The notes below the pieces were generated by a model. It saw only the letters and a program-made list of their open reading frames with translations. It searched no databases and was not told the origin of the DNA. From NCBI GenBank assembly GCA_029558315.1, contig JAKQFQ010000472.1:1-64000 (forward strand): a DNA stretch of 64,000 nucleotides, in the 5' to 3' direction. This DNA comes from Bacillota bacterium (GTDB taxonomy: Bacteria; Bacillota; Clostridia; Lachnospirales; Lachnospiraceae). This document shows, one piece after another, positions 1 to 64,000 of this stretch. The position numbers were made by a program, and so were the translations under genes. Each line of letters begins with the position of its first letter. Positions within the stretch are counted from its first letter, which is position 1.

Positions 1-2
1 TG

Positions 3-626
3 GAACAGGAGACAGAAACAATCATTCTTGAGGATGATGTGATTCCCTGTCCGGAATTCTTCCGATTCTGTCAGGAAATGTTAACGTATTATTGTGACAA
101 CCCACGTGTGATGATGGTATCAGGAACGAACCTGATGAAGAAGTATGCGATGACTAAGCCATATACCTTCTCCTGTTTCTCAAGCATTTGGGGATGGGCA
201 ACCTGGCGACGCGCCTGGAAGCTATATGATCCAGATGTAAGGGACTGGCCGGAAATGAAAAAAAATCATTCTTTTAGATGTGTTCAGAGCGGACTGGCTT
301 ATCTGTTCCTAAAACGCAATATAGAGAGCGTGTACACGAAGAAGAAAGATACCTGGGATATACAGTGGGATTATTGCAGACATAAAAACAAGGGATTAGG
401 CATCGTACCCCGAGAGAATTTAATTAGAAATATTGGCTTTGACAGAGAAGATGCAACACATACCAAGGAAGGCAGTACAGAAGATTTTTCCTATGGACAA
501 ATGCATTTTCCGATAGAGAAAGGTAATGTGGTTAAACGGGATACTGAGTATGATAAAGCATATATACATAAATATTTTGGAATGAAAAAAATACTGGATT
601 ATGTGCGAAAAAAGTTGAGCAAATAG
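3..626 (+). CDS. Glycosyltransferase, 5'-truncated by window edge
   Basis: The ORF frame stays open upstream of the listed GTG at 39 (..ETIILEDDVIPCPEFF..), giving a DxD-like EDD motif; GT2/GT-A-like sequence. Confidence 0.6.
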   Translation, partial: EQETETIILEDDVIPCPEFFRFCQEMLTYYCDNPRVMMVSGTNLMKKYAMTKPYTFSCFSSIWGWATWRRAWKLYDPDVRDWPEMKKNHSFRCVQSGLAYLFLKRNIESVYTKKKDTWDIQWDYCRHKNKGLGIVPRENLIRNIGFDREDATHTKEGSTEDFSYGQMHFPIEKGNVVKRDTEYDKAYIHKYFGMKKILDYVRKKLSK

Positions 627-652
627 GATTCATTACAGGAAAGGGCAATTGT

Positions 653-1150
653 ATGAAGCAGCAAAAACCATGGGAACATATTTCTTTAATTGTATATGAT
701 TTTGACGGTGTTATGACGGATAATCGGGTCATGGTGGATCAGCATGGGGTTGAGAGTGTGATGGTGAACCGTGGTGATGGCTATGGAATTGCGCAGATTA
801 AGAAAATGGGAATTTTGCAGGTGATTATTTCCACAGAGACGAACGAAGTAGTAAAAAGGCGGGCGGAGAAACTCCAAATTGATATCATTCACGGAGTGGA
901 AGATAAGAGGAGTATTCTACAGAATTATTGTATAGAACAGAAGATAGCATTGGAAAATGTCCTGTTCCTCGGTAATGATTTGAATGATTATGATGCAATG
1001 ATGATTACCGGATTCCGGGGAGCTCCGGCAGATGCAGAGGAAGAGATACTTGCAATTGCTGACTGGATATCCAAGTCCAATGGCGGCTATGGAGTGATTC
1101 GGGAGCTGTATAGAAAACTTAGCAGTATAAGTCAAATTGCAAGAAGGTAG
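653..1150 (+). CDS. HAD-family phosphatase, KdsC-like / acylneuraminate-associated
   Basis: LIVYDFDGVMTDNR N-terminal HAD motif and FLGNDLNDYDAM C-terminal motif; 165 aa. Confidence 0.75.
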   Translation: MKQQKPWEHISLIVYDFDGVMTDNRVMVDQHGVESVMVNRGDGYGIAQIKKMGILQVIISTETNEVVKRRAEKLQIDIIHGVEDKRSILQNYCIEQKIALENVLFLGNDLNDYDAMMITGFRGAPADAEEEILAIADWISKSNGGYGVIRELYRKLSSISQIARR

Positions 1151-1162
1151 GAAGAATTAGGA

Positions 1163-1981
1163 ATGAGTAAAATAACAGTGATTACTCCGACCTGGAACCA
1201 GGCTGAGTATATCGCAGATACAATAGAATCTGTACTTTGCCAGACACATCAGAATCTGGAATACATTATTATTGACAACTGCTCTGACGATGGTACGCAA
1301 GAGATTGTAGAAGAGTACCAGAAGAAAGATATAAGAATCCGATATCTTAGAGAGAAGGATCATGGACAGGCAGAGGCAATTAATAAGGGGTTAAGAATGG
1401 CAACCGGAGAGATTGTCTGCTGGCTTAATTCTGATGATTTTTTCTTCGATTATGAAGTCTTTACAAAAGTAGATTCCCATTTCAACCAGAAAAGTGACGT
1501 TGGTGTCATTGTTGGAGATGGATGGTATTGCGATAAATCCAAGAAAATGACAGAATATAATGAATCAGATCGTAAGGTACCCAAGTGGGTTCTGAGCAGG
1601 TGGTATTATATCGTTCAGCCTTCGGTATTCTGGCGAAAAACAGACTTATGTCTGGATGAGAATTATCACTATGTATTTGATTGGAAATTTTTTATCGGGA
1701 TGTTTGGAAAGTGTCAGGTCTATTATTCTCATGAACCTTATTCTGTTTATCGAATGTATGAGGATAATAAAACCGGTCAGGATAATGCAAAGCGAAAGTT
1801 AGAAATCTATCTTCTGCAAAAGGAATTGGGCGTCAGCCGATGCAACACTGCATGGTGCCGTTATGTCTATCAGATTTATCAAAAGTCGGAAGAACGAAAC
1901 AAACCGTCCATGAAGAAGAATGTGGATCGCCTGAGTCGCATTCTCTTTCATCTGAGCGGAAAGCGAATCTGCAGCTTTTAA
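1163..1981 (+). CDS. Glycosyltransferase family 2
   Basis: ITVITPTWNQAEYIADTIESVLCQT...IIDNCSDDGT...NSDD, typical GT2. Confidence 0.85.
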   Translation: MSKITVITPTWNQAEYIADTIESVLCQTHQNLEYIIIDNCSDDGTQEIVEEYQKKDIRIRYLREKDHGQAEAINKGLRMATGEIVCWLNSDDFFFDYEVFTKVDSHFNQKSDVGVIVGDGWYCDKSKKMTEYNESDRKVPKWVLSRWYYIVQPSVFWRKTDLCLDENYHYVFDWKFFIGMFGKCQVYYSHEPYSVYRMYEDNKTGQDNAKRKLEIYLLQKELGVSRCNTAWCRYVYQIYQKSEERNKPSMKKNVDRLSRILFHLSGKRICSF

Positions 1982-2058
1982 TAGGATTCCAATGGAGATC
2001 CGGTTGTAAGTGTATTAAAATTTAGTTATAATAAACGGGCAGAATCTAGGAGACTGGC

Positions 2059-2898
2059 ATGGAACAGGAAAAATCACAAATCAATATTGCGGTGTTGATG
2101 ACATGCTTTAACCGAAAACAACAGACTATCGAATGTATCAGGTCGCTGCTGAATAATGGGACAGAATATCACTATTCCTTTGTGATTACTGATGCTGCGA
2201 GTACAGATGGAACCAGTGATGCAATCCGGGCAATGAATGAAGATACGATTATTCTTAACGGTACCAGTAATTTGTTCTGGAATGGCGGTATGGTTCATAC
2301 ACTTGATTATGCACTGAAGAATTGTGAACACTACGATTATGTTATGCTGGTGAATGATGATGTCACTTTTTATCCCAATATGATGCAACCGCTTCTTACG
2401 AGATTACAGCAGACAGACGCAGATGTAATCGTTGGCGCAACCAGGGATCATCAGGGTAAAACAAGTTATGGTGGCGTAAAAATGTTATCCAGACATTTTG
2501 CAAGATTCGCATTACAGGACCCAACAGAGGAAGTTCTGGAGTGTGATACCTTTAATTGCAACTGCATACTGATGGGACGTGATACCTTTATAAAAGCCGG
2601 AAACCTCGATCCAGCTTATGTCCATAGTATGGGGGATTATGATTATGGAATGTCGATTCATAAGTTGGGACTTCGAATCATTAGTTCTTCGGATTATGTA
2701 GGTGTATGTGATGATAACGACAATGCCAATACCTGGCGGGACTGTACTTTAACGCGCCGGGAACGGTTGAAAAAAAAGGAAGGCCCCAAGGGACTTCCAA
2801 GAAAAGACTGGTATCATTTCGTGAGAAAGAATTATGGCTTTTTTCCGGCCATATATCATTCTGCGACACCATATATAAGAATTTTACTTAAAAAATAA
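2059..2898 (+). CDS. Glycosyltransferase family 2
   Basis: IAVLMTCFNRKQQTIECIRSLL...DAASTDGT...VNDD; ATG with upstream RBS. Confidence 0.85.
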   Translation: MEQEKSQINIAVLMTCFNRKQQTIECIRSLLNNGTEYHYSFVITDAASTDGTSDAIRAMNEDTIILNGTSNLFWNGGMVHTLDYALKNCEHYDYVMLVNDDVTFYPNMMQPLLTRLQQTDADVIVGATRDHQGKTSYGGVKMLSRHFARFALQDPTEEVLECDTFNCNCILMGRDTFIKAGNLDPAYVHSMGDYDYGMSIHKLGLRIISSSDYVGVCDDNDNANTWRDCTLTRRERLKKKEGPKGLPRKDWYHFVRKNYGFFPAIYHSATPYIRILLKK

Positions 2899-2913
2899 TG
2901 AAGGAGGCAACAA

Positions 2914-3849
2914 ATGGGAAAACGTATTTTGGTAACCGGAGGTGCCGGTTTTCTGGGGTCACATCTTTGTGATCGTTTAATTCAGGAAGGAAATGATGTA
3001 ATTTGTCTGGATAATCTATATACAGGAAATAAGAACAATATTAGACATTTACTTGGACATCCCTATTTTGAATTTATTCGCCATGATATTATTGAACCGA
3101 TACATTTGGAGGTGGATCAGATTTACAATCTTGCCTGCCCTGCAAGTCCGGTGCATTACCAGTATAATCCAATTAAAACAACCAAAACCAGCGTTATTGG
3201 TGCCATGAACATGTTAGGCCTTGCCAAGCGAGTACATGCAAGAATTCTGCAGGCATCAACGTCTGAGGTATATGGAGATCCGGAAGTACATCCACAGCCG
3301 GAAAGCTACAGGGGATGTGTCAATACGATTGGAATCCGTTCCTGCTATGACGAAGGGAAGCGAGTTGCAGAGACTCTGTTCTTTGATTATAACAGAATGC
3401 ATCATCTTGATATTAAGGTAATGAGAATTTTTAATACCTATGGACCGAATATGCATCCGGCCGATGGAAGAGTGGTCTCTAATTTTATTGTTCAGGCTCT
3501 TAAAGGAGAAGACATCACGGTATTTGGAGATGGTAGCCAGACCAGAAGCTTCTGCTATGTGGATGATCTGATTGAGGGTATGGTTCGACTGATGAATTCC
3601 AGGGAAGGATTTACAGGACCGGTTAATATCGGTAATCCCGAAGAATTTACGATTAAGCAATTGGCAGAGATGGTCATTCGCCTTACCAACAGTACTTCGC
3701 AGATTGTATATCGTCCGTTGCCATCAGACGATCCTTTACAGAGAAAACCTGTAATTGATCTGGCCAAGAAGGAGCTTGGATGGGAACCGGCCATTCCTTT
3801 AGAAGAAGGATTAGTAAAAACGATTGACTATTTTAAAACAATTATATAG
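2914..3849 (+). CDS. NAD-dependent epimerase/dehydratase, UDP-glucuronate decarboxylase (UXS)-like
   Basis: [18 protein letters not shown] Rossmann motif, [19 protein letters not shown] catalytic region; GGAGG RBS. Confidence 0.82.
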
Positions 3850-3889
3850 TATTGGCAGTAACGATTGACACAGGAAGAGAAGCAGGCCT

Positions 3890-5884
3890 ATGATTCGTGA
3901 TTTAAGGTGTACGATTTTGAATACGAAGCTTACGGCAGCCACCGCATCGGAAGCGGTGGCTTTTTTAGGTGAGGGAATCAAAGAAGGCCTAAAAGGTCAG
4001 TATATCTGTAATGTTAGTGTCAATACGGTAATGTATGCCAGAAAGAAGGAAGCGTATCGTGAGATTCTGAATCATTCAGCAATGACACTGCCAAACAGCA
4101 GACAGCTTAGTGTTGAAATGAATACGCAGGGCTATCCGAATGCTGCCAGAATCGACATCGTAGATTTTATGGAGAAGTCCTTTGCCATGGCTGAAGAACG
4201 CGGACTAACCCAATTCTTATATGGTTCGACGCAGGAAAATCTGGAACAGCTTAAGAAGCATCTGCTTATGAAGTATCCTAAACTGAGAATTGTCGGAAGT
4301 TATGCACCACCATTTCATGCTATGGAGGAAGACGAGGATCAGGAAGTAACAAAGATGATTCAAAAATCCGCTGCTGATATGATCTGGGTAGGACTGGGAA
4401 TGCCTTTTCAGGAGGAATGGGTTGCGTCTCATGCTAAATGCTTTGACGGGGTAACCATTGCAGTAGGATATGGTTTGGATGTGTGCGCCGGAGTATTGAA
4501 GCAGGCACCCAAATGGATGAGAAAGTGTAGTCTGGACTGGATTTACAGGATGATGCTAGATCCCAAAAGACTGATGAAACGATATCTGGCACTTAATTTA
4601 AGATATATCTGGCTGACTGGCAAGAAAACGGTAAGAAATACGATAGCCTGGATACCGGCGTTGATTATGATTCTGGTTATTTTTGTGTTATCTTCACAGA
4701 CAGGAGTGGCTTCGAAGGAATCCAGTCAGTATCTGACACTCCAATTGGTCAATTCTGTAAAGAGTGGTGTGGACTACACGGCAATCGCACAGGCGGAGGC
4801 ACTGGAAGCACTGGATACACTTGTAAGAATGCTGGCACATATGGCAGAGTATGCCCTGCTGTCTCTTTTTATTGGACTGGCTGTTACCGTCAATGGAGTT
4901 AGAAAGAAGTTACGTTTGTTCTATATGAGTCTGCTTGGTGTCCTTGTGGCTTTAGCGGATGAATTCTTCCAGATCTTTATCCCGGGAAGGTATGGAGACC
5001 TGCTCGATGCACTTTTTGATTCTTTTGGAGTAATCGCAACAGCGATTCTCTTCTATATCATTGGACGCAATGTCAGAGCGAAAATAGAAATCCCTAAGAC
5101 TAAGGAACCAAGGAGACGAAAGTTTATGAACCTTTGTCTGGATGATATTTCTTTTGAAGATGCGGTAGAACGAATTGGCGATTTGGCAAAGAGCGAAGGA
5201 AAGCATTATGTGGTGACGCCTAATGTTGATCATGTAATTAAGATTGAGAACGATATTGAATTTCGCAGGCTTTACGAGGATGCGGATCTGATCCTTACGG
5301 ATGGAACTCCATTGATGTGGATTGCGGACTCACTTGGTTATCCAATTAAAGAGAAAATCCCAGGAGCGGATATGCTGCCACGTGTATGTGAAATGGCGGC
5401 AAAGAAAGGATATACGATGTTTTTCCTTGGTGCTGGCGAGGGAATTGCCCAAACAGCAGCAAAACGACTGATGAAACGTTATCAGGGGCTTAAGGTGATA
5501 GGATGTTATTCACCACCATTGGGATTTGAAAAAGACAGTAAGATGGTCGAAAAAGCGATAAAGGAAATTAACCAAAAGAGTGCAGATGTTCTTGTACTGG
5601 CACTTGGTTCACCTAAACAGGAAAAATTCCTCTACCAGCACAAAAATGAAATGAATTTTCATGTTGCCTTACCATTTGGAGCAGCGGTTGATTTTGAGGC
5701 TGGTGAAGTAAAACGTGCTCCCGGATGGATTCGTGCAATGGGAATGGAATGGTTTTATCGTTTTCTGCAGGAACCGGGGCGCTTGTTTCGCCGATATTTT
5801 ATAGAAGATATAATGATATTTTGGCTGGCATGGAAATACAGGAATGAAATCATCAGAATTGGAACAGAGGAGGATCAGATATGA
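3890..5884 (+). CDS. WecG/TagA/CpsF - VanZ - WecG/TagA/CpsF fusion protein
   Basis: Two WecG/TagA-like domains (approx. aa 8-240 and 410-650) flank a VanZ-like membrane domain (VLSSQTG...HMAEYALLSLFIG...ADEFFQIFIPGRYGDLLDALFDSFG). The second domain has VVTPNVDH and LTDGTPLMW. Confidence 0.8.
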   Translation: MIRDLRCTILNTKLTAATASEAVAFLGEGIKEGLKGQYICNVSVNTVMYARKKEAYREILNHSAMTLPNSRQLSVEMNTQGYPNAARIDIVDFMEKSFAMAEERGLTQFLYGSTQENLEQLKKHLLMKYPKLRIVGSYAPPFHAMEEDEDQEVTKMIQKSAADMIWVGLGMPFQEEWVASHAKCFDGVTIAVGYGLDVCAGVLKQAPKWMRKCSLDWIYRMMLDPKRLMKRYLALNLRYIWLTGKKTVRNTIAWIPALIMILVIFVLSSQTGVASKESSQYLTLQLVNSVKSGVDYTAIAQAEALEALDTLVRMLAHMAEYALLSLFIGLAVTVNGVRKKLRLFYMSLLGVLVALADEFFQIFIPGRYGDLLDALFDSFGVIATAILFYIIGRNVRAKIEIPKTKEPRRRKFMNLCLDDISFEDAVERIGDLAKSEGKHYVVTPNVDHVIKIENDIEFRRLYEDADLILTDGTPLMWIADSLGYPIKEKIPGADMLPRVCEMAAKKGYTMFFLGAGEGIAQTAAKRLMKRYQGLKVIGCYSPPLGFEKDSKMVEKAIKEINQKSADVLVLALGSPKQEKFLYQHKNEMNFHVALPFGAAVDFEAGEVKRAPGWIRAMGMEWFYRFLQEPGRLFRRYFIEDIMIFWLAWKYRNEIIRIGTEEDQI

Positions 5885-8214
5885 GAATAGCAATCGATCT
5901 GACCAGCCTTGATGATAATTTTTCGGGTCTGGAACGTTATGCAATGAGCTTATCAAAAGAACTGATTGAAGCAGGAAGCGGTGATCAGTTCTATTTGCTT
6001 TTTAAAAATCAGATTCCCAGGCTTATGAAACAGCAGGCCGCAATGGAGTCTGTTACACCGGTAATCGTTCGTGGAAAAAACAGATTGCTTGTAAACCAGT
6101 TGAGCTTGCCGTTGAAAATGAGCAGTATTCCTGCGGATGTTTATCTTTTTCCTGCATTTCCGGTTCCGCTGATGTTTCATAAAAATAATACTTTTGGTCT
6201 GATTGCCGATATGACTTGTTTTGACTGTCCGGATACGATGAAATCAAAAGCAAGACTGTTTTTTCGCGTGATGACGAAACATACGGCTAAGGTAAGTCGG
6301 GGGATTTTTACGATATCCGACTTCTCAGAAGGACGAATCACAGATATCCTGCAACTTAAACATCCGCAGATTCAGAAGGCATACTGTGGAATTGAGCGCA
6401 ATGATTTTATACCCAATTCTGCAAGAGAGAAGGAGATCAGGGATAAATATTCCCTGCCGGAGCGATTCCTTTTAAGCCTTTCTACAATTGAGCCAAGAAA
6501 GAATATTGAATTGCTGTTGAAAGCATACGCCAACCTGCTAGACGAAAAGATTAAGCTGCCACCACTGGTCCTTGCAGGAAGAAATGGATGGCTGATGGAG
6601 AAGAAAATAAACACAATTGATGATTCGATAAAGGACAGGATCATTTTTACCGGGTTTATTGAAGAACAGGACATTGCAACATTATACTCCATGGCAGAAT
6701 GTTTTATCTTTCCATCAAAATATGAAGGATTTGGAATGCCTCCATTGGAGGCACAGGCAGCAGGTGTTGCCAGAATTATTACTTCAGATACACCGGCACT
6801 TAGAGAAGTGATGGCAGATACGGCCACTTATTTTATCAATGAGGATGCCCGGAATCTGCAGAATGTATTAGCGAAGTATCGAGAGATTACTCCAACGACA
6901 AAACAGCAACGAGAGGAGAATCTGAACCGGTTTTCCTGGAGAGAATCGGCAGGTAATCTACGCGCCTGGATGGAATTGAGCTATGAACCTCCAAAACACC
7001 GCATAAAGGAACTTGTTCGAAGCATAATACCAAGACAGTGGATTAATCGACGTAACCAGCTAAGAGATCAAAAAGCATTAAGGAAAACAGCAGAAATGAT
7101 TTCGCAGTGGTCAGCACAACAGACTACAGCACCTGGATTAACACAAGGTGTTAATCTATATGGTGATGGAGCATCCCCGACGGGATTGGGACAAAGTGTT
7201 CGATTAATAGAAAATCTTCTATATCGCTCGCAGATGAAATACCATTATTATGCCTTTCCGCTGGAGGGAGAATTTCGTAAAACCAATTATAAAGTAAATC
7301 TGTTTCATATTCAGCCGGCGAAATGGCCGGAGTTTGTTAAGACATTTCCCAAAGAATGTCTGATAGGACATTATAATATTGCATATTGGCTATGGGAGAC
7401 TCCGTGTTTTCCAAAAGAATGGATCAGTGCCCTGGAATGCTTTGATGAAATATGGGTACCTTCCGAATATATTGCTGATGCAATCAAAAAGGTAACAGAG
7501 AAACCTGTCACGGTAATCCCATATGGTATGGAGATGGATGAGCTTACGAATGTAAATGAGATTCGTAAAAACTACAATATTCCAAAGGATGCGATTACGT
7601 ATCTAATCATGTATGATAGTTTAAGCGGATTGGAACGAAAGAACCCACAGGCAGCATTACAGGCTTTCTGCGGCGCATTTCCAAAGGAAAGAGAGAATGT
7701 CTGGATTATCTTGAAAGGAAAACATATGAGTGTTCGAAACAGATCGCATATTCAGACAATTATTAAGGATTATCAGAATCAGATCTGGATTGAGAATACG
7801 CTGGAAGAAAGTGCTGTCATGGAACTTCTTGCAATGAGTGATGTTCTGATTTCGTTACATCATGCGGAAGGATTTGGACTGCCATTGGCTGAAGCGATGT
7901 TTCAGAGAACCGCAGTGGTTGCGACAGGATGGTCCGGTAACATGGAGTTTATGAAAGAATCCAATAGCTGTCTTGTCCCGTATTCCATGACAACCTTAAA
8001 AAAGGATGCCGGACCGTACCCAAAAGGGACGGAATGGGCCAAACCGGATGTGGAGGCAGCGGCCAGGTGGATTCGTAATCTTGCAGATCAGCCGCAATGC
8101 TTACAGGATAGAAAGAACAGGGCAGGCAAAGAAATCAGAGAATTGCTATCCGTTGACGCAATGACACAGCGGATATCGAAACGTTTGGGAGAAATATTCC
8201 AAATGGAGGAGTAA
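5881..8214 (+). CDS. Tandem GT4 glycosyltransferase (two GT-B domains in one polypeptide)
   Basis: Two GT4 donor-binding signatures: FPSKYEGFGMPPLEAQAAG and SLHHAEGFGLPLAEAMFQR. ATGA overlap with the upstream gene. Confidence 0.85.
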   Translation: MRIAIDLTSLDDNFSGLERYAMSLSKELIEAGSGDQFYLLFKNQIPRLMKQQAAMESVTPVIVRGKNRLLVNQLSLPLKMSSIPADVYLFPAFPVPLMFHKNNTFGLIADMTCFDCPDTMKSKARLFFRVMTKHTAKVSRGIFTISDFSEGRITDILQLKHPQIQKAYCGIERNDFIPNSAREKEIRDKYSLPERFLLSLSTIEPRKNIELLLKAYANLLDEKIKLPPLVLAGRNGWLMEKKINTIDDSIKDRIIFTGFIEEQDIATLYSMAECFIFPSKYEGFGMPPLEAQAAGVARIITSDTPALREVMADTATYFINEDARNLQNVLAKYREITPTTKQQREENLNRFSWRESAGNLRAWMELSYEPPKHRIKELVRSIIPRQWINRRNQLRDQKALRKTAEMISQWSAQQTTAPGLTQGVNLYGDGASPTGLGQSVRLIENLLYRSQMKYHYYAFPLEGEFRKTNYKVNLFHIQPAKWPEFVKTFPKECLIGHYNIAYWLWETPCFPKEWISALECFDEIWVPSEYIADAIKKVTEKPVTVIPYGMEMDELTNVNEIRKNYNIPKDAITYLIMYDSLSGLERKNPQAALQAFCGAFPKERENVWIILKGKHMSVRNRSHIQTIIKDYQNQIWIENTLEESAVMELLAMSDVLISLHHAEGFGLPLAEAMFQRTAVVATGWSGNMEFMKESNSCLVPYSMTTLKKDAGPYPKGTEWAKPDVEAAARWIRNLADQPQCLQDRKNRAGKEIRELLSVDAMTQRISKRLGEIFQMEE

Positions 8215-9366
8215 ATGAAAAAAATTGCAATAATCAATCAGCGATATGGCAAGGAAGTGATTGGCGGATCTGAATACTACACCATGCTTTTAGCCAATCG
8301 ACTAAAAAAAGAATATGAGGTTGAGATATTGACCAGTCGTTCCCTGACCTATGATACATGGGGCAATGACTATCCCAACGAGGAATGGATAGATGATATT
8401 CATGTGCGAAGATTTGATGTGGAAGGAAAACGACATTTATTTCTTAGAAAAATCATCAGAAACCTGATTATACGACTTCATTGGAAAGGAAAAAAACTGG
8501 AAGAAATCTGGCTTCGTGTATTGGGACCATATCTTCCGGGGTTGATAAAGTTTCTAAAGGAACATGCCAGTGAATATGACAGGTTTATCTTTGTTACATA
8601 CCTGTATTATCCGACGGTTATGGGATTGCCACTGGTCATGGAACGGTCTGTATTTATCCCGACAGCGCATGATGAACCCTATATCAATCTTGGCGTTTAT
8701 AAAGATTTATTTACCAGAAGTCATGCAATTGGTTATCTGACGCAGGAAGAAAAGGAAATGGTGGAACACAAATTCCATAATGAAGCAATTTTAAATGAGG
8801 TGATTGGAACTGGTATTGAGGTGCCTGATTCAATCAGTTCAGAGCAGTTTTTTTCAAAATACAAGATTCAGGGTAAGTATCTATTGTATGTGGGAAGAAT
8901 TGAACCAATGAAAGGATGCAGAGAGATGTTCGATGCATTCATTGAGATGAGGCAACAACGAGAGGATCTTTTACTTGTTGTGATTGGTAAAGATTACATG
9001 AAGATACCGGAATCGGATGGAATTCGCTTTCTGGGCACTGTCTCGGAGAAAGATAAATTTGCTGCAATGCAGGGAGCAGCTGCGCTGTGGTTACCATCTG
9101 CGAATGAGAGTCTTTCCCTTGTGGTCCTAGAAGCGATGGCTGTTGGTACACCGGTGCTGGTGAATGGACAATGTCTGGTATTGGAGGGACATTGCAGAAA
9201 AAGTCAGGCTGGAATTGCATATCACAATGCAGATGAAATGAAAGAGGGAATTGAGAACTTCTTTACAAAAGAGCATTGGGAAATGCGAAAGAATGCCAAA
9301 GCGTATGTACAAAATAATTACACCTGGGAAATGGTCATGAAGAAACTGCAGCGTTTACTGGCATAG
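8215..9366 (+). CDS. Glycosyltransferase family 4
   Basis: LLYVGRIEPMKGCREMF and LPSANESLSLVVLEAMAVGTPVL; RBS ggagg. Confidence 0.85.
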   Translation: MKKIAIINQRYGKEVIGGSEYYTMLLANRLKKEYEVEILTSRSLTYDTWGNDYPNEEWIDDIHVRRFDVEGKRHLFLRKIIRNLIIRLHWKGKKLEEIWLRVLGPYLPGLIKFLKEHASEYDRFIFVTYLYYPTVMGLPLVMERSVFIPTAHDEPYINLGVYKDLFTRSHAIGYLTQEEKEMVEHKFHNEAILNEVIGTGIEVPDSISSEQFFSKYKIQGKYLLYVGRIEPMKGCREMFDAFIEMRQQREDLLLVVIGKDYMKIPESDGIRFLGTVSEKDKFAAMQGAAALWLPSANESLSLVVLEAMAVGTPVLVNGQCLVLEGHCRKSQAGIAYHNADEMKEGIENFFTKEHWEMRKNAKAYVQNNYTWEMVMKKLQRLLA

Positions 9367-9380
9367 ATGGGAGAACAACG

Positions 9381-11072
9381 ATGAAAGAAATGTTACAAAA
9401 ACTGTTATATATTATGTCTGCAAAAGAGAAAAGACAGATTGGTGGATTGCTCTTCATGATGCTGGTGGGTGGTTTTCTTGAACTGGCCGGTGTTTCTGTT
9501 GTACTTCCTTTGATTAACCAGATTATAGGAGCGGATAATGCATCGAATAAGCCGATTCTTATGCTGTCTGTACTATTGATTCTGGTTTATGTCGTTAAAA
9601 ATGTATTCCTTGCATGGATGTATCGCTCTATCTTTTCCTTTGTTTTTTCGGGAATGAGTGCTCTTTCTACGAGGATGCTGGCGGTCTATATGAAGGAACC
9701 ATATTCTTTTCATTTATCCAGAAACATAGCAGTGCTGCAACGAACAATCAGACAGGACGTGGAAGGCTGTTATCGTGTTATCAAGCCATTGCTGCAGATT
9801 ATTGCAGAATCCGTGATCTGCGCAACACTGATGATTTATTTGCTGGTAACCAATCCAATGATTACGATTTTTCTGGCATTATTGCTGGGAGTCTGTGTTG
9901 GTATCTTTCTGATTATTTCCAAGAAAACAGTCAAACGTCTCGGACAGGAGGACATTGGTTATCAGGCGAAAATGAATCAATGGGTTTTGCAGGCAATCAG
10001 TGGAATTAAGGAAATCAAGATATTAGGAAGGGAACCCTTCTTTGTAGAATCCTATCAGGGATATAGCAGGAAATCAGCCAAGAACAATGAAAGACAGCAG
10101 TTTTTGGTGCAGCTGCCAAGGATGGTAACGGAAACTGTTTGTATGGCGGGTGTATTGCTGTTAATTATTGCAAAAGCACTTTCGGGAGAAAATCTGGCTA
10201 CACTGATTCCCAAGCTTGCAGTATTTGCAATTGCGGCATTTCGATTACTTCCTTCTGTAGGGAAAATCAATGGCTTTTTGGCAGAGTTACTTTATTTCAG
10301 ACCCACAGTTGATTGCGTTTATGATGATTTAAAAGAACTTGAAAAGCTTGAGGGTAATTCAGAGCAAGCTGCAGATACAAAAGAAGATATGCCGGAGTTA
10401 CAGCTAAAGAAGGAGTTATGTACAGAACAACTGGATTTTCATTATGACATTAACGGAGAGAAGATACTTTCTGATGTCTCAATTCAGATTCCTATAGGAA
10501 AGGCAGTTGCGCTGATTGGACCTTCCGGTGCCGGCAAGACGACACTTGCTGATCTTTTAATGGGACTCCTTGTACCAACCAGGGGAGAAATCATGGTAGA
10601 TGGACAATCAATACAAAAGAATCTGCTCTCCTGGTATCGCCAGATTGGTTATGTCCCACAGACAATCTATTTGTCAGATGATTCAATTCGAAATAATGTC
10701 GCATTTGGAATCCCAGCGGATCAGATAAAAGATGAATTGGTGTGGAAGGCTTTAAAACAGGCGCGACTGGATGGCTTTGTTGAAGGCCTAAAAGAAGGGC
10801 TGGATACGCTGGCGGGAGATCGGGGAATCCGTCTTTCCGGTGGACAAAGACAGCGAATTGGTATTGCGAGAGCCCTTTACCATAATCCGCAGATTCTGAT
10901 TTTTGATGAGGCAACATCAGCACTGGACAATGAAACAGAACAGGCAGTTATGGAAGCGATTGAACAGTTGCATGGAAGTAAGACAATGATTATTATCGCA
11001 CATCGATTATCAACAATTGAGAATTGTGATATTACTTATGTGGTCAAGGATGGGAAAGTGACCTTAGCTTAA
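9381..11072 (+). CDS. ABC transporter, fused TM + ATPase (PglK/MsbA-like polysaccharide or lipid exporter)
   Basis: N-terminal TM segments; Walker A GPSGAGKTT, signature LSGGQRQRIGIARAL, Walker B ILIFDEATSALD. Confidence 0.88.
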   Translation: MKEMLQKLLYIMSAKEKRQIGGLLFMMLVGGFLELAGVSVVLPLINQIIGADNASNKPILMLSVLLILVYVVKNVFLAWMYRSIFSFVFSGMSALSTRMLAVYMKEPYSFHLSRNIAVLQRTIRQDVEGCYRVIKPLLQIIAESVICATLMIYLLVTNPMITIFLALLLGVCVGIFLIISKKTVKRLGQEDIGYQAKMNQWVLQAISGIKEIKILGREPFFVESYQGYSRKSAKNNERQQFLVQLPRMVTETVCMAGVLLLIIAKALSGENLATLIPKLAVFAIAAFRLLPSVGKINGFLAELLYFRPTVDCVYDDLKELEKLEGNSEQAADTKEDMPELQLKKELCTEQLDFHYDINGEKILSDVSIQIPIGKAVALIGPSGAGKTTLADLLMGLLVPTRGEIMVDGQSIQKNLLSWYRQIGYVPQTIYLSDDSIRNNVAFGIPADQIKDELVWKALKQARLDGFVEGLKEGLDTLAGDRGIRLSGGQRQRIGIARALYHNPQILIFDEATSALDNETEQAVMEAIEQLHGSKTMIIIAHRLSTIENCDITYVVKDGKVTLA

Positions 11073-11234
11073 GAATATTGAATCGTAATAGAAGATGTTG
11101 TCGATTATTGACCGATTCAGCAGATGACTGATGGGGAAAACAGAGGAAATTCTGTTGAAAAGAAAGAATCGTTTTGTTATCTTTAAGAGGATGCAGTCGA
11201 AAGTCTGCAATGCTTGGGTAAAGGGAGGTACAAA

Positions 11235-11489
11235 ATGATTTACATGCATTATTGCTCTAAATGCAAATTTCTACATATGTTAAGCGGTCATAGGACTGAT
11301 TGCCCGGGATGCGGTGGTACGATTACAGAACTGAAGATAAAATATTCGGATTATCTGGATATGAATTTGAAAGAACGGGAAGATTTTCTGAAGAAATGTC
11401 AGTCTCCTGATTCACTACAGGAGATTACTTATGTATACAAAAAGCATAAATTCAGCAAGTGGTATAAAAAAGGAGGAAAACGCGGATAG
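11235..11489 (+). CDS. Small zinc-ribbon-like protein
   Basis: CSKCKF...CPGCGG paired CxxC; ATG at 11235 preceded by aagggaggt RBS (the listed ORF start 11214 is earlier). Confidence 0.6.
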   Translation: MIYMHYCSKCKFLHMLSGHRTDCPGCGGTITELKIKYSDYLDMNLKEREDFLKKCQSPDSLQEITYVYKKHKFSKWYKKGGKRG

Positions 11490-11517
11490 CCTGTGTATGG
11501 CGGATTTCTTTTTTGTG

Positions 11518-11546
11518 TTTACAACGCTTGCAAATATGGATATAAT
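11518..11546 (+). promoter_or_regulatory. Predicted sigma-A-type promoter upstream of gmd-like gene
   Basis: TTTACA - 17 nt - TATAAT. Confidence 0.55.
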
Positions 11547-11600
11547 GAGAAGGAAATGTTTTCTTGAAGAAGAAACATTCATAGATGAAAGCGAGGTTAA

Positions 11601-12638
<1,038 letters not shown>

Positions 12639-12642
12639 ATTT

Positions 12643-12671
12643 AAGGGAATTCCGAGAGGAATTCCCTTTTT
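12643..12671 (+). terminator. Rho-independent terminator
   Basis: AAGGGAATTCC-GAGA-GGAATTCCCTT followed by Ts. Confidence 0.85.
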
Positions 12672-12725
12672 GGAAGAAAAGATACTAGAGACTGAAATGA
12701 ATCAGCGGGAAAGGATTAGCAAGAG

Positions 12726-13664
12726 ATGGAAAAAGCATTGGTAATAGGAGCAGCCGGGTTTGTTGGAAGCTATCTGATTAAACATCTGGCCCAGGATTGC
12801 GGATATGAAGTGTTCGCGACGAAACTGCCCCATGAGAGTCTTGGAGATGTCCCTGCCAGGATTTATGATTTGGATATTTTATCTAAGGATAGTATTGTTG
12901 AATTACTGTTTCAATTACGACCGGACTATATTTTTCATCTTGCAGCACAGAGTTCTGTCAGCGTTGCATGGAATAATCCGCAGCTGACGATTGACGTGAA
13001 CATCAAAGGTGGAGTTAATCTGATGGATGCTCTTCGTGAATTATTCTATAAACCCAGGGTGGTGATGATTGGTTCTGGGGAGGAATACGGACATATCAGG
13101 GAAGGTGAGACGCCAATTGGTGAGGAGAACCGCCTTTATCCAGGAAATATTTATGCGGCAACCAAGGCATGTCAGAATATGATCGGGAGTATTTACTCCA
13201 AAGCGTATGATCTGGAATTGATTATGGTAAGAGCGTTCAATCATATCGGACCCGGACAGGCTCCGATCTTTGTGGTCTCCGATTTTTGCAAGCAGGTGGC
13301 AGAAATTGAGAAGGGAATTAGAGAACCGGTGATGTATGTTGGAAATCTGTCTGCAAAACGTGACTTTACAGATGTCCGGGATGTTGTAAGAGCTTATTCA
13401 GGACTTGCAAAGAATGGAAGCAAGGGGGAAACCTATAATGTAGGAAGCGGACACGCAGTTGAGATTCGGGAAATACTGAATCAGATTATTGCACTTTCAG
13501 ATAAAGAAATACGTGTAGAAACTGATCCTGCCAAGATACGACCGGTTGATGTGCCAATTATTGAGGCGGATATTACAAAGATTCATGAGGCCACGGGGTG
13601 GAAACCACAGATTTCTTTGGGGGAAACCATTGAAGAGACACTTAATTACTGGAGGGAAAGGTAG
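12726..13664 (+). CDS. NAD-dependent epimerase/reductase, GDP-6-deoxy-D-mannose reductase (Rmd)-like
   Basis: ALVIGAAGFVGSYLIKHL, YAATKACQNM; adjacent to gmd. Confidence 0.75.
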   Translation: MEKALVIGAAGFVGSYLIKHLAQDCGYEVFATKLPHESLGDVPARIYDLDILSKDSIVELLFQLRPDYIFHLAAQSSVSVAWNNPQLTIDVNIKGGVNLMDALRELFYKPRVVMIGSGEEYGHIREGETPIGEENRLYPGNIYAATKACQNMIGSIYSKAYDLELIMVRAFNHIGPGQAPIFVVSDFCKQVAEIEKGIREPVMYVGNLSAKRDFTDVRDVVRAYSGLAKNGSKGETYNVGSGHAVEIREILNQIIALSDKEIRVETDPAKIRPVDVPIIEADITKIHEATGWKPQISLGETIEETLNYWRER

Positions 13665-13666
13665 GA

Positions 13667-14572
13667 ATGAATATGGAAAAACTGTTTGATGCAGAGGGAA
13701 TAACAAAATCAGAACGACTAATGCATACACCCTCCACATTTGCAAGAAAAAATCTTTTATATGTGCAGGAAACGGGACAACTAAAAAGCCTCAAAGCACA
13801 TAGCTGCATTCGTGAGAATCTGGATTCGTATCTGTTTTTCTTTGTCTTATCAGGAACCGGCAGCGTTGTGTTCGATGGAGAAGTATATGAGATGACAGAA
13901 GGAAGCTGTGCATTTATTGATTGCCGGAAGCACTATGAACATAAGAGCAGCGAAGAGAATCCATGGGAACTGATGTGGGTTCATTTCGACGGACAGATTG
14001 TAGAAGCCTGTTATCCACTGTTTTATGAAGGCAATCATAACTCACCGGTATTTATAGCAAAAGAAGAAAAAGAGAAGCTGGTAGCTTTGGTTGAGGAATT
14101 AAGAGCGATTCCAAATGAACAGAATGTTCTTTATGAATTGCAGGCATCCGGATTATTACAGCAGTTATTAATATCCTGTATGGAGAAGGTGATCACGGAA
14201 AAAGCCAAGACGGAAGGAGACACGGATGCGGCATTGTCGGTAGCGGATTATGAAGCAATCAGGGAATACCTGAACACACATTTTGCAGAGAAGAATCTGC
14301 CACAGGCGCTTTCTTCGATGTTTGGTAAAGAATTCGGACGGATTAATACTGCTTTTAGTCATCGATACGGTATTACCGTAGAAGACTATGTGGAAAATCG
14401 TAAATTTAATAAAGCAAAAGAGCTTCTTCGTTTTACAATTAAACCGATAGATGAGATTATTACACAAGCAGGATTTGCCAGTTCAGAGCAGTTCCATGCT
14501 ATGTTTCAGAAAAATGAGGAAATGAGTCCGGAAGATTATCGTAAGAAGTGGGCACAATGGATCAAAGGTTAA
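13667..14572 (+). CDS. AraC-family transcriptional regulator with N-terminal cupin-like domain
   Basis: C-terminal HTH (FNKAKELLRFTIKPIDEIITQAGFASSEQFHAMFQKNEEMSPEDYRKK). Confidence 0.82.
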   Translation: MNMEKLFDAEGITKSERLMHTPSTFARKNLLYVQETGQLKSLKAHSCIRENLDSYLFFFVLSGTGSVVFDGEVYEMTEGSCAFIDCRKHYEHKSSEENPWELMWVHFDGQIVEACYPLFYEGNHNSPVFIAKEEKEKLVALVEELRAIPNEQNVLYELQASGLLQQLLISCMEKVITEKAKTEGDTDAALSVADYEAIREYLNTHFAEKNLPQALSSMFGKEFGRINTAFSHRYGITVEDYVENRKFNKAKELLRFTIKPIDEIITQAGFASSEQFHAMFQKNEEMSPEDYRKKWAQWIKG

Positions 14573-14594
14573 AATGTATTTGGATATAGGCAAT

Positions 14595-14623
14595 AAAAAA
14601 GGTACGCTATGCGTACCTTTTTT
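14595..14623. terminator. Bidirectional terminator between convergent genes
   Basis: Perfect 13-bp stem AAAAAAGGTACGC-TAT-GCGTACCTTTTTT. Confidence 0.9.
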
Positions 14624-14627
14624 GCAC

Positions 14628-15395
14628 TCAAGAATTATCTGTTGCTGCTTTTTTCTTTTCAGCAAGCTTTTCGGGACTCCACCGAATAATCTTCATGCCG
14701 CGTCCACGATTGGCGGCAGCTTTCATCAAATGGAACACCTGCTTTAGATACTGAATCGTAACCTTGGTGGAAAGCTTTGATTCTCCAGCTTCACGATCAT
14801 GAAAGACGTAAGGGGTTTCCAGTACATTTTTAACCTGACACATCGCTAATACTTCAATCATTATCTTCCAGCCAATTGGATTGAGACTGGCATCCTTAAG
14901 CAGTTCACGCTTGATCATAAAGAGACCACTGGTGGGATCGGATACTTTACGCAGACAGGGAAGAAGAATCTTGCCAATATATCTGGCAGTGCCGGATACA
15001 AATTTACGGTAAAGATTAAGTCCGCCATCGCTGCCACCCGGGATAAAACGACTCGGAATAGCCATATCTGCATTGGCTTTCATGGCTGCATACATATCAA
15101 GCAATACTTCGGGTGGATGCTGTAAATCTGCATCCATAACAGCAACATAATCCCCTTTGGCCAGAGTAAAGCCTTTGACAACTGCAGTTGCAAGACCTTT
15201 TTCAGTATCACGGTGATGCAGTACTACACGAGAATCCGTAGCAGCGGCATCTGTAATCACCTGCGGGGTATTATCGGTACTGTCATCCACGAAGATGATC
15301 TCGTGTGGAATGCCGGGGAGAGCTTCTTTTATTCTGGAAAGAAGCGGAAGAATGTTATCTTTTTCGTTATAAGTAGGAATTACAATAGAAATCAC
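14628..15395 (-). CDS. Glycosyltransferase family 2, dolichol/polyprenyl-phosphate-mannose synthase-like
   Basis: MISIVIPTYNEKDNILPLLSRI...FVDDSTD...VMDADLQHPPE. Confidence 0.85.
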   Translation of the reverse strand: MISIVIPTYNEKDNILPLLSRIKEALPGIPHEIIFVDDSTDNTPQVITDAAATDSRVVLHHRDTEKGLATAVVKGFTLAKGDYVAVMDADLQHPPEVLLDMYAAMKANADMAIPSRFIPGGSDGGLNLYRKFVSGTARYIGKILLPCLRKVSDPTSGLFMIKRELLKDASLNPIGWKIMIEVLAMCQVKNVLETPYVFHDREAGESKLSTKVTIQYLKQVFHLMKAAANRGRGMKIIRWSPEKLAEKKKAATDNS

Positions 15396-15536
15396 AATAT
15401 GTTCTCCTTTGCTATTTATTCAAATAAAGATCGAAAACAGGATTGCATGAACGAAGTTCCTGTTCAAGAGCTATGCGGACTTCGTCCGGCAGTCATATTA
15501 TATCACAGTTTTTCATGGGATGAAAACCCGATTTTT

Positions 15537-15566
15537 TTGACAAGTATTTTAGTGTGGTGATATAAT
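15537..15566 (+). promoter_or_regulatory. Predicted sigma-A-type promoter upstream of manC-like gene
   Basis: TTGACA - 18 nt - TATAAT. Confidence 0.7.
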
Positions 15567-15637
15567 GGATAAGAGTGTGGGTTTGAAAGAAAAAAATGAA
15601 TAGCACGGGGAGTATTCCGTGGAGTAGGAGGCTAAGT

Positions 15638-16708
15638 TTGAAAGTTACAGCACTTATTATGGCAGGCGGCAAAGGAGAACGATTCTGGCCGAGAAGCCGA
15701 AAGAACAATCCCAAGCAGTTTTTATGTCTGACCGGAGACGGAAGGACTATGATTCAGCAAACAGTCGATCGAATCCTTCCCATGGTAGCGATAGAAGATA
15801 TCTTTATTGCAACCAATAAAGATTATAAGAAACTGGTTCGTGAACAGTTGCCGGAGATCCCTGAGGAGAATATTCTGTGTGAACCAATTGGAAGGAATAC
15901 AGCACCGTGTATTGGATTGGGTGCAGTTCATATCAGAAAAAAATACGGCGATGCAATAATGCTGGTTCTTCCAAGTGATCATCTGATTAAATACAAGGGA
16001 ATGTACCTTAATATTTTGCAGGATGCAATTAAGGTGGCTGAAGAAGATCACAATCTTGTGACACTTGGTATTACACCGAATGCACCGGAAACCGGATACG
16101 GCTATATCAAGTTCAATCCGGAGCAGACGAAGGGCAGAGCATTTGCTGTTGATTGTTTTGTTGAAAAACCGGATAGTGCTAAAGCAAAGGAGTATCTGGA
16201 ATCGGAAGAATATATGTGGAACTCCGGAATGTTTGTCTGGAAGACCTCGACCATTCTGGAATCGATGGAGAAGAATCTCCCGGAGATTTATTCCGGTCTG
16301 ACACAGATAGAAAAATCAATTGGAACAGAGGATGAAGATGCAATGTTAAATGGTGTATTTGATGCAATTCCTTCTGAATCCATTGATTATGGTATTTTGG
16401 AGAAAGAGAAAGGAATCTATGTATTACCGGGAACTTTTGGATGGGATGATGTTGGTTCATGGCTATCGGTAGAACGAATGAAACCGCTGAATGATTCGGG
16501 GAATGTGATTGAAGGTAATGCCATGACAGTCAACGTTAAGAACTGCATTATCGAAGGCTCCGAGAAATTAATTGCTGCGATTGGAATACATGATCTTGTT
16601 ATCGTTGATACGAAGGATGCAACACTGATCTGTTCTAAGGACAGTACTGCAGATATAAAGAAGATTGTCGAGAACCTTAAAATCTGTAATAGAGATCAGT
16701 ACTTATAA
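15638..16708 (+). CDS. manC: Mannose-1-phosphate guanylyltransferase
   Basis: ALIMAGGKGERFWPRSR pyrophosphorylase motif, LPSDH, VEKP. TTG at 15638 follows taggagg RBS; the longer ORF begins at 15596. Confidence 0.85.
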   Translation: MKVTALIMAGGKGERFWPRSRKNNPKQFLCLTGDGRTMIQQTVDRILPMVAIEDIFIATNKDYKKLVREQLPEIPEENILCEPIGRNTAPCIGLGAVHIRKKYGDAIMLVLPSDHLIKYKGMYLNILQDAIKVAEEDHNLVTLGITPNAPETGYGYIKFNPEQTKGRAFAVDCFVEKPDSAKAKEYLESEEYMWNSGMFVWKTSTILESMEKNLPEIYSGLTQIEKSIGTEDEDAMLNGVFDAIPSESIDYGILEKEKGIYVLPGTFGWDDVGSWLSVERMKPLNDSGNVIEGNAMTVNVKNCIIEGSEKLIAAIGIHDLVIVDTKDATLICSKDSTADIKKIVENLKICNRDQYL

Positions 16709-16739
16709 GAAAAGAACAATTATTGAAGGAGAAGAGATA

Positions 16740-18050
16740 TTGAAAATTGCGGTTGCCGGAACAGGCTATGTAGGTCTTGTAACAGGTACCTGTCTTGCTG
16801 AGCGAGGCCATTGTGTTACCTGCGTGGATGTAGATGAAAATAAGATTAAGATGATGGAAAGTGGGAAATCTCCCATATATGAGGATGGCTTGGAAGAGCT
16901 TATGCAGAAGAACCATGCTGCTGGCAGACTTTCCTATACAACAGATTATCAGGCTGCTTACTGCGATGCGGATGCGATCTTTATCGGAGTGGGGACACCG
17001 GAATTGCCGGATGGAAGTGCTGATCTTCACTTTGTCATGGGCGTAGCCAGACAGATAGCAGAATCCGTTCAAAAGGATTGCCTGGTGGTTGTTAAGTCGA
17101 CCGTTCCAATCGGAACGAATGATGAAGTTGAAAAGTTACTAAAAGAATGCGTGAATGGCCGGGTTAATATTGAGGTTGCGTCCAATCCGGAGTTCCTTGC
17201 ACAGGGGACTGCAGTTCGCGATACATTAAATGCGTCCAGATGTGTTATTGGAACAGAAAGTAAAAATGCGGAGTCTGTAATGCGTGCGATATACGAACCA
17301 TTTGGAATCCCGATTGTTTCGGTCAATCGTCGTAGTGCGGAGATGATTAAGTATGCAAGTAATGATTTTCTTGCATTAAAAATTTCCTATATGAATGACC
17401 TTGCCAATCTATGCGAACTGGTTGGAGCGGATGTAAAAGCTGTTGCACAGGGAATGAGCTATGATGAGAGAATAGGAAGAAGATTTCTCAATCCGGGAAT
17501 TGGTTATGGAGGAAGCTGCTTTCCAAAGGATACCAAAGCACTTCGTTCTCTCGCAGCCGATCTTGGTTATGAACTAAAGACGGTATCCGCAGCGATTGAA
17601 GTTAACCAGATGCAACAGATTCGACTATTTACCAAAGCAGAAGAAATGGGAATTGAACTGGAAGGAAAGAAGATCGCCATTCTTGGACTGGCATTTAAGG
17701 CAGGTACGGATGATTTAAGAGAGGCAGCATCACTTAAAAATGTACCGCTATTGTTGGAAAAGGGAGCAAATCTGGTAGCATATGATCCTGTAGCGCAGGA
17801 TAATTTCATCAGACGATTCCCTGAGGGCCAACAGGGTAGTGGAAGTATTCATTATGTTCACTCAGCCAAAGAGGCTTTACAGGATGCAGATTTATGTTTT
17901 GTATATACGGAATGGCCTGAATTTGTCAGCTTAACACCGTCTGATTTTATTAAAACAATGAAAAGCCCGGTGGTATTTGACGGAAGAGATATCTATCAGC
18001 CTGAGGAAATGAAGAATGCCGGAATCACATATATTGGAATCGGCAGATAA
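16740..18050 (+). CDS. ugd: UDP-glucose 6-dehydrogenase family (UDP-glucose/GDP-mannose dehydrogenase)
   Basis: IAVAGTGYVGLVTGTCLAERGH, NPGIGYGGSCFPKDTKAL catalytic Cys. TTG at 16740 after aaggag RBS; the listed ORF starts at 16665. Confidence 0.88.
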   Translation: MKIAVAGTGYVGLVTGTCLAERGHCVTCVDVDENKIKMMESGKSPIYEDGLEELMQKNHAAGRLSYTTDYQAAYCDADAIFIGVGTPELPDGSADLHFVMGVARQIAESVQKDCLVVVKSTVPIGTNDEVEKLLKECVNGRVNIEVASNPEFLAQGTAVRDTLNASRCVIGTESKNAESVMRAIYEPFGIPIVSVNRRSAEMIKYASNDFLALKISYMNDLANLCELVGADVKAVAQGMSYDERIGRRFLNPGIGYGGSCFPKDTKALRSLAADLGYELKTVSAAIEVNQMQQIRLFTKAEEMGIELEGKKIAILGLAFKAGTDDLREAASLKNVPLLLEKGANLVAYDPVAQDNFIRRFPEGQQGSGSIHYVHSAKEALQDADLCFVYTEWPEFVSLTPSDFIKTMKSPVVFDGRDIYQPEEMKNAGITYIGIGR

Positions 18051-18104
18051 ACAATCATTATTTAGAACGGTAAGGAAGAACGATAACCGTAGGAGGGTAT
18101 ACCA

Positions 18105-19973
18105 ATGCAGACCCTGCAACAGGTGACATGTTTTATCCTCTGGTTAGGATTGGTTCCTTTATTGGCCGGAGTGATTCCATCGCATTTTATTGAAAAAAAG
18201 CATAAATCAATCGGACTAATCTATCTGTGCGGTTTTTTTATGATGTTTGCAGTATTTCAGCTGACAGCAGTTCCATTTATTGTAGGGAAACGGACATTAA
18301 CAGAGCTCTCTTTTTCCTATACCATTGTCATGGAAATTATCTCTGTGGCAGGACTTATTGTGGCTGTGATTAGCATTGTAAAACACTCCATAGAGGAGTA
18401 TCTGATTATCTTTGAAAAGGTTAAGAGAAGTAAGCAGGAGTATGTCGCGTGGATCATATTTCTGCTTTTGTTAATCTTTCAAATGGTAATGTCTGTCTGC
18501 ATTATGACACCGGATGGAGATGATGCATATTATGTCAGCCATGCGGTTATTTCAGATCAGCAGGATAGTATGTTTCTCAAAAATTCCTATACAGGAGGCG
18601 ATGGAATCCTTGACTTCAGGCATGTGCTGGCACCTTTCCCGATGTTTATTGCAATGCTGGCCAGAAAGAGTGGAATGCATGCAGCGGCAGTGGCTCATAC
18701 AATTTTGCCGGTAGCACTGATAGGTCTGACATATCTGGTATACTGGAAACTTGCAGACTTACTGTTTGAAAAGAAACAAGAAAATGTTCCAATTTTTCTG
18801 GTGTTGATTTCAGGAATACAGATTTTTGGAAACTACTCTGTTTATACGAGTGAGACATTTTTCCTGACGAGAACCTGGCAGGGAAAATCAATACTGGCTA
18901 ATCTTGTGATTCCTTTTGTGTTTTTTGTGCTCATGGCGATTATTCGCAGAACCGAAAAAGGTAAAGAAAGTGTGGGAAAGGGCGTTGGTGGCTGCTTCTT
19001 TTTGCTTCTGCTGGCGAATTTGACCGGTGCATTGGCAAGCAGCTTGGGATTATTGCTGTTATTGATTCTGGAGGGTGTTTTCTTCCTTGTAATTGCAATT
19101 CGAAATCACAGACTATGGTTATTGCCATGTGGATTGCTGAGCCTGTTCCCCTGCTATTTATATATTCTATTATACGTTTTGGGTGGTGCCTAAGTGATGG
19201 GTGAGATTATTGAAGTTTATTCTGAATATTCCGGAAGCGGAATCCTGATGGTGCTTTTTTTCGTCGGGCTGATTTACCTTGCCCTGGTAGAACGAGACCG
19301 AAGCGTGCGGACACTTTTGGTATATGGAAGCATTTCCCTGATTGCGACTATCTTTCAACCAGTGGTATTTTATTTGTACACAACCTATGTGGATGGCCCA
19401 ACGTATTGGCGGATGTGGTGGATGATTCCAATTGGAATCGGACTTGCCTATGCAGGTACCAAACTAATCAGCAAGCATCAGACAACCGGATTCTTACTTG
19501 TCCTGGCGATTCTTGCATTAGGAGGGAAGGCAGTCTATAGCGGTGCTGCTGATGCCAAAACGGCAGAAAATATATATCAGATACCACAAGCTGTTGTGAG
19601 TATAGCTGATGAACTGGAGAATCGAGAGGATGCCGTTGTTTACGCAGCATTTCCGCCGGAAATGTTGATTTTTATCAGGCAATATGATGTTGCAATCAGG
19701 ATGCCTTATGGCAGAGAGATGCTGGATGAGAACTGGGGAGGCAGCAGTGGATTTTATCAGTTGATGAGTTCTCCCGAATTGGATTTTGAAAAACTGGCTG
19801 AGAAATGTGATTATAATTTTACCAGATATCTCATTGTAGATGGGAATAAAAGCTTTTTAAACCAGCCGCAGGAGAATGGCTTTGAACAGATTTTTATGTA
19901 TGAGAAATATATTGTATATGAATATACAAGAATTGACTGGGAACAACGACAGTTGGAATTAGAAGCAAACTAA
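18105..19973 (+). pseudogene. Multi-TM membrane protein gene (DUF6077-like) split by an in-frame TAA at 19191-19193
   Basis: ORFs 18105-19193 and 19194-19973 share one reading frame and are separated only by TAA; hydrophobicity continues across the stop and no strong RBS precedes the second ORF. Confidence 0.6.
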
Positions 19974-19975
19974 AG

Positions 19976-20003
19976 AAAGACACAGCAGATTGCTGTGTCT
20001 TTT
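19976..20003 (+). terminator. Rho-independent terminator
   Basis: AAAGACACAGCA-GAT-TGCTGTGTCTTTT. Confidence 0.85.
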
Positions 20004-20035
20004 GGCTTCATAAGAGGATGCAATTGGATAAATGT

Positions 20036-21130
20036 CTATGGCAGGAAAGAAACGATATGATTAGCAATCTCCTGACGTCCTAAGGCATTGGGGTACTGCC
20101 CGTCTGGAGTAAGATATCCATCATAAGTGCTTGCATTAAATGCGATGCCAAAATAATTATCTACAAAAGCAACATTGTTTTGCTGAGCGATATACTTCAT
20201 GTTAACAATATAGTCGCCTAAGGTGCCCTGACCATTGTTGTAAAGATCAGATCCAATCGTATTGCCATTATCATCCTTAGTAAGACAGAAGGAAGGACAT
20301 ACGATCAGAATACGCATATAAGGGAAACGCTCCTTTAGCATGACAATACAATCATTCAGAGAACCGGCTACACTGCTTTCAAGTCCATAGAGCTGATCAC
20401 TATATACCTCAGCACCGATTAAAGGACGTTTTGCAAGGTAATCTCCAAGACCATATTCAATTATTAAAGTATCTACTTTATTAAAATCAATCTTATGAAT
20501 ACTGTCCCAATAAGAATAATAGACGGAATTGTCCTCAATATAGCTAAGGGAATCATACATTAAGTCATAGCTTCCCATATCACCACCGCAGATGGAACTG
20601 ATAATATAGTATAAGTTAAAGGCATCCTGTGCATATTCCTGCGTGTAGGAGTCTTCCTGCAAAGCAATCGTTGTTTCGGGAAGGGAGAGTGCAGTCACAT
20701 TGGCTCCGGTTGCATCGGCAACTAATGCAGCAATTCCGGTATCGTCCTGGCAGTTATAGATAGAAGCATCACCGAGAATAACGATATTGTTCTCCCCGTC
20801 ATCAACATATCCGTCGATGGTTGAGGGATCAAAATCCACATGGAAATCTTCTGATTCAACATCATAATTTTCGGTAAGATCTCCTTCTGAAATAACGAAA
20901 TCCTCACCTCTTTGCCAACGCGCCAGAAGCACAATAATAGCAATTACAACAATGCCCATGATACTGATTAGGGTAATGTGAAAAAATTTGGCTTTGCTGT
21001 TATCTTCGTTGGAATCCCATGCACCATATTCATCCTCATAATCATCATAAGGATCATCCTTCACCGGAGTGGGTGCTTTCTCTGTAAGTTCTACCGGTTC
21101 TAGATCCTGATCGTTAAAATTGTTTCCCAT
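20036..21130 (-). CDS. Single-pass membrane protein with SGNH-hydrolase-like extracellular domain
   Basis: Acidic N-terminus, TM FHITLISIMGIVVIAIIVLLARW, then ENNIVILGDASIYN... and ...LGRQEIANHIV. Confidence 0.55.
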   Translation of the reverse strand: MGNNFNDQDLEPVELTEKAPTPVKDDPYDDYEDEYGAWDSNEDNSKAKFFHITLISIMGIVVIAIIVLLARWQRGEDFVISEGDLTENYDVESEDFHVDFDPSTIDGYVDDGENNIVILGDASIYNCQDDTGIAALVADATGANVTALSLPETTIALQEDSYTQEYAQDAFNLYYIISSICGGDMGSYDLMYDSLSYIEDNSVYYSYWDSIHKIDFNKVDTLIIEYGLGDYLAKRPLIGAEVYSDQLYGLESSVAGSLNDCIVMLKERFPYMRILIVCPSFCLTKDDNGNTIGSDLYNNGQGTLGDYIVNMKYIAQQNNVAFVDNYFGIAFNASTYDGYLTPDGQYPNALGRQEIANHIVSFLP

Positions 21131-21256
21131 AGGGGTACCTCCTGGTATTTTGTGTTGGTAATGTAGTATTTGAAAAGTACCAATTCGTATGTCTATGAAA
21201 TGAATTCTTTCACAAATATCTAAATTTATTCCATTTATTGTAGTAATAGTTATTTT

Positions 21257-21592
21257 CTACAAGTAATAAATGCAGATACCGGCAAGAATAATGCATGTGC
21301 CGGAAATTTTCCAGATACTTAGTTTTTCTTTAAAAATAATGCGTCCTAGAATCATAACAATAATAAAACCGATGGATTCCATAATTGGAACATTTTTATA
21401 AGCAAGACCACGGTAGGATAAAATTGTTAGAAACATGGATACGAAGGTCAAGCCATACCCTGTTATGACAAGGGGATTCAGATATTCCTGTAAATGATTC
21501 GGATATTTTTTCTTTGCGGCCATTTTTAACAAAATCTGTGAAGAGGAAGCCAGTATAACGGATAAAATCAGGATGAGATAGTAAGTGTTCAT
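21257..21592 (-). CDS. EmrE/SMR-DMT-like small membrane protein
   Basis: Start MNTYYLILILSVILASSSQILLKMA; four predicted TM; the longer ORF N-terminus overlaps the neighbouring gene out of frame. Confidence 0.7.
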   Translation of the reverse strand: MNTYYLILILSVILASSSQILLKMAAKKKYPNHLQEYLNPLVITGYGLTFVSMFLTILSYRGLAYKNVPIMESIGFIIVMILGRIIFKEKLSIWKISGTCIILAGICIYYL

Positions 21593-21960
21593 TTTATCTC
21601 CTCCTTTGCATCCGGGTTCATATTGATCATAATGGTTCCAACAATAACCAGCGCAACGCCAATCATATTGTTGCGTGTAATGGTTTCGTGGAAGATGAGA
21701 GGAGCCCAGATGGTGGACCATAGTAAAGCCATGGAGCGGTTCGCATAAGCGACGGAAATCTCTAAATGTTTTAGCATTTGCTGCCATAGAATGGCATATA
21801 GAGCCAAAACAATAAATTCAACAGCGTATAAGATAAGGAAAGAAAATGAAAACAAAGTTCTGCCGGAAGCCACTTTGCCAATGACACTAGCTGTTGAATA
21901 GATGATTACGCCCAATTGTAAGAGTAAAAGGTATCTTACTCTAATTTTATTCTCCTGCAT
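21589..21960 (-). CDS. EmrE/SMR-DMT-like small membrane protein, partner of 21257-21592
   Basis: Start MQENKIRVRYLLLLQLG; four predicted TM; ATGA overlap with the next gene. Confidence 0.7.
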   Translation of the reverse strand: MQENKIRVRYLLLLQLGVIIYSTASVIGKVASGRTLFSFSFLILYAVEFIVLALYAILWQQMLKHLEISVAYANRSMALLWSTIWAPLIFHETITRNNMIGVALVIVGTIMINMNPDAKEEIK

Positions 21961-22099
21961 GCAATAAAATTCCTGTCCTAAGTATTGTTTGTATGTGACC
22001 ATATTAACACAAACTGTCTTTGTTTGCTATAAAGTTTTTGGCATACAGGGAAGGAAGCTGGCTGGACTTTATTGCCAGAAGAAAAAGGGGGTAAAATCC

Positions 22100-22129
22100 T
22101 TGAACAATAAGATGCCAGCATGCTATAAT
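22100..22129 (+). promoter_or_regulatory. Predicted sigma-A-type promoter
   Basis: TTGAAC - 18 nt - TATAAT upstream of the 22222 CDS. Confidence 0.6.
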
Positions 22130-22221
22130 GGTCTGTGTTGTGATTTTGCATATAGTTTACATAACTGAAAATGTGCAGTACAACAAATGCAGCAAATGTA
22201 TCCACTAACAGGAGAAAATTA

Positions 22222-25200
22222 ATGAAAGACGATTTTAACATTATTGATCTGGATCTTACAGATCATATACCGCAGGTCGAAAAAACACTTACAGAAGATA
22301 ATCACACGACAGTTAACAATACAGAAGAATATATTGATGAAGATTATGCAGAAGAGGAAGTAGCTGATGAAGAGTACTATGAAGCAGAAGAGGAAGTAAC
22401 TGACGAAGAGTACTATGAAGAGGATCCGTATTATGGGATTGATGAGGAAAATGCCGGGGATGAGATATTCCAGGGAGAAGTATCTGTTGATACCATTATT
22501 ATGAATGGAATTGCTGATGCTGTAGAAGGTGCTGATGCTATTACAAGGACAGAAGATTCATCTTTTTTAAATGAAGAGGAGTCTGAACGTCTGCGTCAGG
22601 ATGTTGATGCCGCATTACAGGATCAATATACGGATTCAATTGATTTTGTCGATGTTGAAGAAATGAGCGCAGCTGATGAAGAATTCGAAGAAGAGTATGA
22701 AGAGGAACCGTTAATTCGTCGTTCCTCCAAAAAGAAAAAGAAAAAAGAAGGTTTCCCGGCAGTCATAATTTCTTTCTTTAAGAAGCTTACCGTTGGTGAC
22801 TGGATGATTGCAGGAACCGGAGTTGTAATAATTTGTATGGCGGTAGTAACGCTGTTCTTCTGGGGAAAAGCCAGAAACATCGATCAGCAGGTTACCAATA
22901 TGTATGATCTTGGATATGGACTGTCCAATATCGGAGTAGCAGGAGAAAGCGGACTTCTGGCTGTTGCGGATGCCCGTATGAATGCGGTATCGTTTGAAGA
23001 AGAACCTCAAGATTCCACGGGTGGTGTGACTGTAGATATCACATTTACCTCTGTGGAAAAGGATATGAAGATTAAGTTCATCAATGCAGACACCGACCGC
23101 CTGATCACTGATGTTGTATTTGAAATTACTTTGACATCAGAAGATGGCGATGCATATGAATTTAAGGATGAAGATCTGGATGGTATTATTTACGAAAAGA
23201 ACATGGAACCGGGGGATTACTCGGTTACAGTAGAACCGATAGATGGCTACACGTTTGCTGATTATAGTCAGAGCGTTACGGTGAAAGATGAAATCGCCTA
23301 TGAGCAGATTGATGTAACACAGGAAATCAAAAGTGAATCAGAGGTAAATGTTGCCGTTGAAGATACTGCTGTAAATAATGCGGAAGCAGAAGCAGAGGCG
23401 GAAGCAGTACCAACACTTGCGGATACCGTGGAATGGGTAGAATCAACAAGAACAGCAGCGGATGGATCTACCGGATATCAGCAGGTGGATAAGAGTACAA
23501 TACCTGAACCCAGCTATGCATCTCGTAATGTGATTGAAGTAGCAAATGAAGGCTATGCTGTTTCAGGACGAATTGCAAATCCGATGGAACATGAAGTAAT
23601 GGTATTGACCAGAGAAAGGGAAATAACGGAATCTACAACGCCGGAAACATCAGAAGCGCCGTCAACACAGCCATCAACAGAACCGTCGACGACTCCATCA
23701 ACAGAACCGTCGACGACTCCATCAACACCTCCATCTACGACACCGTCAACCGCACCGACAGGAAAAACTGTTACGATAACAGTTAATGGGGAAAACAGCG
23801 TTAAGGTGGGAAGTACTTTACAGCTGACTCCAACGATAAAGGATGGAAATACAACAATAACTGGTGGAACGACGAGTTATACCAGCAAAGATACAGCAAC
23901 GGCAACGGTTGACAGCAATGGTAAAGTAACTGGAGTAAAAGCAGGAACGGTAGTTATTACAATAAGCTATACGAAAACAGATGGAAGTACTACTTATACC
24001 GGCTCCCATGATGTGACGATTACAGTTACGGCTGCAGGAGCAACAGTTTCTACATTGACCTTGAATCATACGACGTTGGCAGTGGTTGTCGGAGGAAACT
24101 CCACGATCGCACCTACAGCGACTTTATCAGATGGTACGAAGGTGACAACGGCTTCCAGTTTTACATTTACACAAGATAAAGCCACAATTGCCACTGTGGA
24201 TGCAACCGGTAAGATCACCGGTGTTGCCAAAGGAACTGCAGTAATTACCGTAACTTATAAGGATTCTTCGAACAATACAAAGACTGCAACCTGTACAGTG
24301 ACTGTATCAGATGCAACAGTTTCCACGGTTTCCCTGAATAAGGCAACGACTACGATTGCGAAGGGCAATACAGAAACTTTAGTTGCTACTGCATTGATGA
24401 CCAATAACACAAAGATAACAGATGCATCTAAATTTACCTGGACGAGCCAGACTACCAGTGTGGCAACGGTTGACAGCAATGGTAAAATAACAGCTGTTGG
24501 TGTTGGTACAGCCAAAATCACTGTTTCGTACAAAGATGCACTGGGGAATACAAAGAGCGCAAGCTGTACTGTTACTGTAGTTGCCAATCCGGCACAGGAT
24601 ACATCCAGCAAGTTAAAGGATAAGGATGGTAATCAGATTTACGTTAAGAACTCGAATGGTGAGTATGTGGAAGCAACCTATGCAGATTATTACAATGCTT
24701 CAGCATTTTATCTTAAGACGGATGTACAGTATCGATATACTGGATGGCAGACAATAAACGGTAACGTATATTTCTTTGATAAGAATGGCAATAAAGTAAC
24801 GGGAGAACAGGTAATTCAGGGTGTGAAGTATAACTTCACATCAGAAGGAATCCTGGCAATGAACAATAATGGTGTAATCGGAATCGATGTTTCAAAATGG
24901 AATGGAAGCATTGACTGGAACGCAGTAAAGAACTCAGGTATCTCTTATGTCATCATTCGATGTGGATATCGAGGATCATCTACCGGTGTTCTTGTCGAAG
25001 ACCCGAAATTTAAGACCAATATACAGGGTGCAACAGCAGCCGGATTAAAGGTCGGTGTATATTTCTTCACACAGGCAGTGAATGAGGTAGAAGCAGTAGA
25101 AGAGGCTTCTATGGTATTGAGCCTGGTAAAGGGCTATGGTGTATCCTATCCAATCTTCATCGATACGGAACGTGCCAATGGACGAGCTGACGGACTTGAC

Positions 25201-25464
25201 AGAAATACCAGAACCGCTGTCTGCAGGGCATTTTGTGAAACAATCAGAAATGCAGGCTATTCGGCTGGAGTATATGCATCCAAATCCTGGTTTAATGACA
25301 ACCTTAACTACAGTAGTCTGTCCGGTTATAAGATCTGGTTGGCGCAATACGCATCTGCACCTACCTTTGCCAATCGATATGATATGTGGCAGAATTCGGA
25401 TAAAGGAAGCGTTAGCGGAATCAGTGGTAACGTGGATATGAATATCAGTTATTTAGGATACTAA
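22222..25464 (+). CDS. Membrane-anchored GH25 muramidase with acidic cytosolic tail, Big_2-type repeats and one cell-wall-binding repeat
   Basis: Acidic N-terminus (~190 aa), KKKKKK then one TM, PST repeats, Ig-like repeats, GWQTINGNVYFFDKNGN, then GIDVSKWNGSIDW...FIDTE GH25. ATG at 22222 follows aggag. Confidence 0.85.
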   Translation: MKDDFNIIDLDLTDHIPQVEKTLTEDNHTTVNNTEEYIDEDYAEEEVADEEYYEAEEEVTDEEYYEEDPYYGIDEENAGDEIFQGEVSVDTIIMNGIADAVEGADAITRTEDSSFLNEEESERLRQDVDAALQDQYTDSIDFVDVEEMSAADEEFEEEYEEEPLIRRSSKKKKKKEGFPAVIISFFKKLTVGDWMIAGTGVVIICMAVVTLFFWGKARNIDQQVTNMYDLGYGLSNIGVAGESGLLAVADARMNAVSFEEEPQDSTGGVTVDITFTSVEKDMKIKFINADTDRLITDVVFEITLTSEDGDAYEFKDEDLDGIIYEKNMEPGDYSVTVEPIDGYTFADYSQSVTVKDEIAYEQIDVTQEIKSESEVNVAVEDTAVNNAEAEAEAEAVPTLADTVEWVESTRTAADGSTGYQQVDKSTIPEPSYASRNVIEVANEGYAVSGRIANPMEHEVMVLTREREITESTTPETSEAPSTQPSTEPSTTPSTEPSTTPSTPPSTTPSTAPTGKTVTITVNGENSVKVGSTLQLTPTIKDGNTTITGGTTSYTSKDTATATVDSNGKVTGVKAGTVVITISYTKTDGSTTYTGSHDVTITVTAAGATVSTLTLNHTTLAVVVGGNSTIAPTATLSDGTKVTTASSFTFTQDKATIATVDATGKITGVAKGTAVITVTYKDSSNNTKTATCTVTVSDATVSTVSLNKATTTIAKGNTETLVATALMTNNTKITDASKFTWTSQTTSVATVDSNGKITAVGVGTAKITVSYKDALGNTKSASCTVTVVANPAQDTSSKLKDKDGNQIYVKNSNGEYVEATYADYYNASAFYLKTDVQYRYTGWQTINGNVYFFDKNGNKVTGEQVIQGVKYNFTSEGILAMNNNGVIGIDVSKWNGSIDWNAVKNSGISYVIIRCGYRGSSTGVLVEDPKFKTNIQGATAAGLKVGVYFFTQAVNEVEAVEEASMVLSLVKGYGVSYPIFIDTERANGRADGLDRNTRTAVCRAFCETIRNAGYSAGVYASKSWFNDNLNYSSLSGYKIWLAQYASAPTFANRYDMWQNSDKGSVSGISGNVDMNISYLGY
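22348..22419 (+). repeat. Two tandem copies of a 36-bp coding repeat
   Basis: gcagaagaggaagtagctgatgaagagtactatgaa repeated with 2 mismatches; encodes AEEEV(A/T)DEEYYE. Confidence 0.85.
23659..23757 (+). repeat. 12-bp coding minisatellite (PST-x repeats)
   Basis: Encodes PSTQPSTEPSTTPSTEPSTTPSTPPSTTPSTAP; includes exact adjacent 24-bp copies at 23671-23694 and 23695-23718. Confidence 0.85.
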
Positions 25465-25493
25465 AGATACAAATGAGAATAGGGAGGCAGAAC

Positions 25494-26576
25494 ATGAGAA
25501 CTTATTTAGTAACCGGAGGCGCCGGATTCATTGGATCAAATTACATTCATTATATGTTTCAGAAGTATGATAATGAGATCAGAATTATCAATGTTGATGC
25601 ATTGACGTATGCGGGTAATCTGGAGAACCTAAAGGATGTTGAAAAGCGTGAGAATTATACCTTTGTGAAGGCAGATATTTGCGACAAAGAAGCAATTAGC
25701 AAGGTCTTTGAGCAAAATGATATTGATCGTGTTGTACATTTTGCAGCAGAAAGTCATGTGGACAGAAGCATCAAACATCCGGAAGTATTTGTTCAGACCA
25801 ATGTACTTGGTACGGCAGTGATGCTTAACTGTGCTAAAGCGGCATGGGAGTTGCCGGATGGTTCATTTAAGGAAGGAAAGAAATTCCTTCATGTTTCAAC
25901 AGATGAGGTATATGGATCGCTGGAAGAAGACGGTGGCTTTTTCTATGAGACTACGCCATATGCGCCGCATTCTCCTTATTCTGCAAGCAAGGCCAGCTCA
26001 GATATGTTAGTGAAGGCTTATATGGATACGTATCATTTTCCGGCAAATATTACGAACTGTTCTAACAATTACGGACCTTATCAGTTCCCGGAGAAGTTAA
26101 TTCCATTGATTATTAACAATGCTTTACAGGGCAAGAAGCTTCCTGTTTATGGTGATGGCAAGAACGTCAGGGACTGGTTATATGTAATGGATCATGCCAA
26201 AGCAATTGACATGGTACAGGAAAAAGGAAGATTGTTCGAGACCTATAATATCGGTGGTCATAATGAAAAACAGAACATCGAAATTATCAATATTATTATC
26301 GAAACTTTGCAGGAAATGCTTCCGGATCAGGATGAGAGAAAGAAACTTGTAACCAAAGATCTGATTACCTATGTAGAGGACCGTAAAGGACATGACAGAA
26401 GATATGCCATTGCTCCGGATAAGATAAAGGCGGAGATTGGCTGGGAACCGGAAACCATGTTTAAGGAAGGAATTAAGCTCACCATTGCCTGGTTCTTTGA
26501 ACACGAGGACTGGATGAAGAATGTTACAAGTGGTGATTATCAGAAGTATTATTCAGATATGTATGCTAATAATTAA
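25494..26576 (+). CDS. rfbB: dTDP-glucose 4,6-dehydratase
   Basis: [41 protein letters not shown] motifs. Confidence 0.88.
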   Translation: MRTYLVTGGAGFIGSNYIHYMFQKYDNEIRIINVDALTYAGNLENLKDVEKRENYTFVKADICDKEAISKVFEQNDIDRVVHFAAESHVDRSIKHPEVFVQTNVLGTAVMLNCAKAAWELPDGSFKEGKKFLHVSTDEVYGSLEEDGGFFYETTPYAPHSPYSASKASSDMLVKAYMDTYHFPANITNCSNNYGPYQFPEKLIPLIINNALQGKKLPVYGDGKNVRDWLYVMDHAKAIDMVQEKGRLFETYNIGGHNEKQNIEIINIIIETLQEMLPDQDERKKLVTKDLITYVEDRKGHDRRYAIAPDKIKAEIGWEPETMFKEGIKLTIAWFFEHEDWMKNVTSGDYQKYYSDMYANN

Positions 26577-26582
26577 AGCATC

Positions 26583-26613
26583 AAATGGGAACGGATATGG
26601 TTCGTTCCCATTT
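26583..26613 (+). terminator. Terminator-like hairpin in rfbB-rfbA intergenic region
   Basis: AAATGGGAACG - 9 nt - CGTTCCCATTT; T-run is interrupted, so possibly weak. Confidence 0.5.
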
Positions 26614-26656
26614 CGTGCGATTTTTACTTCCATAATTTGGAAAGCGAGGAAAAGAT

Positions 26657-27526
26657 ATGAAAGGTATTATTTTAGCAGGTGGTTCAGGAACCAGATTGTA
26701 TCCATTGACGAAAGCTGTATCAAAACAGATTATGCCGGTATATGATAAACCAATGATTTACTATCCTCTCTCTATCCTGATGCTGGCATCGATTCGCGAA
26801 GTCCTGATTATTTCAACGCCCAGAGACCTTCCGGTATTTCAGGAATTGCTGGGAGATGGAGCACAGTTGGGAATGCGATTTTCCTATGCAGTTCAGGAGC
26901 AGCCAAGAGGCCTGGCAGATGCTTTTCTGATTGGAGAAGAATTTATCGGAAAGGATTCCGTATGCCTGGTTCTTGGAGATAATATTTTCTATGGACAGAG
27001 TTTCTCGGGAATGTTGAAAAGGATAGCAGCAAAAGAAAGCGGAGCCACGATCTTTGGATATTATGTCAGAGACCCGAGAGAATATGGAGTTGTAGAATTT
27101 GACGAGAATGGAAAAGCACTTTCCATTGAAGAAAAACCGGAAAAGCCAAAGAGTAATTATGCAGTTCCGGGACTATATTTTTATGATAATGAAGTAGTTG
27201 AAATTGCTAAGAATATCAAACCCTCAGCACGTGGAGAGATTGAAATAACCAGCATCAACAATGAGTATCTGAGAAGAGGAACCTTACAGGTAGAAACGAT
27301 GGGACGTGGTTTTGCTTGGCTGGATACGGGAAATCATGATGCACTTCTGGATGCAGCGGATTTCATTGCAGCATTTCAGAAGAGACAGGGACTGTATATT
27401 TCCTGTATTGAAGAAATAGCATATAAGCGCGGATTTATTACAAGAGAGCAGTTGTTGGAACTGGCAAAGCCATTGATGAAAACGGATTATGGTAAATATT
27501 TAGTTGAGGTAGCGAATGGACTCTAA
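26657..27526 (+). CDS. rfbA: Glucose-1-phosphate thymidylyltransferase
   Basis: [39 protein letters not shown]. Confidence 0.92.
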
Positions 27527-28757
27527 AGTAAGAAATTTGACGATTCTGGCTGTGGTCAGCGTGATGCTGCTGGTAATTGGTCTTGTTTTTTACATCAATC
27601 AGAAAGAACAGGGAAATGCTTTAACCATAGGCATAGCGACATCTGCGAATGCCACATATGAGACAACTTTGGATGATGCATTTCGAGATTTCCTAAAGGA
27701 TGAGCTTTTCTTTGACCCGATGCCAACGACAACTCCGTTGAGTGGTGAGAATGCAACACAGCAACAGCTGTTCATGACAGCAACAAGTGTACTGCAGGAT
27801 ATTCGAGTCAGTATTGTCGATGAGAATGGAGAACCTGTAACCGGACAGTCATTTTATATCAGAATTGAGGAACTGGGAGAGTATAAGGATCTTGATCAGG
27901 ATGGAATGATTTACGTTCCGGAATTAAGTGCCGGAGATTACTATGTCGAATTGGAGAAAATCGATGGATATCAGGTACCACTCGATCCGATGCGGGTAAC
28001 TGTAAAAGATCAGTTGGAGTTTACCGTAATTGATGATATTTCGTTATATATCTGCTCTGAGGATGAAATCAATGCCGAGTTAGAAGATACGGAAATGGTT
28101 GATGCGATTGAGGATGCGGATGAGACTGAGAATACAGGTCGTATTGACAGTGCTGATGCAGTCTTTGGCATTGATGTTTCGAAATGGCAGAAGGAAATTG
28201 ACTGGGCAAGAGTCGCTGCAAGCGGTGTGGATTTTGTTATCATACGATGTGGCTATCGAGGTTCCAGTACAGGATGCCTGGTAGAAGATCCCTATTTCAA
28301 ACAGAATATTGAAGGGGCCAGGGCAGCAGGAATCGAGGTTGGTGTATACTTCTTTACGCAGGCAATCAATAATGTGGAAGCGGTAGAGGAAGCATCGATG
28401 GTTGCAACCTTATGTGCGGACTATCAATTGGATTATCCTGTATTTATTGATACAGAAAGTGCCGGAGGTGCAGGACGGGCAGATGGATTGGATGCGGCAA
28501 CAAGAACAGAAATCTGCACAGCATTTTGTACCACTCTTGAAAATGCAGGCTATCATGCCGGCGTATATGCAAGTCGTAACTGGTACGAGAATCATTTAAA
28601 TGATGAGGAACTGACAGAGTTTGCAATATGGGATGCAGAGTACAGAGAAAGCCCAATATATCAGGGTAATATAGATCTATGGCAATATACCTCAAATGGA
28701 TCCATAGATGGAATAACAACGAGAGTTGATCTAAATTTAAGCTATATGAATGAATGA
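27516..28757 (+). CDS. Membrane-anchored GH25 muramidase
   Basis: N-terminal [16 protein letters not shown]...CGYRGSSTG...FIDTE; overlaps the end of rfbA. Confidence 0.85.
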
Positions 28758-28772
28758 AAAGGAGACAGAGAA

Positions 28773-29336
28773 ATGGGTAAGATTACAGTGGAGACATGTG
28801 AAATTGAAGGGTTGAAAATCATCACTCCAAGCGTATTCGGAGATGAAAGAGGATATTTCATGGAAACCTACAATTACAATGATTTTAAGGAAGCAGGGAT
28901 TGATCAGGTATTTGTACAGGACAACCAGTCGGCTTCTAAGAAAGGTGTTCTTCGTGGATTACATTTTCAGATTAATTTCCCACAGGATAAATTAGTTCGT
29001 GTTGTCAATGGTGAAGTGTTTGATGTTGCTGTTGATCTTAGAGAGGATTCAAAGACTTATGGACAGTGGTATGGTGTTACCTTATCGGCACAAAACAAGA
29101 AGCAGTTCTTTATTCCCAAGGGATTTGCGCATGGTTTTTTAGTGCTGTCTGATTACGCTGAGTTTTGTTATAAATGTACAGATTTCTATCATCCTAATGA
29201 TGAGGGTGGTTTATCTTATAAGGATGAGGAAATTGGTGTAAAGTGGCCAATTCCGGAAGGTATGGAGTTGACAATTTCACAGAAGGATACACAATGGAAA
29301 TCCTTTGCAGACTATAAAGCCGGCAAAAAGGCATAA
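28773..29336 (+). CDS. rfbC: dTDP-4-dehydrorhamnose 3,5-epimerase
   Basis: GDERGYFMETYNY, QDNQSASKKGVLRGLHFQ, FIPKGFAHGFLVL motifs. Confidence 0.92.
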   Translation: MGKITVETCEIEGLKIITPSVFGDERGYFMETYNYNDFKEAGIDQVFVQDNQSASKKGVLRGLHFQINFPQDKLVRVVNGEVFDVAVDLREDSKTYGQWYGVTLSAQNKKQFFIPKGFAHGFLVLSDYAEFCYKCTDFYHPNDEGGLSYKDEEIGVKWPIPEGMELTISQKDTQWKSFADYKAGKKA

Positions 29337-29346
29337 GGAGAAATAC

Positions 29347-30348
29347 GTGAAACCTCTGATTTCAAAACCAATCGGGATTACGATTGCACTAATAGTAGCA
29401 CTAATTGGTAGTGCATTAATCATATTCCACGAAAATCCGTTAGCAGAACCAACGGAAGAACTGATTAAGAAAAGCATTGCGTGTGCGATTATTTTGATTG
29501 CACTGATTATTTTTATTGCGCTATATGATAAGCTGATGATTCTTCCACAGGAACTTTATCAGAATCGTAAACTCATATGGAAACTGGCAAAAAATGATTT
29601 TAAAACAAGATATGCAGGCTCCTATATGGGAATGGTATGGGCAATGGTACAACCTGTTGTTACAATTGTCTTATACTATTTTGTGTTTGAGGTAGTCTTT
29701 CAGAATCGATCGCAATTATTGGCGAGTGGAATTGAGGCTCCATATGTTCTGTGGCTGACTGCAGGACTGGTACCCTGGTTCTATTTTTCGGAAGCAGTCG
29801 TTCAGGGAACTATGGCACTTCTGGAATATAACTATCTGGTAAAGAAAGTGGTATTCAAAATTAGTATTTTGCCCATTATCAAAATTATCGCGGCTACGTT
29901 TATTCATATTTTCTTTACTGTCGTGATGTTAATCCTGTATGTGGCCTATGGTTATCAAATGGATTGGTACATGATACAGATTCTGTACTATAGTCTCTGT
30001 ATGTTTGTTTTTGTTCTGGCACTAAGCTATGCGACGTGTGCAATTGTTGTTTTCTTCCGCGATCTGACACAGATTATCAATATACTTTTGCAGGTCGGAA
30101 TGTGGGCAACTCCTATTCTTTGGGATATTTCCATGTTAAAAAATGAGTGGGAACCTCTACAGATTCTGTTCAAGATTAACCCGGTCTATTATGTAGTGAA
30201 TGGATATCGTAGTGCAATGTTTGAGAAAACATGGTTTTGGCAGGATTTCTATTCCACAATGTATTTCTGGATCGTGACAGCTGTATTCTTCGGTGTTGGC
30301 GCATTGATATTTAAACGTCTGAAGGTACATTTTGCAGATGTAATGTAA
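29347..30348 (+). CDS. ABC-2 type polysaccharide export permease (Wzm-like)
   Basis: NDFKTRYAGSYMGMVWAMVQPVVTI; multi-TM. GTG at 29347 preceded by aaggag; the listed ORF starts at 29305. Confidence 0.85.
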   Translation: MKPLISKPIGITIALIVALIGSALIIFHENPLAEPTEELIKKSIACAIILIALIIFIALYDKLMILPQELYQNRKLIWKLAKNDFKTRYAGSYMGMVWAMVQPVVTIVLYYFVFEVVFQNRSQLLASGIEAPYVLWLTAGLVPWFYFSEAVVQGTMALLEYNYLVKKVVFKISILPIIKIIAATFIHIFFTVVMLILYVAYGYQMDWYMIQILYYSLCMFVFVLALSYATCAIVVFFRDLTQIINILLQVGMWATPILWDISMLKNEWEPLQILFKINPVYYVVNGYRSAMFEKTWFWQDFYSTMYFWIVTAVFFGVGALIFKRLKVHFADVM

Positions 30349-30364
30349 GGTATGGAGGCGAAGA

Positions 30365-31699
30365 ATGAACGAGAATATAGCAATTGAAGTTAAGGATTTG
30401 ACGAAAATATATCGCCTGTATGAGAAGTCTTCTGACCGTGTGCGGGAGGCACTTCATCTGACGCGCAGATCAAGACATACAGAGCATTATGCTCTTCGCA
30501 ATGTGAACATTGATATCAGAAAGGGAGAGACGGTTGGTATTATTGGTACCAATGGATCAGGTAAATCCACCATTCTGAAGATTATTACAGGGGTATTGAA
30601 TCCAAGCGGTGGTGAAGTGAATGTGAATGGAAGAATATCTGCATTGCTGGAACTCGGTGCCGGTTTTAATATGGAATATACAGGATTGGAAAATATTTTC
30701 CTTAATGGAACCATGATTGGTTTTTCGGAAAAAGAGATTAAAGCCAAACTTCAGGATATTTTGGACTTTGCGGATATTGGAGAATTTGTTCACCAGCCGG
30801 TCAAGACCTATTCTTCGGGTATGTTTGTTCGTCTTGCATTTGCTGTAGCGATCAACATTGAACCGGAAATACTAATCGTAGATGAAGCACTTTCTGTTGG
30901 AGACGTCTTCTTTCAGGCCAAATGTTACCATAAATTTGAAGAGTTTAAGCAGATGGGAAAGACGATTTTGTTTGTGAGTCATGATTTGTCCAGTATTGCC
31001 AGGTATTGTGATCGCGTAGTGCTTCTGAACAAGGGCGTGAAACTTGGAGAAGGTTCACCAAAGAAGATGATTGATATCTATAAACAGGTTCTGGTAGGAC
31101 AGTATCAGGAGGAACAGTCGGATCAAGAGGAAGCGTCAGATAATCTGCTGAACGATCCTGCAATTATGGAAGCAGCCGGTAAATCGATGAGAGACGGCAG
31201 CGATCACTCTGATCCGGGATATCAGGAGACTAATTCGGATGGTAAGAATCCTGAGACCCTGGAATATGGTTCTAAGAAGGCAGTGATTACAGAGTATTAT
31301 GTTGAGGATGACAAAGGAAAGAAATCCAATGCGATACTAAAGGGATCAGAATTTTCGATTCATTTGAAGGTTAAGATATTAAAGGATGTTGCTGCACCAA
31401 TCTTTGCATTTACCTTTAAGAATGTGAAGGGAACGGAGATTACAGGAACCAATACAATGTTTGAAAAAGCCTTTTTGGAGGGCTGCAAAAAAGGAACGGA
31501 AAAGGAAATCGTATTTACGCAGAAAATGGATTTGCAGGGCGGTGAATACCTGCTTTCCTTCGGCGTTACAGGATACGAAAAAGATGATTTTACTGTATAT
31601 CACAGATTATATGATGTGCTGAATATAACAGTAATTTCGGATAAAAATACGGTTGGTTATTATGATATGAATTCTAAAGTTACCGTAAAAACGATTTGA
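30365..31699 (+). CDS. Polysaccharide ABC transporter ATP-binding protein with Wzt C-terminal domain
   Basis: GTNGSGKST Walker A, KTYSSGMFVRLAFAVA signature, ILIVDEALSVGD; about 200-aa C-terminal Wzt_C-like domain. Confidence 0.87.
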   Translation: MNENIAIEVKDLTKIYRLYEKSSDRVREALHLTRRSRHTEHYALRNVNIDIRKGETVGIIGTNGSGKSTILKIITGVLNPSGGEVNVNGRISALLELGAGFNMEYTGLENIFLNGTMIGFSEKEIKAKLQDILDFADIGEFVHQPVKTYSSGMFVRLAFAVAINIEPEILIVDEALSVGDVFFQAKCYHKFEEFKQMGKTILFVSHDLSSIARYCDRVVLLNKGVKLGEGSPKKMIDIYKQVLVGQYQEEQSDQEEASDNLLNDPAIMEAAGKSMRDGSDHSDPGYQETNSDGKNPETLEYGSKKAVITEYYVEDDKGKKSNAILKGSEFSIHLKVKILKDVAAPIFAFTFKNVKGTEITGTNTMFEKAFLEGCKKGTEKEIVFTQKMDLQGGEYLLSFGVTGYEKDDFTVYHRLYDVLNITVISDKNTVGYYDMNSKVTVKTI

Positions 31700-31733
31700 T
31701 GCTCCAAAGAGCAGGCAAAGCATGGAGGTTGTT

Positions 31734-33794
31734 ATGATCGAAAAGATAGGAAATGTATCCCTGGATCTAACCTATTATCCCGAAGAAGATTATTATTGTG
31801 ATGGAGCGGTAGAAGATGAGCTTCTTTCCATCGTCCAGGAAGTCGAACCATCTGAATATGGAAGAGTAATAGAGGAGAGAAAGAGCTGGCCGATACTGTA
31901 TCATCTTTCTCCACTGAGAGAGAATATTGTAGATTGGGTGCCATTGAATAAGGATGCAAAGGTTCTGGAGATTGGTTCCGGATGTGGAGCGATTACCGGT
32001 GCCCTTGCCAGAAAAGCCGAATCTGTAACCTGTATTGATCTTTCCAAGAAGAGAAGCAGTATCAATGCATACCGCCATAAGGAATTGGAGAATGTGACCA
32101 TAAAAGTCGGTAATTTTCAAGATATCGAACCATCTCTGGAAAACGACTATGATTACATTTTTTTAATTGGTGTATTTGAGTATGCACAGGCCTATATCAA
32201 CACAGAACGTCCTTATGAGGAATTTCTTCACATTGTTAAGAAACACTGTAAGGCGGATGGAAAAGTAGCAATTGCAATCGAGAATAAGTTTGGACTGAAA
32301 TATTTTGCGGGCTGCAGGGAGGATCATCTTGGTGAGTACTTTACCGGAATAGAAGATTATCCCAATAAAGGAGTTGTCAGAACATTTTCCAGAGGTGGAC
32401 TGGAGAAAATCTTAAAAGCATGTCAGATTGAAGATTATTCCTTTTACTATCCCTATCCGGATTATAAGTTTATGACAACTTTGTTTTCAGATGAACGCTT
32501 GCCACGTCTTGGGGAATTGACGAGTAATCTGCGTAATTTTGACCGCTCCAGACTTTTGCTCTTTGATGAGAAACCTGCTTTTGATGGAATTATCAGAGAA
32601 GAAGCATTTCCCATGTTCTCGAATTCCTATTTCCTTTTGATTGGTCAGGCAGAGGCAACCGTTTATTCGAAATATTCCAATGACAGAGCAGCAGAGTATG
32701 CGATTCGAACGGATATTGTGAAAGAGAAATCTGGCAACTGGCATGTGGAGAAACATCCAATGAATCCAGCCGCCAAGGGACATATGGAACAGATACTGCA
32801 TGCCAAAGAACTGCTTAGTGACAAATACAGCCAGTCGGATCTGGTAGTCTGTGAATGTGAGCCTAAGGAAGATGGACTTGTTTTCCCATATTTATCAGGG
32901 AAAACCCTGGAAGAATTACTGGATGAATGTCTGGAACGGGAGGATACGAAACAGCTGGAGCAGCTTCTGGAAAAGTATATGTCTTATTTGAATTATAATA
33001 AAGACTATCCGGCGACAGACTATGATTTGATTTTCCCAAATCTTTTGATTACAGAGAATTCCTGGCAGATAATTGATTATGAGTGGACCTATGAAAGAAC
33101 AATCCAACCGGAAGAGATTGCACAAAGAGCTTTATTCTGTTATATGCTTGGAAAGGGGAAACGAGAGAAATTAAATCTTGATTTAACATATAAAATTATG
33201 AAGATTGAGCATTTATCCATGGAAGAACTGAGAAAGAAGGAACTGAACTTCCAGCGCCTGGTGACGGGAGAGCGTAAATCCTTAAGCCAGCTTCGAGATC
33301 TGCTTCATGAGGAAGTCCTTCCGCTTAGGGATGCTGTTGCGATTTATCAAAATGAGCAGGCATTGGAGCGAATGCAAATCTATGTGGACGATGGACATGG
33401 ATTTCGAGAAGAACAGTCGGATTTTTATACACCAGAACAGCTTGCGGAGACGGAGAATGCTCCTAAACGCTATCGATTAGAAATCCCGGTTCCCAATCAG
33501 GTAAAGCAGCTACGCATGGATCCGGCAATGTTTCCCTGCCTTGTGACATTGCATGATGTCACCCTAAAGATTCAGGACAAGCAAAGTACAGTTGCTTTGG
33601 AAAGAATAAGGTCTAATGGAAGTATTATTGCTTCAAATACGTTTCTGTTTCGTGACAATGATCCCAATTTTACATTGCCGCTTGATTACGGTAAAACTAC
33701 AGTCCTATCGGTAGAATATAGCGTTGTCAGACTGCCGGACAAATTAGCACCACTGATTGCGATGGAAAAGCCCAGAAAATTATTTGGACGATAG
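31734..33794 (+). CDS. SAM-dependent methyltransferase fused to a kinase-like domain
   Basis: VLEIGSGCGAITGALARKA MTase motif I; later VFPYLSGKTLEELL, TDYDLIFPNLLI, QIIDYEWTY resemble an aminoglycoside/LPS kinase fold. A start at 31722 is also possible. Confidence 0.65.
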   Translation: MIEKIGNVSLDLTYYPEEDYYCDGAVEDELLSIVQEVEPSEYGRVIEERKSWPILYHLSPLRENIVDWVPLNKDAKVLEIGSGCGAITGALARKAESVTCIDLSKKRSSINAYRHKELENVTIKVGNFQDIEPSLENDYDYIFLIGVFEYAQAYINTERPYEEFLHIVKKHCKADGKVAIAIENKFGLKYFAGCREDHLGEYFTGIEDYPNKGVVRTFSRGGLEKILKACQIEDYSFYYPYPDYKFMTTLFSDERLPRLGELTSNLRNFDRSRLLLFDEKPAFDGIIREEAFPMFSNSYFLLIGQAEATVYSKYSNDRAAEYAIRTDIVKEKSGNWHVEKHPMNPAAKGHMEQILHAKELLSDKYSQSDLVVCECEPKEDGLVFPYLSGKTLEELLDECLEREDTKQLEQLLEKYMSYLNYNKDYPATDYDLIFPNLLITENSWQIIDYEWTYERTIQPEEIAQRALFCYMLGKGKREKLNLDLTYKIMKIEHLSMEELRKKELNFQRLVTGERKSLSQLRDLLHEEVLPLRDAVAIYQNEQALERMQIYVDDGHGFREEQSDFYTPEQLAETENAPKRYRLEIPVPNQVKQLRMDPAMFPCLVTLHDVTLKIQDKQSTVALERIRSNGSIIASNTFLFRDNDPNFTLPLDYGKTTVLSVEYSVVRLPDKLAPLIAMEKPRKLFGR

Positions 33795-33804
33795 GAGTGG
33801 AAAG

Positions 33805-35784
33805 ATGGGAATTAATATCAAACAGCGGATTCAGGAACATATTCATAAGAAGAACCTAAAAAAGTATGAAGAGTCCGTATCGCTTCAAAAGGATTCCTAT
33901 TCTGCCTATATTGCTGCAGAAAGTAAACTTCGCGGGCATCATACAATAGAGAAAGTGCCGGAGGAACCCACAGTATATGAGGAGGTTCTGTTGATTCCAT
34001 ATACTAAGTGTACCGGAAAGGATTGTCTGCAGGGCAGCCTTGCGCCATATATCCTCTTTGCAGCACCGCAGGGCTGGCTGGAAACGGAGACATTTGCGGT
34101 TGTAAAAGAGTTCTTTGAAGAGAAGAACTGTGATGTTCTTTATACCAATGAAGACTGTATGGAGGAAAATGGATCCAGACATACACCGTGGTTTAAACCG
34201 GAATGGTCGCCGGATACTTTTTTATCTTACTTCTATTTTGGCGGTATGGTAGCTGTCAGAAGAAGTGCCCTTGAACAAGTGTTATGGCCCTTAGAGGAAA
34301 GCGGATTGGCCTGTGTATATGCACTGCTGTTACAGCTTTGCAATAGAAAAAAACCTCTGCTTTGTGAACAGATTCTATTTCATGCAAAACAGAATACGTC
34401 AATGCCGGGATGTGGGGAGAATTATATTGCTTTGAAACAGCAATATTTGTTAAGCCTTGGGAAAAATGTCAGGATGAGCAAGGAAAAGGATGGAATTGTA
34501 TATCCATTCTATGAAGTTGTGGATGCAACAATCAGCATTCTGATTCCGTCCAAAGATCATCCACGGGTGTTAGAGAGATGTGTCAAAAGCCTGAGAGATA
34601 AAACGTCATACAAAAAGCTGGAAATTATTGTGATTGACAACGGAAGTGCCGCAGAACAGAAGCAGTGTTATGAACAACTTGCCAAACAGTATCATTTCAG
34701 ATATCTCTATGTTCCTATGGATTTTAATTTTTCAACGATGTGTAACAAGGCGGCTAAAGAAGCGAAGGGAGAACTCTTTTTGTTTCTTAATGATGATGTG
34801 GAGATTCTGATTCCTGACTGGCTTGAAAGAATGGCTGGAATGGCTTCTTTAGAGCATATTGGCTCGGTTGGAGCGAAGCTTCTTTTCCCACAGACAGATC
34901 TTATCCAGCATGTTGGAATTACGAATATGTATCAGGGACCGGCGCATAAGCTTCTTAAAATGTCAGATGCTGAGTGCTATGATCATGGAAGAAACAGAGG
35001 GGTTCGTGATGTGATTGGTGTGACCGCAGCCTGCCTGATGGTTCAAAAGGACAAATACAAGCAGATTGGTGGATTTACGGAGGAACTTGCTGTTGCGTAT
35101 AACGATGTGGATTTTTGCTTTCAACTGCATCAGGCAGGTTATTATAATGTGATTCGTAATGATGTTGTGTTGTATCATCATGAATCGTTATCGCGTGGAG
35201 ACGATCGTGCCGATGAAAGTAAACGTCTCCGATTAAAGAAGGAGGGGGAAATACTCTATACCCGTAATCCGGGCTATTATGATTATGATCCCTTTTACAG
35301 TCACGGTCTGACCGGTGTCAGCGAGAAATATGAATGCTGCCTTCCGTATGAGAATCGGAATCTGAAACCATGCCGGCGAATTGAGAAAATAGATGTTGTT
35401 CTTCAGAAGTCGATGATTAATGAAACGCTGATTATTCATGTGGATACAGCACAGCGCGAGCAATTTGTTCCAAGAGGAGACAGGAAATGCTATCTGATTG
35501 ACCTGCATGCGCATGTAAGAGGGTTGGACAGCAGTGACTATAAATACAGGATGATCCTGAAAAATGAACACAATTGTTATGATGTTATGGCTGTTCGGCG
35601 TTACCGTCCGGATGCGATCAGGACGCATCATGATCAGGTGCATATAGAGTTGTCCGGATTTGCCGTCAGAATACCCGAAGGAATGTTACAAAAGGGAACT
35701 TATGAAATCTGGATGGAAGCGAAATGTATCTTCTCAAGACAGGTTTTGCAAAACCGGGCACAAGAACGATTGTTGGTGGAGTGA
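33805..35784 (+). CDS. Glycosyltransferase family 2 (RfbF/rhamnosyltransferase-like)
   Basis: ISILIPSKDHPRVLERCVKSL, FLNDDVE; ATG at 33805 after aggag. The listed ORF starts at 33757. Confidence 0.85.
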   Translation: MGINIKQRIQEHIHKKNLKKYEESVSLQKDSYSAYIAAESKLRGHHTIEKVPEEPTVYEEVLLIPYTKCTGKDCLQGSLAPYILFAAPQGWLETETFAVVKEFFEEKNCDVLYTNEDCMEENGSRHTPWFKPEWSPDTFLSYFYFGGMVAVRRSALEQVLWPLEESGLACVYALLLQLCNRKKPLLCEQILFHAKQNTSMPGCGENYIALKQQYLLSLGKNVRMSKEKDGIVYPFYEVVDATISILIPSKDHPRVLERCVKSLRDKTSYKKLEIIVIDNGSAAEQKQCYEQLAKQYHFRYLYVPMDFNFSTMCNKAAKEAKGELFLFLNDDVEILIPDWLERMAGMASLEHIGSVGAKLLFPQTDLIQHVGITNMYQGPAHKLLKMSDAECYDHGRNRGVRDVIGVTAACLMVQKDKYKQIGGFTEELAVAYNDVDFCFQLHQAGYYNVIRNDVVLYHHESLSRGDDRADESKRLRLKKEGEILYTRNPGYYDYDPFYSHGLTGVSEKYECCLPYENRNLKPCRRIEKIDVVLQKSMINETLIIHVDTAQREQFVPRGDRKCYLIDLHAHVRGLDSSDYKYRMILKNEHNCYDVMAVRRYRPDAIRTHHDQVHIELSGFAVRIPEGMLQKGTYEIWMEAKCIFSRQVLQNRAQERLLVE

Positions 35785-35787
35785 TGT

Positions 35788-37692
35788 ATGTCGGTACGAA
35801 AAGAAGAATTAAAAATTGCATATTGGCAAGAATGTGAACGGCAGCAACATCCCTACGAACAATGGATTCTTCTGAATGAAGAGAAGAATGTAGAAGAAGA
35901 GGAACCCCGATGCCATGTTTTTTGCTATGAAAAATTATTTATAGAACAGGAGCAGATCATTCAAAAGCTATCCGAAGAAGAAACGGATGGAGATTTTGTT
36001 GTTCTGATATCCCAGAATGGTGAGATTGCTTCCTTTGCAAAAAGAGCAGTAAAGGAATTTTTTGAAACGCATCAAAAGATGGATGTTGTCTATGCGGATG
36101 AAGATGAGATTGTAGATGGCAAACGATGCAATCCATGGTTTAAACCGGAATGGTCACCGGATACTTTACGGTCTTTTTTCTACTTTGGGCATATCATGGC
36201 AATACGTAAAGGACTGTTTTTGACAGAAATGAAGAAAATGACAGAGAATCTTCCTGTTGAGACATTGATCCGTAATCTTTTGGCACCTAAGGGTATGATT
36301 GCTGGCCATATTAATCAGATTTTATTTCACTACGTTGGTTTGAAACCAACGGAGAATATAAGACATTCGGTAGAGAGTGTCCAGAAAAAGAACCGGATAG
36401 AAGAAAAGGTATCTGTGATTATTCCGTCGAAGGATCATCCGGAATTGCTGCTACAATGTATTCAGTCGATTAATGAAAAGACTGCATATCGCAATTATGA
36501 AATTATTGTTGTGGATAATGGAAGCACGGATGAAAATAAAGAAAAGATTCAAGAGATGCTTAAGAAGTATCATGCGATTTACTTGTATGAGGAACGAAAC
36601 TTTAACTTCTCAGCAATGTGTAATGCCGGCGCAAGGGCTTCCTGGGGGCGGATTTTGTTATTTCTCAATGACGATATTGAAATAATGATACCGGAATGGA
36701 TGGAGATTATGGCCGGGCAGGCGTTATTGCCGCATGCCGGTGCAGTAGGTGCCAAATTATATTATCCAAATAGTAAAACGATTCAGCATGCGGGCATAAC
36801 GAATATGCTGGTTGGTCCCGCTCATAAAATGGGTGGTATGCCAGACGAAGGTTCCATCTACCATGCCAGAAATCTGGCAGATTATAATGTTATTGCAGTT
36901 ACGGGAGCCTGTCTTGCTGTTGACAAACAGAAATTTGAAGCGGTAGGAGGATTTGCAGAGGAACTTCCTGTTGCCTATAATGATGTGGACCTTTGTTTCT
37001 CTTTATGGGAGCAGGGGTGGTATAATGTTGTCAGAAATGATGTTACACTGTATCATCATGAATCTGTGAGCAGAGGAACCGATGAAAATGAAGAGAAAAA
37101 GGAACGACTGATTCAGGAACGGAGACTTTTATATCAGAGACATCCGGATCTATATGGCAAAGACCCGTTCTACAGCACACATCTGGTGCAGAATCGCCTG
37201 GATACAGACTTTCATATTGAATATCAGTATGATTATGAGAAACAGGATCTGATGTCATCAGTTGGTATCATTCAATGTCCGAAGGAGAGCCGTGAGAAAC
37301 GATGGCGACATCTCCTGCATAGAGGACAAGATGTCCTGTATCATATCGACCGCATTGAGAAAAAATGTCTGGACTTCCTAAAAGGAGAGGACACATATAC
37401 AGAGATAGAGGGATGGATGGGCTATACAAGGGAACCCAACTATCGGAAAGAACGTGTCCTTTTGTTGAAGGATGCCTCGACACAGTGTTATACTGTAAGT
37501 GTATTTGCAAAAGAGCGGCCTGACACCAAAACAGTATTTTTGAAACAGGAATACTACGAATTATGTGGTTTTGTTGCAAGAATACAAAGTGGAGAACTTC
37601 CAAAAGGAACGTACGAATTAGGGATTATGATGACAGATCGTTGTAATGGCAGACGAATGGTAAAATATCTGGATAGGACAATAGAGATTTAG
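35788..37692 (+). CDS. Glycosyltransferase family 2, paralogue of 33805-35784
   Basis: VSVIIPSKDHPELLLQCIQSI, FLNDDIE; shares WFKPEWSPDT and ND(V)xLYHHES(L/V)SRG with upstream gene. Confidence 0.85.
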   Translation: MSVRKEELKIAYWQECERQQHPYEQWILLNEEKNVEEEEPRCHVFCYEKLFIEQEQIIQKLSEEETDGDFVVLISQNGEIASFAKRAVKEFFETHQKMDVVYADEDEIVDGKRCNPWFKPEWSPDTLRSFFYFGHIMAIRKGLFLTEMKKMTENLPVETLIRNLLAPKGMIAGHINQILFHYVGLKPTENIRHSVESVQKKNRIEEKVSVIIPSKDHPELLLQCIQSINEKTAYRNYEIIVVDNGSTDENKEKIQEMLKKYHAIYLYEERNFNFSAMCNAGARASWGRILLFLNDDIEIMIPEWMEIMAGQALLPHAGAVGAKLYYPNSKTIQHAGITNMLVGPAHKMGGMPDEGSIYHARNLADYNVIAVTGACLAVDKQKFEAVGGFAEELPVAYNDVDLCFSLWEQGWYNVVRNDVTLYHHESVSRGTDENEEKKERLIQERRLLYQRHPDLYGKDPFYSTHLVQNRLDTDFHIEYQYDYEKQDLMSSVGIIQCPKESREKRWRHLLHRGQDVLYHIDRIEKKCLDFLKGEDTYTEIEGWMGYTREPNYRKERVLLLKDASTQCYTVSVFAKERPDTKTVFLKQEYYELCGFVARIQSGELPKGTYELGIMMTDRCNGRRMVKYLDRTIEI

Positions 37693-37705
37693 AGAGGTAT
37701 TGTAA

Positions 37706-39697
37706 GTGAATATGGAAGAAAACAAGGAAATGCTTCAGGAAGACGATCTACAGTTTTACAAGGATGCATATGAAAAAGAGAAGTATAAAAATCTTATTCT
37801 CTCCGGAAGACTGGCAGATGCTATGGCACAGGTTGCTGATAAGGACGGACAGATCAAACGAATTAAAAAAAATCCGTTGTGGAAAGCGACAAAACCTGTA
37901 CGGGTAATCATTCACTTCTTTTTAAGACAATGGCGTCGTGTAAGAAACTTAGGTGGATTTCGTGGTGTTCTTCGCAAACTGGATTCTAAGAGTATCGAAC
38001 GAAAAGCCAGAAAACAACATGGAACGGCAAGCTTTCCATCACAGGAGACTGCAAAAATACAACGTGAAACAAAATTTGAAAAGGAGATTACCTTTTCTAT
38101 TTTAGTACCGCTCTATAATACTCCGGAGAAATTCTTACGGGATATGATTGAATCGGTTCAGGCGCAGACCTATGAGAAATGGCAGCTCTGCCTGGCGGAT
38201 GGATCGGATAGTGATCACGAACAGGTTGGCAGAATCTGTGCAGAGTACTATCAGAAGGATGCACGGATCAAGTATGAAAGGCTTAAGAAGAATCTTGGAA
38301 TTTCAGGCAATACCAATGCCTGTCTGGCGATGGCAGACGGCAATTATATTGCGCTGTTTGATCATGATGATATTCTGCATCCTTCAGTCCTGTTTTACTA
38401 TATGGAAGCAATTTGTGAGAAAGATGCAGATTTTATCTATTGTGATGAATGTACATTCCATGGTAATTCCATTGATGATATGATTGCACTGCATTTCAAA
38501 CCGGATTATTCTCCGGATAATCTGTGTGCGAATAACTATATCTGTCATTTCTCTGTTTTTTCAAGAGAATTACTGGATTCTACGCAGCTATTCCGCTCCA
38601 GATTTGATGGAAGCCAGGACCATGATATGATTCTGCGTCTGACTGCTCGTGCAAAACATATTGTTCATATCCCAAGACTGCTCTATTATTGGAGATCGCA
38701 TAAGGGAAGTGTGGCAGGGAATATTCAGGCTAAATCCTATGCGATTGATGCAGCGAAAGGTGCAGTAGGAGATTATCTTCGCAATAAAGGTTATCAATAT
38801 TTTGAAATTGAATCGACCAGAGCATTTGAGACCATTTTTCGAATTAAATATCCAATACAGAAGGAAAGCCATATTACAATCATTATTCCCAACAAGGATC
38901 ATGAATCAGATCTGCGAAGATGCATTACATCGATACTGGAGAAGACCACCTATTCGGAATACGACATTCTGGTTATAGAGAATAACAGTACAGAACCAAA
39001 GATCTTTGCTTACTATGAGGAACTGAAAGCACATCCCCAAATTACAGTATTAACCTATAAAGGAGAGTTCAATTACTCCAGAATCAATAATTATGGGGCT
39101 AATGCAGCAAGCGGAGAGTATCTGCTGTTCTTAAATAATGATACAGAGGTCATTACAGTCAATTGGCTGGAGGAACTCCTGATGTATGCACAAAGAACAG
39201 ATGTTGGAGCTGTCGGAGCAAAATTGTATTATCCGGATTACACCATTCAGCATGCAGGAATTGTATTGGGACTTGGTGCACACAGAACTGCAGGACATTC
39301 ACATTACAGGGTGAATAAAGAGAACCTTGGTTATATGGGAAGGCTTTGCTACGCACAGGATGTTTCCGCAGTAACAGGAGCCTGCCTGATGGTTAAGAAG
39401 ACTCTTTTTGAACAGGTTCAGGGATTGGATGAGGAGCTTGCCGTAGCACTCAATGATGTAGATTTCTGCCTCAAGCTGCGGGCAATGGGATACTGGAACA
39501 TCTTCACGCCATTTGCAGAGCTCTTCCATTATGAATCAAACTCCAGAGGCATGGATTTGACCGGACAGAATGCAGAGAGATACAACAAGGAATGTGCATT
39601 GTTCAAGGAAAAGTGGGGACAGGTTATTGACGCCGGAGATCCATTTTACAATGTGAACTTTTCTCTGGATCGAAGTGACTATTCCTTGAAAATGTGA
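37706..39697 (+). CDS. Two-domain glycosyltransferase family 2
   Basis: Two GT2 domains: FSILVPLYNTPEKFLRDMIESVQAQTY and ITIIIPNKDHESDLRRCITSIL. GTG at 37706 or ATG at 37712. Confidence 0.85.
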   Translation: MNMEENKEMLQEDDLQFYKDAYEKEKYKNLILSGRLADAMAQVADKDGQIKRIKKNPLWKATKPVRVIIHFFLRQWRRVRNLGGFRGVLRKLDSKSIERKARKQHGTASFPSQETAKIQRETKFEKEITFSILVPLYNTPEKFLRDMIESVQAQTYEKWQLCLADGSDSDHEQVGRICAEYYQKDARIKYERLKKNLGISGNTNACLAMADGNYIALFDHDDILHPSVLFYYMEAICEKDADFIYCDECTFHGNSIDDMIALHFKPDYSPDNLCANNYICHFSVFSRELLDSTQLFRSRFDGSQDHDMILRLTARAKHIVHIPRLLYYWRSHKGSVAGNIQAKSYAIDAAKGAVGDYLRNKGYQYFEIESTRAFETIFRIKYPIQKESHITIIIPNKDHESDLRRCITSILEKTTYSEYDILVIENNSTEPKIFAYYEELKAHPQITVLTYKGEFNYSRINNYGANAASGEYLLFLNNDTEVITVNWLEELLMYAQRTDVGAVGAKLYYPDYTIQHAGIVLGLGAHRTAGHSHYRVNKENLGYMGRLCYAQDVSAVTGACLMVKKTLFEQVQGLDEELAVALNDVDFCLKLRAMGYWNIFTPFAELFHYESNSRGMDLTGQNAERYNKECALFKEKWGQVIDAGDPFYNVNFSLDRSDYSLKM

Positions 39698-39753
39698 CAC
39701 CTGTGTAGTAAAATACAGAATGTGTATAATTATGAAGAGAAAGGACTAATACT

Positions 39754-41475
39754 ATGAGTTATCGTGATGATTTTAATTTTTGGTTAGAGGATTCCTATTT
39801 TGATCAGAAGACAAAGGAAGAACTGTTAGCAATAAGAAATGATGATAAGGAAGTAGAGGACAGGTTTTATAAGGAACTGGAATTTGGAACCGGAGGACTG
39901 CGTGGAGTAATCGGAGCCGGAACCAATCGCATGAACATATATACAGTAAGGAAAGCAACACAGGGGCTTGCCAATTATATTCAAAAACAGGGTGGTAGTG
40001 ACAAAGGAGTTGCAATTGCATATGACTCCAGAAGAATGTCACCGGAATTTGCGGATGAAGCTGCATTATGCTTGGCTGCAAATGGAATTAAGGCTTATGT
40101 TTTTGAGTCTTTGCGCCCGACGCCGATGCTCTCATTTGCTCTTAGAAAACTTGGATGTATCTCCGGTATTGTAATTACGGCAAGTCATAATCCTCCGGAA
40201 TACAACGGATATAAAGCATATTGGGAAGATGGCGCACAGGTAACGGCACCGAAAGATCAGGAGATTATTGAAGAAGTTAAGGCGGTGACAGATTATCATA
40301 CCGTCAAAACAATGGAAAAAGCAGCTGCTATGGAGCAGGGCTTATATACCGTACTTGGCAATGAAATCGATGATGCTTACATGGTAGAGTTGAAGAAACA
40401 GATTATTCATCCTGATATCATTAAGGAAGTTGCGGATGATATTAAGATTGTTTATTCTCCGTTCAACGGAACTGGAAATATCCCGGTTCGTAGAATCTTG
40501 AGTGAGTTGGGATTTAAGCATGTGTATGTGGTACCGGAGCAGGAAATGCCGGATCCTGATTTCACAACGCTTGATTACCCTAATCCGGAAGATCCTAAGG
40601 CATTTACCTTAGCTCTTAAACTGGCGAAAGAAAAAGGTGCTGATGTTGTGATGGCAACAGATCCGGATGCAGATCGCCTTGGCATTTATGCATTAGATTC
40701 CAAATCCGGGGAGTACATTCCGTTTACAGGCAATATGTCAGGAATGCTGCTTGCTGAATATATTATGCGGGAGAGAATCGCTACAGCTACAATGCCGGCG
40801 AATCCTGCACTTGTAACGACGATCGTTACAACGAATATGACGCATGCTATTACCAAAGCCTATGGGGTGAAAGAAATTGATGTCTTAACCGGATTTAAGT
40901 ATATTGGAGAGCAGATTAAGTTCTTCGAACAGACAGGAAGTCATAATTATGTATTTGGTCTGGAAGAATCCTATGGATGTCTGGCTGGAACCCATGCAAG
41001 AGATAAGGATGCAGTAGTTGCTGTGATGTGTCTGGCTGAAGTGGCTGCTTATTGCAAGAAGCAGGGAATTACTTTATGGGATATGATGATTGAACTGTAT
41101 GAAAAATATGGTTATTATAAAGAGACGCAATATGCAATTACAAAGAAGGGCAAGGAAGGTCTCGAAGAAATTGCAACGATGATGGAGCAGTTGCGCGCGA
41201 ATCCTCCACAAGCCTTTGGCGACTTGAAAGTACGTAAGTTAAGAGATTACAAGCAAGACAAGGTGATTGATATGGAGACAAAGGAAGAAACTAAGACAGG
41301 CCTTCCTAACTCCAATGTTCTGTATTTCGAGTTGGATAATGATTCCTGGTGTTGTGCACGTCCTTCCGGAACAGAACCGAAGATTAAGTTCTATATGGGA
41401 GTAAAAGGAAACAGTTTAAAGGATGCAGAGGAAAAGGTTAATGCACTGACAGAGGCATTAAAAGAGAAGCTGTAA
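39754..41475 (+). CDS. Phospho-sugar mutase (phosphoglucomutase/phosphomannomutase)
   Basis: FGTGGLRGVIGAGTNRMN, VITASHNPPEYNGYK catalytic Ser, DPDADRLGI, RPSGTEPKIKFY. Confidence 0.93.
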   Translation: MSYRDDFNFWLEDSYFDQKTKEELLAIRNDDKEVEDRFYKELEFGTGGLRGVIGAGTNRMNIYTVRKATQGLANYIQKQGGSDKGVAIAYDSRRMSPEFADEAALCLAANGIKAYVFESLRPTPMLSFALRKLGCISGIVITASHNPPEYNGYKAYWEDGAQVTAPKDQEIIEEVKAVTDYHTVKTMEKAAAMEQGLYTVLGNEIDDAYMVELKKQIIHPDIIKEVADDIKIVYSPFNGTGNIPVRRILSELGFKHVYVVPEQEMPDPDFTTLDYPNPEDPKAFTLALKLAKEKGADVVMATDPDADRLGIYALDSKSGEYIPFTGNMSGMLLAEYIMRERIATATMPANPALVTTIVTTNMTHAITKAYGVKEIDVLTGFKYIGEQIKFFEQTGSHNYVFGLEESYGCLAGTHARDKDAVVAVMCLAEVAAYCKKQGITLWDMMIELYEKYGYYKETQYAITKKGKEGLEEIATMMEQLRANPPQAFGDLKVRKLRDYKQDKVIDMETKEETKTGLPNSNVLYFELDNDSWCCARPSGTEPKIKFYMGVKGNSLKDAEEKVNALTEALKEKL

Positions 41476-41499
41476 TCAAATGACAGAATAAACAGATAG

Positions 41500-41538
41500 A
41501 AAACCATATCCGGACTATATGGTCCGGATGTGGTTTTT
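41500..41538 (+). terminator. Rho-independent terminator
   Basis: AACCATATCCGGAC - loop - GTCCGGATGTGGTTTTT (one G-U). Confidence 0.8.
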
Positions 41539-41563
41539 GCATAATAAGAACGGAGAAATGTGC

Positions 41564-42928
41564 ATGCTGTTATCCAGGGCTAACATTCAGAAAACAAAAA
41601 ACTACTTTAAGAAAAACGGGATGAAAGACACGATTCTTGCATTACAGGAACGGCTGTCTAATCGGAAAATGGAAAAGTATGCATATGCATTACCAACAGA
41701 TGAGGAGCTTGAAGCACAGAGAAAACATGTCTTTGAAAGACCGCTGTTTTTGTCTGTTATTGTACCGGCCTATGAGACAAAACCTGTTTTTATGCAGGAC
41801 TTGATTTTGTCCGTTATGGATCAGACGTATCAGAAATTTGAATTAATCATTGCTGATGCATCAAAGTCTGACCAGGTTCAAAGAGTTGTAAAGGATTATC
41901 AGGAACAATATGAGGGTATCCGCTATGTGCGTCTTGAAAGCAATGGGGGAATCTCAGATAATTCCAATGCAGCATTAGAGTATGTTACAGGCGACTATGT
42001 AGGACTGCTGGATCATGATGATTTGCTAACTCCGGATGCTTTGTATCATGTGATGGATGCGATTATGCAGTGCCGAAAAAAAACAGGTTCGCCGGTATTG
42101 ATTTATTCAGATGAAGATAAAACAAATGCTTATTTGGAGAAGTTCTATGAACCGAATATTAAAGATGAGTTAAATCAAGATTTAATAATGACGAACAACT
42201 ATATCTGTCACTTGTCGTTTTTTCGAAAAGACGCGATAAAGGAGCTTGGATTTCGTAAGGAGTATGATGGAGCACAGGACTATGATCTTATTCTTAGAAC
42301 GTTGCTTTGGACAGAACAGAAATACCAGGGGGAAGACTGGAGTGAGAGAATATATCATATTCCCAAAGTACTGTATCACTGGAGATGTCATGAGGAATCC
42401 ACTGCACAAAATCCTGAGTCCAAGCAATATGCTTATGAAGCTGGCAGAAGAGCGGTAGAAGCATATCTGTTATCACGAGGGTATGCAGCAAAGGTATCGC
42501 ATTTGAAGCATCTTGGATTCTACCGAGTTGAATATGGAGAGAATGTTTTTGATGTTAGGAAGGACCTTGGAGCGATAGGCGGTCCGATTTATTATGGAAA
42601 TTACATCAGCGGTGGAGCGATGGATGCGAGTGGCAACTGTCTGTTTGAAGGCCTTCGAAAAGGCTTTAGCGGGTATATGCATCGGGCTGTACTGCAACAG
42701 GGCGTTGATGCAATCGATATTCGCAACATGAAGATACGAGAAGATTTAATTCCATTATTTGAGAAAACAACAGGTTATTCCTATCCCTTTATCAGAAAAG
42801 AAGAATGGTCTGATGAAGAAATAGGAAAAATTAGAAAAAAAAGTATTTCTTTTTGCAATAAACTACGTGCAAAGAACATTGCTATCTTATATGATCCAAT
42901 GTTACAGATCGGAGAGGAGGATTCATGA
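41564..42928 (+). CDS. Glycosyltransferase family 2
   Basis: LSVIVPAYETKPVFMQDLILSVMDQTY, GLLDHDDLL; ATG at 41564 spaced from ggaga RBS. The listed ORF starts at 41519. Confidence 0.83.
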   Translation: MLLSRANIQKTKNYFKKNGMKDTILALQERLSNRKMEKYAYALPTDEELEAQRKHVFERPLFLSVIVPAYETKPVFMQDLILSVMDQTYQKFELIIADASKSDQVQRVVKDYQEQYEGIRYVRLESNGGISDNSNAALEYVTGDYVGLLDHDDLLTPDALYHVMDAIMQCRKKTGSPVLIYSDEDKTNAYLEKFYEPNIKDELNQDLIMTNNYICHLSFFRKDAIKELGFRKEYDGAQDYDLILRTLLWTEQKYQGEDWSERIYHIPKVLYHWRCHEESTAQNPESKQYAYEAGRRAVEAYLLSRGYAAKVSHLKHLGFYRVEYGENVFDVRKDLGAIGGPIYYGNYISGGAMDASGNCLFEGLRKGFSGYMHRAVLQQGVDAIDIRNMKIREDLIPLFEKTTGYSYPFIRKEEWSDEEIGKIRKKSISFCNKLRAKNIAILYDPMLQIGEEDS

Positions 42929-43914
42929 AGGCGAAAGTAAGTGTTATTATTCCGAATTATAACGGAGAAGCCTATCTGAATCAGTGCTTGGACAGTTTGT
43001 TACAGCAGGATGTTCGATCATTTGAAATCATTATTGTAGATGATGCATCAACAGATCACAGCATAGAAGAGGCAAAGAAAAAGTATCCGGAAAATGATGC
43101 ATTTCCACAGACCAAATATCTGATGCATGAATCAAATCAGGGATTTTGTAAATCTGTGAATGACGGAATTAAGATGGCATCGAGTCCTTATGTAATTCTC
43201 TTAAATAATGACACCGTTGTGGATGCAGCATTTGTCAGGGAGCTCTATCAGGCAATTCATTGTTCTGAAAAGATCTTTTCAGTAGGTGCCAAGATGGTTT
43301 CTTTGAAAGATCCGGATATTATGGATGACGGTGGAGATTATTATTGCTCCCTTGGATGGGCATTTGCACCGGCAAAGGATCGACCGGCGATTAATTATAT
43401 GAAGAAGGCCAGAATATTTGCTTCCTGTGGAGGCGCTGCGATATATCGAAAGAAGCTGCTTGAAGAACTGGGAATGTTTGATGAAAATCATTTTGCTTAT
43501 TTGGAGGATATTGATATTGGCTATCGAGCACGTTTGATGGGATATGTTAATGTATTTGCTCCACAGGCACTGGTTTATCATGCAGGGAGTGCAGCATCGG
43601 GATCAAGGTACAATGATTTCAAGGCAAGATTATCTGCAAGAAATAGTATCTATCTGATTTATAAGAATATGCCGATATGGCAGATTGTTCTGAATATGCC
43701 GCACCTGATCATCGGGTTTATGCTTAAGATAGTTTTCTATATTTTAAAACATATGGGGCATACTTATCTTAGTGGAATCAAGGAAGGTATAGAATTGTGC
43801 AGGACAGAAGAAGGACGTAAACACCGTATGGATTTTAAACGGGTTGGGTTAGGCAGATTATTGATACTTGAGGCAGAACTTTTGACAAACACGGTACGTA
43901 GGGTAATTGGATAA
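42925..43914 (+). CDS. Glycosyltransferase family 2
   Basis: VSVIIPNYNGEAYLNQCLDSLL, VDDASTD, LLNNDTVV. Confidence 0.88.
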   Translation: MKAKVSVIIPNYNGEAYLNQCLDSLLQQDVRSFEIIIVDDASTDHSIEEAKKKYPENDAFPQTKYLMHESNQGFCKSVNDGIKMASSPYVILLNNDTVVDAAFVRELYQAIHCSEKIFSVGAKMVSLKDPDIMDDGGDYYCSLGWAFAPAKDRPAINYMKKARIFASCGGAAIYRKKLLEELGMFDENHFAYLEDIDIGYRARLMGYVNVFAPQALVYHAGSAASGSRYNDFKARLSARNSIYLIYKNMPIWQIVLNMPHLIIGFMLKIVFYILKHMGHTYLSGIKEGIELCRTEEGRKHRMDFKRVGLGRLLILEAELLTNTVRRVIG

Positions 43915-43919
43915 AAATG

Positions 43920-43948
43920 TTGTTTTTTAGTCCGTGGTATTGTAAAAT
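43920..43948 (+). promoter_or_regulatory. Possible promoter upstream of sugar transferase
   Basis: TTGTTT - 17 nt - TAAAAT just after the GT2 stop codon. Confidence 0.35.
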
Positions 43949-44005
43949 GTTATCTGAGTGTGCGTTGAAGCGGCTCATAAAACAGTCGTAGTATGGAGGC
44001 TAGGC

Positions 44006-45415
44006 ATGATAAGAGATAACCAGCGTGTTTTAAATCAGATTCATGTATTGCTGGACGCCTTTGTGATTGGTGCTTCATATTTGCTGGCATGGTATATCAA
44101 GTTTGTGGTATTTCGCAACGAGGCAGATGTAGGCGTTGGAGTCCTGCCGCAGGAAACTTATTTTACCGCATTATATTTCATCGTACCTATCTATTTGGTT
44201 CTTTATTACTGCTGCGGATTATATATGTCCAAACGTTACTCCAGCAGCAAGCGTGAAGTATATAATATAATCAAGGCTAATACCATTGGATTGGGATTGT
44301 TTTTTGGAATTTTGTTTAGTGCTAAGATTATTGATTTCTCCAGGTCCATGATATTTATCTTTTTTGTATTAGCCAGTATTTTTGAGATCTGTGTAAGACA
44401 ATGGCTTCGCAAGATTCTGCGTACAATACGCAAAAAAGGTTATAATATTAAGTATATTCTCCTGGTGGGATATTCAAGAGCTGCAGAGAAATACATCAAC
44501 AGAATTATGGAGAATCCGCAATGGGGATATGTGGTTTGTGGAATTTTGGATGATAAGATTCCGGCAGGCACAATGTACCGAGGCGTTAAAGTTTTAGGAA
44601 GAATTGATAATATTCATGTGATTTTACCTGAAAATAAGATTGATGAGATTGGAATTTCACTGGCATTGGAAGATTATGACAGATTGGAAGAATTGGTGAA
44701 TATCTGTGAGAAATCGGGTGTTCATACTAAGTTTATTCCGGACTATAACAGCGTCATTCCGTCCAGACCATATATTGAAGATTTGACAGGACTTGCCGTA
44801 ATAAATATTCGGCATGTACCATTGACCAATACCGCAAATATATTTTTGAAGAGAACAGTGGATTTGTTTGGAGCGGTATTTTGTATTATTCTGTTTTCTC
44901 CGGTGATGTTGTTTTCTGCCATTTTGATCAAGATTTCGGATGGCGGTAAGGTAATCTTCTCGCAGGAGAGGGTCGGACTTCATAACAAATCGTTTCAAAT
45001 GTACAAATTCCGTACAATGAGGGAACAAAAGGAAGAAGACGAAAAACTGGGTTGGACGAAAAAAGGCGATCCCAGAGTAACTCCAATAGGACGGTTCTTA
45101 AGACGAACCAGTTTCGATGAACTGCCGCAGATGTTTAATGTTTTAAGAGGCGACATGTCACTGATTGGACCAAGACCGGAACGGCCTCAGTTCGTAGAGC
45201 AGTTCAGGGAAGAAATTCCAAGATACATGATTAAACATCAGGTTCGGCCTGGTATTACCGGTTGGGCACAGATTAATGGATATCGTGGTAATACTTCTAT
45301 TAGAAAACGAATAGAGTTTGACTTATACTATATCGAGAACTGGACTCTGTTGTTTGATATAAAGATACTATTCCTTACTATGTTCAAGGGATTTATCAAT
45401 AAAAATGCATACTAA
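44006..45415 (+). CDS. Undecaprenyl-phosphate sugar phosphotransferase (polyprenyl glycosylphosphotransferase)
   Basis: N-terminal TMs; KRTVDLFGAVFCIILFSPVMLFSAILIKISDGGKVIFSQERVG...RTSFDELPQMFNVLRGDMSLIGPRPE. ATG 44006 after ggagg; the listed ORF starts at 43958. Confidence 0.92.
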   Translation: MIRDNQRVLNQIHVLLDAFVIGASYLLAWYIKFVVFRNEADVGVGVLPQETYFTALYFIVPIYLVLYYCCGLYMSKRYSSSKREVYNIIKANTIGLGLFFGILFSAKIIDFSRSMIFIFFVLASIFEICVRQWLRKILRTIRKKGYNIKYILLVGYSRAAEKYINRIMENPQWGYVVCGILDDKIPAGTMYRGVKVLGRIDNIHVILPENKIDEIGISLALEDYDRLEELVNICEKSGVHTKFIPDYNSVIPSRPYIEDLTGLAVINIRHVPLTNTANIFLKRTVDLFGAVFCIILFSPVMLFSAILIKISDGGKVIFSQERVGLHNKSFQMYKFRTMREQKEEDEKLGWTKKGDPRVTPIGRFLRRTSFDELPQMFNVLRGDMSLIGPRPERPQFVEQFREEIPRYMIKHQVRPGITGWAQINGYRGNTSIRKRIEFDLYYIENWTLLFDIKILFLTMFKGFINKNAY

Positions 45416-45452
45416 GGCATAAAAATGTGCCTATGAATTAAAGGAGAAACAC

Positions 45453-46571
45453 ATGAGTAGAGAGAATGCAAATGGACCTGTTAAAAGGAGTGAAGGAACA
45501 CCACGAAGAACCTCAAAAAAGAAAGCAAGAAAAAAACGTAATTTTTTCATCATACTGACGATTGAAATTTTTGCTATTTGCATTTTAGGCGTATTCTTAT
45601 GGGCCGTATTTCAGGGAACAAAGACGCAGAAAATAAATATTGAAGTAAGTGCCAATGAAGGAACGCAGGACTACTTTGATGAGGTTAATGATTCCACCGA
45701 GAATGGTGGCGGATATATGCAGGTTGCATTATTTGGAGTAGATTCCAGAGAAGGTGCACTGGACAAAAATACACGTTCAGACAGCATTATTATAGCATGT
45801 GTTAACAACGATACAGGAGATGTTAAGCTTGTCAGTATTTTCCGTGATACCTATTTAAATCTTAGCAATGACAGCTATAATAAATGTAATGGTGCATATG
45901 CTACAGGTGGACCGGAACAGGCTGTTACCATGTTGAATATGAACCTTGACTTAAATATTACAAACTATGTTACGGTAGGCTTCAGAGGAGTAGTAGAGAC
46001 AATTGATTCTTTGGGCGGTGTTCCGATTGAAATAAGCAGTGCAGAGATTGGTTACTTAAATGATTATCAGTATTGTATCGCAGAGGATCTTGGCATCTCC
46101 AATTATAATAAAGTCAGTTCAGAAGGACTGCAGACCTTAGACGGATTACAGGCTTGTGCATATTGCCGTATCCGATATACTGCAGGAGATGATTTCAGAC
46201 GAGCAGAGAGACAGAGAACCGTACTGACACAGATGTCTGAGCAGGCCAAGCTAGCCAATGCTGCTACATTGACAACAATTGCGACCAATGCATTTGATAA
46301 CGTCGTAACTAATTTTGACTTAGATACCATCCTGGGTGTTGCAACAAATGTAAGTAATTATACTGTAGTTGGATCAGAAGGCTTTCCGTTTACGGATTAC
46401 AGAGCAACAGGTACAATTGGAGGAAAGGGAAGCTGCGTCATTCCGACAGATTTAGTAACCAATGTTTCCATGTTACATGAGTTTTTGTTTGGTACACAAA
46501 ACTATGATCCGACACCAACTGTTCATGAGTGTAGTGAACATATTGCCGCTGATACTTCACCATATTTATAG
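45453..46571 (+). CDS. LCP (LytR-CpsA-Psr) family protein
   Basis: N-terminal TM; VALFGVDSREGALDKNTRSDSIIIACVN, LVSIFRDTYLNL, CRIRYTAGDDFRRAERQR. Confidence 0.92.
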   Translation: MSRENANGPVKRSEGTPRRTSKKKARKKRNFFIILTIEIFAICILGVFLWAVFQGTKTQKINIEVSANEGTQDYFDEVNDSTENGGGYMQVALFGVDSREGALDKNTRSDSIIIACVNNDTGDVKLVSIFRDTYLNLSNDSYNKCNGAYATGGPEQAVTMLNMNLDLNITNYVTVGFRGVVETIDSLGGVPIEISSAEIGYLNDYQYCIAEDLGISNYNKVSSEGLQTLDGLQACAYCRIRYTAGDDFRRAERQRTVLTQMSEQAKLANAATLTTIATNAFDNVVTNFDLDTILGVATNVSNYTVVGSEGFPFTDYRATGTIGGKGSCVIPTDLVTNVSMLHEFLFGTQNYDPTPTVHECSEHIAADTSPYL

Positions 46572-46591
46572 AGTGAAAAATGAAATGCTTG

Positions 46592-46617
46592 AAGGGACCG
46601 GCTTCGGTCCCTTTTTA
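46592..46617 (+). terminator. Rho-independent terminator
   Basis: AAGGGACCG-GCTT-CGGTCCCTTTTT. Confidence 0.9.
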
Positions 46618-46649
46618 ACAAATGTAGTATCATTTGGTTGGAGGAAGAA

Positions 46650-47657
46650 ATGAAGAATGTTGATGTAATAATACCAACCTATAAACCGACTCAAAAACTG
46701 AAGAAGATCATTCAGATGCTGAATCGTCAAACCTATCCAATTCATCGGATCATCTTAATCAATACAGAAGAAAAGTATTTTAATAATTTCTTTTATGGAA
46801 TCAATTTTCTGGAAAACTATCACAATCTTGTGATACGCCATATTTCAAAGCTTGAATTCGATCATGGAATGACAAGGCGATTTGGAGTGGGGTTATCGGA
46901 TGCGGATTATTTTATTTGTATGACGGATGATGCAATTCCATCGAATCGAGAACTGATAGCCAACTTACTGCAACCTTTGCTGGAGCAAAAAGCCGTGGTG
47001 TCCTATGCAAGACAACTACCCAGAAAGCGTTCCTCGGAGGTTGAGAAGTTTACGAGAAAGTTTAATTATCCGGATCGGTCCTGTATCAAATCAAAGAAGG
47101 ATGAAGCTGAATTAGGAATCAAAACATATTTTTGCTCAAATGTATGTGCGGCTTATGATCGTTTAGTTTATGATGAACTTGGCGGTTTTGTAAAGCATAC
47201 GATATTTAATGAAGACATGATTTATGCTTATACGGCTATTCAGGCAGGATACTCAATTGCATATACTGCAGATGCCTGTGTAAAACATGCACATCATTAT
47301 ACAAACATTCAACAGCTTAAGAGAAATTTTGATTTGGGAGTCTCACAGGCCAAACATCCGGAAATATTTCAGAATATTTCGTCCAGTTCAGAAGGAAAGA
47401 AGATGGTGGAGCAGACTGCAGAATATCTCAAACGAAGTGGACGGAGTAAGAGAATTCCGGGGATGTATCTGACCAGCGCTTATAAGTATCTGGGATATCA
47501 GCTGGGGAAGCATTACCGATGGCTTCCTAAGAAAATGATTATGAGATTAACACTGAACACATACTATTGGTATAAGGATGATGAAGATTCCATAAAGGTA
47601 GACCGCAATAGTGGCTATGGACGTTCTGAGGCGGAAGACAGTTGGAACAAGAAATAA
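46650..47657 (+). CDS. Glycosyltransferase family 2 (rhamnosyltransferase-like)
   Basis: VDVIIPTYKPTQKLKKIIQMLNRQTYP, MTDDAIP; the listed ORF starts at 46638. Confidence 0.85.
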   Translation: MKNVDVIIPTYKPTQKLKKIIQMLNRQTYPIHRIILINTEEKYFNNFFYGINFLENYHNLVIRHISKLEFDHGMTRRFGVGLSDADYFICMTDDAIPSNRELIANLLQPLLEQKAVVSYARQLPRKRSSEVEKFTRKFNYPDRSCIKSKKDEAELGIKTYFCSNVCAAYDRLVYDELGGFVKHTIFNEDMIYAYTAIQAGYSIAYTADACVKHAHHYTNIQQLKRNFDLGVSQAKHPEIFQNISSSSEGKKMVEQTAEYLKRSGRSKRIPGMYLTSAYKYLGYQLGKHYRWLPKKMIMRLTLNTYYWYKDDEDSIKVDRNSGYGRSEAEDSWNKK

Positions 47658-47678
47658 CAAACAGGGAGGAATTACACG

Positions 47679-49520
47679 ATGTGTGGTATTGTTGGTTATA
47701 TTGGAAAAGAACAGGCAGCCCCAATTATTCTGGATGGCTTGGCCAAATTAGAGTATAGAGGATATGATTCTGCGGGAATGGCAATCGCAGGAGAGGATCA
47801 TCAAATTAACTACAAGAAGGCTGTAGGCAGATTGAAGGTATTAGAAGAATTGACTCATGGCGGAGAGACTATGCCTGGAACAGCCGGAATTGGCCATACC
47901 AGATGGGCAACGCATGGTGCACCGAGTGATGTGAACTCTCATCCGCATTTTAACAAAGAAAAGACGATTGCGGTAGTGCATAACGGTATTATTGAGAACT
48001 ATATCTATTTACGGGATTATCTTATGAAAAAGGGGTATGAATTTATCTCTCAGACAGATACGGAAGTGCTGGCACATATGCTGGATTATTATTATAAAGG
48101 GAATCCACTTGAGGCAATCACTAAGGTTATGCACAGAGTAGAGGGTTCTTACGCACTTGGTGTCCTTTTTGCTGACCAGCCGGATCAGTTGTTTGCAGTT
48201 CGTAAAGACAGTCCCTTGATTGTTGGACAGAATGAAGATGGATGTTTCATCGCATCAGACGTGCCGGCTATCTTAAAATATACCAGAAAAGTGTATTTTG
48301 TTGAGAACCAGGAGGTTGTACGACTTCGTGAGGACCATATGCATTTCTACACAATAGATGAAGAAGAAATACATAAGGAACCGACTTTAATTGACTGGGA
48401 TGCCAATGCTGCTGAGAAATGCGGTTATGAACATTTCATGTTAAAGGAGATGTATGAGCAGCCAAAGGCAATCAAAGAGACGCTGATGCCTCAGAATAAT
48501 CCAAGGATTCGAGGTGACGAGATTACCATAGAAGAACTGGATATGACTGACGATGAATTACGCGCGATTAAGAAACTTCATATAGTAGCATGTGGTTCTG
48601 CTTATCATGCAGGTGTTACAGGAAAATATGTAATCGAGGGACTTGCAAGAGTGTCGGTGGAAGTGGATCTTGCTTCAGAGTTCCGTTATCGGAATCCGAT
48701 TTTGGAGGAAGGATCTATGGTCATTGTAATCAGTCAGTCCGGTGAGACTGCAGATACGCTGGCTGCATTGCGAGAGTCAAAAGCTCGTGGATTTAAGGTA
48801 TTGGGAATTGTCAATGTGGTAGGAAGTTCGATCGCCAGAGAAGCCGATAAGGTGATGTATACTTGGGCCGGACCGGAGATCGCAGTGGCTACGACGAAAG
48901 CATATAGCGCTCAGCTGATTGCATTGTATCTTCTGGCAATGAAACTTGCCAGAGTGAATAATACAGTGACCAAAGAGGAGTATCAGAAGCTTCTGTGTGA
49001 TATTAAACTTTTGCCGGATCAGGTAGAATTATTACTGAATAACAAAAATCATATACAGAAATTTGCTAATCGCTATATTGGCGCTAAGGATGTATTTTTC
49101 ATTGGAAGAGGAATTGACTATGCAATTTCACTGGAAGGATCATTGAAATTGAAAGAAATCTCATACATTCATTCTGAGGCATATGCAGCTGGAGAATTAA
49201 AGCATGGAACCATTTCTCTAATCGAAGATAAAACGCTGGTTGCAGCGGTATCTACGCAGGAGGCATTGTATCAGAAGACAATTAGTAATATGTTAGAATT
49301 AAAGGCAAGAGGAGCTTTCGTTCTTGCAGTTACCAATGAAGATAATAAAGCAATTGAGAAGGAAGCAGATTATGTCATTTATATTCCGAAGACAAATGCT
49401 TATTTTACCAATAGCCTTGCAATTATTCCTTTACAGTTATTTTCCTACTATGTTTCGCTTGGAAAAGGATGCGACGTGGATAAACCTAGAAATCTTGCAA
49501 AATCAGTTACTGTAGAATAG
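47679..49520 (+). CDS. glmS: Glutamine-fructose-6-phosphate aminotransferase
   Basis: MCGIVGYIGKEQA N-terminal Cys, GHTRWATHGAPSDVNSHPH, SIS motifs, C-terminal KSVTVE. Confidence 0.96.
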   Translation: MCGIVGYIGKEQAAPIILDGLAKLEYRGYDSAGMAIAGEDHQINYKKAVGRLKVLEELTHGGETMPGTAGIGHTRWATHGAPSDVNSHPHFNKEKTIAVVHNGIIENYIYLRDYLMKKGYEFISQTDTEVLAHMLDYYYKGNPLEAITKVMHRVEGSYALGVLFADQPDQLFAVRKDSPLIVGQNEDGCFIASDVPAILKYTRKVYFVENQEVVRLREDHMHFYTIDEEEIHKEPTLIDWDANAAEKCGYEHFMLKEMYEQPKAIKETLMPQNNPRIRGDEITIEELDMTDDELRAIKKLHIVACGSAYHAGVTGKYVIEGLARVSVEVDLASEFRYRNPILEEGSMVIVISQSGETADTLAALRESKARGFKVLGIVNVVGSSIAREADKVMYTWAGPEIAVATTKAYSAQLIALYLLAMKLARVNNTVTKEEYQKLLCDIKLLPDQVELLLNNKNHIQKFANRYIGAKDVFFIGRGIDYAISLEGSLKLKEISYIHSEAYAAGELKHGTISLIEDKTLVAAVSTQEALYQKTISNMLELKARGAFVLAVTNEDNKAIEKEADYVIYIPKTNAYFTNSLAIIPLQLFSYYVSLGKGCDVDKPRNLAKSVTVE

Positions 49521-49645
49521 AAAAAATTGACAGAAGATTTTAACGAAATCAGCATGTTTTTATCACACTATTTTCACAGTCCGGACCTAGAATGGGAATA
49601 TCCAAATAAGTTTGGAAGTATATTTTAGGAAAGAGGGCTTTTAGC

Positions 49646-50980
49646 ATGGAAGAAAACAGGCAAACGGTAGTGATTGGCGGTACAGAAGACCGTAGTGGTG
49701 GTACGTATCAGGATCAACATCCAGAGTACCATGCACAGGCTTACCAGTACAACAAACAGGAGAGTATCCCTCCATCAGCAAAGCGACAGGCGGGATTTCT
49801 TAAGAAAATATGTTTCATGTGTATTCTGGGGCTGATTTTTGGAGTATGCAGTGCGGTGGCCTTTTATGCAGTTTACGATGTAAGAAATGCATTTATGCAT
49901 GAACAGGAAACACAGAACAGTGAAAGCACGGCTGCAGAAGCCGAATCAGACAAGCCAAATATGCTTCAGGCAAGTAATGTCACCACCACTGTTGTTACAG
50001 ATGTAACAGAGGTGGTAGAGCAGGTAATGCCATCCATTGTTTCAATTACCAATAACTACACGTATTCTATGTATTACTATGATTCACAGGCTCAGGAAAG
50101 TGGATCGGGAATTATTATAGGTGAAGATGAACAGGAATTGCTGATAGCAACGAATTATCATGTTATAGAAAATGCAGAGGAACTGACAGTAACATTTTTC
50201 AATAATTCAGAAGCAGACGCTGTGGTCAAAGGCAGAGACAGCTCGATGGATCTGGCCGTTATTGCTGTAAATATTGCAGATCTTGATGATGCAACACTGA
50301 ACGCAATATCTGTTGCGAAGCTTGGAGATTCAGATAGTCTCAAAGTAGGAGAACCTGTGATTGCGATTGGTAATGCTTTGGGTTATGGACAGTCCGTAAC
50401 AACCGGTGTTATCAGTGCCATGAATCGTGAGATTGATATGAATGGTATGGGTGGAACCTTTCTCCAGACTGATGCTGCAATCAATCCAGGGAATTCCGGA
50501 GGTGCATTACTCAATATTAGCGGTGAAGTGATTGGAATTAACTCTAATAAAATAGGTGGTTCAACTGTAGAAGGAATGGGATATGCGATTCCTATTTCAG
50601 CGGCTGAACCCATCATTGAAGATTTAGTGCAAAGAGAAACAAGAGTTCCGCTAAGCGAGGACGAACAGGGATATTTGGGGATTAGCGGTGCAACAATAAC
50701 ACCGCAGGAAAGAGCTTATTATGGATACCCGAATGGAGTCTATGTAGCTAATGTATATCAGAATTCTGCTGCTGCTGAAGCAGGGATTAAGCAGGGGGAT
50801 TTTATTACTTCTGTGAACGGCGAAGAAGTATTCTCAATGGAAGAGTTACAGCAGCTATTATCGACTTACGAAGGCGGTACCACGGTAGAGATTGGAGTGA
50901 GCAGAGTGTCTGCAAACCGATATCGAGAGCTGAGCGTTGATGTGACGTTACAGTACAAGAGTGAAATTTCTTTTCATTAA
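49646..50980 (+). CDS. HtrA/DegP-like S1C serine protease with PDZ domain, membrane-anchored
   Basis: N-terminal TM, ATNYHVI (His), MDLAVI (Asp), NPGNSGGAL (Ser), C-terminal PDZ. Confidence 0.92.
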   Translation: MEENRQTVVIGGTEDRSGGTYQDQHPEYHAQAYQYNKQESIPPSAKRQAGFLKKICFMCILGLIFGVCSAVAFYAVYDVRNAFMHEQETQNSESTAAEAESDKPNMLQASNVTTTVVTDVTEVVEQVMPSIVSITNNYTYSMYYYDSQAQESGSGIIIGEDEQELLIATNYHVIENAEELTVTFFNNSEADAVVKGRDSSMDLAVIAVNIADLDDATLNAISVAKLGDSDSLKVGEPVIAIGNALGYGQSVTTGVISAMNREIDMNGMGGTFLQTDAAINPGNSGGALLNISGEVIGINSNKIGGSTVEGMGYAIPISAAEPIIEDLVQRETRVPLSEDEQGYLGISGATITPQERAYYGYPNGVYVANVYQNSAAAEAGIKQGDFITSVNGEEVFSMEELQQLLSTYEGGTTVEIGVSRVSANRYRELSVDVTLQYKSEISFH

Positions 50981-51050
50981 GAAGATTGACTCTTAAAAAG
51001 GATGCGCCTGTGCGCTGACAGGACAAGAAAACAAAAGTGAGGGATAACGC

Positions 51051-52670
51051 ATGGGCGATAATGAAAACAAAGACGGAGAATATGAACAGGTTTGCTGTAT
51101 GTGCCACAGAACTGAAAGTACAGCGGGGAAAATGTTACGATTGCCAATCAATCTCTATGTTTGTGCGAGCTGTATGGATAATATATCGAAAATGATGGAT
51201 GAAGAGTTCGGAAAACTGACAACAAACGGTCAGATGAACTATGAACAGCTGGCTGCGATGTATCAGAATATGGATTTAACGAAGGAAATGCCCAAAGAGG
51301 ATGTAAATCAGAAAGAAGATGTAAATCAGAAAGAAGAAGTAAATCAGAAAGAAGATACAGCTCGACAAGAAGATACAAACCAGAAAGAGAATGAGAAGAA
51401 AGAACCGACTGTTACTCTGACGGAACCGGATGAACCTGAAAAGACGAATCCGGTTCTGCCCGAGCAACCGGATAATCAAAAGCCCGGACAAGCCAAAGGG
51501 CAGATTCCAAGATTCAGCTTTATTAATTTTGCTGATTTGCAGGGAGAATTGGGACTTGGTGGACGGCAAAAGGTGAAAAAACGGGAAAAGGGTGAAAGAA
51601 AGCCGTTAATTGATTTGAAGGATATACCGGCACCGCATAAAATTAAAGCTCAGTTGGATGAGTATGTAGTTGGTCAGGAACATGCCAAGAAAGTAATGTC
51701 TGTTGCTGTTTATAATCACTATAAACGAGTTGCAACAGATACGATGGATGATATTGATATTGAGAAATCCAATATGCTGATGATTGGACCGACTGGCTGT
51801 GGCAAGACTTATCTTGTAAAAACACTGGCAAAGCTATTAGATGTGCCCTTGGCGATTACAGATGCAACAAGCCTGACAGAAGCCGGATATATTGGAGATG
51901 ACATCGAAAGTGTTGTCAGCAAGCTTCTGACAGCAGCTGATAATGATGTAGATAAAGCCGAACAGGGAATTATTTTCATTGATGAAATTGATAAGATCGC
52001 AAAGAAACAGAATACGAATTCACGCGATGTGAGTGGCGAATCAGTTCAGCAGGGAATGTTGAAACTATTAGAAGGGGCTGATATCGAGGTCCCTGTTGGC
52101 GCTTCATCCAAGAATGCGATGGTTCCAACAACTACAGTGAACACTAAGAATATACTATTCATTTGTGGTGGAGCATTCCCGGGACTTGAAGAGAACATTA
52201 TAGATCGAGTAAAAAAACAAACATCCATAGGGTTTAACGCGGAACTTAAATCAGGATTGAACAAAGAGAAGAACGTTTTACAGAAAGTAGAGACGCAGGA
52301 TATCAGGAAGTTTGGAATGATTCCTGAGTTCGTTGGACGTTTGCCGATGGTATTTGCATTAGAGGGACTTGATGAAGAGATGCTTGTAAAGATTCTGAAG
52401 GAACCGAAGAATGCTATATTGAAGCAATACCAGAAGCTGTTAGAATTAGATGCAGTGAACCTGAAATTTACGGATGAAGCTTTAACAACAATTGCACAAA
52501 AGGCGATGAAAAAGGAAATGGGAGCCAGAGCACTTCGCTCAATTATCGATGATTTCATGCTGGATATTATGTACGAAATCCCGAAGGACGACAATATTGG
52601 CCAGGTAACCATTACAAAAGAGTATTTAGAAGGAAAAGGTGGTCCGCTGATTGAACTGCGAGAGAACTGA
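51051..52670 (+). CDS. ClpX-family AAA+ ATPase with zinc-binding domain and extended linker
   Basis: CCMCHRTES...YVCASCMDN zinc domain, GPTGCGKTY Walker A, IIFIDEIDK Walker B, GYIG pore loop, IGF loop (TSIGFNA), GARALRS sensor 2. Confidence 0.9.
   Translation: MGDNENKDGEYEQVCCMCHRTESTAGKMLRLPINLYVCASCMDNISKMMDEEFGKLTTNGQMNYEQLAAMYQNMDLTKEMPKEDVNQKEDVNQKEEVNQKEDTARQEDTNQKENEKKEPTVTLTEPDEPEKTNPVLPEQPDNQKPGQAKGQIPRFSFINFADLQGELGLGGRQKVKKREKGERKPLIDLKDIPAPHKIKAQLDEYVVGQEHAKKVMSVAVYNHYKRVATDTMDDIDIEKSNMLMIGPTGCGKTYLVKTLAKLLDVPLAITDATSLTEAGYIGDDIESVVSKLLTAADNDVDKAEQGIIFIDEIDKIAKKQNTNSRDVSGESVQQGMLKLLEGADIEVPVGASSKNAMVPTTTVNTKNILFICGGAFPGLEENIIDRVKKQTSIGFNAELKSGLNKEKNVLQKVETQDIRKFGMIPEFVGRLPMVFALEGLDEEMLVKILKEPKNAILKQYQKLLELDAVNLKFTDEALTTIAQKAMKKEMGARALRSIIDDFMLDIMYEIPKDDNIGQVTITKEYLEGKGGPLIELREN
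51297..51392 (+). repeat. 18-bp coding repeats in the clpX-like linker
   Basis: Units gatgtaaatcagaaagaa; encodes EDVNQKEDVNQKEEVNQKEDTARQEDTNQKE. Confidence 0.85.
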
Positions 52671-52716
52671 GCAATAATGTAAGAATTAATTCATATAGAG
52701 AAAAGAGACACAAAAT

Positions 52717-52763
52717 ACATCTGATGACATAGAATAGGATAAAGTCATTGGATGTGTTTTTTT
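52717..52763 (+). terminator. Likely Rho-independent terminator after the clpX-like gene
   Basis: ACATCTGATGAC ... GTCATTGGATGT (2-nt internal mismatch) followed by gTTTTTTT. Confidence 0.6.
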
Positions 52764-54492
52764 GTCTTGTAAAGAAAAAATTTTATCTGAAGACTATCTG
52801 GATTTGATAGAGGAATCACTTATTAGAGATGACGAGAATGTACGCTATAACAACTATTGTGAACAGAAATTGACAAACAATGTAAGCTTATTTTATGTAA
52901 GTCGTGAAGAAATTCGTGATCAGTTTCCAACAGCAGAAATGTATTCCAGACTTCCAAAATGTTATGGGTTAACAGGAGGAGGCTTGGAAACAAGTCAACC
53001 AGCTACGCAGTTTAATCCGCTTCCGCTAAGCAATTCCGGTATTTTTGCGGTACAGAATCCACCACTTCGATTGACTGGAACCGGTACAATTTATGCAATA
53101 ATTGACACTGGCATAGACTATCAAAGTCCACTGTTTCGCAATCCGGATGGTACTACCAGAATCCTCGCTATTTGGGACCAAACGAATCAGAACGGTTCTC
53201 CTCCTTCCCACTTTTTTTATGGTACTGAATATACCGATTTACAGATTAACGACTCTTTTTTGTATGATAATCAACTAGATTATGTTAACACGATTGATAA
53301 AATTGGTCATGGGACAAAACTGTCTGCTGTTGCTGTTGGGAACGGATTAAAGGACAATATTATGTTTACCAGTCCGGCACCTGATGCCAATCTTGTTGTT
53401 GTAAAGCTCAAACAGGCCAAAAATTACTTTAGAGATCTGTATTTAATCCCGCAGCAGGTGCCATGCTACGAAGAAAGCGATATTATGACTGCGCTGTTGT
53501 ATGTCAGAAGTTTTGTCCGAACTGGAATAAGGCCGGTGGTAGTGTTTATGGGATTGGGGAGTAGCTTTGGTAATCATGAAGGAACTGCTTCACTGGGGAA
53601 CTTTATTGCTGAGATCAGTGCAATCAGAAACTTTGCTATGGTATGCGGAGCAGGAAATGAGGGGAACACGGGACATCATTATGAAGGTACTAATCTAATT
53701 GGAAATGGAGACGCTCAGAATGTAGAGATTAATGTTTCGGAAGGAAATGATGGATTTTTCATGGAGTTTTGGGCACAGGCACCGGCAGTCTATGATCTCG
53801 TGATTCGTTCACCAGCCGGGGAAAGCACCGGGATTATAAATGACAGGAATGGCAGAAATGCAATATATAGTTTTGTATATGGAGAAAGTCAACTAATGGT
53901 TAACTATGTACTTTCGGACGAATATTCTGGATGGCAATCAGCATATCTTAGGTTCTATCGTCCCATTGAAGGGTTGTGGAACATTAGTGTCATTCCTACT
54001 GACACAAGTGTCATAACAAGATTCCATTTATGGCTCCCTATACAAAATTTCCTGAATAGTCAGGTTTCGTTTGTGCGTCCATCACCTTATGTAACACTGA
54101 CACCTCCGTCAGCTATTCGTGGATTAATCACAGTCTCTGGGTATGATAGTTATAGTGGCAGCTTCTATATTGCTTCCTCCAGAGGATATACAACAGAAGG
54201 AAGAGTAAAGCCGGATTTTGCTGCACCGGCAGTGGAAGTATCTACACCAGGAGGAAGTGAGAACGGTACTGAATTATCTGGAACAATTGTCGCAGGTGCA
54301 ATTGCGCAAATGCTTCAATGGGCAGTTACAGACGGAAATGATCCCATGATAGACAGCAACGAAATCAAGAATTACATTATTCGCGGTTGTAATCGTGATC
54401 CGGGAATCACATATCCTAATCGAGAGTTTGGCTATGGAACATTTGACCTTGCAAGGGTATTTCAGAGAATTGCCGGAATTAGTATTATGTAA
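52762..54492 (+). CDS. Peptidase S8 (subtilisin) family, Csp-like; predicted catalytically impaired
   Basis: AIIDTGIDY (Asp) and IGHGTKL (His) present; the catalytic Ser position reads NGTELSGTIVAGA. TTG start without clear RBS. Confidence 0.8.
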   Translation: MSCKEKILSEDYLDLIEESLIRDDENVRYNNYCEQKLTNNVSLFYVSREEIRDQFPTAEMYSRLPKCYGLTGGGLETSQPATQFNPLPLSNSGIFAVQNPPLRLTGTGTIYAIIDTGIDYQSPLFRNPDGTTRILAIWDQTNQNGSPPSHFFYGTEYTDLQINDSFLYDNQLDYVNTIDKIGHGTKLSAVAVGNGLKDNIMFTSPAPDANLVVVKLKQAKNYFRDLYLIPQQVPCYEESDIMTALLYVRSFVRTGIRPVVVFMGLGSSFGNHEGTASLGNFIAEISAIRNFAMVCGAGNEGNTGHHYEGTNLIGNGDAQNVEINVSEGNDGFFMEFWAQAPAVYDLVIRSPAGESTGIINDRNGRNAIYSFVYGESQLMVNYVLSDEYSGWQSAYLRFYRPIEGLWNISVIPTDTSVITRFHLWLPIQNFLNSQVSFVRPSPYVTLTPPSAIRGLITVSGYDSYSGSFYIASSRGYTTEGRVKPDFAAPAVEVSTPGGSENGTELSGTIVAGAIAQMLQWAVTDGNDPMIDSNEIKNYIIRGCNRDPGITYPNREFGYGTFDLARVFQRIAGISIM

Positions 54493-55013
54493 ATTAAATT
54501 GCAAAAGGTTATATTATGTAAACCTCTAACTTAGATTAGACAATGCATTTTATGTTAACCAATTTAATTGACATAAGATTGCATTTTTTGAGTATTTGAG
54601 ATATTATGTTAATGAATAGAATAATAGGCTTAGAATCAGAGCAGCTTTTACGAACAAAATCAAGAATTGTATCTCTGAATAGTGAAATGGATAGTATTTC
54701 ATTATTTAAACATTATTACACAATATATCGTTTAAATATAAAATAAATATAAACTGCAAGAGATGCAGAAAAGACAAGGAAGAAATTCATGACCTGAAAA
54801 GTCAATTTGAAAAAAAGATGTTTATAACGTATCGTTTACATTTTTCATTATCACAAGTAAATTAGGATAAATACAAAGTCATTTTCCGTAACTTTTAAAG
54901 AGATAGTACCAAATTACCGAATGGGTAACATAAATTGGATACAAAAAAATCCAACAGCGTGCAATTAGTATGACTTAATATAATCAAAACAATTCAATAA
55001 TGATGTAATAAAA

Positions 55014-55041
55014 AAAGAGAAAATCATTTGATTTTCTCTTT
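55014..55041 (-). terminator. Rho-independent terminator of carbamate kinase gene
   Basis: 13-bp inverted repeat AAAGAGAAAATCA-TT-TGATTTTCTCTTT; T-run on the minus strand. Confidence 0.8.
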
Positions 55042-55079
55042 CATTAGTTTATTAGGACAAGTGATCTATCAGACAATCG

Positions 55080-56015
55080 TTATTTGGTAATGAGTGTTCC
55101 GACTTTACCCTTTATTACATCATCTATATTCTTTAGTGAAGTAATAAGAACGCTGCCGGAGGGAACTGATTCTAAATAAGCGATAGCTGCTTCAATCTTA
55201 GGCAACATATTGGTTGCGGCAAATTCATTCTCAGCAATCATCTTTTTGGCACAATCAACCGTCATCTCTGCGATCGGTTGAGCCTGATCTGTATTGAAAC
55301 CGGAATAAACAAAGTCAACACTGGTAAAAATAATCAGCTGGTCAGCCATAAGATCAGCTGCAAGCTTACCGGCAATGCTATCTTTTTCAATAACGGCAGA
55401 GGCACCTTTTAGAATATGGTTCTGCTCGATAACGGGAATTCCACCACCGCCACAGGCAATAACAATTTGTTCGGCATCAGAAAGTGCACGAATGGCATCA
55501 ATCTCAACAATGTTAAGAGGATGTGGTGCAGCAACTACTCTTCGGAATCCTTTTTCAGGTACTTCAGTAACGTAATTGCCCTTTTTGATTTCAATCTCGG
55601 CATCCTCCTTAGACATATAACGTCCAATCACTTTTTGAGGATCATAGAAAGCCTCGTCATAAGGATCAACAGTAACCTGGGTCAAAATGGTACTTACCGG
55701 AGTTGCTATTCCGCGACTTAGTAATTCAGAACGTAAGGCATTCTGAATATCATAACCTATATATCCTTGACTCATTGCAGAACATACGCACATTGGAGCC
55801 GGTGTATAATCGATATAAATACGACGAAGCTCGGTCATGGCTTTGTGAATCATACTGACCTGCGGCCCATTGGAATGTGTAATTGTCAGCTGATAATCAT
55901 TTTCTACAAGTTTGGCCAATGCTTTTGCAGTATCCTGAACTGCATCACGTTGCTCAAGAATTGTATATCCTAAAGCTTCATGGCCAAGAGAAACAACTAC
56001 TTTCTTTTTACTCAT
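55080..56015 (-). CDS. arcC: Carbamate kinase
   Basis: MSKKKVVVSLGHEALGY, HSNGPQVSMIHKA, VIACGGGGIPVI; the listed ORF starts further upstream (56081). Confidence 0.92.
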   Translation of the reverse strand: MSKKKVVVSLGHEALGYTILEQRDAVQDTAKALAKLVENDYQLTITHSNGPQVSMIHKAMTELRRIYIDYTPAPMCVCSAMSQGYIGYDIQNALRSELLSRGIATPVSTILTQVTVDPYDEAFYDPQKVIGRYMSKEDAEIEIKKGNYVTEVPEKGFRRVVAAPHPLNIVEIDAIRALSDAEQIVIACGGGGIPVIEQNHILKGASAVIEKDSIAGKLAADLMADQLIIFTSVDFVYSGFNTDQAQPIAEMTVDCAKKMIAENEFAATNMLPKIEAAIAYLESVPSGSVLITSLKNIDDVIKGKVGTLITK

Positions 56016-56100
56016 ATCTGTACCTGCTTTCCCTTTCTTTGCATGAACAAAGAAATATATTATTGATAATAAGTATATCAAATGAAGGTAGAAAAATCTA

Positions 56101-56129
56101 TAGACATTTCAAAAACACGGTGTTATAGT
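56101..56129 (+). promoter_or_regulatory. Possible promoter for the 56329-62807 gene set
   Basis: TAGACA - 17 nt - TATAGT. Confidence 0.4.
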
Positions 56130-56150
56130 AAATGTATCACAAATAGAACA

Positions 56151-56204
56151 AAAAGCAACACAAAGCAACATAAAGCAACACAAAGCAACACAAAGCAACA
56201 CAAT
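56151..56204 (+). repeat. 10-bp tandem repeat, five units, in leader region
   Basis: (a/c/t)AAAGCAACA x5 followed by caattt. Confidence 0.9.
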
Positions 56205-56233
56205 TTAAAAAGAACAAAAGGAAACTGTTAGAA

Positions 56234-56324
56234 AACCTCCGGACAGAATATTAGAGTCAGAGCCACAGACTGCGCATGGCTCAAGCCTTAGGCACTCTAC
56301 AAAATTAGTCGCAGCATGGAGGTT
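56234..56324 (+). promoter_or_regulatory. Candidate structured 5' leader RNA sequestering the Shine-Dalgarno
   Basis: Stems AACCTCC/GGAGGTT, TAGAGT/ACTCTA, GAGCCA/TGGCTC, GCC-TTA-GGC; possible pseudoknot CTGCG/CGCAG. Confidence 0.45.
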
Positions 56325-56328
56325 AAGT

Positions 56329-58128
56329 ATGAAAATAAGAAAGTGGATTTTTTTTCTGGTAGGAATTCTATTGTTCCTACAGGGTAGAGTGTTACTATGC
56401 CCAATAATAGCTGATGCTTCAGAACTGGTACAATCGCCAGAGACGGTTGAAATTGATTTGCTTCATCAACATTCAGGAGAAAAGTGTTATGAAAGAGTAT
56501 GGGTTCCCTGTGGTGGTCACTGGGGTACCTATTTTGAACCATATGTAATGGCTACAGTTTATTCTTGTTCTAATGCATATAGCAACCAGGTAGTCAATGG
56601 AGTAACGCTATCCTCTATCCATAATAGCTGGGTATGTAATGAGATGCTTGGAATCCATGAAGGAGACTATGCTGCATCATGTATCTGTACAGAGAATCTG
56701 ATGGGACATTTTAGCGTAACACGAAAAGAAACAGATGCAGGGATAGTATTAGAAGCAGTATTACTTGATGCTTCTGCTCAATTAACAGAGTATTCAATCA
56801 CCTGGAATCGTGGAATAACACAGTCAGACGAGAATGCCTCTTGGATTATTGTGCCGGTGAATGGAGTTTATACAGCAACAATAGAATGGTATGATGCCAA
56901 AGAAGAAGCATGGCATCAGGCGGCGATTGACTATACGGAGTTATCTATTCCCATAAATATTCATTATATGGTTAATGAAGTATCTGTTTCAGAGTCAATC
57001 ATACGTTATGGAGATGCGGTAGGCAATGTGTTACCGCCGACACGCAGTGGTTATGATTTTTGCGGATACTATTATAAGGAACAGTTGATTAATAATGCGG
57101 ATGGTTCTGCAGTAAATGGGACATTTGCAGACTGGGAAGAAAGTGAGGTGTACTTAGAATCCGCATGGAAACCAAGACATTACCTGATTTATTATGGAGA
57201 AGATCTTGATGAAGACGGCATGTTAGATGAATCACAGGAAGTCATTTTTGGTGAGGAATATCAATCTATTACATGTCCGGAGAATCGGCAGGGATTTTCT
57301 TTTCAGGGATATTATATTGGAAATGAGCAAATTTTTGATTCTGAAGGTCAACCTACGAATCTTTGGAAGTGGGATTTGGAAGGGGAACTGACATTGGTTG
57401 ATCAATGGGTGCCGATAATCAGTCATACTATAGAGTGTGAAACTCACATAGAAGAATCGCAGGTCGCAGATGTTGTTGCTTCTAGTGTTCCACAAGAGAC
57501 TACAATTAGTGAAGACGCAGTAACAATGGAAATGGAAGATATTAGTGTGAATACCACTGATAACACTACTGTTAGTATAGAAGCTAATGAACAAAATGAT
57601 TACTCAGAAAATCTGCCGGAAACGACAAATGAGACGCAGCAGGATGAAATAGAAGAACCTATTATTATAGAGTCAATACCTCAGAATAACATAAGAGAAG
57701 AGATATCAGCAAATGAGATTCCACTATTGCTGTCACCGGTATCACCGCAGATGAATCAGGAAACATTGGCAGAATCTCATACCTTGCTAAAAAATGTTAT
57801 AAAAGTAACAACGATTACAATTGGTAGTCTTGTTGCAATATGGGGATGCGTATGGGCTTGGCTGTACTTTTTTGCGATGGCCTCAATTTGGTCTTATCAG
57901 ATAAGTGGAAAGCAACTCCTTCTTGGAAAACAACTAATTACTTCGAAGGGACCTGTGTTACAGATTAATATCACGAAAAAAATGCTGCTAAAGTGTGATA
58001 CGAACCAGATTCAGATTACCATTCCCAGGTGGTTTGTAAAAATGCAGAAAAATAAGGAAATTCTAATTCATGTACCGGATAGAACCATTTCCGAACATAT
58101 TAAAGCAATAATGAATATCAAACTGTAG
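56329..58128 (+). CDS. Secreted/surface single-pass membrane protein with Cys-containing N-terminus, InlB_B-like repeats and cytosolic C-terminal tail
   Basis: Signal peptide MKIRKWIFFLVGILLFLQG; GYDFCGYYY..., QGFSFQGYYIG repeat-like segments; TM VTTITIGSLVAIWGCVWAWLYFFAMA followed by about 85 residues. Confidence 0.65.
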   Translation: MKIRKWIFFLVGILLFLQGRVLLCPIIADASELVQSPETVEIDLLHQHSGEKCYERVWVPCGGHWGTYFEPYVMATVYSCSNAYSNQVVNGVTLSSIHNSWVCNEMLGIHEGDYAASCICTENLMGHFSVTRKETDAGIVLEAVLLDASAQLTEYSITWNRGITQSDENASWIIVPVNGVYTATIEWYDAKEEAWHQAAIDYTELSIPINIHYMVNEVSVSESIIRYGDAVGNVLPPTRSGYDFCGYYYKEQLINNADGSAVNGTFADWEESEVYLESAWKPRHYLIYYGEDLDEDGMLDESQEVIFGEEYQSITCPENRQGFSFQGYYIGNEQIFDSEGQPTNLWKWDLEGELTLVDQWVPIISHTIECETHIEESQVADVVASSVPQETTISEDAVTMEMEDISVNTTDNTTVSIEANEQNDYSENLPETTNETQQDEIEEPIIIESIPQNNIREEISANEIPLLLSPVSPQMNQETLAESHTLLKNVIKVTTITIGSLVAIWGCVWAWLYFFAMASIWSYQISGKQLLLGKQLITSKGPVLQINITKKMLLKCDTNQIQITIPRWFVKMQKNKEILIHVPDRTISEHIKAIMNIKL

Positions 58129-58229
58129 CGTATTCAATATTACTCTATAGTATGCGCTTGCACTACCACACCAAACAAGGTAAAATAAGAATATTATTTT
58201 GTAGTGTAAATAGAAGAGGAATAGGCAAT

Positions 58230-59738
58230 ATGGTACACATTTTTTCCGCGTTGGAGCGACAGAAGGAACAGATAGAAGCAGTGTCGGACGGAAAACTGAA
58301 AAGAGGAAATAAGAGTGCGGTTTCAGAATATATTTTGAGCCGTTTGGTATTAGTGTGCGATGAAATACGGGTTACGGATGTTGATGCAATAGGATATCTT
58401 GAAGTATTGTATAACAGAGTACTGGAGGATCCAAGAATCGCATCAACAGAACGTAGCCTATTGGACGTATTAGACAAGATGGAAGAAGATTTGATGTTTG
58501 ACTGTTCCGTTTTTGGAGAGCGGGCGACATTTATCTTGAATTTTTTAGAAGCGGATTTATTACGTAGTGCTGCGGACAAAACAAGAAATGATAATGAAAA
58601 GAGAATACTTGGAAGAATTCAGATAATACGTTCTTTATTCCTGGAGGAAAATAAAAAGGATTATGACGAACATAAGGGTGCCAGTAAACCGGCGCAGATC
58701 AAAGCATATTTAGATGAGCATGTAATCGGTCAAGAGGTGGCTAAAAAGGCAATCAGTTTAGCTGTTTATGGACACGATAAGAGAGTGAAACATCCAGATA
58801 TTAAGTTCGCATCAAATGTTGTCTTACTAATTGGACCGTCCGGGTGCGGAAAAACAGAAATTATGCGAAGAATTCAGGAAATTACAGATTATCCAATGAT
58901 ATTTACTGATGTTTCTTCACTTGGGGCCTCACAATACAGGGGGAGACATAAAGAGGATATTTTAATCTCACTCTGGGAACAGGCGGGACGAAAGAAAGCA
59001 TTAGCTGAAAACGGTATTATTTTTATGGATGAATTTGATAAGCTGCTTCTTCCTGCTATTTCTGAGAAGGGAATCAATATGCATGACGATGTCCAATCTC
59101 AATTACTTACTATGCTGGAAGGCAGCGATGTAGAACTGAAAGTTAATGGACAGAATCTTGTTTTAAACACTTCACATATGCTTTTCATTCTTGCAGGAGC
59201 ATTCCAAGGAATTGAGGAGTATATCCGAAACGATCAAAAACGAAGAAAACAAATTGCAGGCAATATTGGATTTTTATCTCCGCTTGAGAAAGAAATGGAT
59301 TTAGATTTTGTGCGGGAAAACATTAGCCATGAGGTTCTTATGGCTTATGGAATGAAACGCGAATTGGCCGGAAGAATAAGTGCGATTGCAGTTCTTGAAA
59401 GACTACAGAGAAAAGATATGATTCGCATACTGACAGAGCCCAGGGAAAGTATTATTTGCAGATATGAGAAGGAGTTTCAACTATCCTGTGGAGCAGATCT
59501 GGAATTTACAGAGGATGCATTAGAGGCTATTGCTGACCTTGCTTTGAAGGAGCCAATTGGTGCAAGAGCGTTACAGCCGATTGTGCGAAAAGCATTAAGA
59601 GATGCTTTGTTCTGTGCCCCACAGAGGTCTAAAGGCGGTCACGTCATTGTTGATAGAGAAGTGATTTTAGAAGGGAAACTACCCATTTTTGAAGAAGCGG
59701 ATGAACGCACGGGAGAGTGGAATGAAGAAAATCTTTGA
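58230..59738 (+). CDS. Divergent ClpX-like AAA+ ATPase (paralogue 1)
   Basis: AYLDEHVIGQEVAKKAISLAVYGHDKR, GPSGCGKTE, IIFMDEFDK, GNIGFLS, GARALQP; no zinc domain. ATG 58230 after agagga; the listed ORF starts at 58152. Confidence 0.82.
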   Translation: MVHIFSALERQKEQIEAVSDGKLKRGNKSAVSEYILSRLVLVCDEIRVTDVDAIGYLEVLYNRVLEDPRIASTERSLLDVLDKMEEDLMFDCSVFGERATFILNFLEADLLRSAADKTRNDNEKRILGRIQIIRSLFLEENKKDYDEHKGASKPAQIKAYLDEHVIGQEVAKKAISLAVYGHDKRVKHPDIKFASNVVLLIGPSGCGKTEIMRRIQEITDYPMIFTDVSSLGASQYRGRHKEDILISLWEQAGRKKALAENGIIFMDEFDKLLLPAISEKGINMHDDVQSQLLTMLEGSDVELKVNGQNLVLNTSHMLFILAGAFQGIEEYIRNDQKRRKQIAGNIGFLSPLEKEMDLDFVRENISHEVLMAYGMKRELAGRISAIAVLERLQRKDMIRILTEPRESIICRYEKEFQLSCGADLEFTEDALEAIADLALKEPIGARALQPIVRKALRDALFCAPQRSKGGHVIVDREVILEGKLPIFEEADERTGEWNEENL

Positions 59739-61275
59739 TCAATGCACACAACAGGATTTTCCACAGTATTTAAAAGAAAGAATGACCGAATACCAGGCAA
59801 AGAGGAAAAAATTCTCGAATCCAAAAGCTGTTTTTGATTACCTGTCTTTGGTGATTTACTATCTATATGTTGTAAGACCGAAACAAGAACAAACACTTGC
59901 AAGCATTATGAAACTTCTGGGGGCAACCTATCGTGAGCGTGGTTATAAGACCCCGTTCTGGGGCATTGTTCGCAAGGCAGCCAATGATTATCCTAAAGAA
60001 TTGCTTTTTTTTCAGGGACGTCAACTGGAAGACCAAATAACCAATGACGATGTGGAGGAAATGTTTGATTTCCTGGAATATGATATATTGCAGGAAACAG
60101 ATGATACAGAAAAAGAAATGGATCTTGGACAGCTCGGTATATGTCGTGTAAGATATCGTCAGGATCGCTCCAATCATATTCATATGAAGAGGACTGCGAA
60201 AGAAAAGGACAAGGAAACAAATGAAGGTTTTTTGGAGTTGTGCAAAGAATTTATAGATGAGTATTCACCACAAAAGATTAAAGAATATTTGGACGAATAT
60301 GTCATAGGACAGGAAGAAACTAAAAAAACATTAAGTGCAGTCCTGTATAATCATTATCTTCGCATATTGAATCCGCAAGAGAATCTGGTAAAAACAAATG
60401 TACTGATGATTGGTCCGTCAGGCTGCGGGAAAACAGAATTAATTCGTAGAATAATGGACCTTGTTAACGTACCTGTTGTGATTTCTGATTTTAGTGGGGT
60501 AGTTGCCACTCCGTGGAAAGGAAGAAATAAGGAAGAAGCATTACTGAATTTGTACATAAAGGCCGGGAAAGATATGGCACTGGCTGAATGTGGGATTGTG
60601 TTTTGCGATGAGTTCGATAAAATCATACCAACGAAAGATTACTTAAAAAATGGTGATATTAATAATGAACTGCAAGGACAGATGCTTGGAATGATGGAAG
60701 GCACAGTTATGGATATTCCATTTCCCGTAGGGCAGGGCGCTGTAGCTAATCTTTCGATGAATACCAAAAACATACTGTTTATTTGTGCCGGAGCATTTGA
60801 AGGCCTGGATAAGATTGTAGAGAAAGATGTAGCAGATACAACCATGGGATTTGGAAGTGAAGCAAAGCTGCAACAAACGTTTGAGATTACACAGGATAAT
60901 ATTAAGACAGAGCATTTGATGAAATATGGCATGAAGGCAGAACTTGCAGGAAGAATTGGAACCATTACAGTATTACAGGGGCTGGATCGTACTGCAATGA
61001 AACGCGTACTATTAGAACCAAAGGATAGTATCCTTTCAAAATACGAGAACGAATTTCGAGTGAAGGAACAGGTGAAATTAACTTTTCTTCCGGAAGCACT
61101 GGATGTCATTATTGATCGTGTGCTGAACATGAGTATTGGTGCGAGAGGATTAAATTCTGTGATACATGATATTCTTGCTGAAGCCTTATTTGAAGTACCG
61201 ACGATGGAAACGGTACATGAGGTTCTGATCACAAAAGCAGCAGCCGAATTGGAAGAAAAGCCAGAATACAGATAG
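59722..61275 (+). CDS. Divergent ClpX-like AAA+ ATPase (paralogue 2)
   Basis: EYLDEYVIGQEETKKTLSAVLYNHYLR, GPSGCGKTE, IVFCDEFDK, TMGFGSEA, GARGLNS. ATG 59722 after gggagag, overlapping the upstream stop; the listed ORF starts at 59689. Confidence 0.82.
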   Translation: MKKIFDQCTQQDFPQYLKERMTEYQAKRKKFSNPKAVFDYLSLVIYYLYVVRPKQEQTLASIMKLLGATYRERGYKTPFWGIVRKAANDYPKELLFFQGRQLEDQITNDDVEEMFDFLEYDILQETDDTEKEMDLGQLGICRVRYRQDRSNHIHMKRTAKEKDKETNEGFLELCKEFIDEYSPQKIKEYLDEYVIGQEETKKTLSAVLYNHYLRILNPQENLVKTNVLMIGPSGCGKTELIRRIMDLVNVPVVISDFSGVVATPWKGRNKEEALLNLYIKAGKDMALAECGIVFCDEFDKIIPTKDYLKNGDINNELQGQMLGMMEGTVMDIPFPVGQGAVANLSMNTKNILFICAGAFEGLDKIVEKDVADTTMGFGSEAKLQQTFEITQDNIKTEHLMKYGMKAELAGRIGTITVLQGLDRTAMKRVLLEPKDSILSKYENEFRVKEQVKLTFLPEALDVIIDRVLNMSIGARGLNSVIHDILAEALFEVPTMETVHEVLITKAAAELEEKPEYR

Positions 61276-61292
61276 AAGGGTAAGAGAGCATC

Positions 61293-62807
61293 ATGATTGT
61301 TGGATTAACAACACTGGAAACAGTGTGGCTTCGTACGGCACAGAGTCTAGATACTACACTGAAAGGTTTATTTCCGCATTTTTTCCAAGAGGTTGTGATA
61401 CCGGCTGCAAATAATCCTTGGAGTATGCAAAGACGAGAACAGAATGAAGAAGAAGATGTGAAAGAATATATTCGCAAAAATAGTGTTATTCTTGAGATTT
61501 TCTCGTCCGAATTATTGGACTTTCTTGCTGATTACTATCGTCCTGTTCTTTTGAAATTACAAGAGCATGAGTTGGTTCTGCTCATCCTTATTTCAGGTAT
61601 GGCACGAATTCCAATAATGCCACAGACAAGAGAATTATTAAACGAACGTCTTATCCTGGATGAGCAATTTACTTTTAGGAAGGGGTTACAGACACTTTTT
61701 GACATTCAATATCGAAGTGAATTCACGACATATCTTGCAAGAAAACAAGGAATTCGTATTTGTGAGATTCAGGAATTCAGAGAAGAAATGCAAAAAGAAA
61801 AGAGATTTGATGAGGATAAAAGCGTCTGTTCAGCAGAGGAATGCTATGAGAATTATTGCCGTATCGTTCAGCAATTACTTCTACCGGATCGGCCCCCCCA
61901 CACTTTTATAGAAGATTATGAATGGTATCATGAATTGAGAACGAAAATTGATGGTGGACTTTATCCTAAACGCAGGAATAAATTCACGCAATGTATTCAG
62001 ATAAAAACAAAAAATTATTTTGTTACAGATAATCGTAAGTGTATGCATTTTAGAATTACTGCGATGCTGGCAAGACATAATGAGGATGAAACGGTTGCAT
62101 TATGCTGGAAGGATATTTTAAAATATCCTTGTATGGAAGAACTGCAGATTGAAAAAAGAATGCTACAATATAATCAGAGTGAGGCATTTTTAGAGAATTA
62201 TCAAAAGTTAAAATGCCGTGTGTTAAGGGCAATATGGTTAACCGACTGGCATATATTATGTAGAAATAAAAAGTTGTCCGATAGAGAGGGGGATTTAACC
62301 TCAGAACGGTTGGATATCTGGAAAGAGCAAACTACAAAAATTATTGATTTTGTCGGAGCAATTCCATTACAAATGCGATATGATCGCTTGGTAGAAAGTG
62401 AAGTAAGATATATTATTTATCGAAACATGCATCGCCTAAGTGAGGCTACAAAAAGAATACGCAGCAGATGGTTTTGTGAAAAATTCAGCAAATATGCATT
62501 TTCACTGGCGAATATGGAATGTCCGGGATACTTGGAAGAGGATATAGATGAATTGAATCCGGCTATGTGGAAGCAAGGGAATATATACGAACAGCTTGAT
62601 GTTTCTACTGGAGATATGCGAATGCATCGTTATTTCCTCTACGAGGGAATGGAAGCGAAGTACATTGGAAATGTCTATGATGAACCGGAACGGAAACAAT
62701 TAAAAATGGAATTTGAAGAGCAGCTAAAGAAAGATGTTGAAAAGATTGTGAGATATTGGTTCTTACGAAATATTCAATTAACCAGAGCTATTTTGAATGA
62801 ATACTAA
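61293..62807 (+). CDS. Hypothetical protein, no recognised domain
   Basis: 504-aa ORF with RBS, co-oriented and 17 nt after the AAA+ gene. Confidence 0.75.
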   Translation: MIVGLTTLETVWLRTAQSLDTTLKGLFPHFFQEVVIPAANNPWSMQRREQNEEEDVKEYIRKNSVILEIFSSELLDFLADYYRPVLLKLQEHELVLLILISGMARIPIMPQTRELLNERLILDEQFTFRKGLQTLFDIQYRSEFTTYLARKQGIRICEIQEFREEMQKEKRFDEDKSVCSAEECYENYCRIVQQLLLPDRPPHTFIEDYEWYHELRTKIDGGLYPKRRNKFTQCIQIKTKNYFVTDNRKCMHFRITAMLARHNEDETVALCWKDILKYPCMEELQIEKRMLQYNQSEAFLENYQKLKCRVLRAIWLTDWHILCRNKKLSDREGDLTSERLDIWKEQTTKIIDFVGAIPLQMRYDRLVESEVRYIIYRNMHRLSEATKRIRSRWFCEKFSKYAFSLANMECPGYLEEDIDELNPAMWKQGNIYEQLDVSTGDMRMHRYFLYEGMEAKYIGNVYDEPERKQLKMEFEEQLKKDVEKIVRYWFLRNIQLTRAILNEY

Positions 62808-63043
62808 AACTCCCATATCGTTAACGATACAGGAGTTAGCAAGTGAATCGTATCATGTAGTTACCTCATTGGTTTTAGTGATTACCTTAGGTCTCAATTT
62901 TCAGCTGCCCCACGGAGCGAATCTCGTGAAACAGACTGTACTTTATCTTTAAAGGTAATGTTATCTGTTACTTATTATATCGGCTGACATAGGCAATTAG
63001 TGAAGGAATTCGAGGAAAATAAGCAAAAGATTGGGGTATTAAT

Positions 63044-64000
63044 ATGAAACAGAATACAAAGAAAAAAATTGGTAAGCTTCAAATAGCAATTCTGGTCAGA
63101 ACTGTTTTACCAATGCTTATTATGGGTGTGGTGATTGCGGTTACAGCAATCGGCAGATACAAAAGTTTATTAACTAAGGAGGTGGATTCCTCCTTACTGG
63201 CCGTTGCAACAACGATAGCAGCCGCTTATGATGAGATTTATCCTGGAGATTACAATTTAGTTGGGGAGCAGATCGTTTCATTATATAAAGGAGAACAGGA
63301 GCTAACTGGTGATTTTTCCATTATTGACGGTATCAAGGAAGATACGGGTATTGATATCACACTTTTTTATAAAGATACCAGAATACTAACGACGTTACGT
63401 GATGAGTATGGAGAGAGATATGTAGCTACCGGTGTACATGCAGCAATCTATCATCAGATGGAGAAAACAGAGGCTCCACTGTATTATATTTCTGAGATTC
63501 GGGATATACGTTATTACATCTGCTATATTCCGATACATAACTCTGATGGGACTTTGTTTGGAATGGTTGCAGTTGCTAAACCAGTTGCCGAGATTGAGAA
63601 ACAGGCAACAAAGGCAGCGAATCCTATCTGGGTGATTATGTTATTGTGCATGGTCTTTGCCGGTTTTGTTAGTATTAACTATACCAAAGGATTAGTATAT
63701 GCCATCCAAAAGATTAAAGGCTTTCTGGCTGGAATGGTAAGTGGAGAATTGAGTAATAATATGGAGGGGAGAGTATTAGGCAGACAGGACGAGGTTGGTG
63801 AAGTCAGTAAGGCAATCGTAGAAATGCAAAGTGCCATTCGTGTTTTGGTGGAACGTGATCCACTAACTGCACTCTATAATAGAAGATACGGAACTGCCAA
63901 GTTAAAAAAACTGCAAAAACATGCAGAAAAGAGCGGAATGCCCTATGCAGTAGCACTCTCTGATATTGATTTCTTCAAAAAAGTAAATGACACGTATGGC
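63044..64000 (+). CDS. Membrane sensor diguanylate cyclase-like (GGDEF) protein, truncated by window end
   Basis: Frame from ATG 63044 is open to the end: N-terminal TM, extracellular sensor region, second TM, HAMP-like region, DPLTALYNRRYG...SDIDFFKKVNDTYG. Confidence 0.8.
   Translation, partial: MKQNTKKKIGKLQIAILVRTVLPMLIMGVVIAVTAIGRYKSLLTKEVDSSLLAVATTIAAAYDEIYPGDYNLVGEQIVSLYKGEQELTGDFSIIDGIKEDTGIDITLFYKDTRILTTLRDEYGERYVATGVHAAIYHQMEKTEAPLYYISEIRDIRYYICYIPIHNSDGTLFGMVAVAKPVAEIEKQATKAANPIWVIMLLCMVFAGFVSINYTKGLVYAIQKIKGFLAGMVSGELSNNMEGRVLGRQDEVGEVSKAIVEMQSAIRVLVERDPLTALYNRRYGTAKLKKLQKHAEKSGMPYAVALSDIDFFKKVNDTYG

Follow-up and report, generated by a model that had tools for sequence, protein, structure and literature searches.

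The stretch of Lachnospiraceae DNA analysed here (64,000 nucleotides, hereafter the window) contains a structured leader directly upstream of a gene for a 599-aa protein, and raises the question of whether this leader is a riboswitch or an RNA of another kind. A preliminary description, made from the sequence without database searches, had regarded it as a riboswitch-like RNA with a junction, a possible pseudoknot and a sequestered Shine-Dalgarno (SD) sequence, and had assigned it to no known riboswitch class.

Anatomy of the leader

The stems, the 11-nt loop, the complementary CTGCG/CGCAG segments and the start codon were all found exactly where they had been described. The features of the locus are as follows.

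56101-56129, + strand: candidate promoter TAGACA-17-TATAGT, with TG ahead of the second hexamer (consensus scan)
56234-56240, + strand: 5' strand of P1, anti-SD AACCTCC, of the gene-family-specific SD-sequestering stem (exact sequence and homologues)
56252-56257, + strand: TAGAGT, 5' strand of the junction stem, partner 56294-56299 (MFE fold)
56260-56282, + strand: P3 hairpin GAGCCA-(CAGACTGCGCA)-TGGCTC, with arms at 56260-56265 and 56277-56282 and an 11-nt loop at 56266-56276 (covariance model R1, 40.6 bits; 9/9 pairs covary in the family)
56270-56274, + strand: CTGCG in the P3 loop, 5' strand of the pseudoknot, complementary to 56310-56314
56285-56293, + strand: P4 hairpin GCC-TTA-GGC (all 3 pairs covary across the family; 82% of cells are paired)
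56294-56299, + strand: ACTCTA, 3' strand of the junction stem (MFE fold)
56307-56322, + strand: conserved box AGTCGCAGCATGGAGG, recurring at ribosome-binding sites (RBSs) across Lachnospiraceae, in which GGAGG is the SD
56310-56314, + strand: CGCAG inside the box, 3' strand of the pseudoknot (97.2% paired in the family, two double-change pairs)
56318-56324, + strand: 3' strand of P1, GGAGGTT including the SD (ensemble pairing probability 0.86-1.0)
56329-58128, + strand: putatively controlled gene, ATG at 56329, encoding a secreted or surface protein of 599 aa (Listeria-Bacteroides repeat match weak and below the cut-off)

The MFE fold of the leader (-26.3 kcal/mol) recovered P1, the junction stem and both hairpins, in agreement with the described secondary structure, the pseudoknot excepted. 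In the ensemble fold, the SD bases were paired with a probability of approximately 1. Computed with energies at 37 °C, P1 and the pseudoknot would be able to coexist. The fold energy of the leader was ordinary (z = -0.95; 33 of 200 shuffles were equally stable), and therefore folding alone is insufficient to carry the claim of a structured leader. In dinucleotide shuffles of the leader, AACCTCC occurred in 0.3% and CCTCC in 2.9%. What takes the claim beyond chance is comparative evidence: P1 is kept in homologues, and the inner part fits a covarying family.

Concerning the surroundings, the candidate promoter would give the window gene a 5' untranslated region of approximately 190 nt, and TGnTATA[GC]T-like sequences could be read off the leader sequences upstream in homologues. 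Downstream of the candidate promoter and ahead of the leader there is a 10-bp tandem repeat (AACACAAAGC, 5.7 copies, 56147-56203). The leader is adjoined by a divergent amino-acid-kinase (carbamate-kinase-like) gene (55080-56081), and an amino-acid-kinase-like neighbour is also found beside the homologous gene at three other loci (L289, L291 and L295). Three ClpX-like AAA+ open reading frames are present within 10 kb; 51051-52670 passes the ClpX cut-off, and 58152-59738 and 59689-61275 are divergent and lie downstream of the surface-protein gene.

P1 in homologues of the surface-protein gene

A search of 98 genomes found homologues of the 599-aa protein in 27, and 26 of these 27 genomes belong to the genus of the window. 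We compared P1 among the 20 best homologous loci, in each of which the start codon and upstream DNA were located. Of the 20 leaders, 18 (that of the window included) had a CCTC[C/T] upstream that could base-pair to the SD, the CCTCT variants still pairing through G-U. At positions -120 to -14, neither the 30 leuC leaders taken from the genus of the window nor the 31 other window genes contained this motif. The P1 loop was 11-38 nt in the other homologues, occasionally with an inner hairpin, and 77 nt in the window. The stability of the P1 hairpin varied threefold among homologues, from about -6 to -19 kcal/mol (37 °C energies). Covariation among homologues had been proposed as a check of the whole leader; as described below, the inner part passes it, whereas in P1 the outer pairs, AA/UU in the window but UAU/AUA in L299-L301, change with compensation in some homologues only. 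As the P1 core contains the SD, it is near-invariant and its covariation is limited.

The inner junction and pseudoknot were absent from all examined homologues of the window gene, P1 being retained there, and we found no close homologue with an empty (element-free) site at the window gene itself. The comparison indicates that P1 is an older SD-occluding stem specific to the surface-protein gene family, and that P1 and the inner element are evolutionarily separate parts of different origin. One subclade of homologues (L293, L294, L297 and L304) carries GAGGTTCTGACCGTTCGGTCACCTC ahead of the SD stem; there, the anti-SD could pair with either the upstream GAGG or the SD, a possible two-state switch.

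The inner structure belongs to a dispersed element

In a DNA search of relatives, AGTCGCAGCATGGAGG was first seen recurring at the RBSs of unrelated genes. A typical copy of the surrounding element comprises, from 5' to 3', GGAG, a hairpin P2, P3 with the CTGCG loop, P4, an A-rich linker and the box. The box reads CGCAG-CAU-GGAGG, which places the pseudoknot strand three bases upstream of the SD. The window copy is without P2 and has TAGAGT/ACTCTA at its junction; P3 with the CTGCG loop, P4, the CGCAG-CAT-GGAGG box and a start codon after it, by which the element is defined, are all present. A covariance model consisting of P3, P4 and the box (R1), built without the window sequence, found this copy with an E value of 5e-10 (40.6 bits). 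R1 also found a second copy in the window, ahead of a gene for an undecaprenyl-phosphate glucose phosphotransferase with its start at 44006.

43951-43999, + strand: degenerate element copy (R1 23 bits, E 5e-5; box AGTCGTAGTATGGAGG)

A weak third match (31680-31728, 15.4 bits), before a gene starting at 31735, may be due to chance.

Among 102 distinct matches, changes on both sides were observed for all nine P3 pairs and all three P4 pairs, counts that are biased towards the model since the alignment was fitted to these two hairpins. The loop/box pseudoknot was paired in 97.2% of cells, compared with 23-41% in slid controls, and two of its six pairs had changed on both sides (CTGCG/CGCAG to CTACG/CGTAG); the pseudoknot is not part of the covariance model, yet the alignment rows were selected by the conserved box. 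Two independent copies, L167 (in its own genome) and L192 (from another genus), are compensated in this manner, both having CTACG with CGTAG. Covariation thus strongly supports the hairpins of the element, and the proposed leader with a junction, a pseudoknot and a sequestered SD is backed by both the homologues and the covarying family. For an equivalent of the junction stem in other copies, covariation gives no proof.

Several further features were considered and rejected. A GGAG/CUCC stem upstream, common to the copies, scored 5.04 with its own pairing and 4.83 with swapped partners, and a two-state switch through GCUGC/GCAGC lacked covariation support. A leader peptide beginning at [GT]TG after the 5' GGAGG would be in frames that differ between copies (read by eye). 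As for an antisense small RNA complementary to the box, the exact matches sit before genes. Many boxes are without the P3 hairpin, which suggests that the box has a further partner beyond the pseudoknot.

Distribution, position and turnover of the element

A scan for the box followed by ATG in 85,462 species genomes gave 68 stretches, nearly all from Lachnospiraceae. The targets, named by eye from N-terminal sequences, included pgk, leuC, dnaJ, dxr, folE, pyrG, mnmG, tsaD, adk, ddl, topA, rseP, def, ABC transporters and others; rnjA was also among the element-bearing genes. The element stands before dozens of functionally unrelated genes, with no association to a single pathway. R1 matches at E <= 0.01 were present in at least 18 of 397 genomes of the family, a lower bound with 13 candidates scored per genome.

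When one mismatch at most was allowed, a start codon and open reading frame came after 113 of the 121 boxes, many of these loci having come from the scan that required ATG. Nineteen element bodies were found without the use of the box (13 in genome G110 and 6 in G198), and each of the 19 was followed immediately by a box on its own strand. Rather than occurring in either orientation relative to genes, these bodies all had the same orientation at an RBS box.

The copies are species-specific and homogeneous, with many per genome, and their presence varies between related species. At leuC, a full copy was found in G011, divergent copies in G015 and G022, and none in G018 and G007, while the first 200 residues of LeuC are 99-100% identical among G011, G015, G018 and G022. 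Tandem copies occur at L242, L209 and L149, the units at L242 being 97 nt. With regard to a possible target-site duplication, GGAG is present at both ends of the element, but at leuC the 5' GGAG is part of the inserted unit and not of the old site. Neither a linked transposase nor a target-site duplication was identified for the element, and phage and plasmid records gave no match to it. The fast turnover at leuC, the tandem copies and the fixed position at the RBS lead us to conclude that the element spreads or turns over fast and is retained only as an RBS.

Proposed mechanism and alternative explanations

Taking together the anatomy of the leader, the conservation of P1, the covariation of hairpins and pseudoknot, the strict position at the RBS and the turnover between related species, we consider it fairly probable that this is a composite leader, in which translation is controlled by SD occlusion and a dispersed pseudoknot-SD cassette lies inside the loop of the occluding stem. 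P1 would pair the upstream CCUCC with the SD and lower the access of ribosomes to the gene at 56329, presumably repressing it. In the window species, the P1 loop holds a copy of the dispersed Lachnospiraceae cassette, which itself provides the SD, with CUGCG in the P3 loop pairing to the box three bases upstream of the SD. The pseudoknot may tune initiation. Since most other copies precede housekeeping genes, the pseudoknotted form probably permits initiation and defines the mRNA state immediately 5' of the SD. By expanding the P1 loop from 11-38 to 77 nt and placing a rigid structure beside the SD, the cassette probably shifts the equilibrium between the closed and the open form of P1. We presume that a small ligand is not involved.

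A broader interpretation can be put forward only tentatively: that the element is a self-spreading RBS cassette of Lachnospiraceae, a pseudoknotted module which replaces the native RBSs of unrelated, often essential genes and imposes shared translational control, and which in the window entered an existing SD-sequestering switch. About equally doubtful is the possibility that the element is a non-regulatory mobile or repeat sequence of the REP/MITE kind, of which only RBS-restoring copies survive, its structure reflecting the means of spreading. The homogeneous species-specific copies, the 97-nt tandem units, the rapid turnover at leuC and the functionally unrelated targets are all consistent with such a repeat. 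However, a mobile/repeat category has been described in which inconsistent orientation is typical of mobile candidates (PMC11109978), and our element keeps a strictly fixed orientation and position with respect to the start codon. The retention of box and pseudoknot across genera while the stems change, and the lack of an identified target-site duplication or linked transposase, also argue against a mere repeat.

A classical riboswitch, in which a metabolite bound at the junction opens or closes P1, is suggested by the junction, pseudoknot and sequestered SD, which resemble those of translational riboswitches. We nevertheless regard it as highly improbable for this leader: the junction module stands before dozens of unrelated genes, no Rfam class matches, and P1 is kept in homologues without the junction. 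Nor is the inner element itself likely to be a metabolite riboswitch, given the lack of a common function among its targets and of a matching Rfam class. The riboswitch interpretation is not supported, the inner structure being a dispersed element and P1 a property of the gene family, not of that element. P1 might instead be an RNA thermometer that melts with temperature, the element having come to lie in its loop by chance. The simple, conserved SD-occluding hairpins of the homologues, at about -6 to -19 kcal/mol, and the ClpX-like AAA+ genes downstream would suit this explanation, but the threefold spread in stability does not, and a heat-shock context was not shown; we judge a thermometer to be improbable, though less so than a riboswitch. 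Among these explanations, the composite leader remains the one we prefer.

Comparison with known systems

An Rfam scan of the window produced nothing at gathering score, and nothing relevant to the leader at E values up to 10; the c-di-GMP riboswitches, for which the preliminary description had suggested probing, were among the classes without a match. Eight other element copies likewise gave no match on the coding strand. The only sub-threshold Rfam match to any copy was TD-2 RNA (RF03162; 30.9 bits against a gathering score of 48.7), on the opposite strand of L120. We rejected this match, which arose because the hairpins of the element are palindromic. We found no description of the element in the open-access literature, which does not cover all journals, and it is probably new.

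If the mechanism is as proposed, a movable RNA cassette, rather than a fixed leader, sets the translation start of many unrelated genes, which would be an unusual route for genes into a post-transcriptional regulon. The covarying family model is absent from Rfam and is open to testing in members of the family that can be cultured, for instance Lachnoclostridium phytofermentans. The window would provide a case in which an older SD-occluding leader now contains the dispersed cassette.

Translational riboswitches of the preQ1-I and SAM-II types form pseudoknots between a hairpin loop and a tail near the SD. In the element, too, the loop of a hairpin is paired to a strand that follows it next to the SD, and an A-rich linker separates the two. 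It differs in having no Rfam match, in preceding dozens of unrelated genes, and in that its SD is adjacent to the pseudoknot helix instead of within it. Other known leaders sequester the SD in a hairpin or act as RNA thermometers; P1 is similar in that a CCUCC upstream of the SD pairs with it in 18 of the 20 homologous leaders, whereas in the window the P1 loop contains a whole structured element. Dispersed repeats of bacteria include REP, BOX and MITE-like elements. The element shares with these its many copies per genome, species-specific families and variable presence between related species, but unlike them it is fixed in orientation and position at the RBS, to which it supplies the SD.
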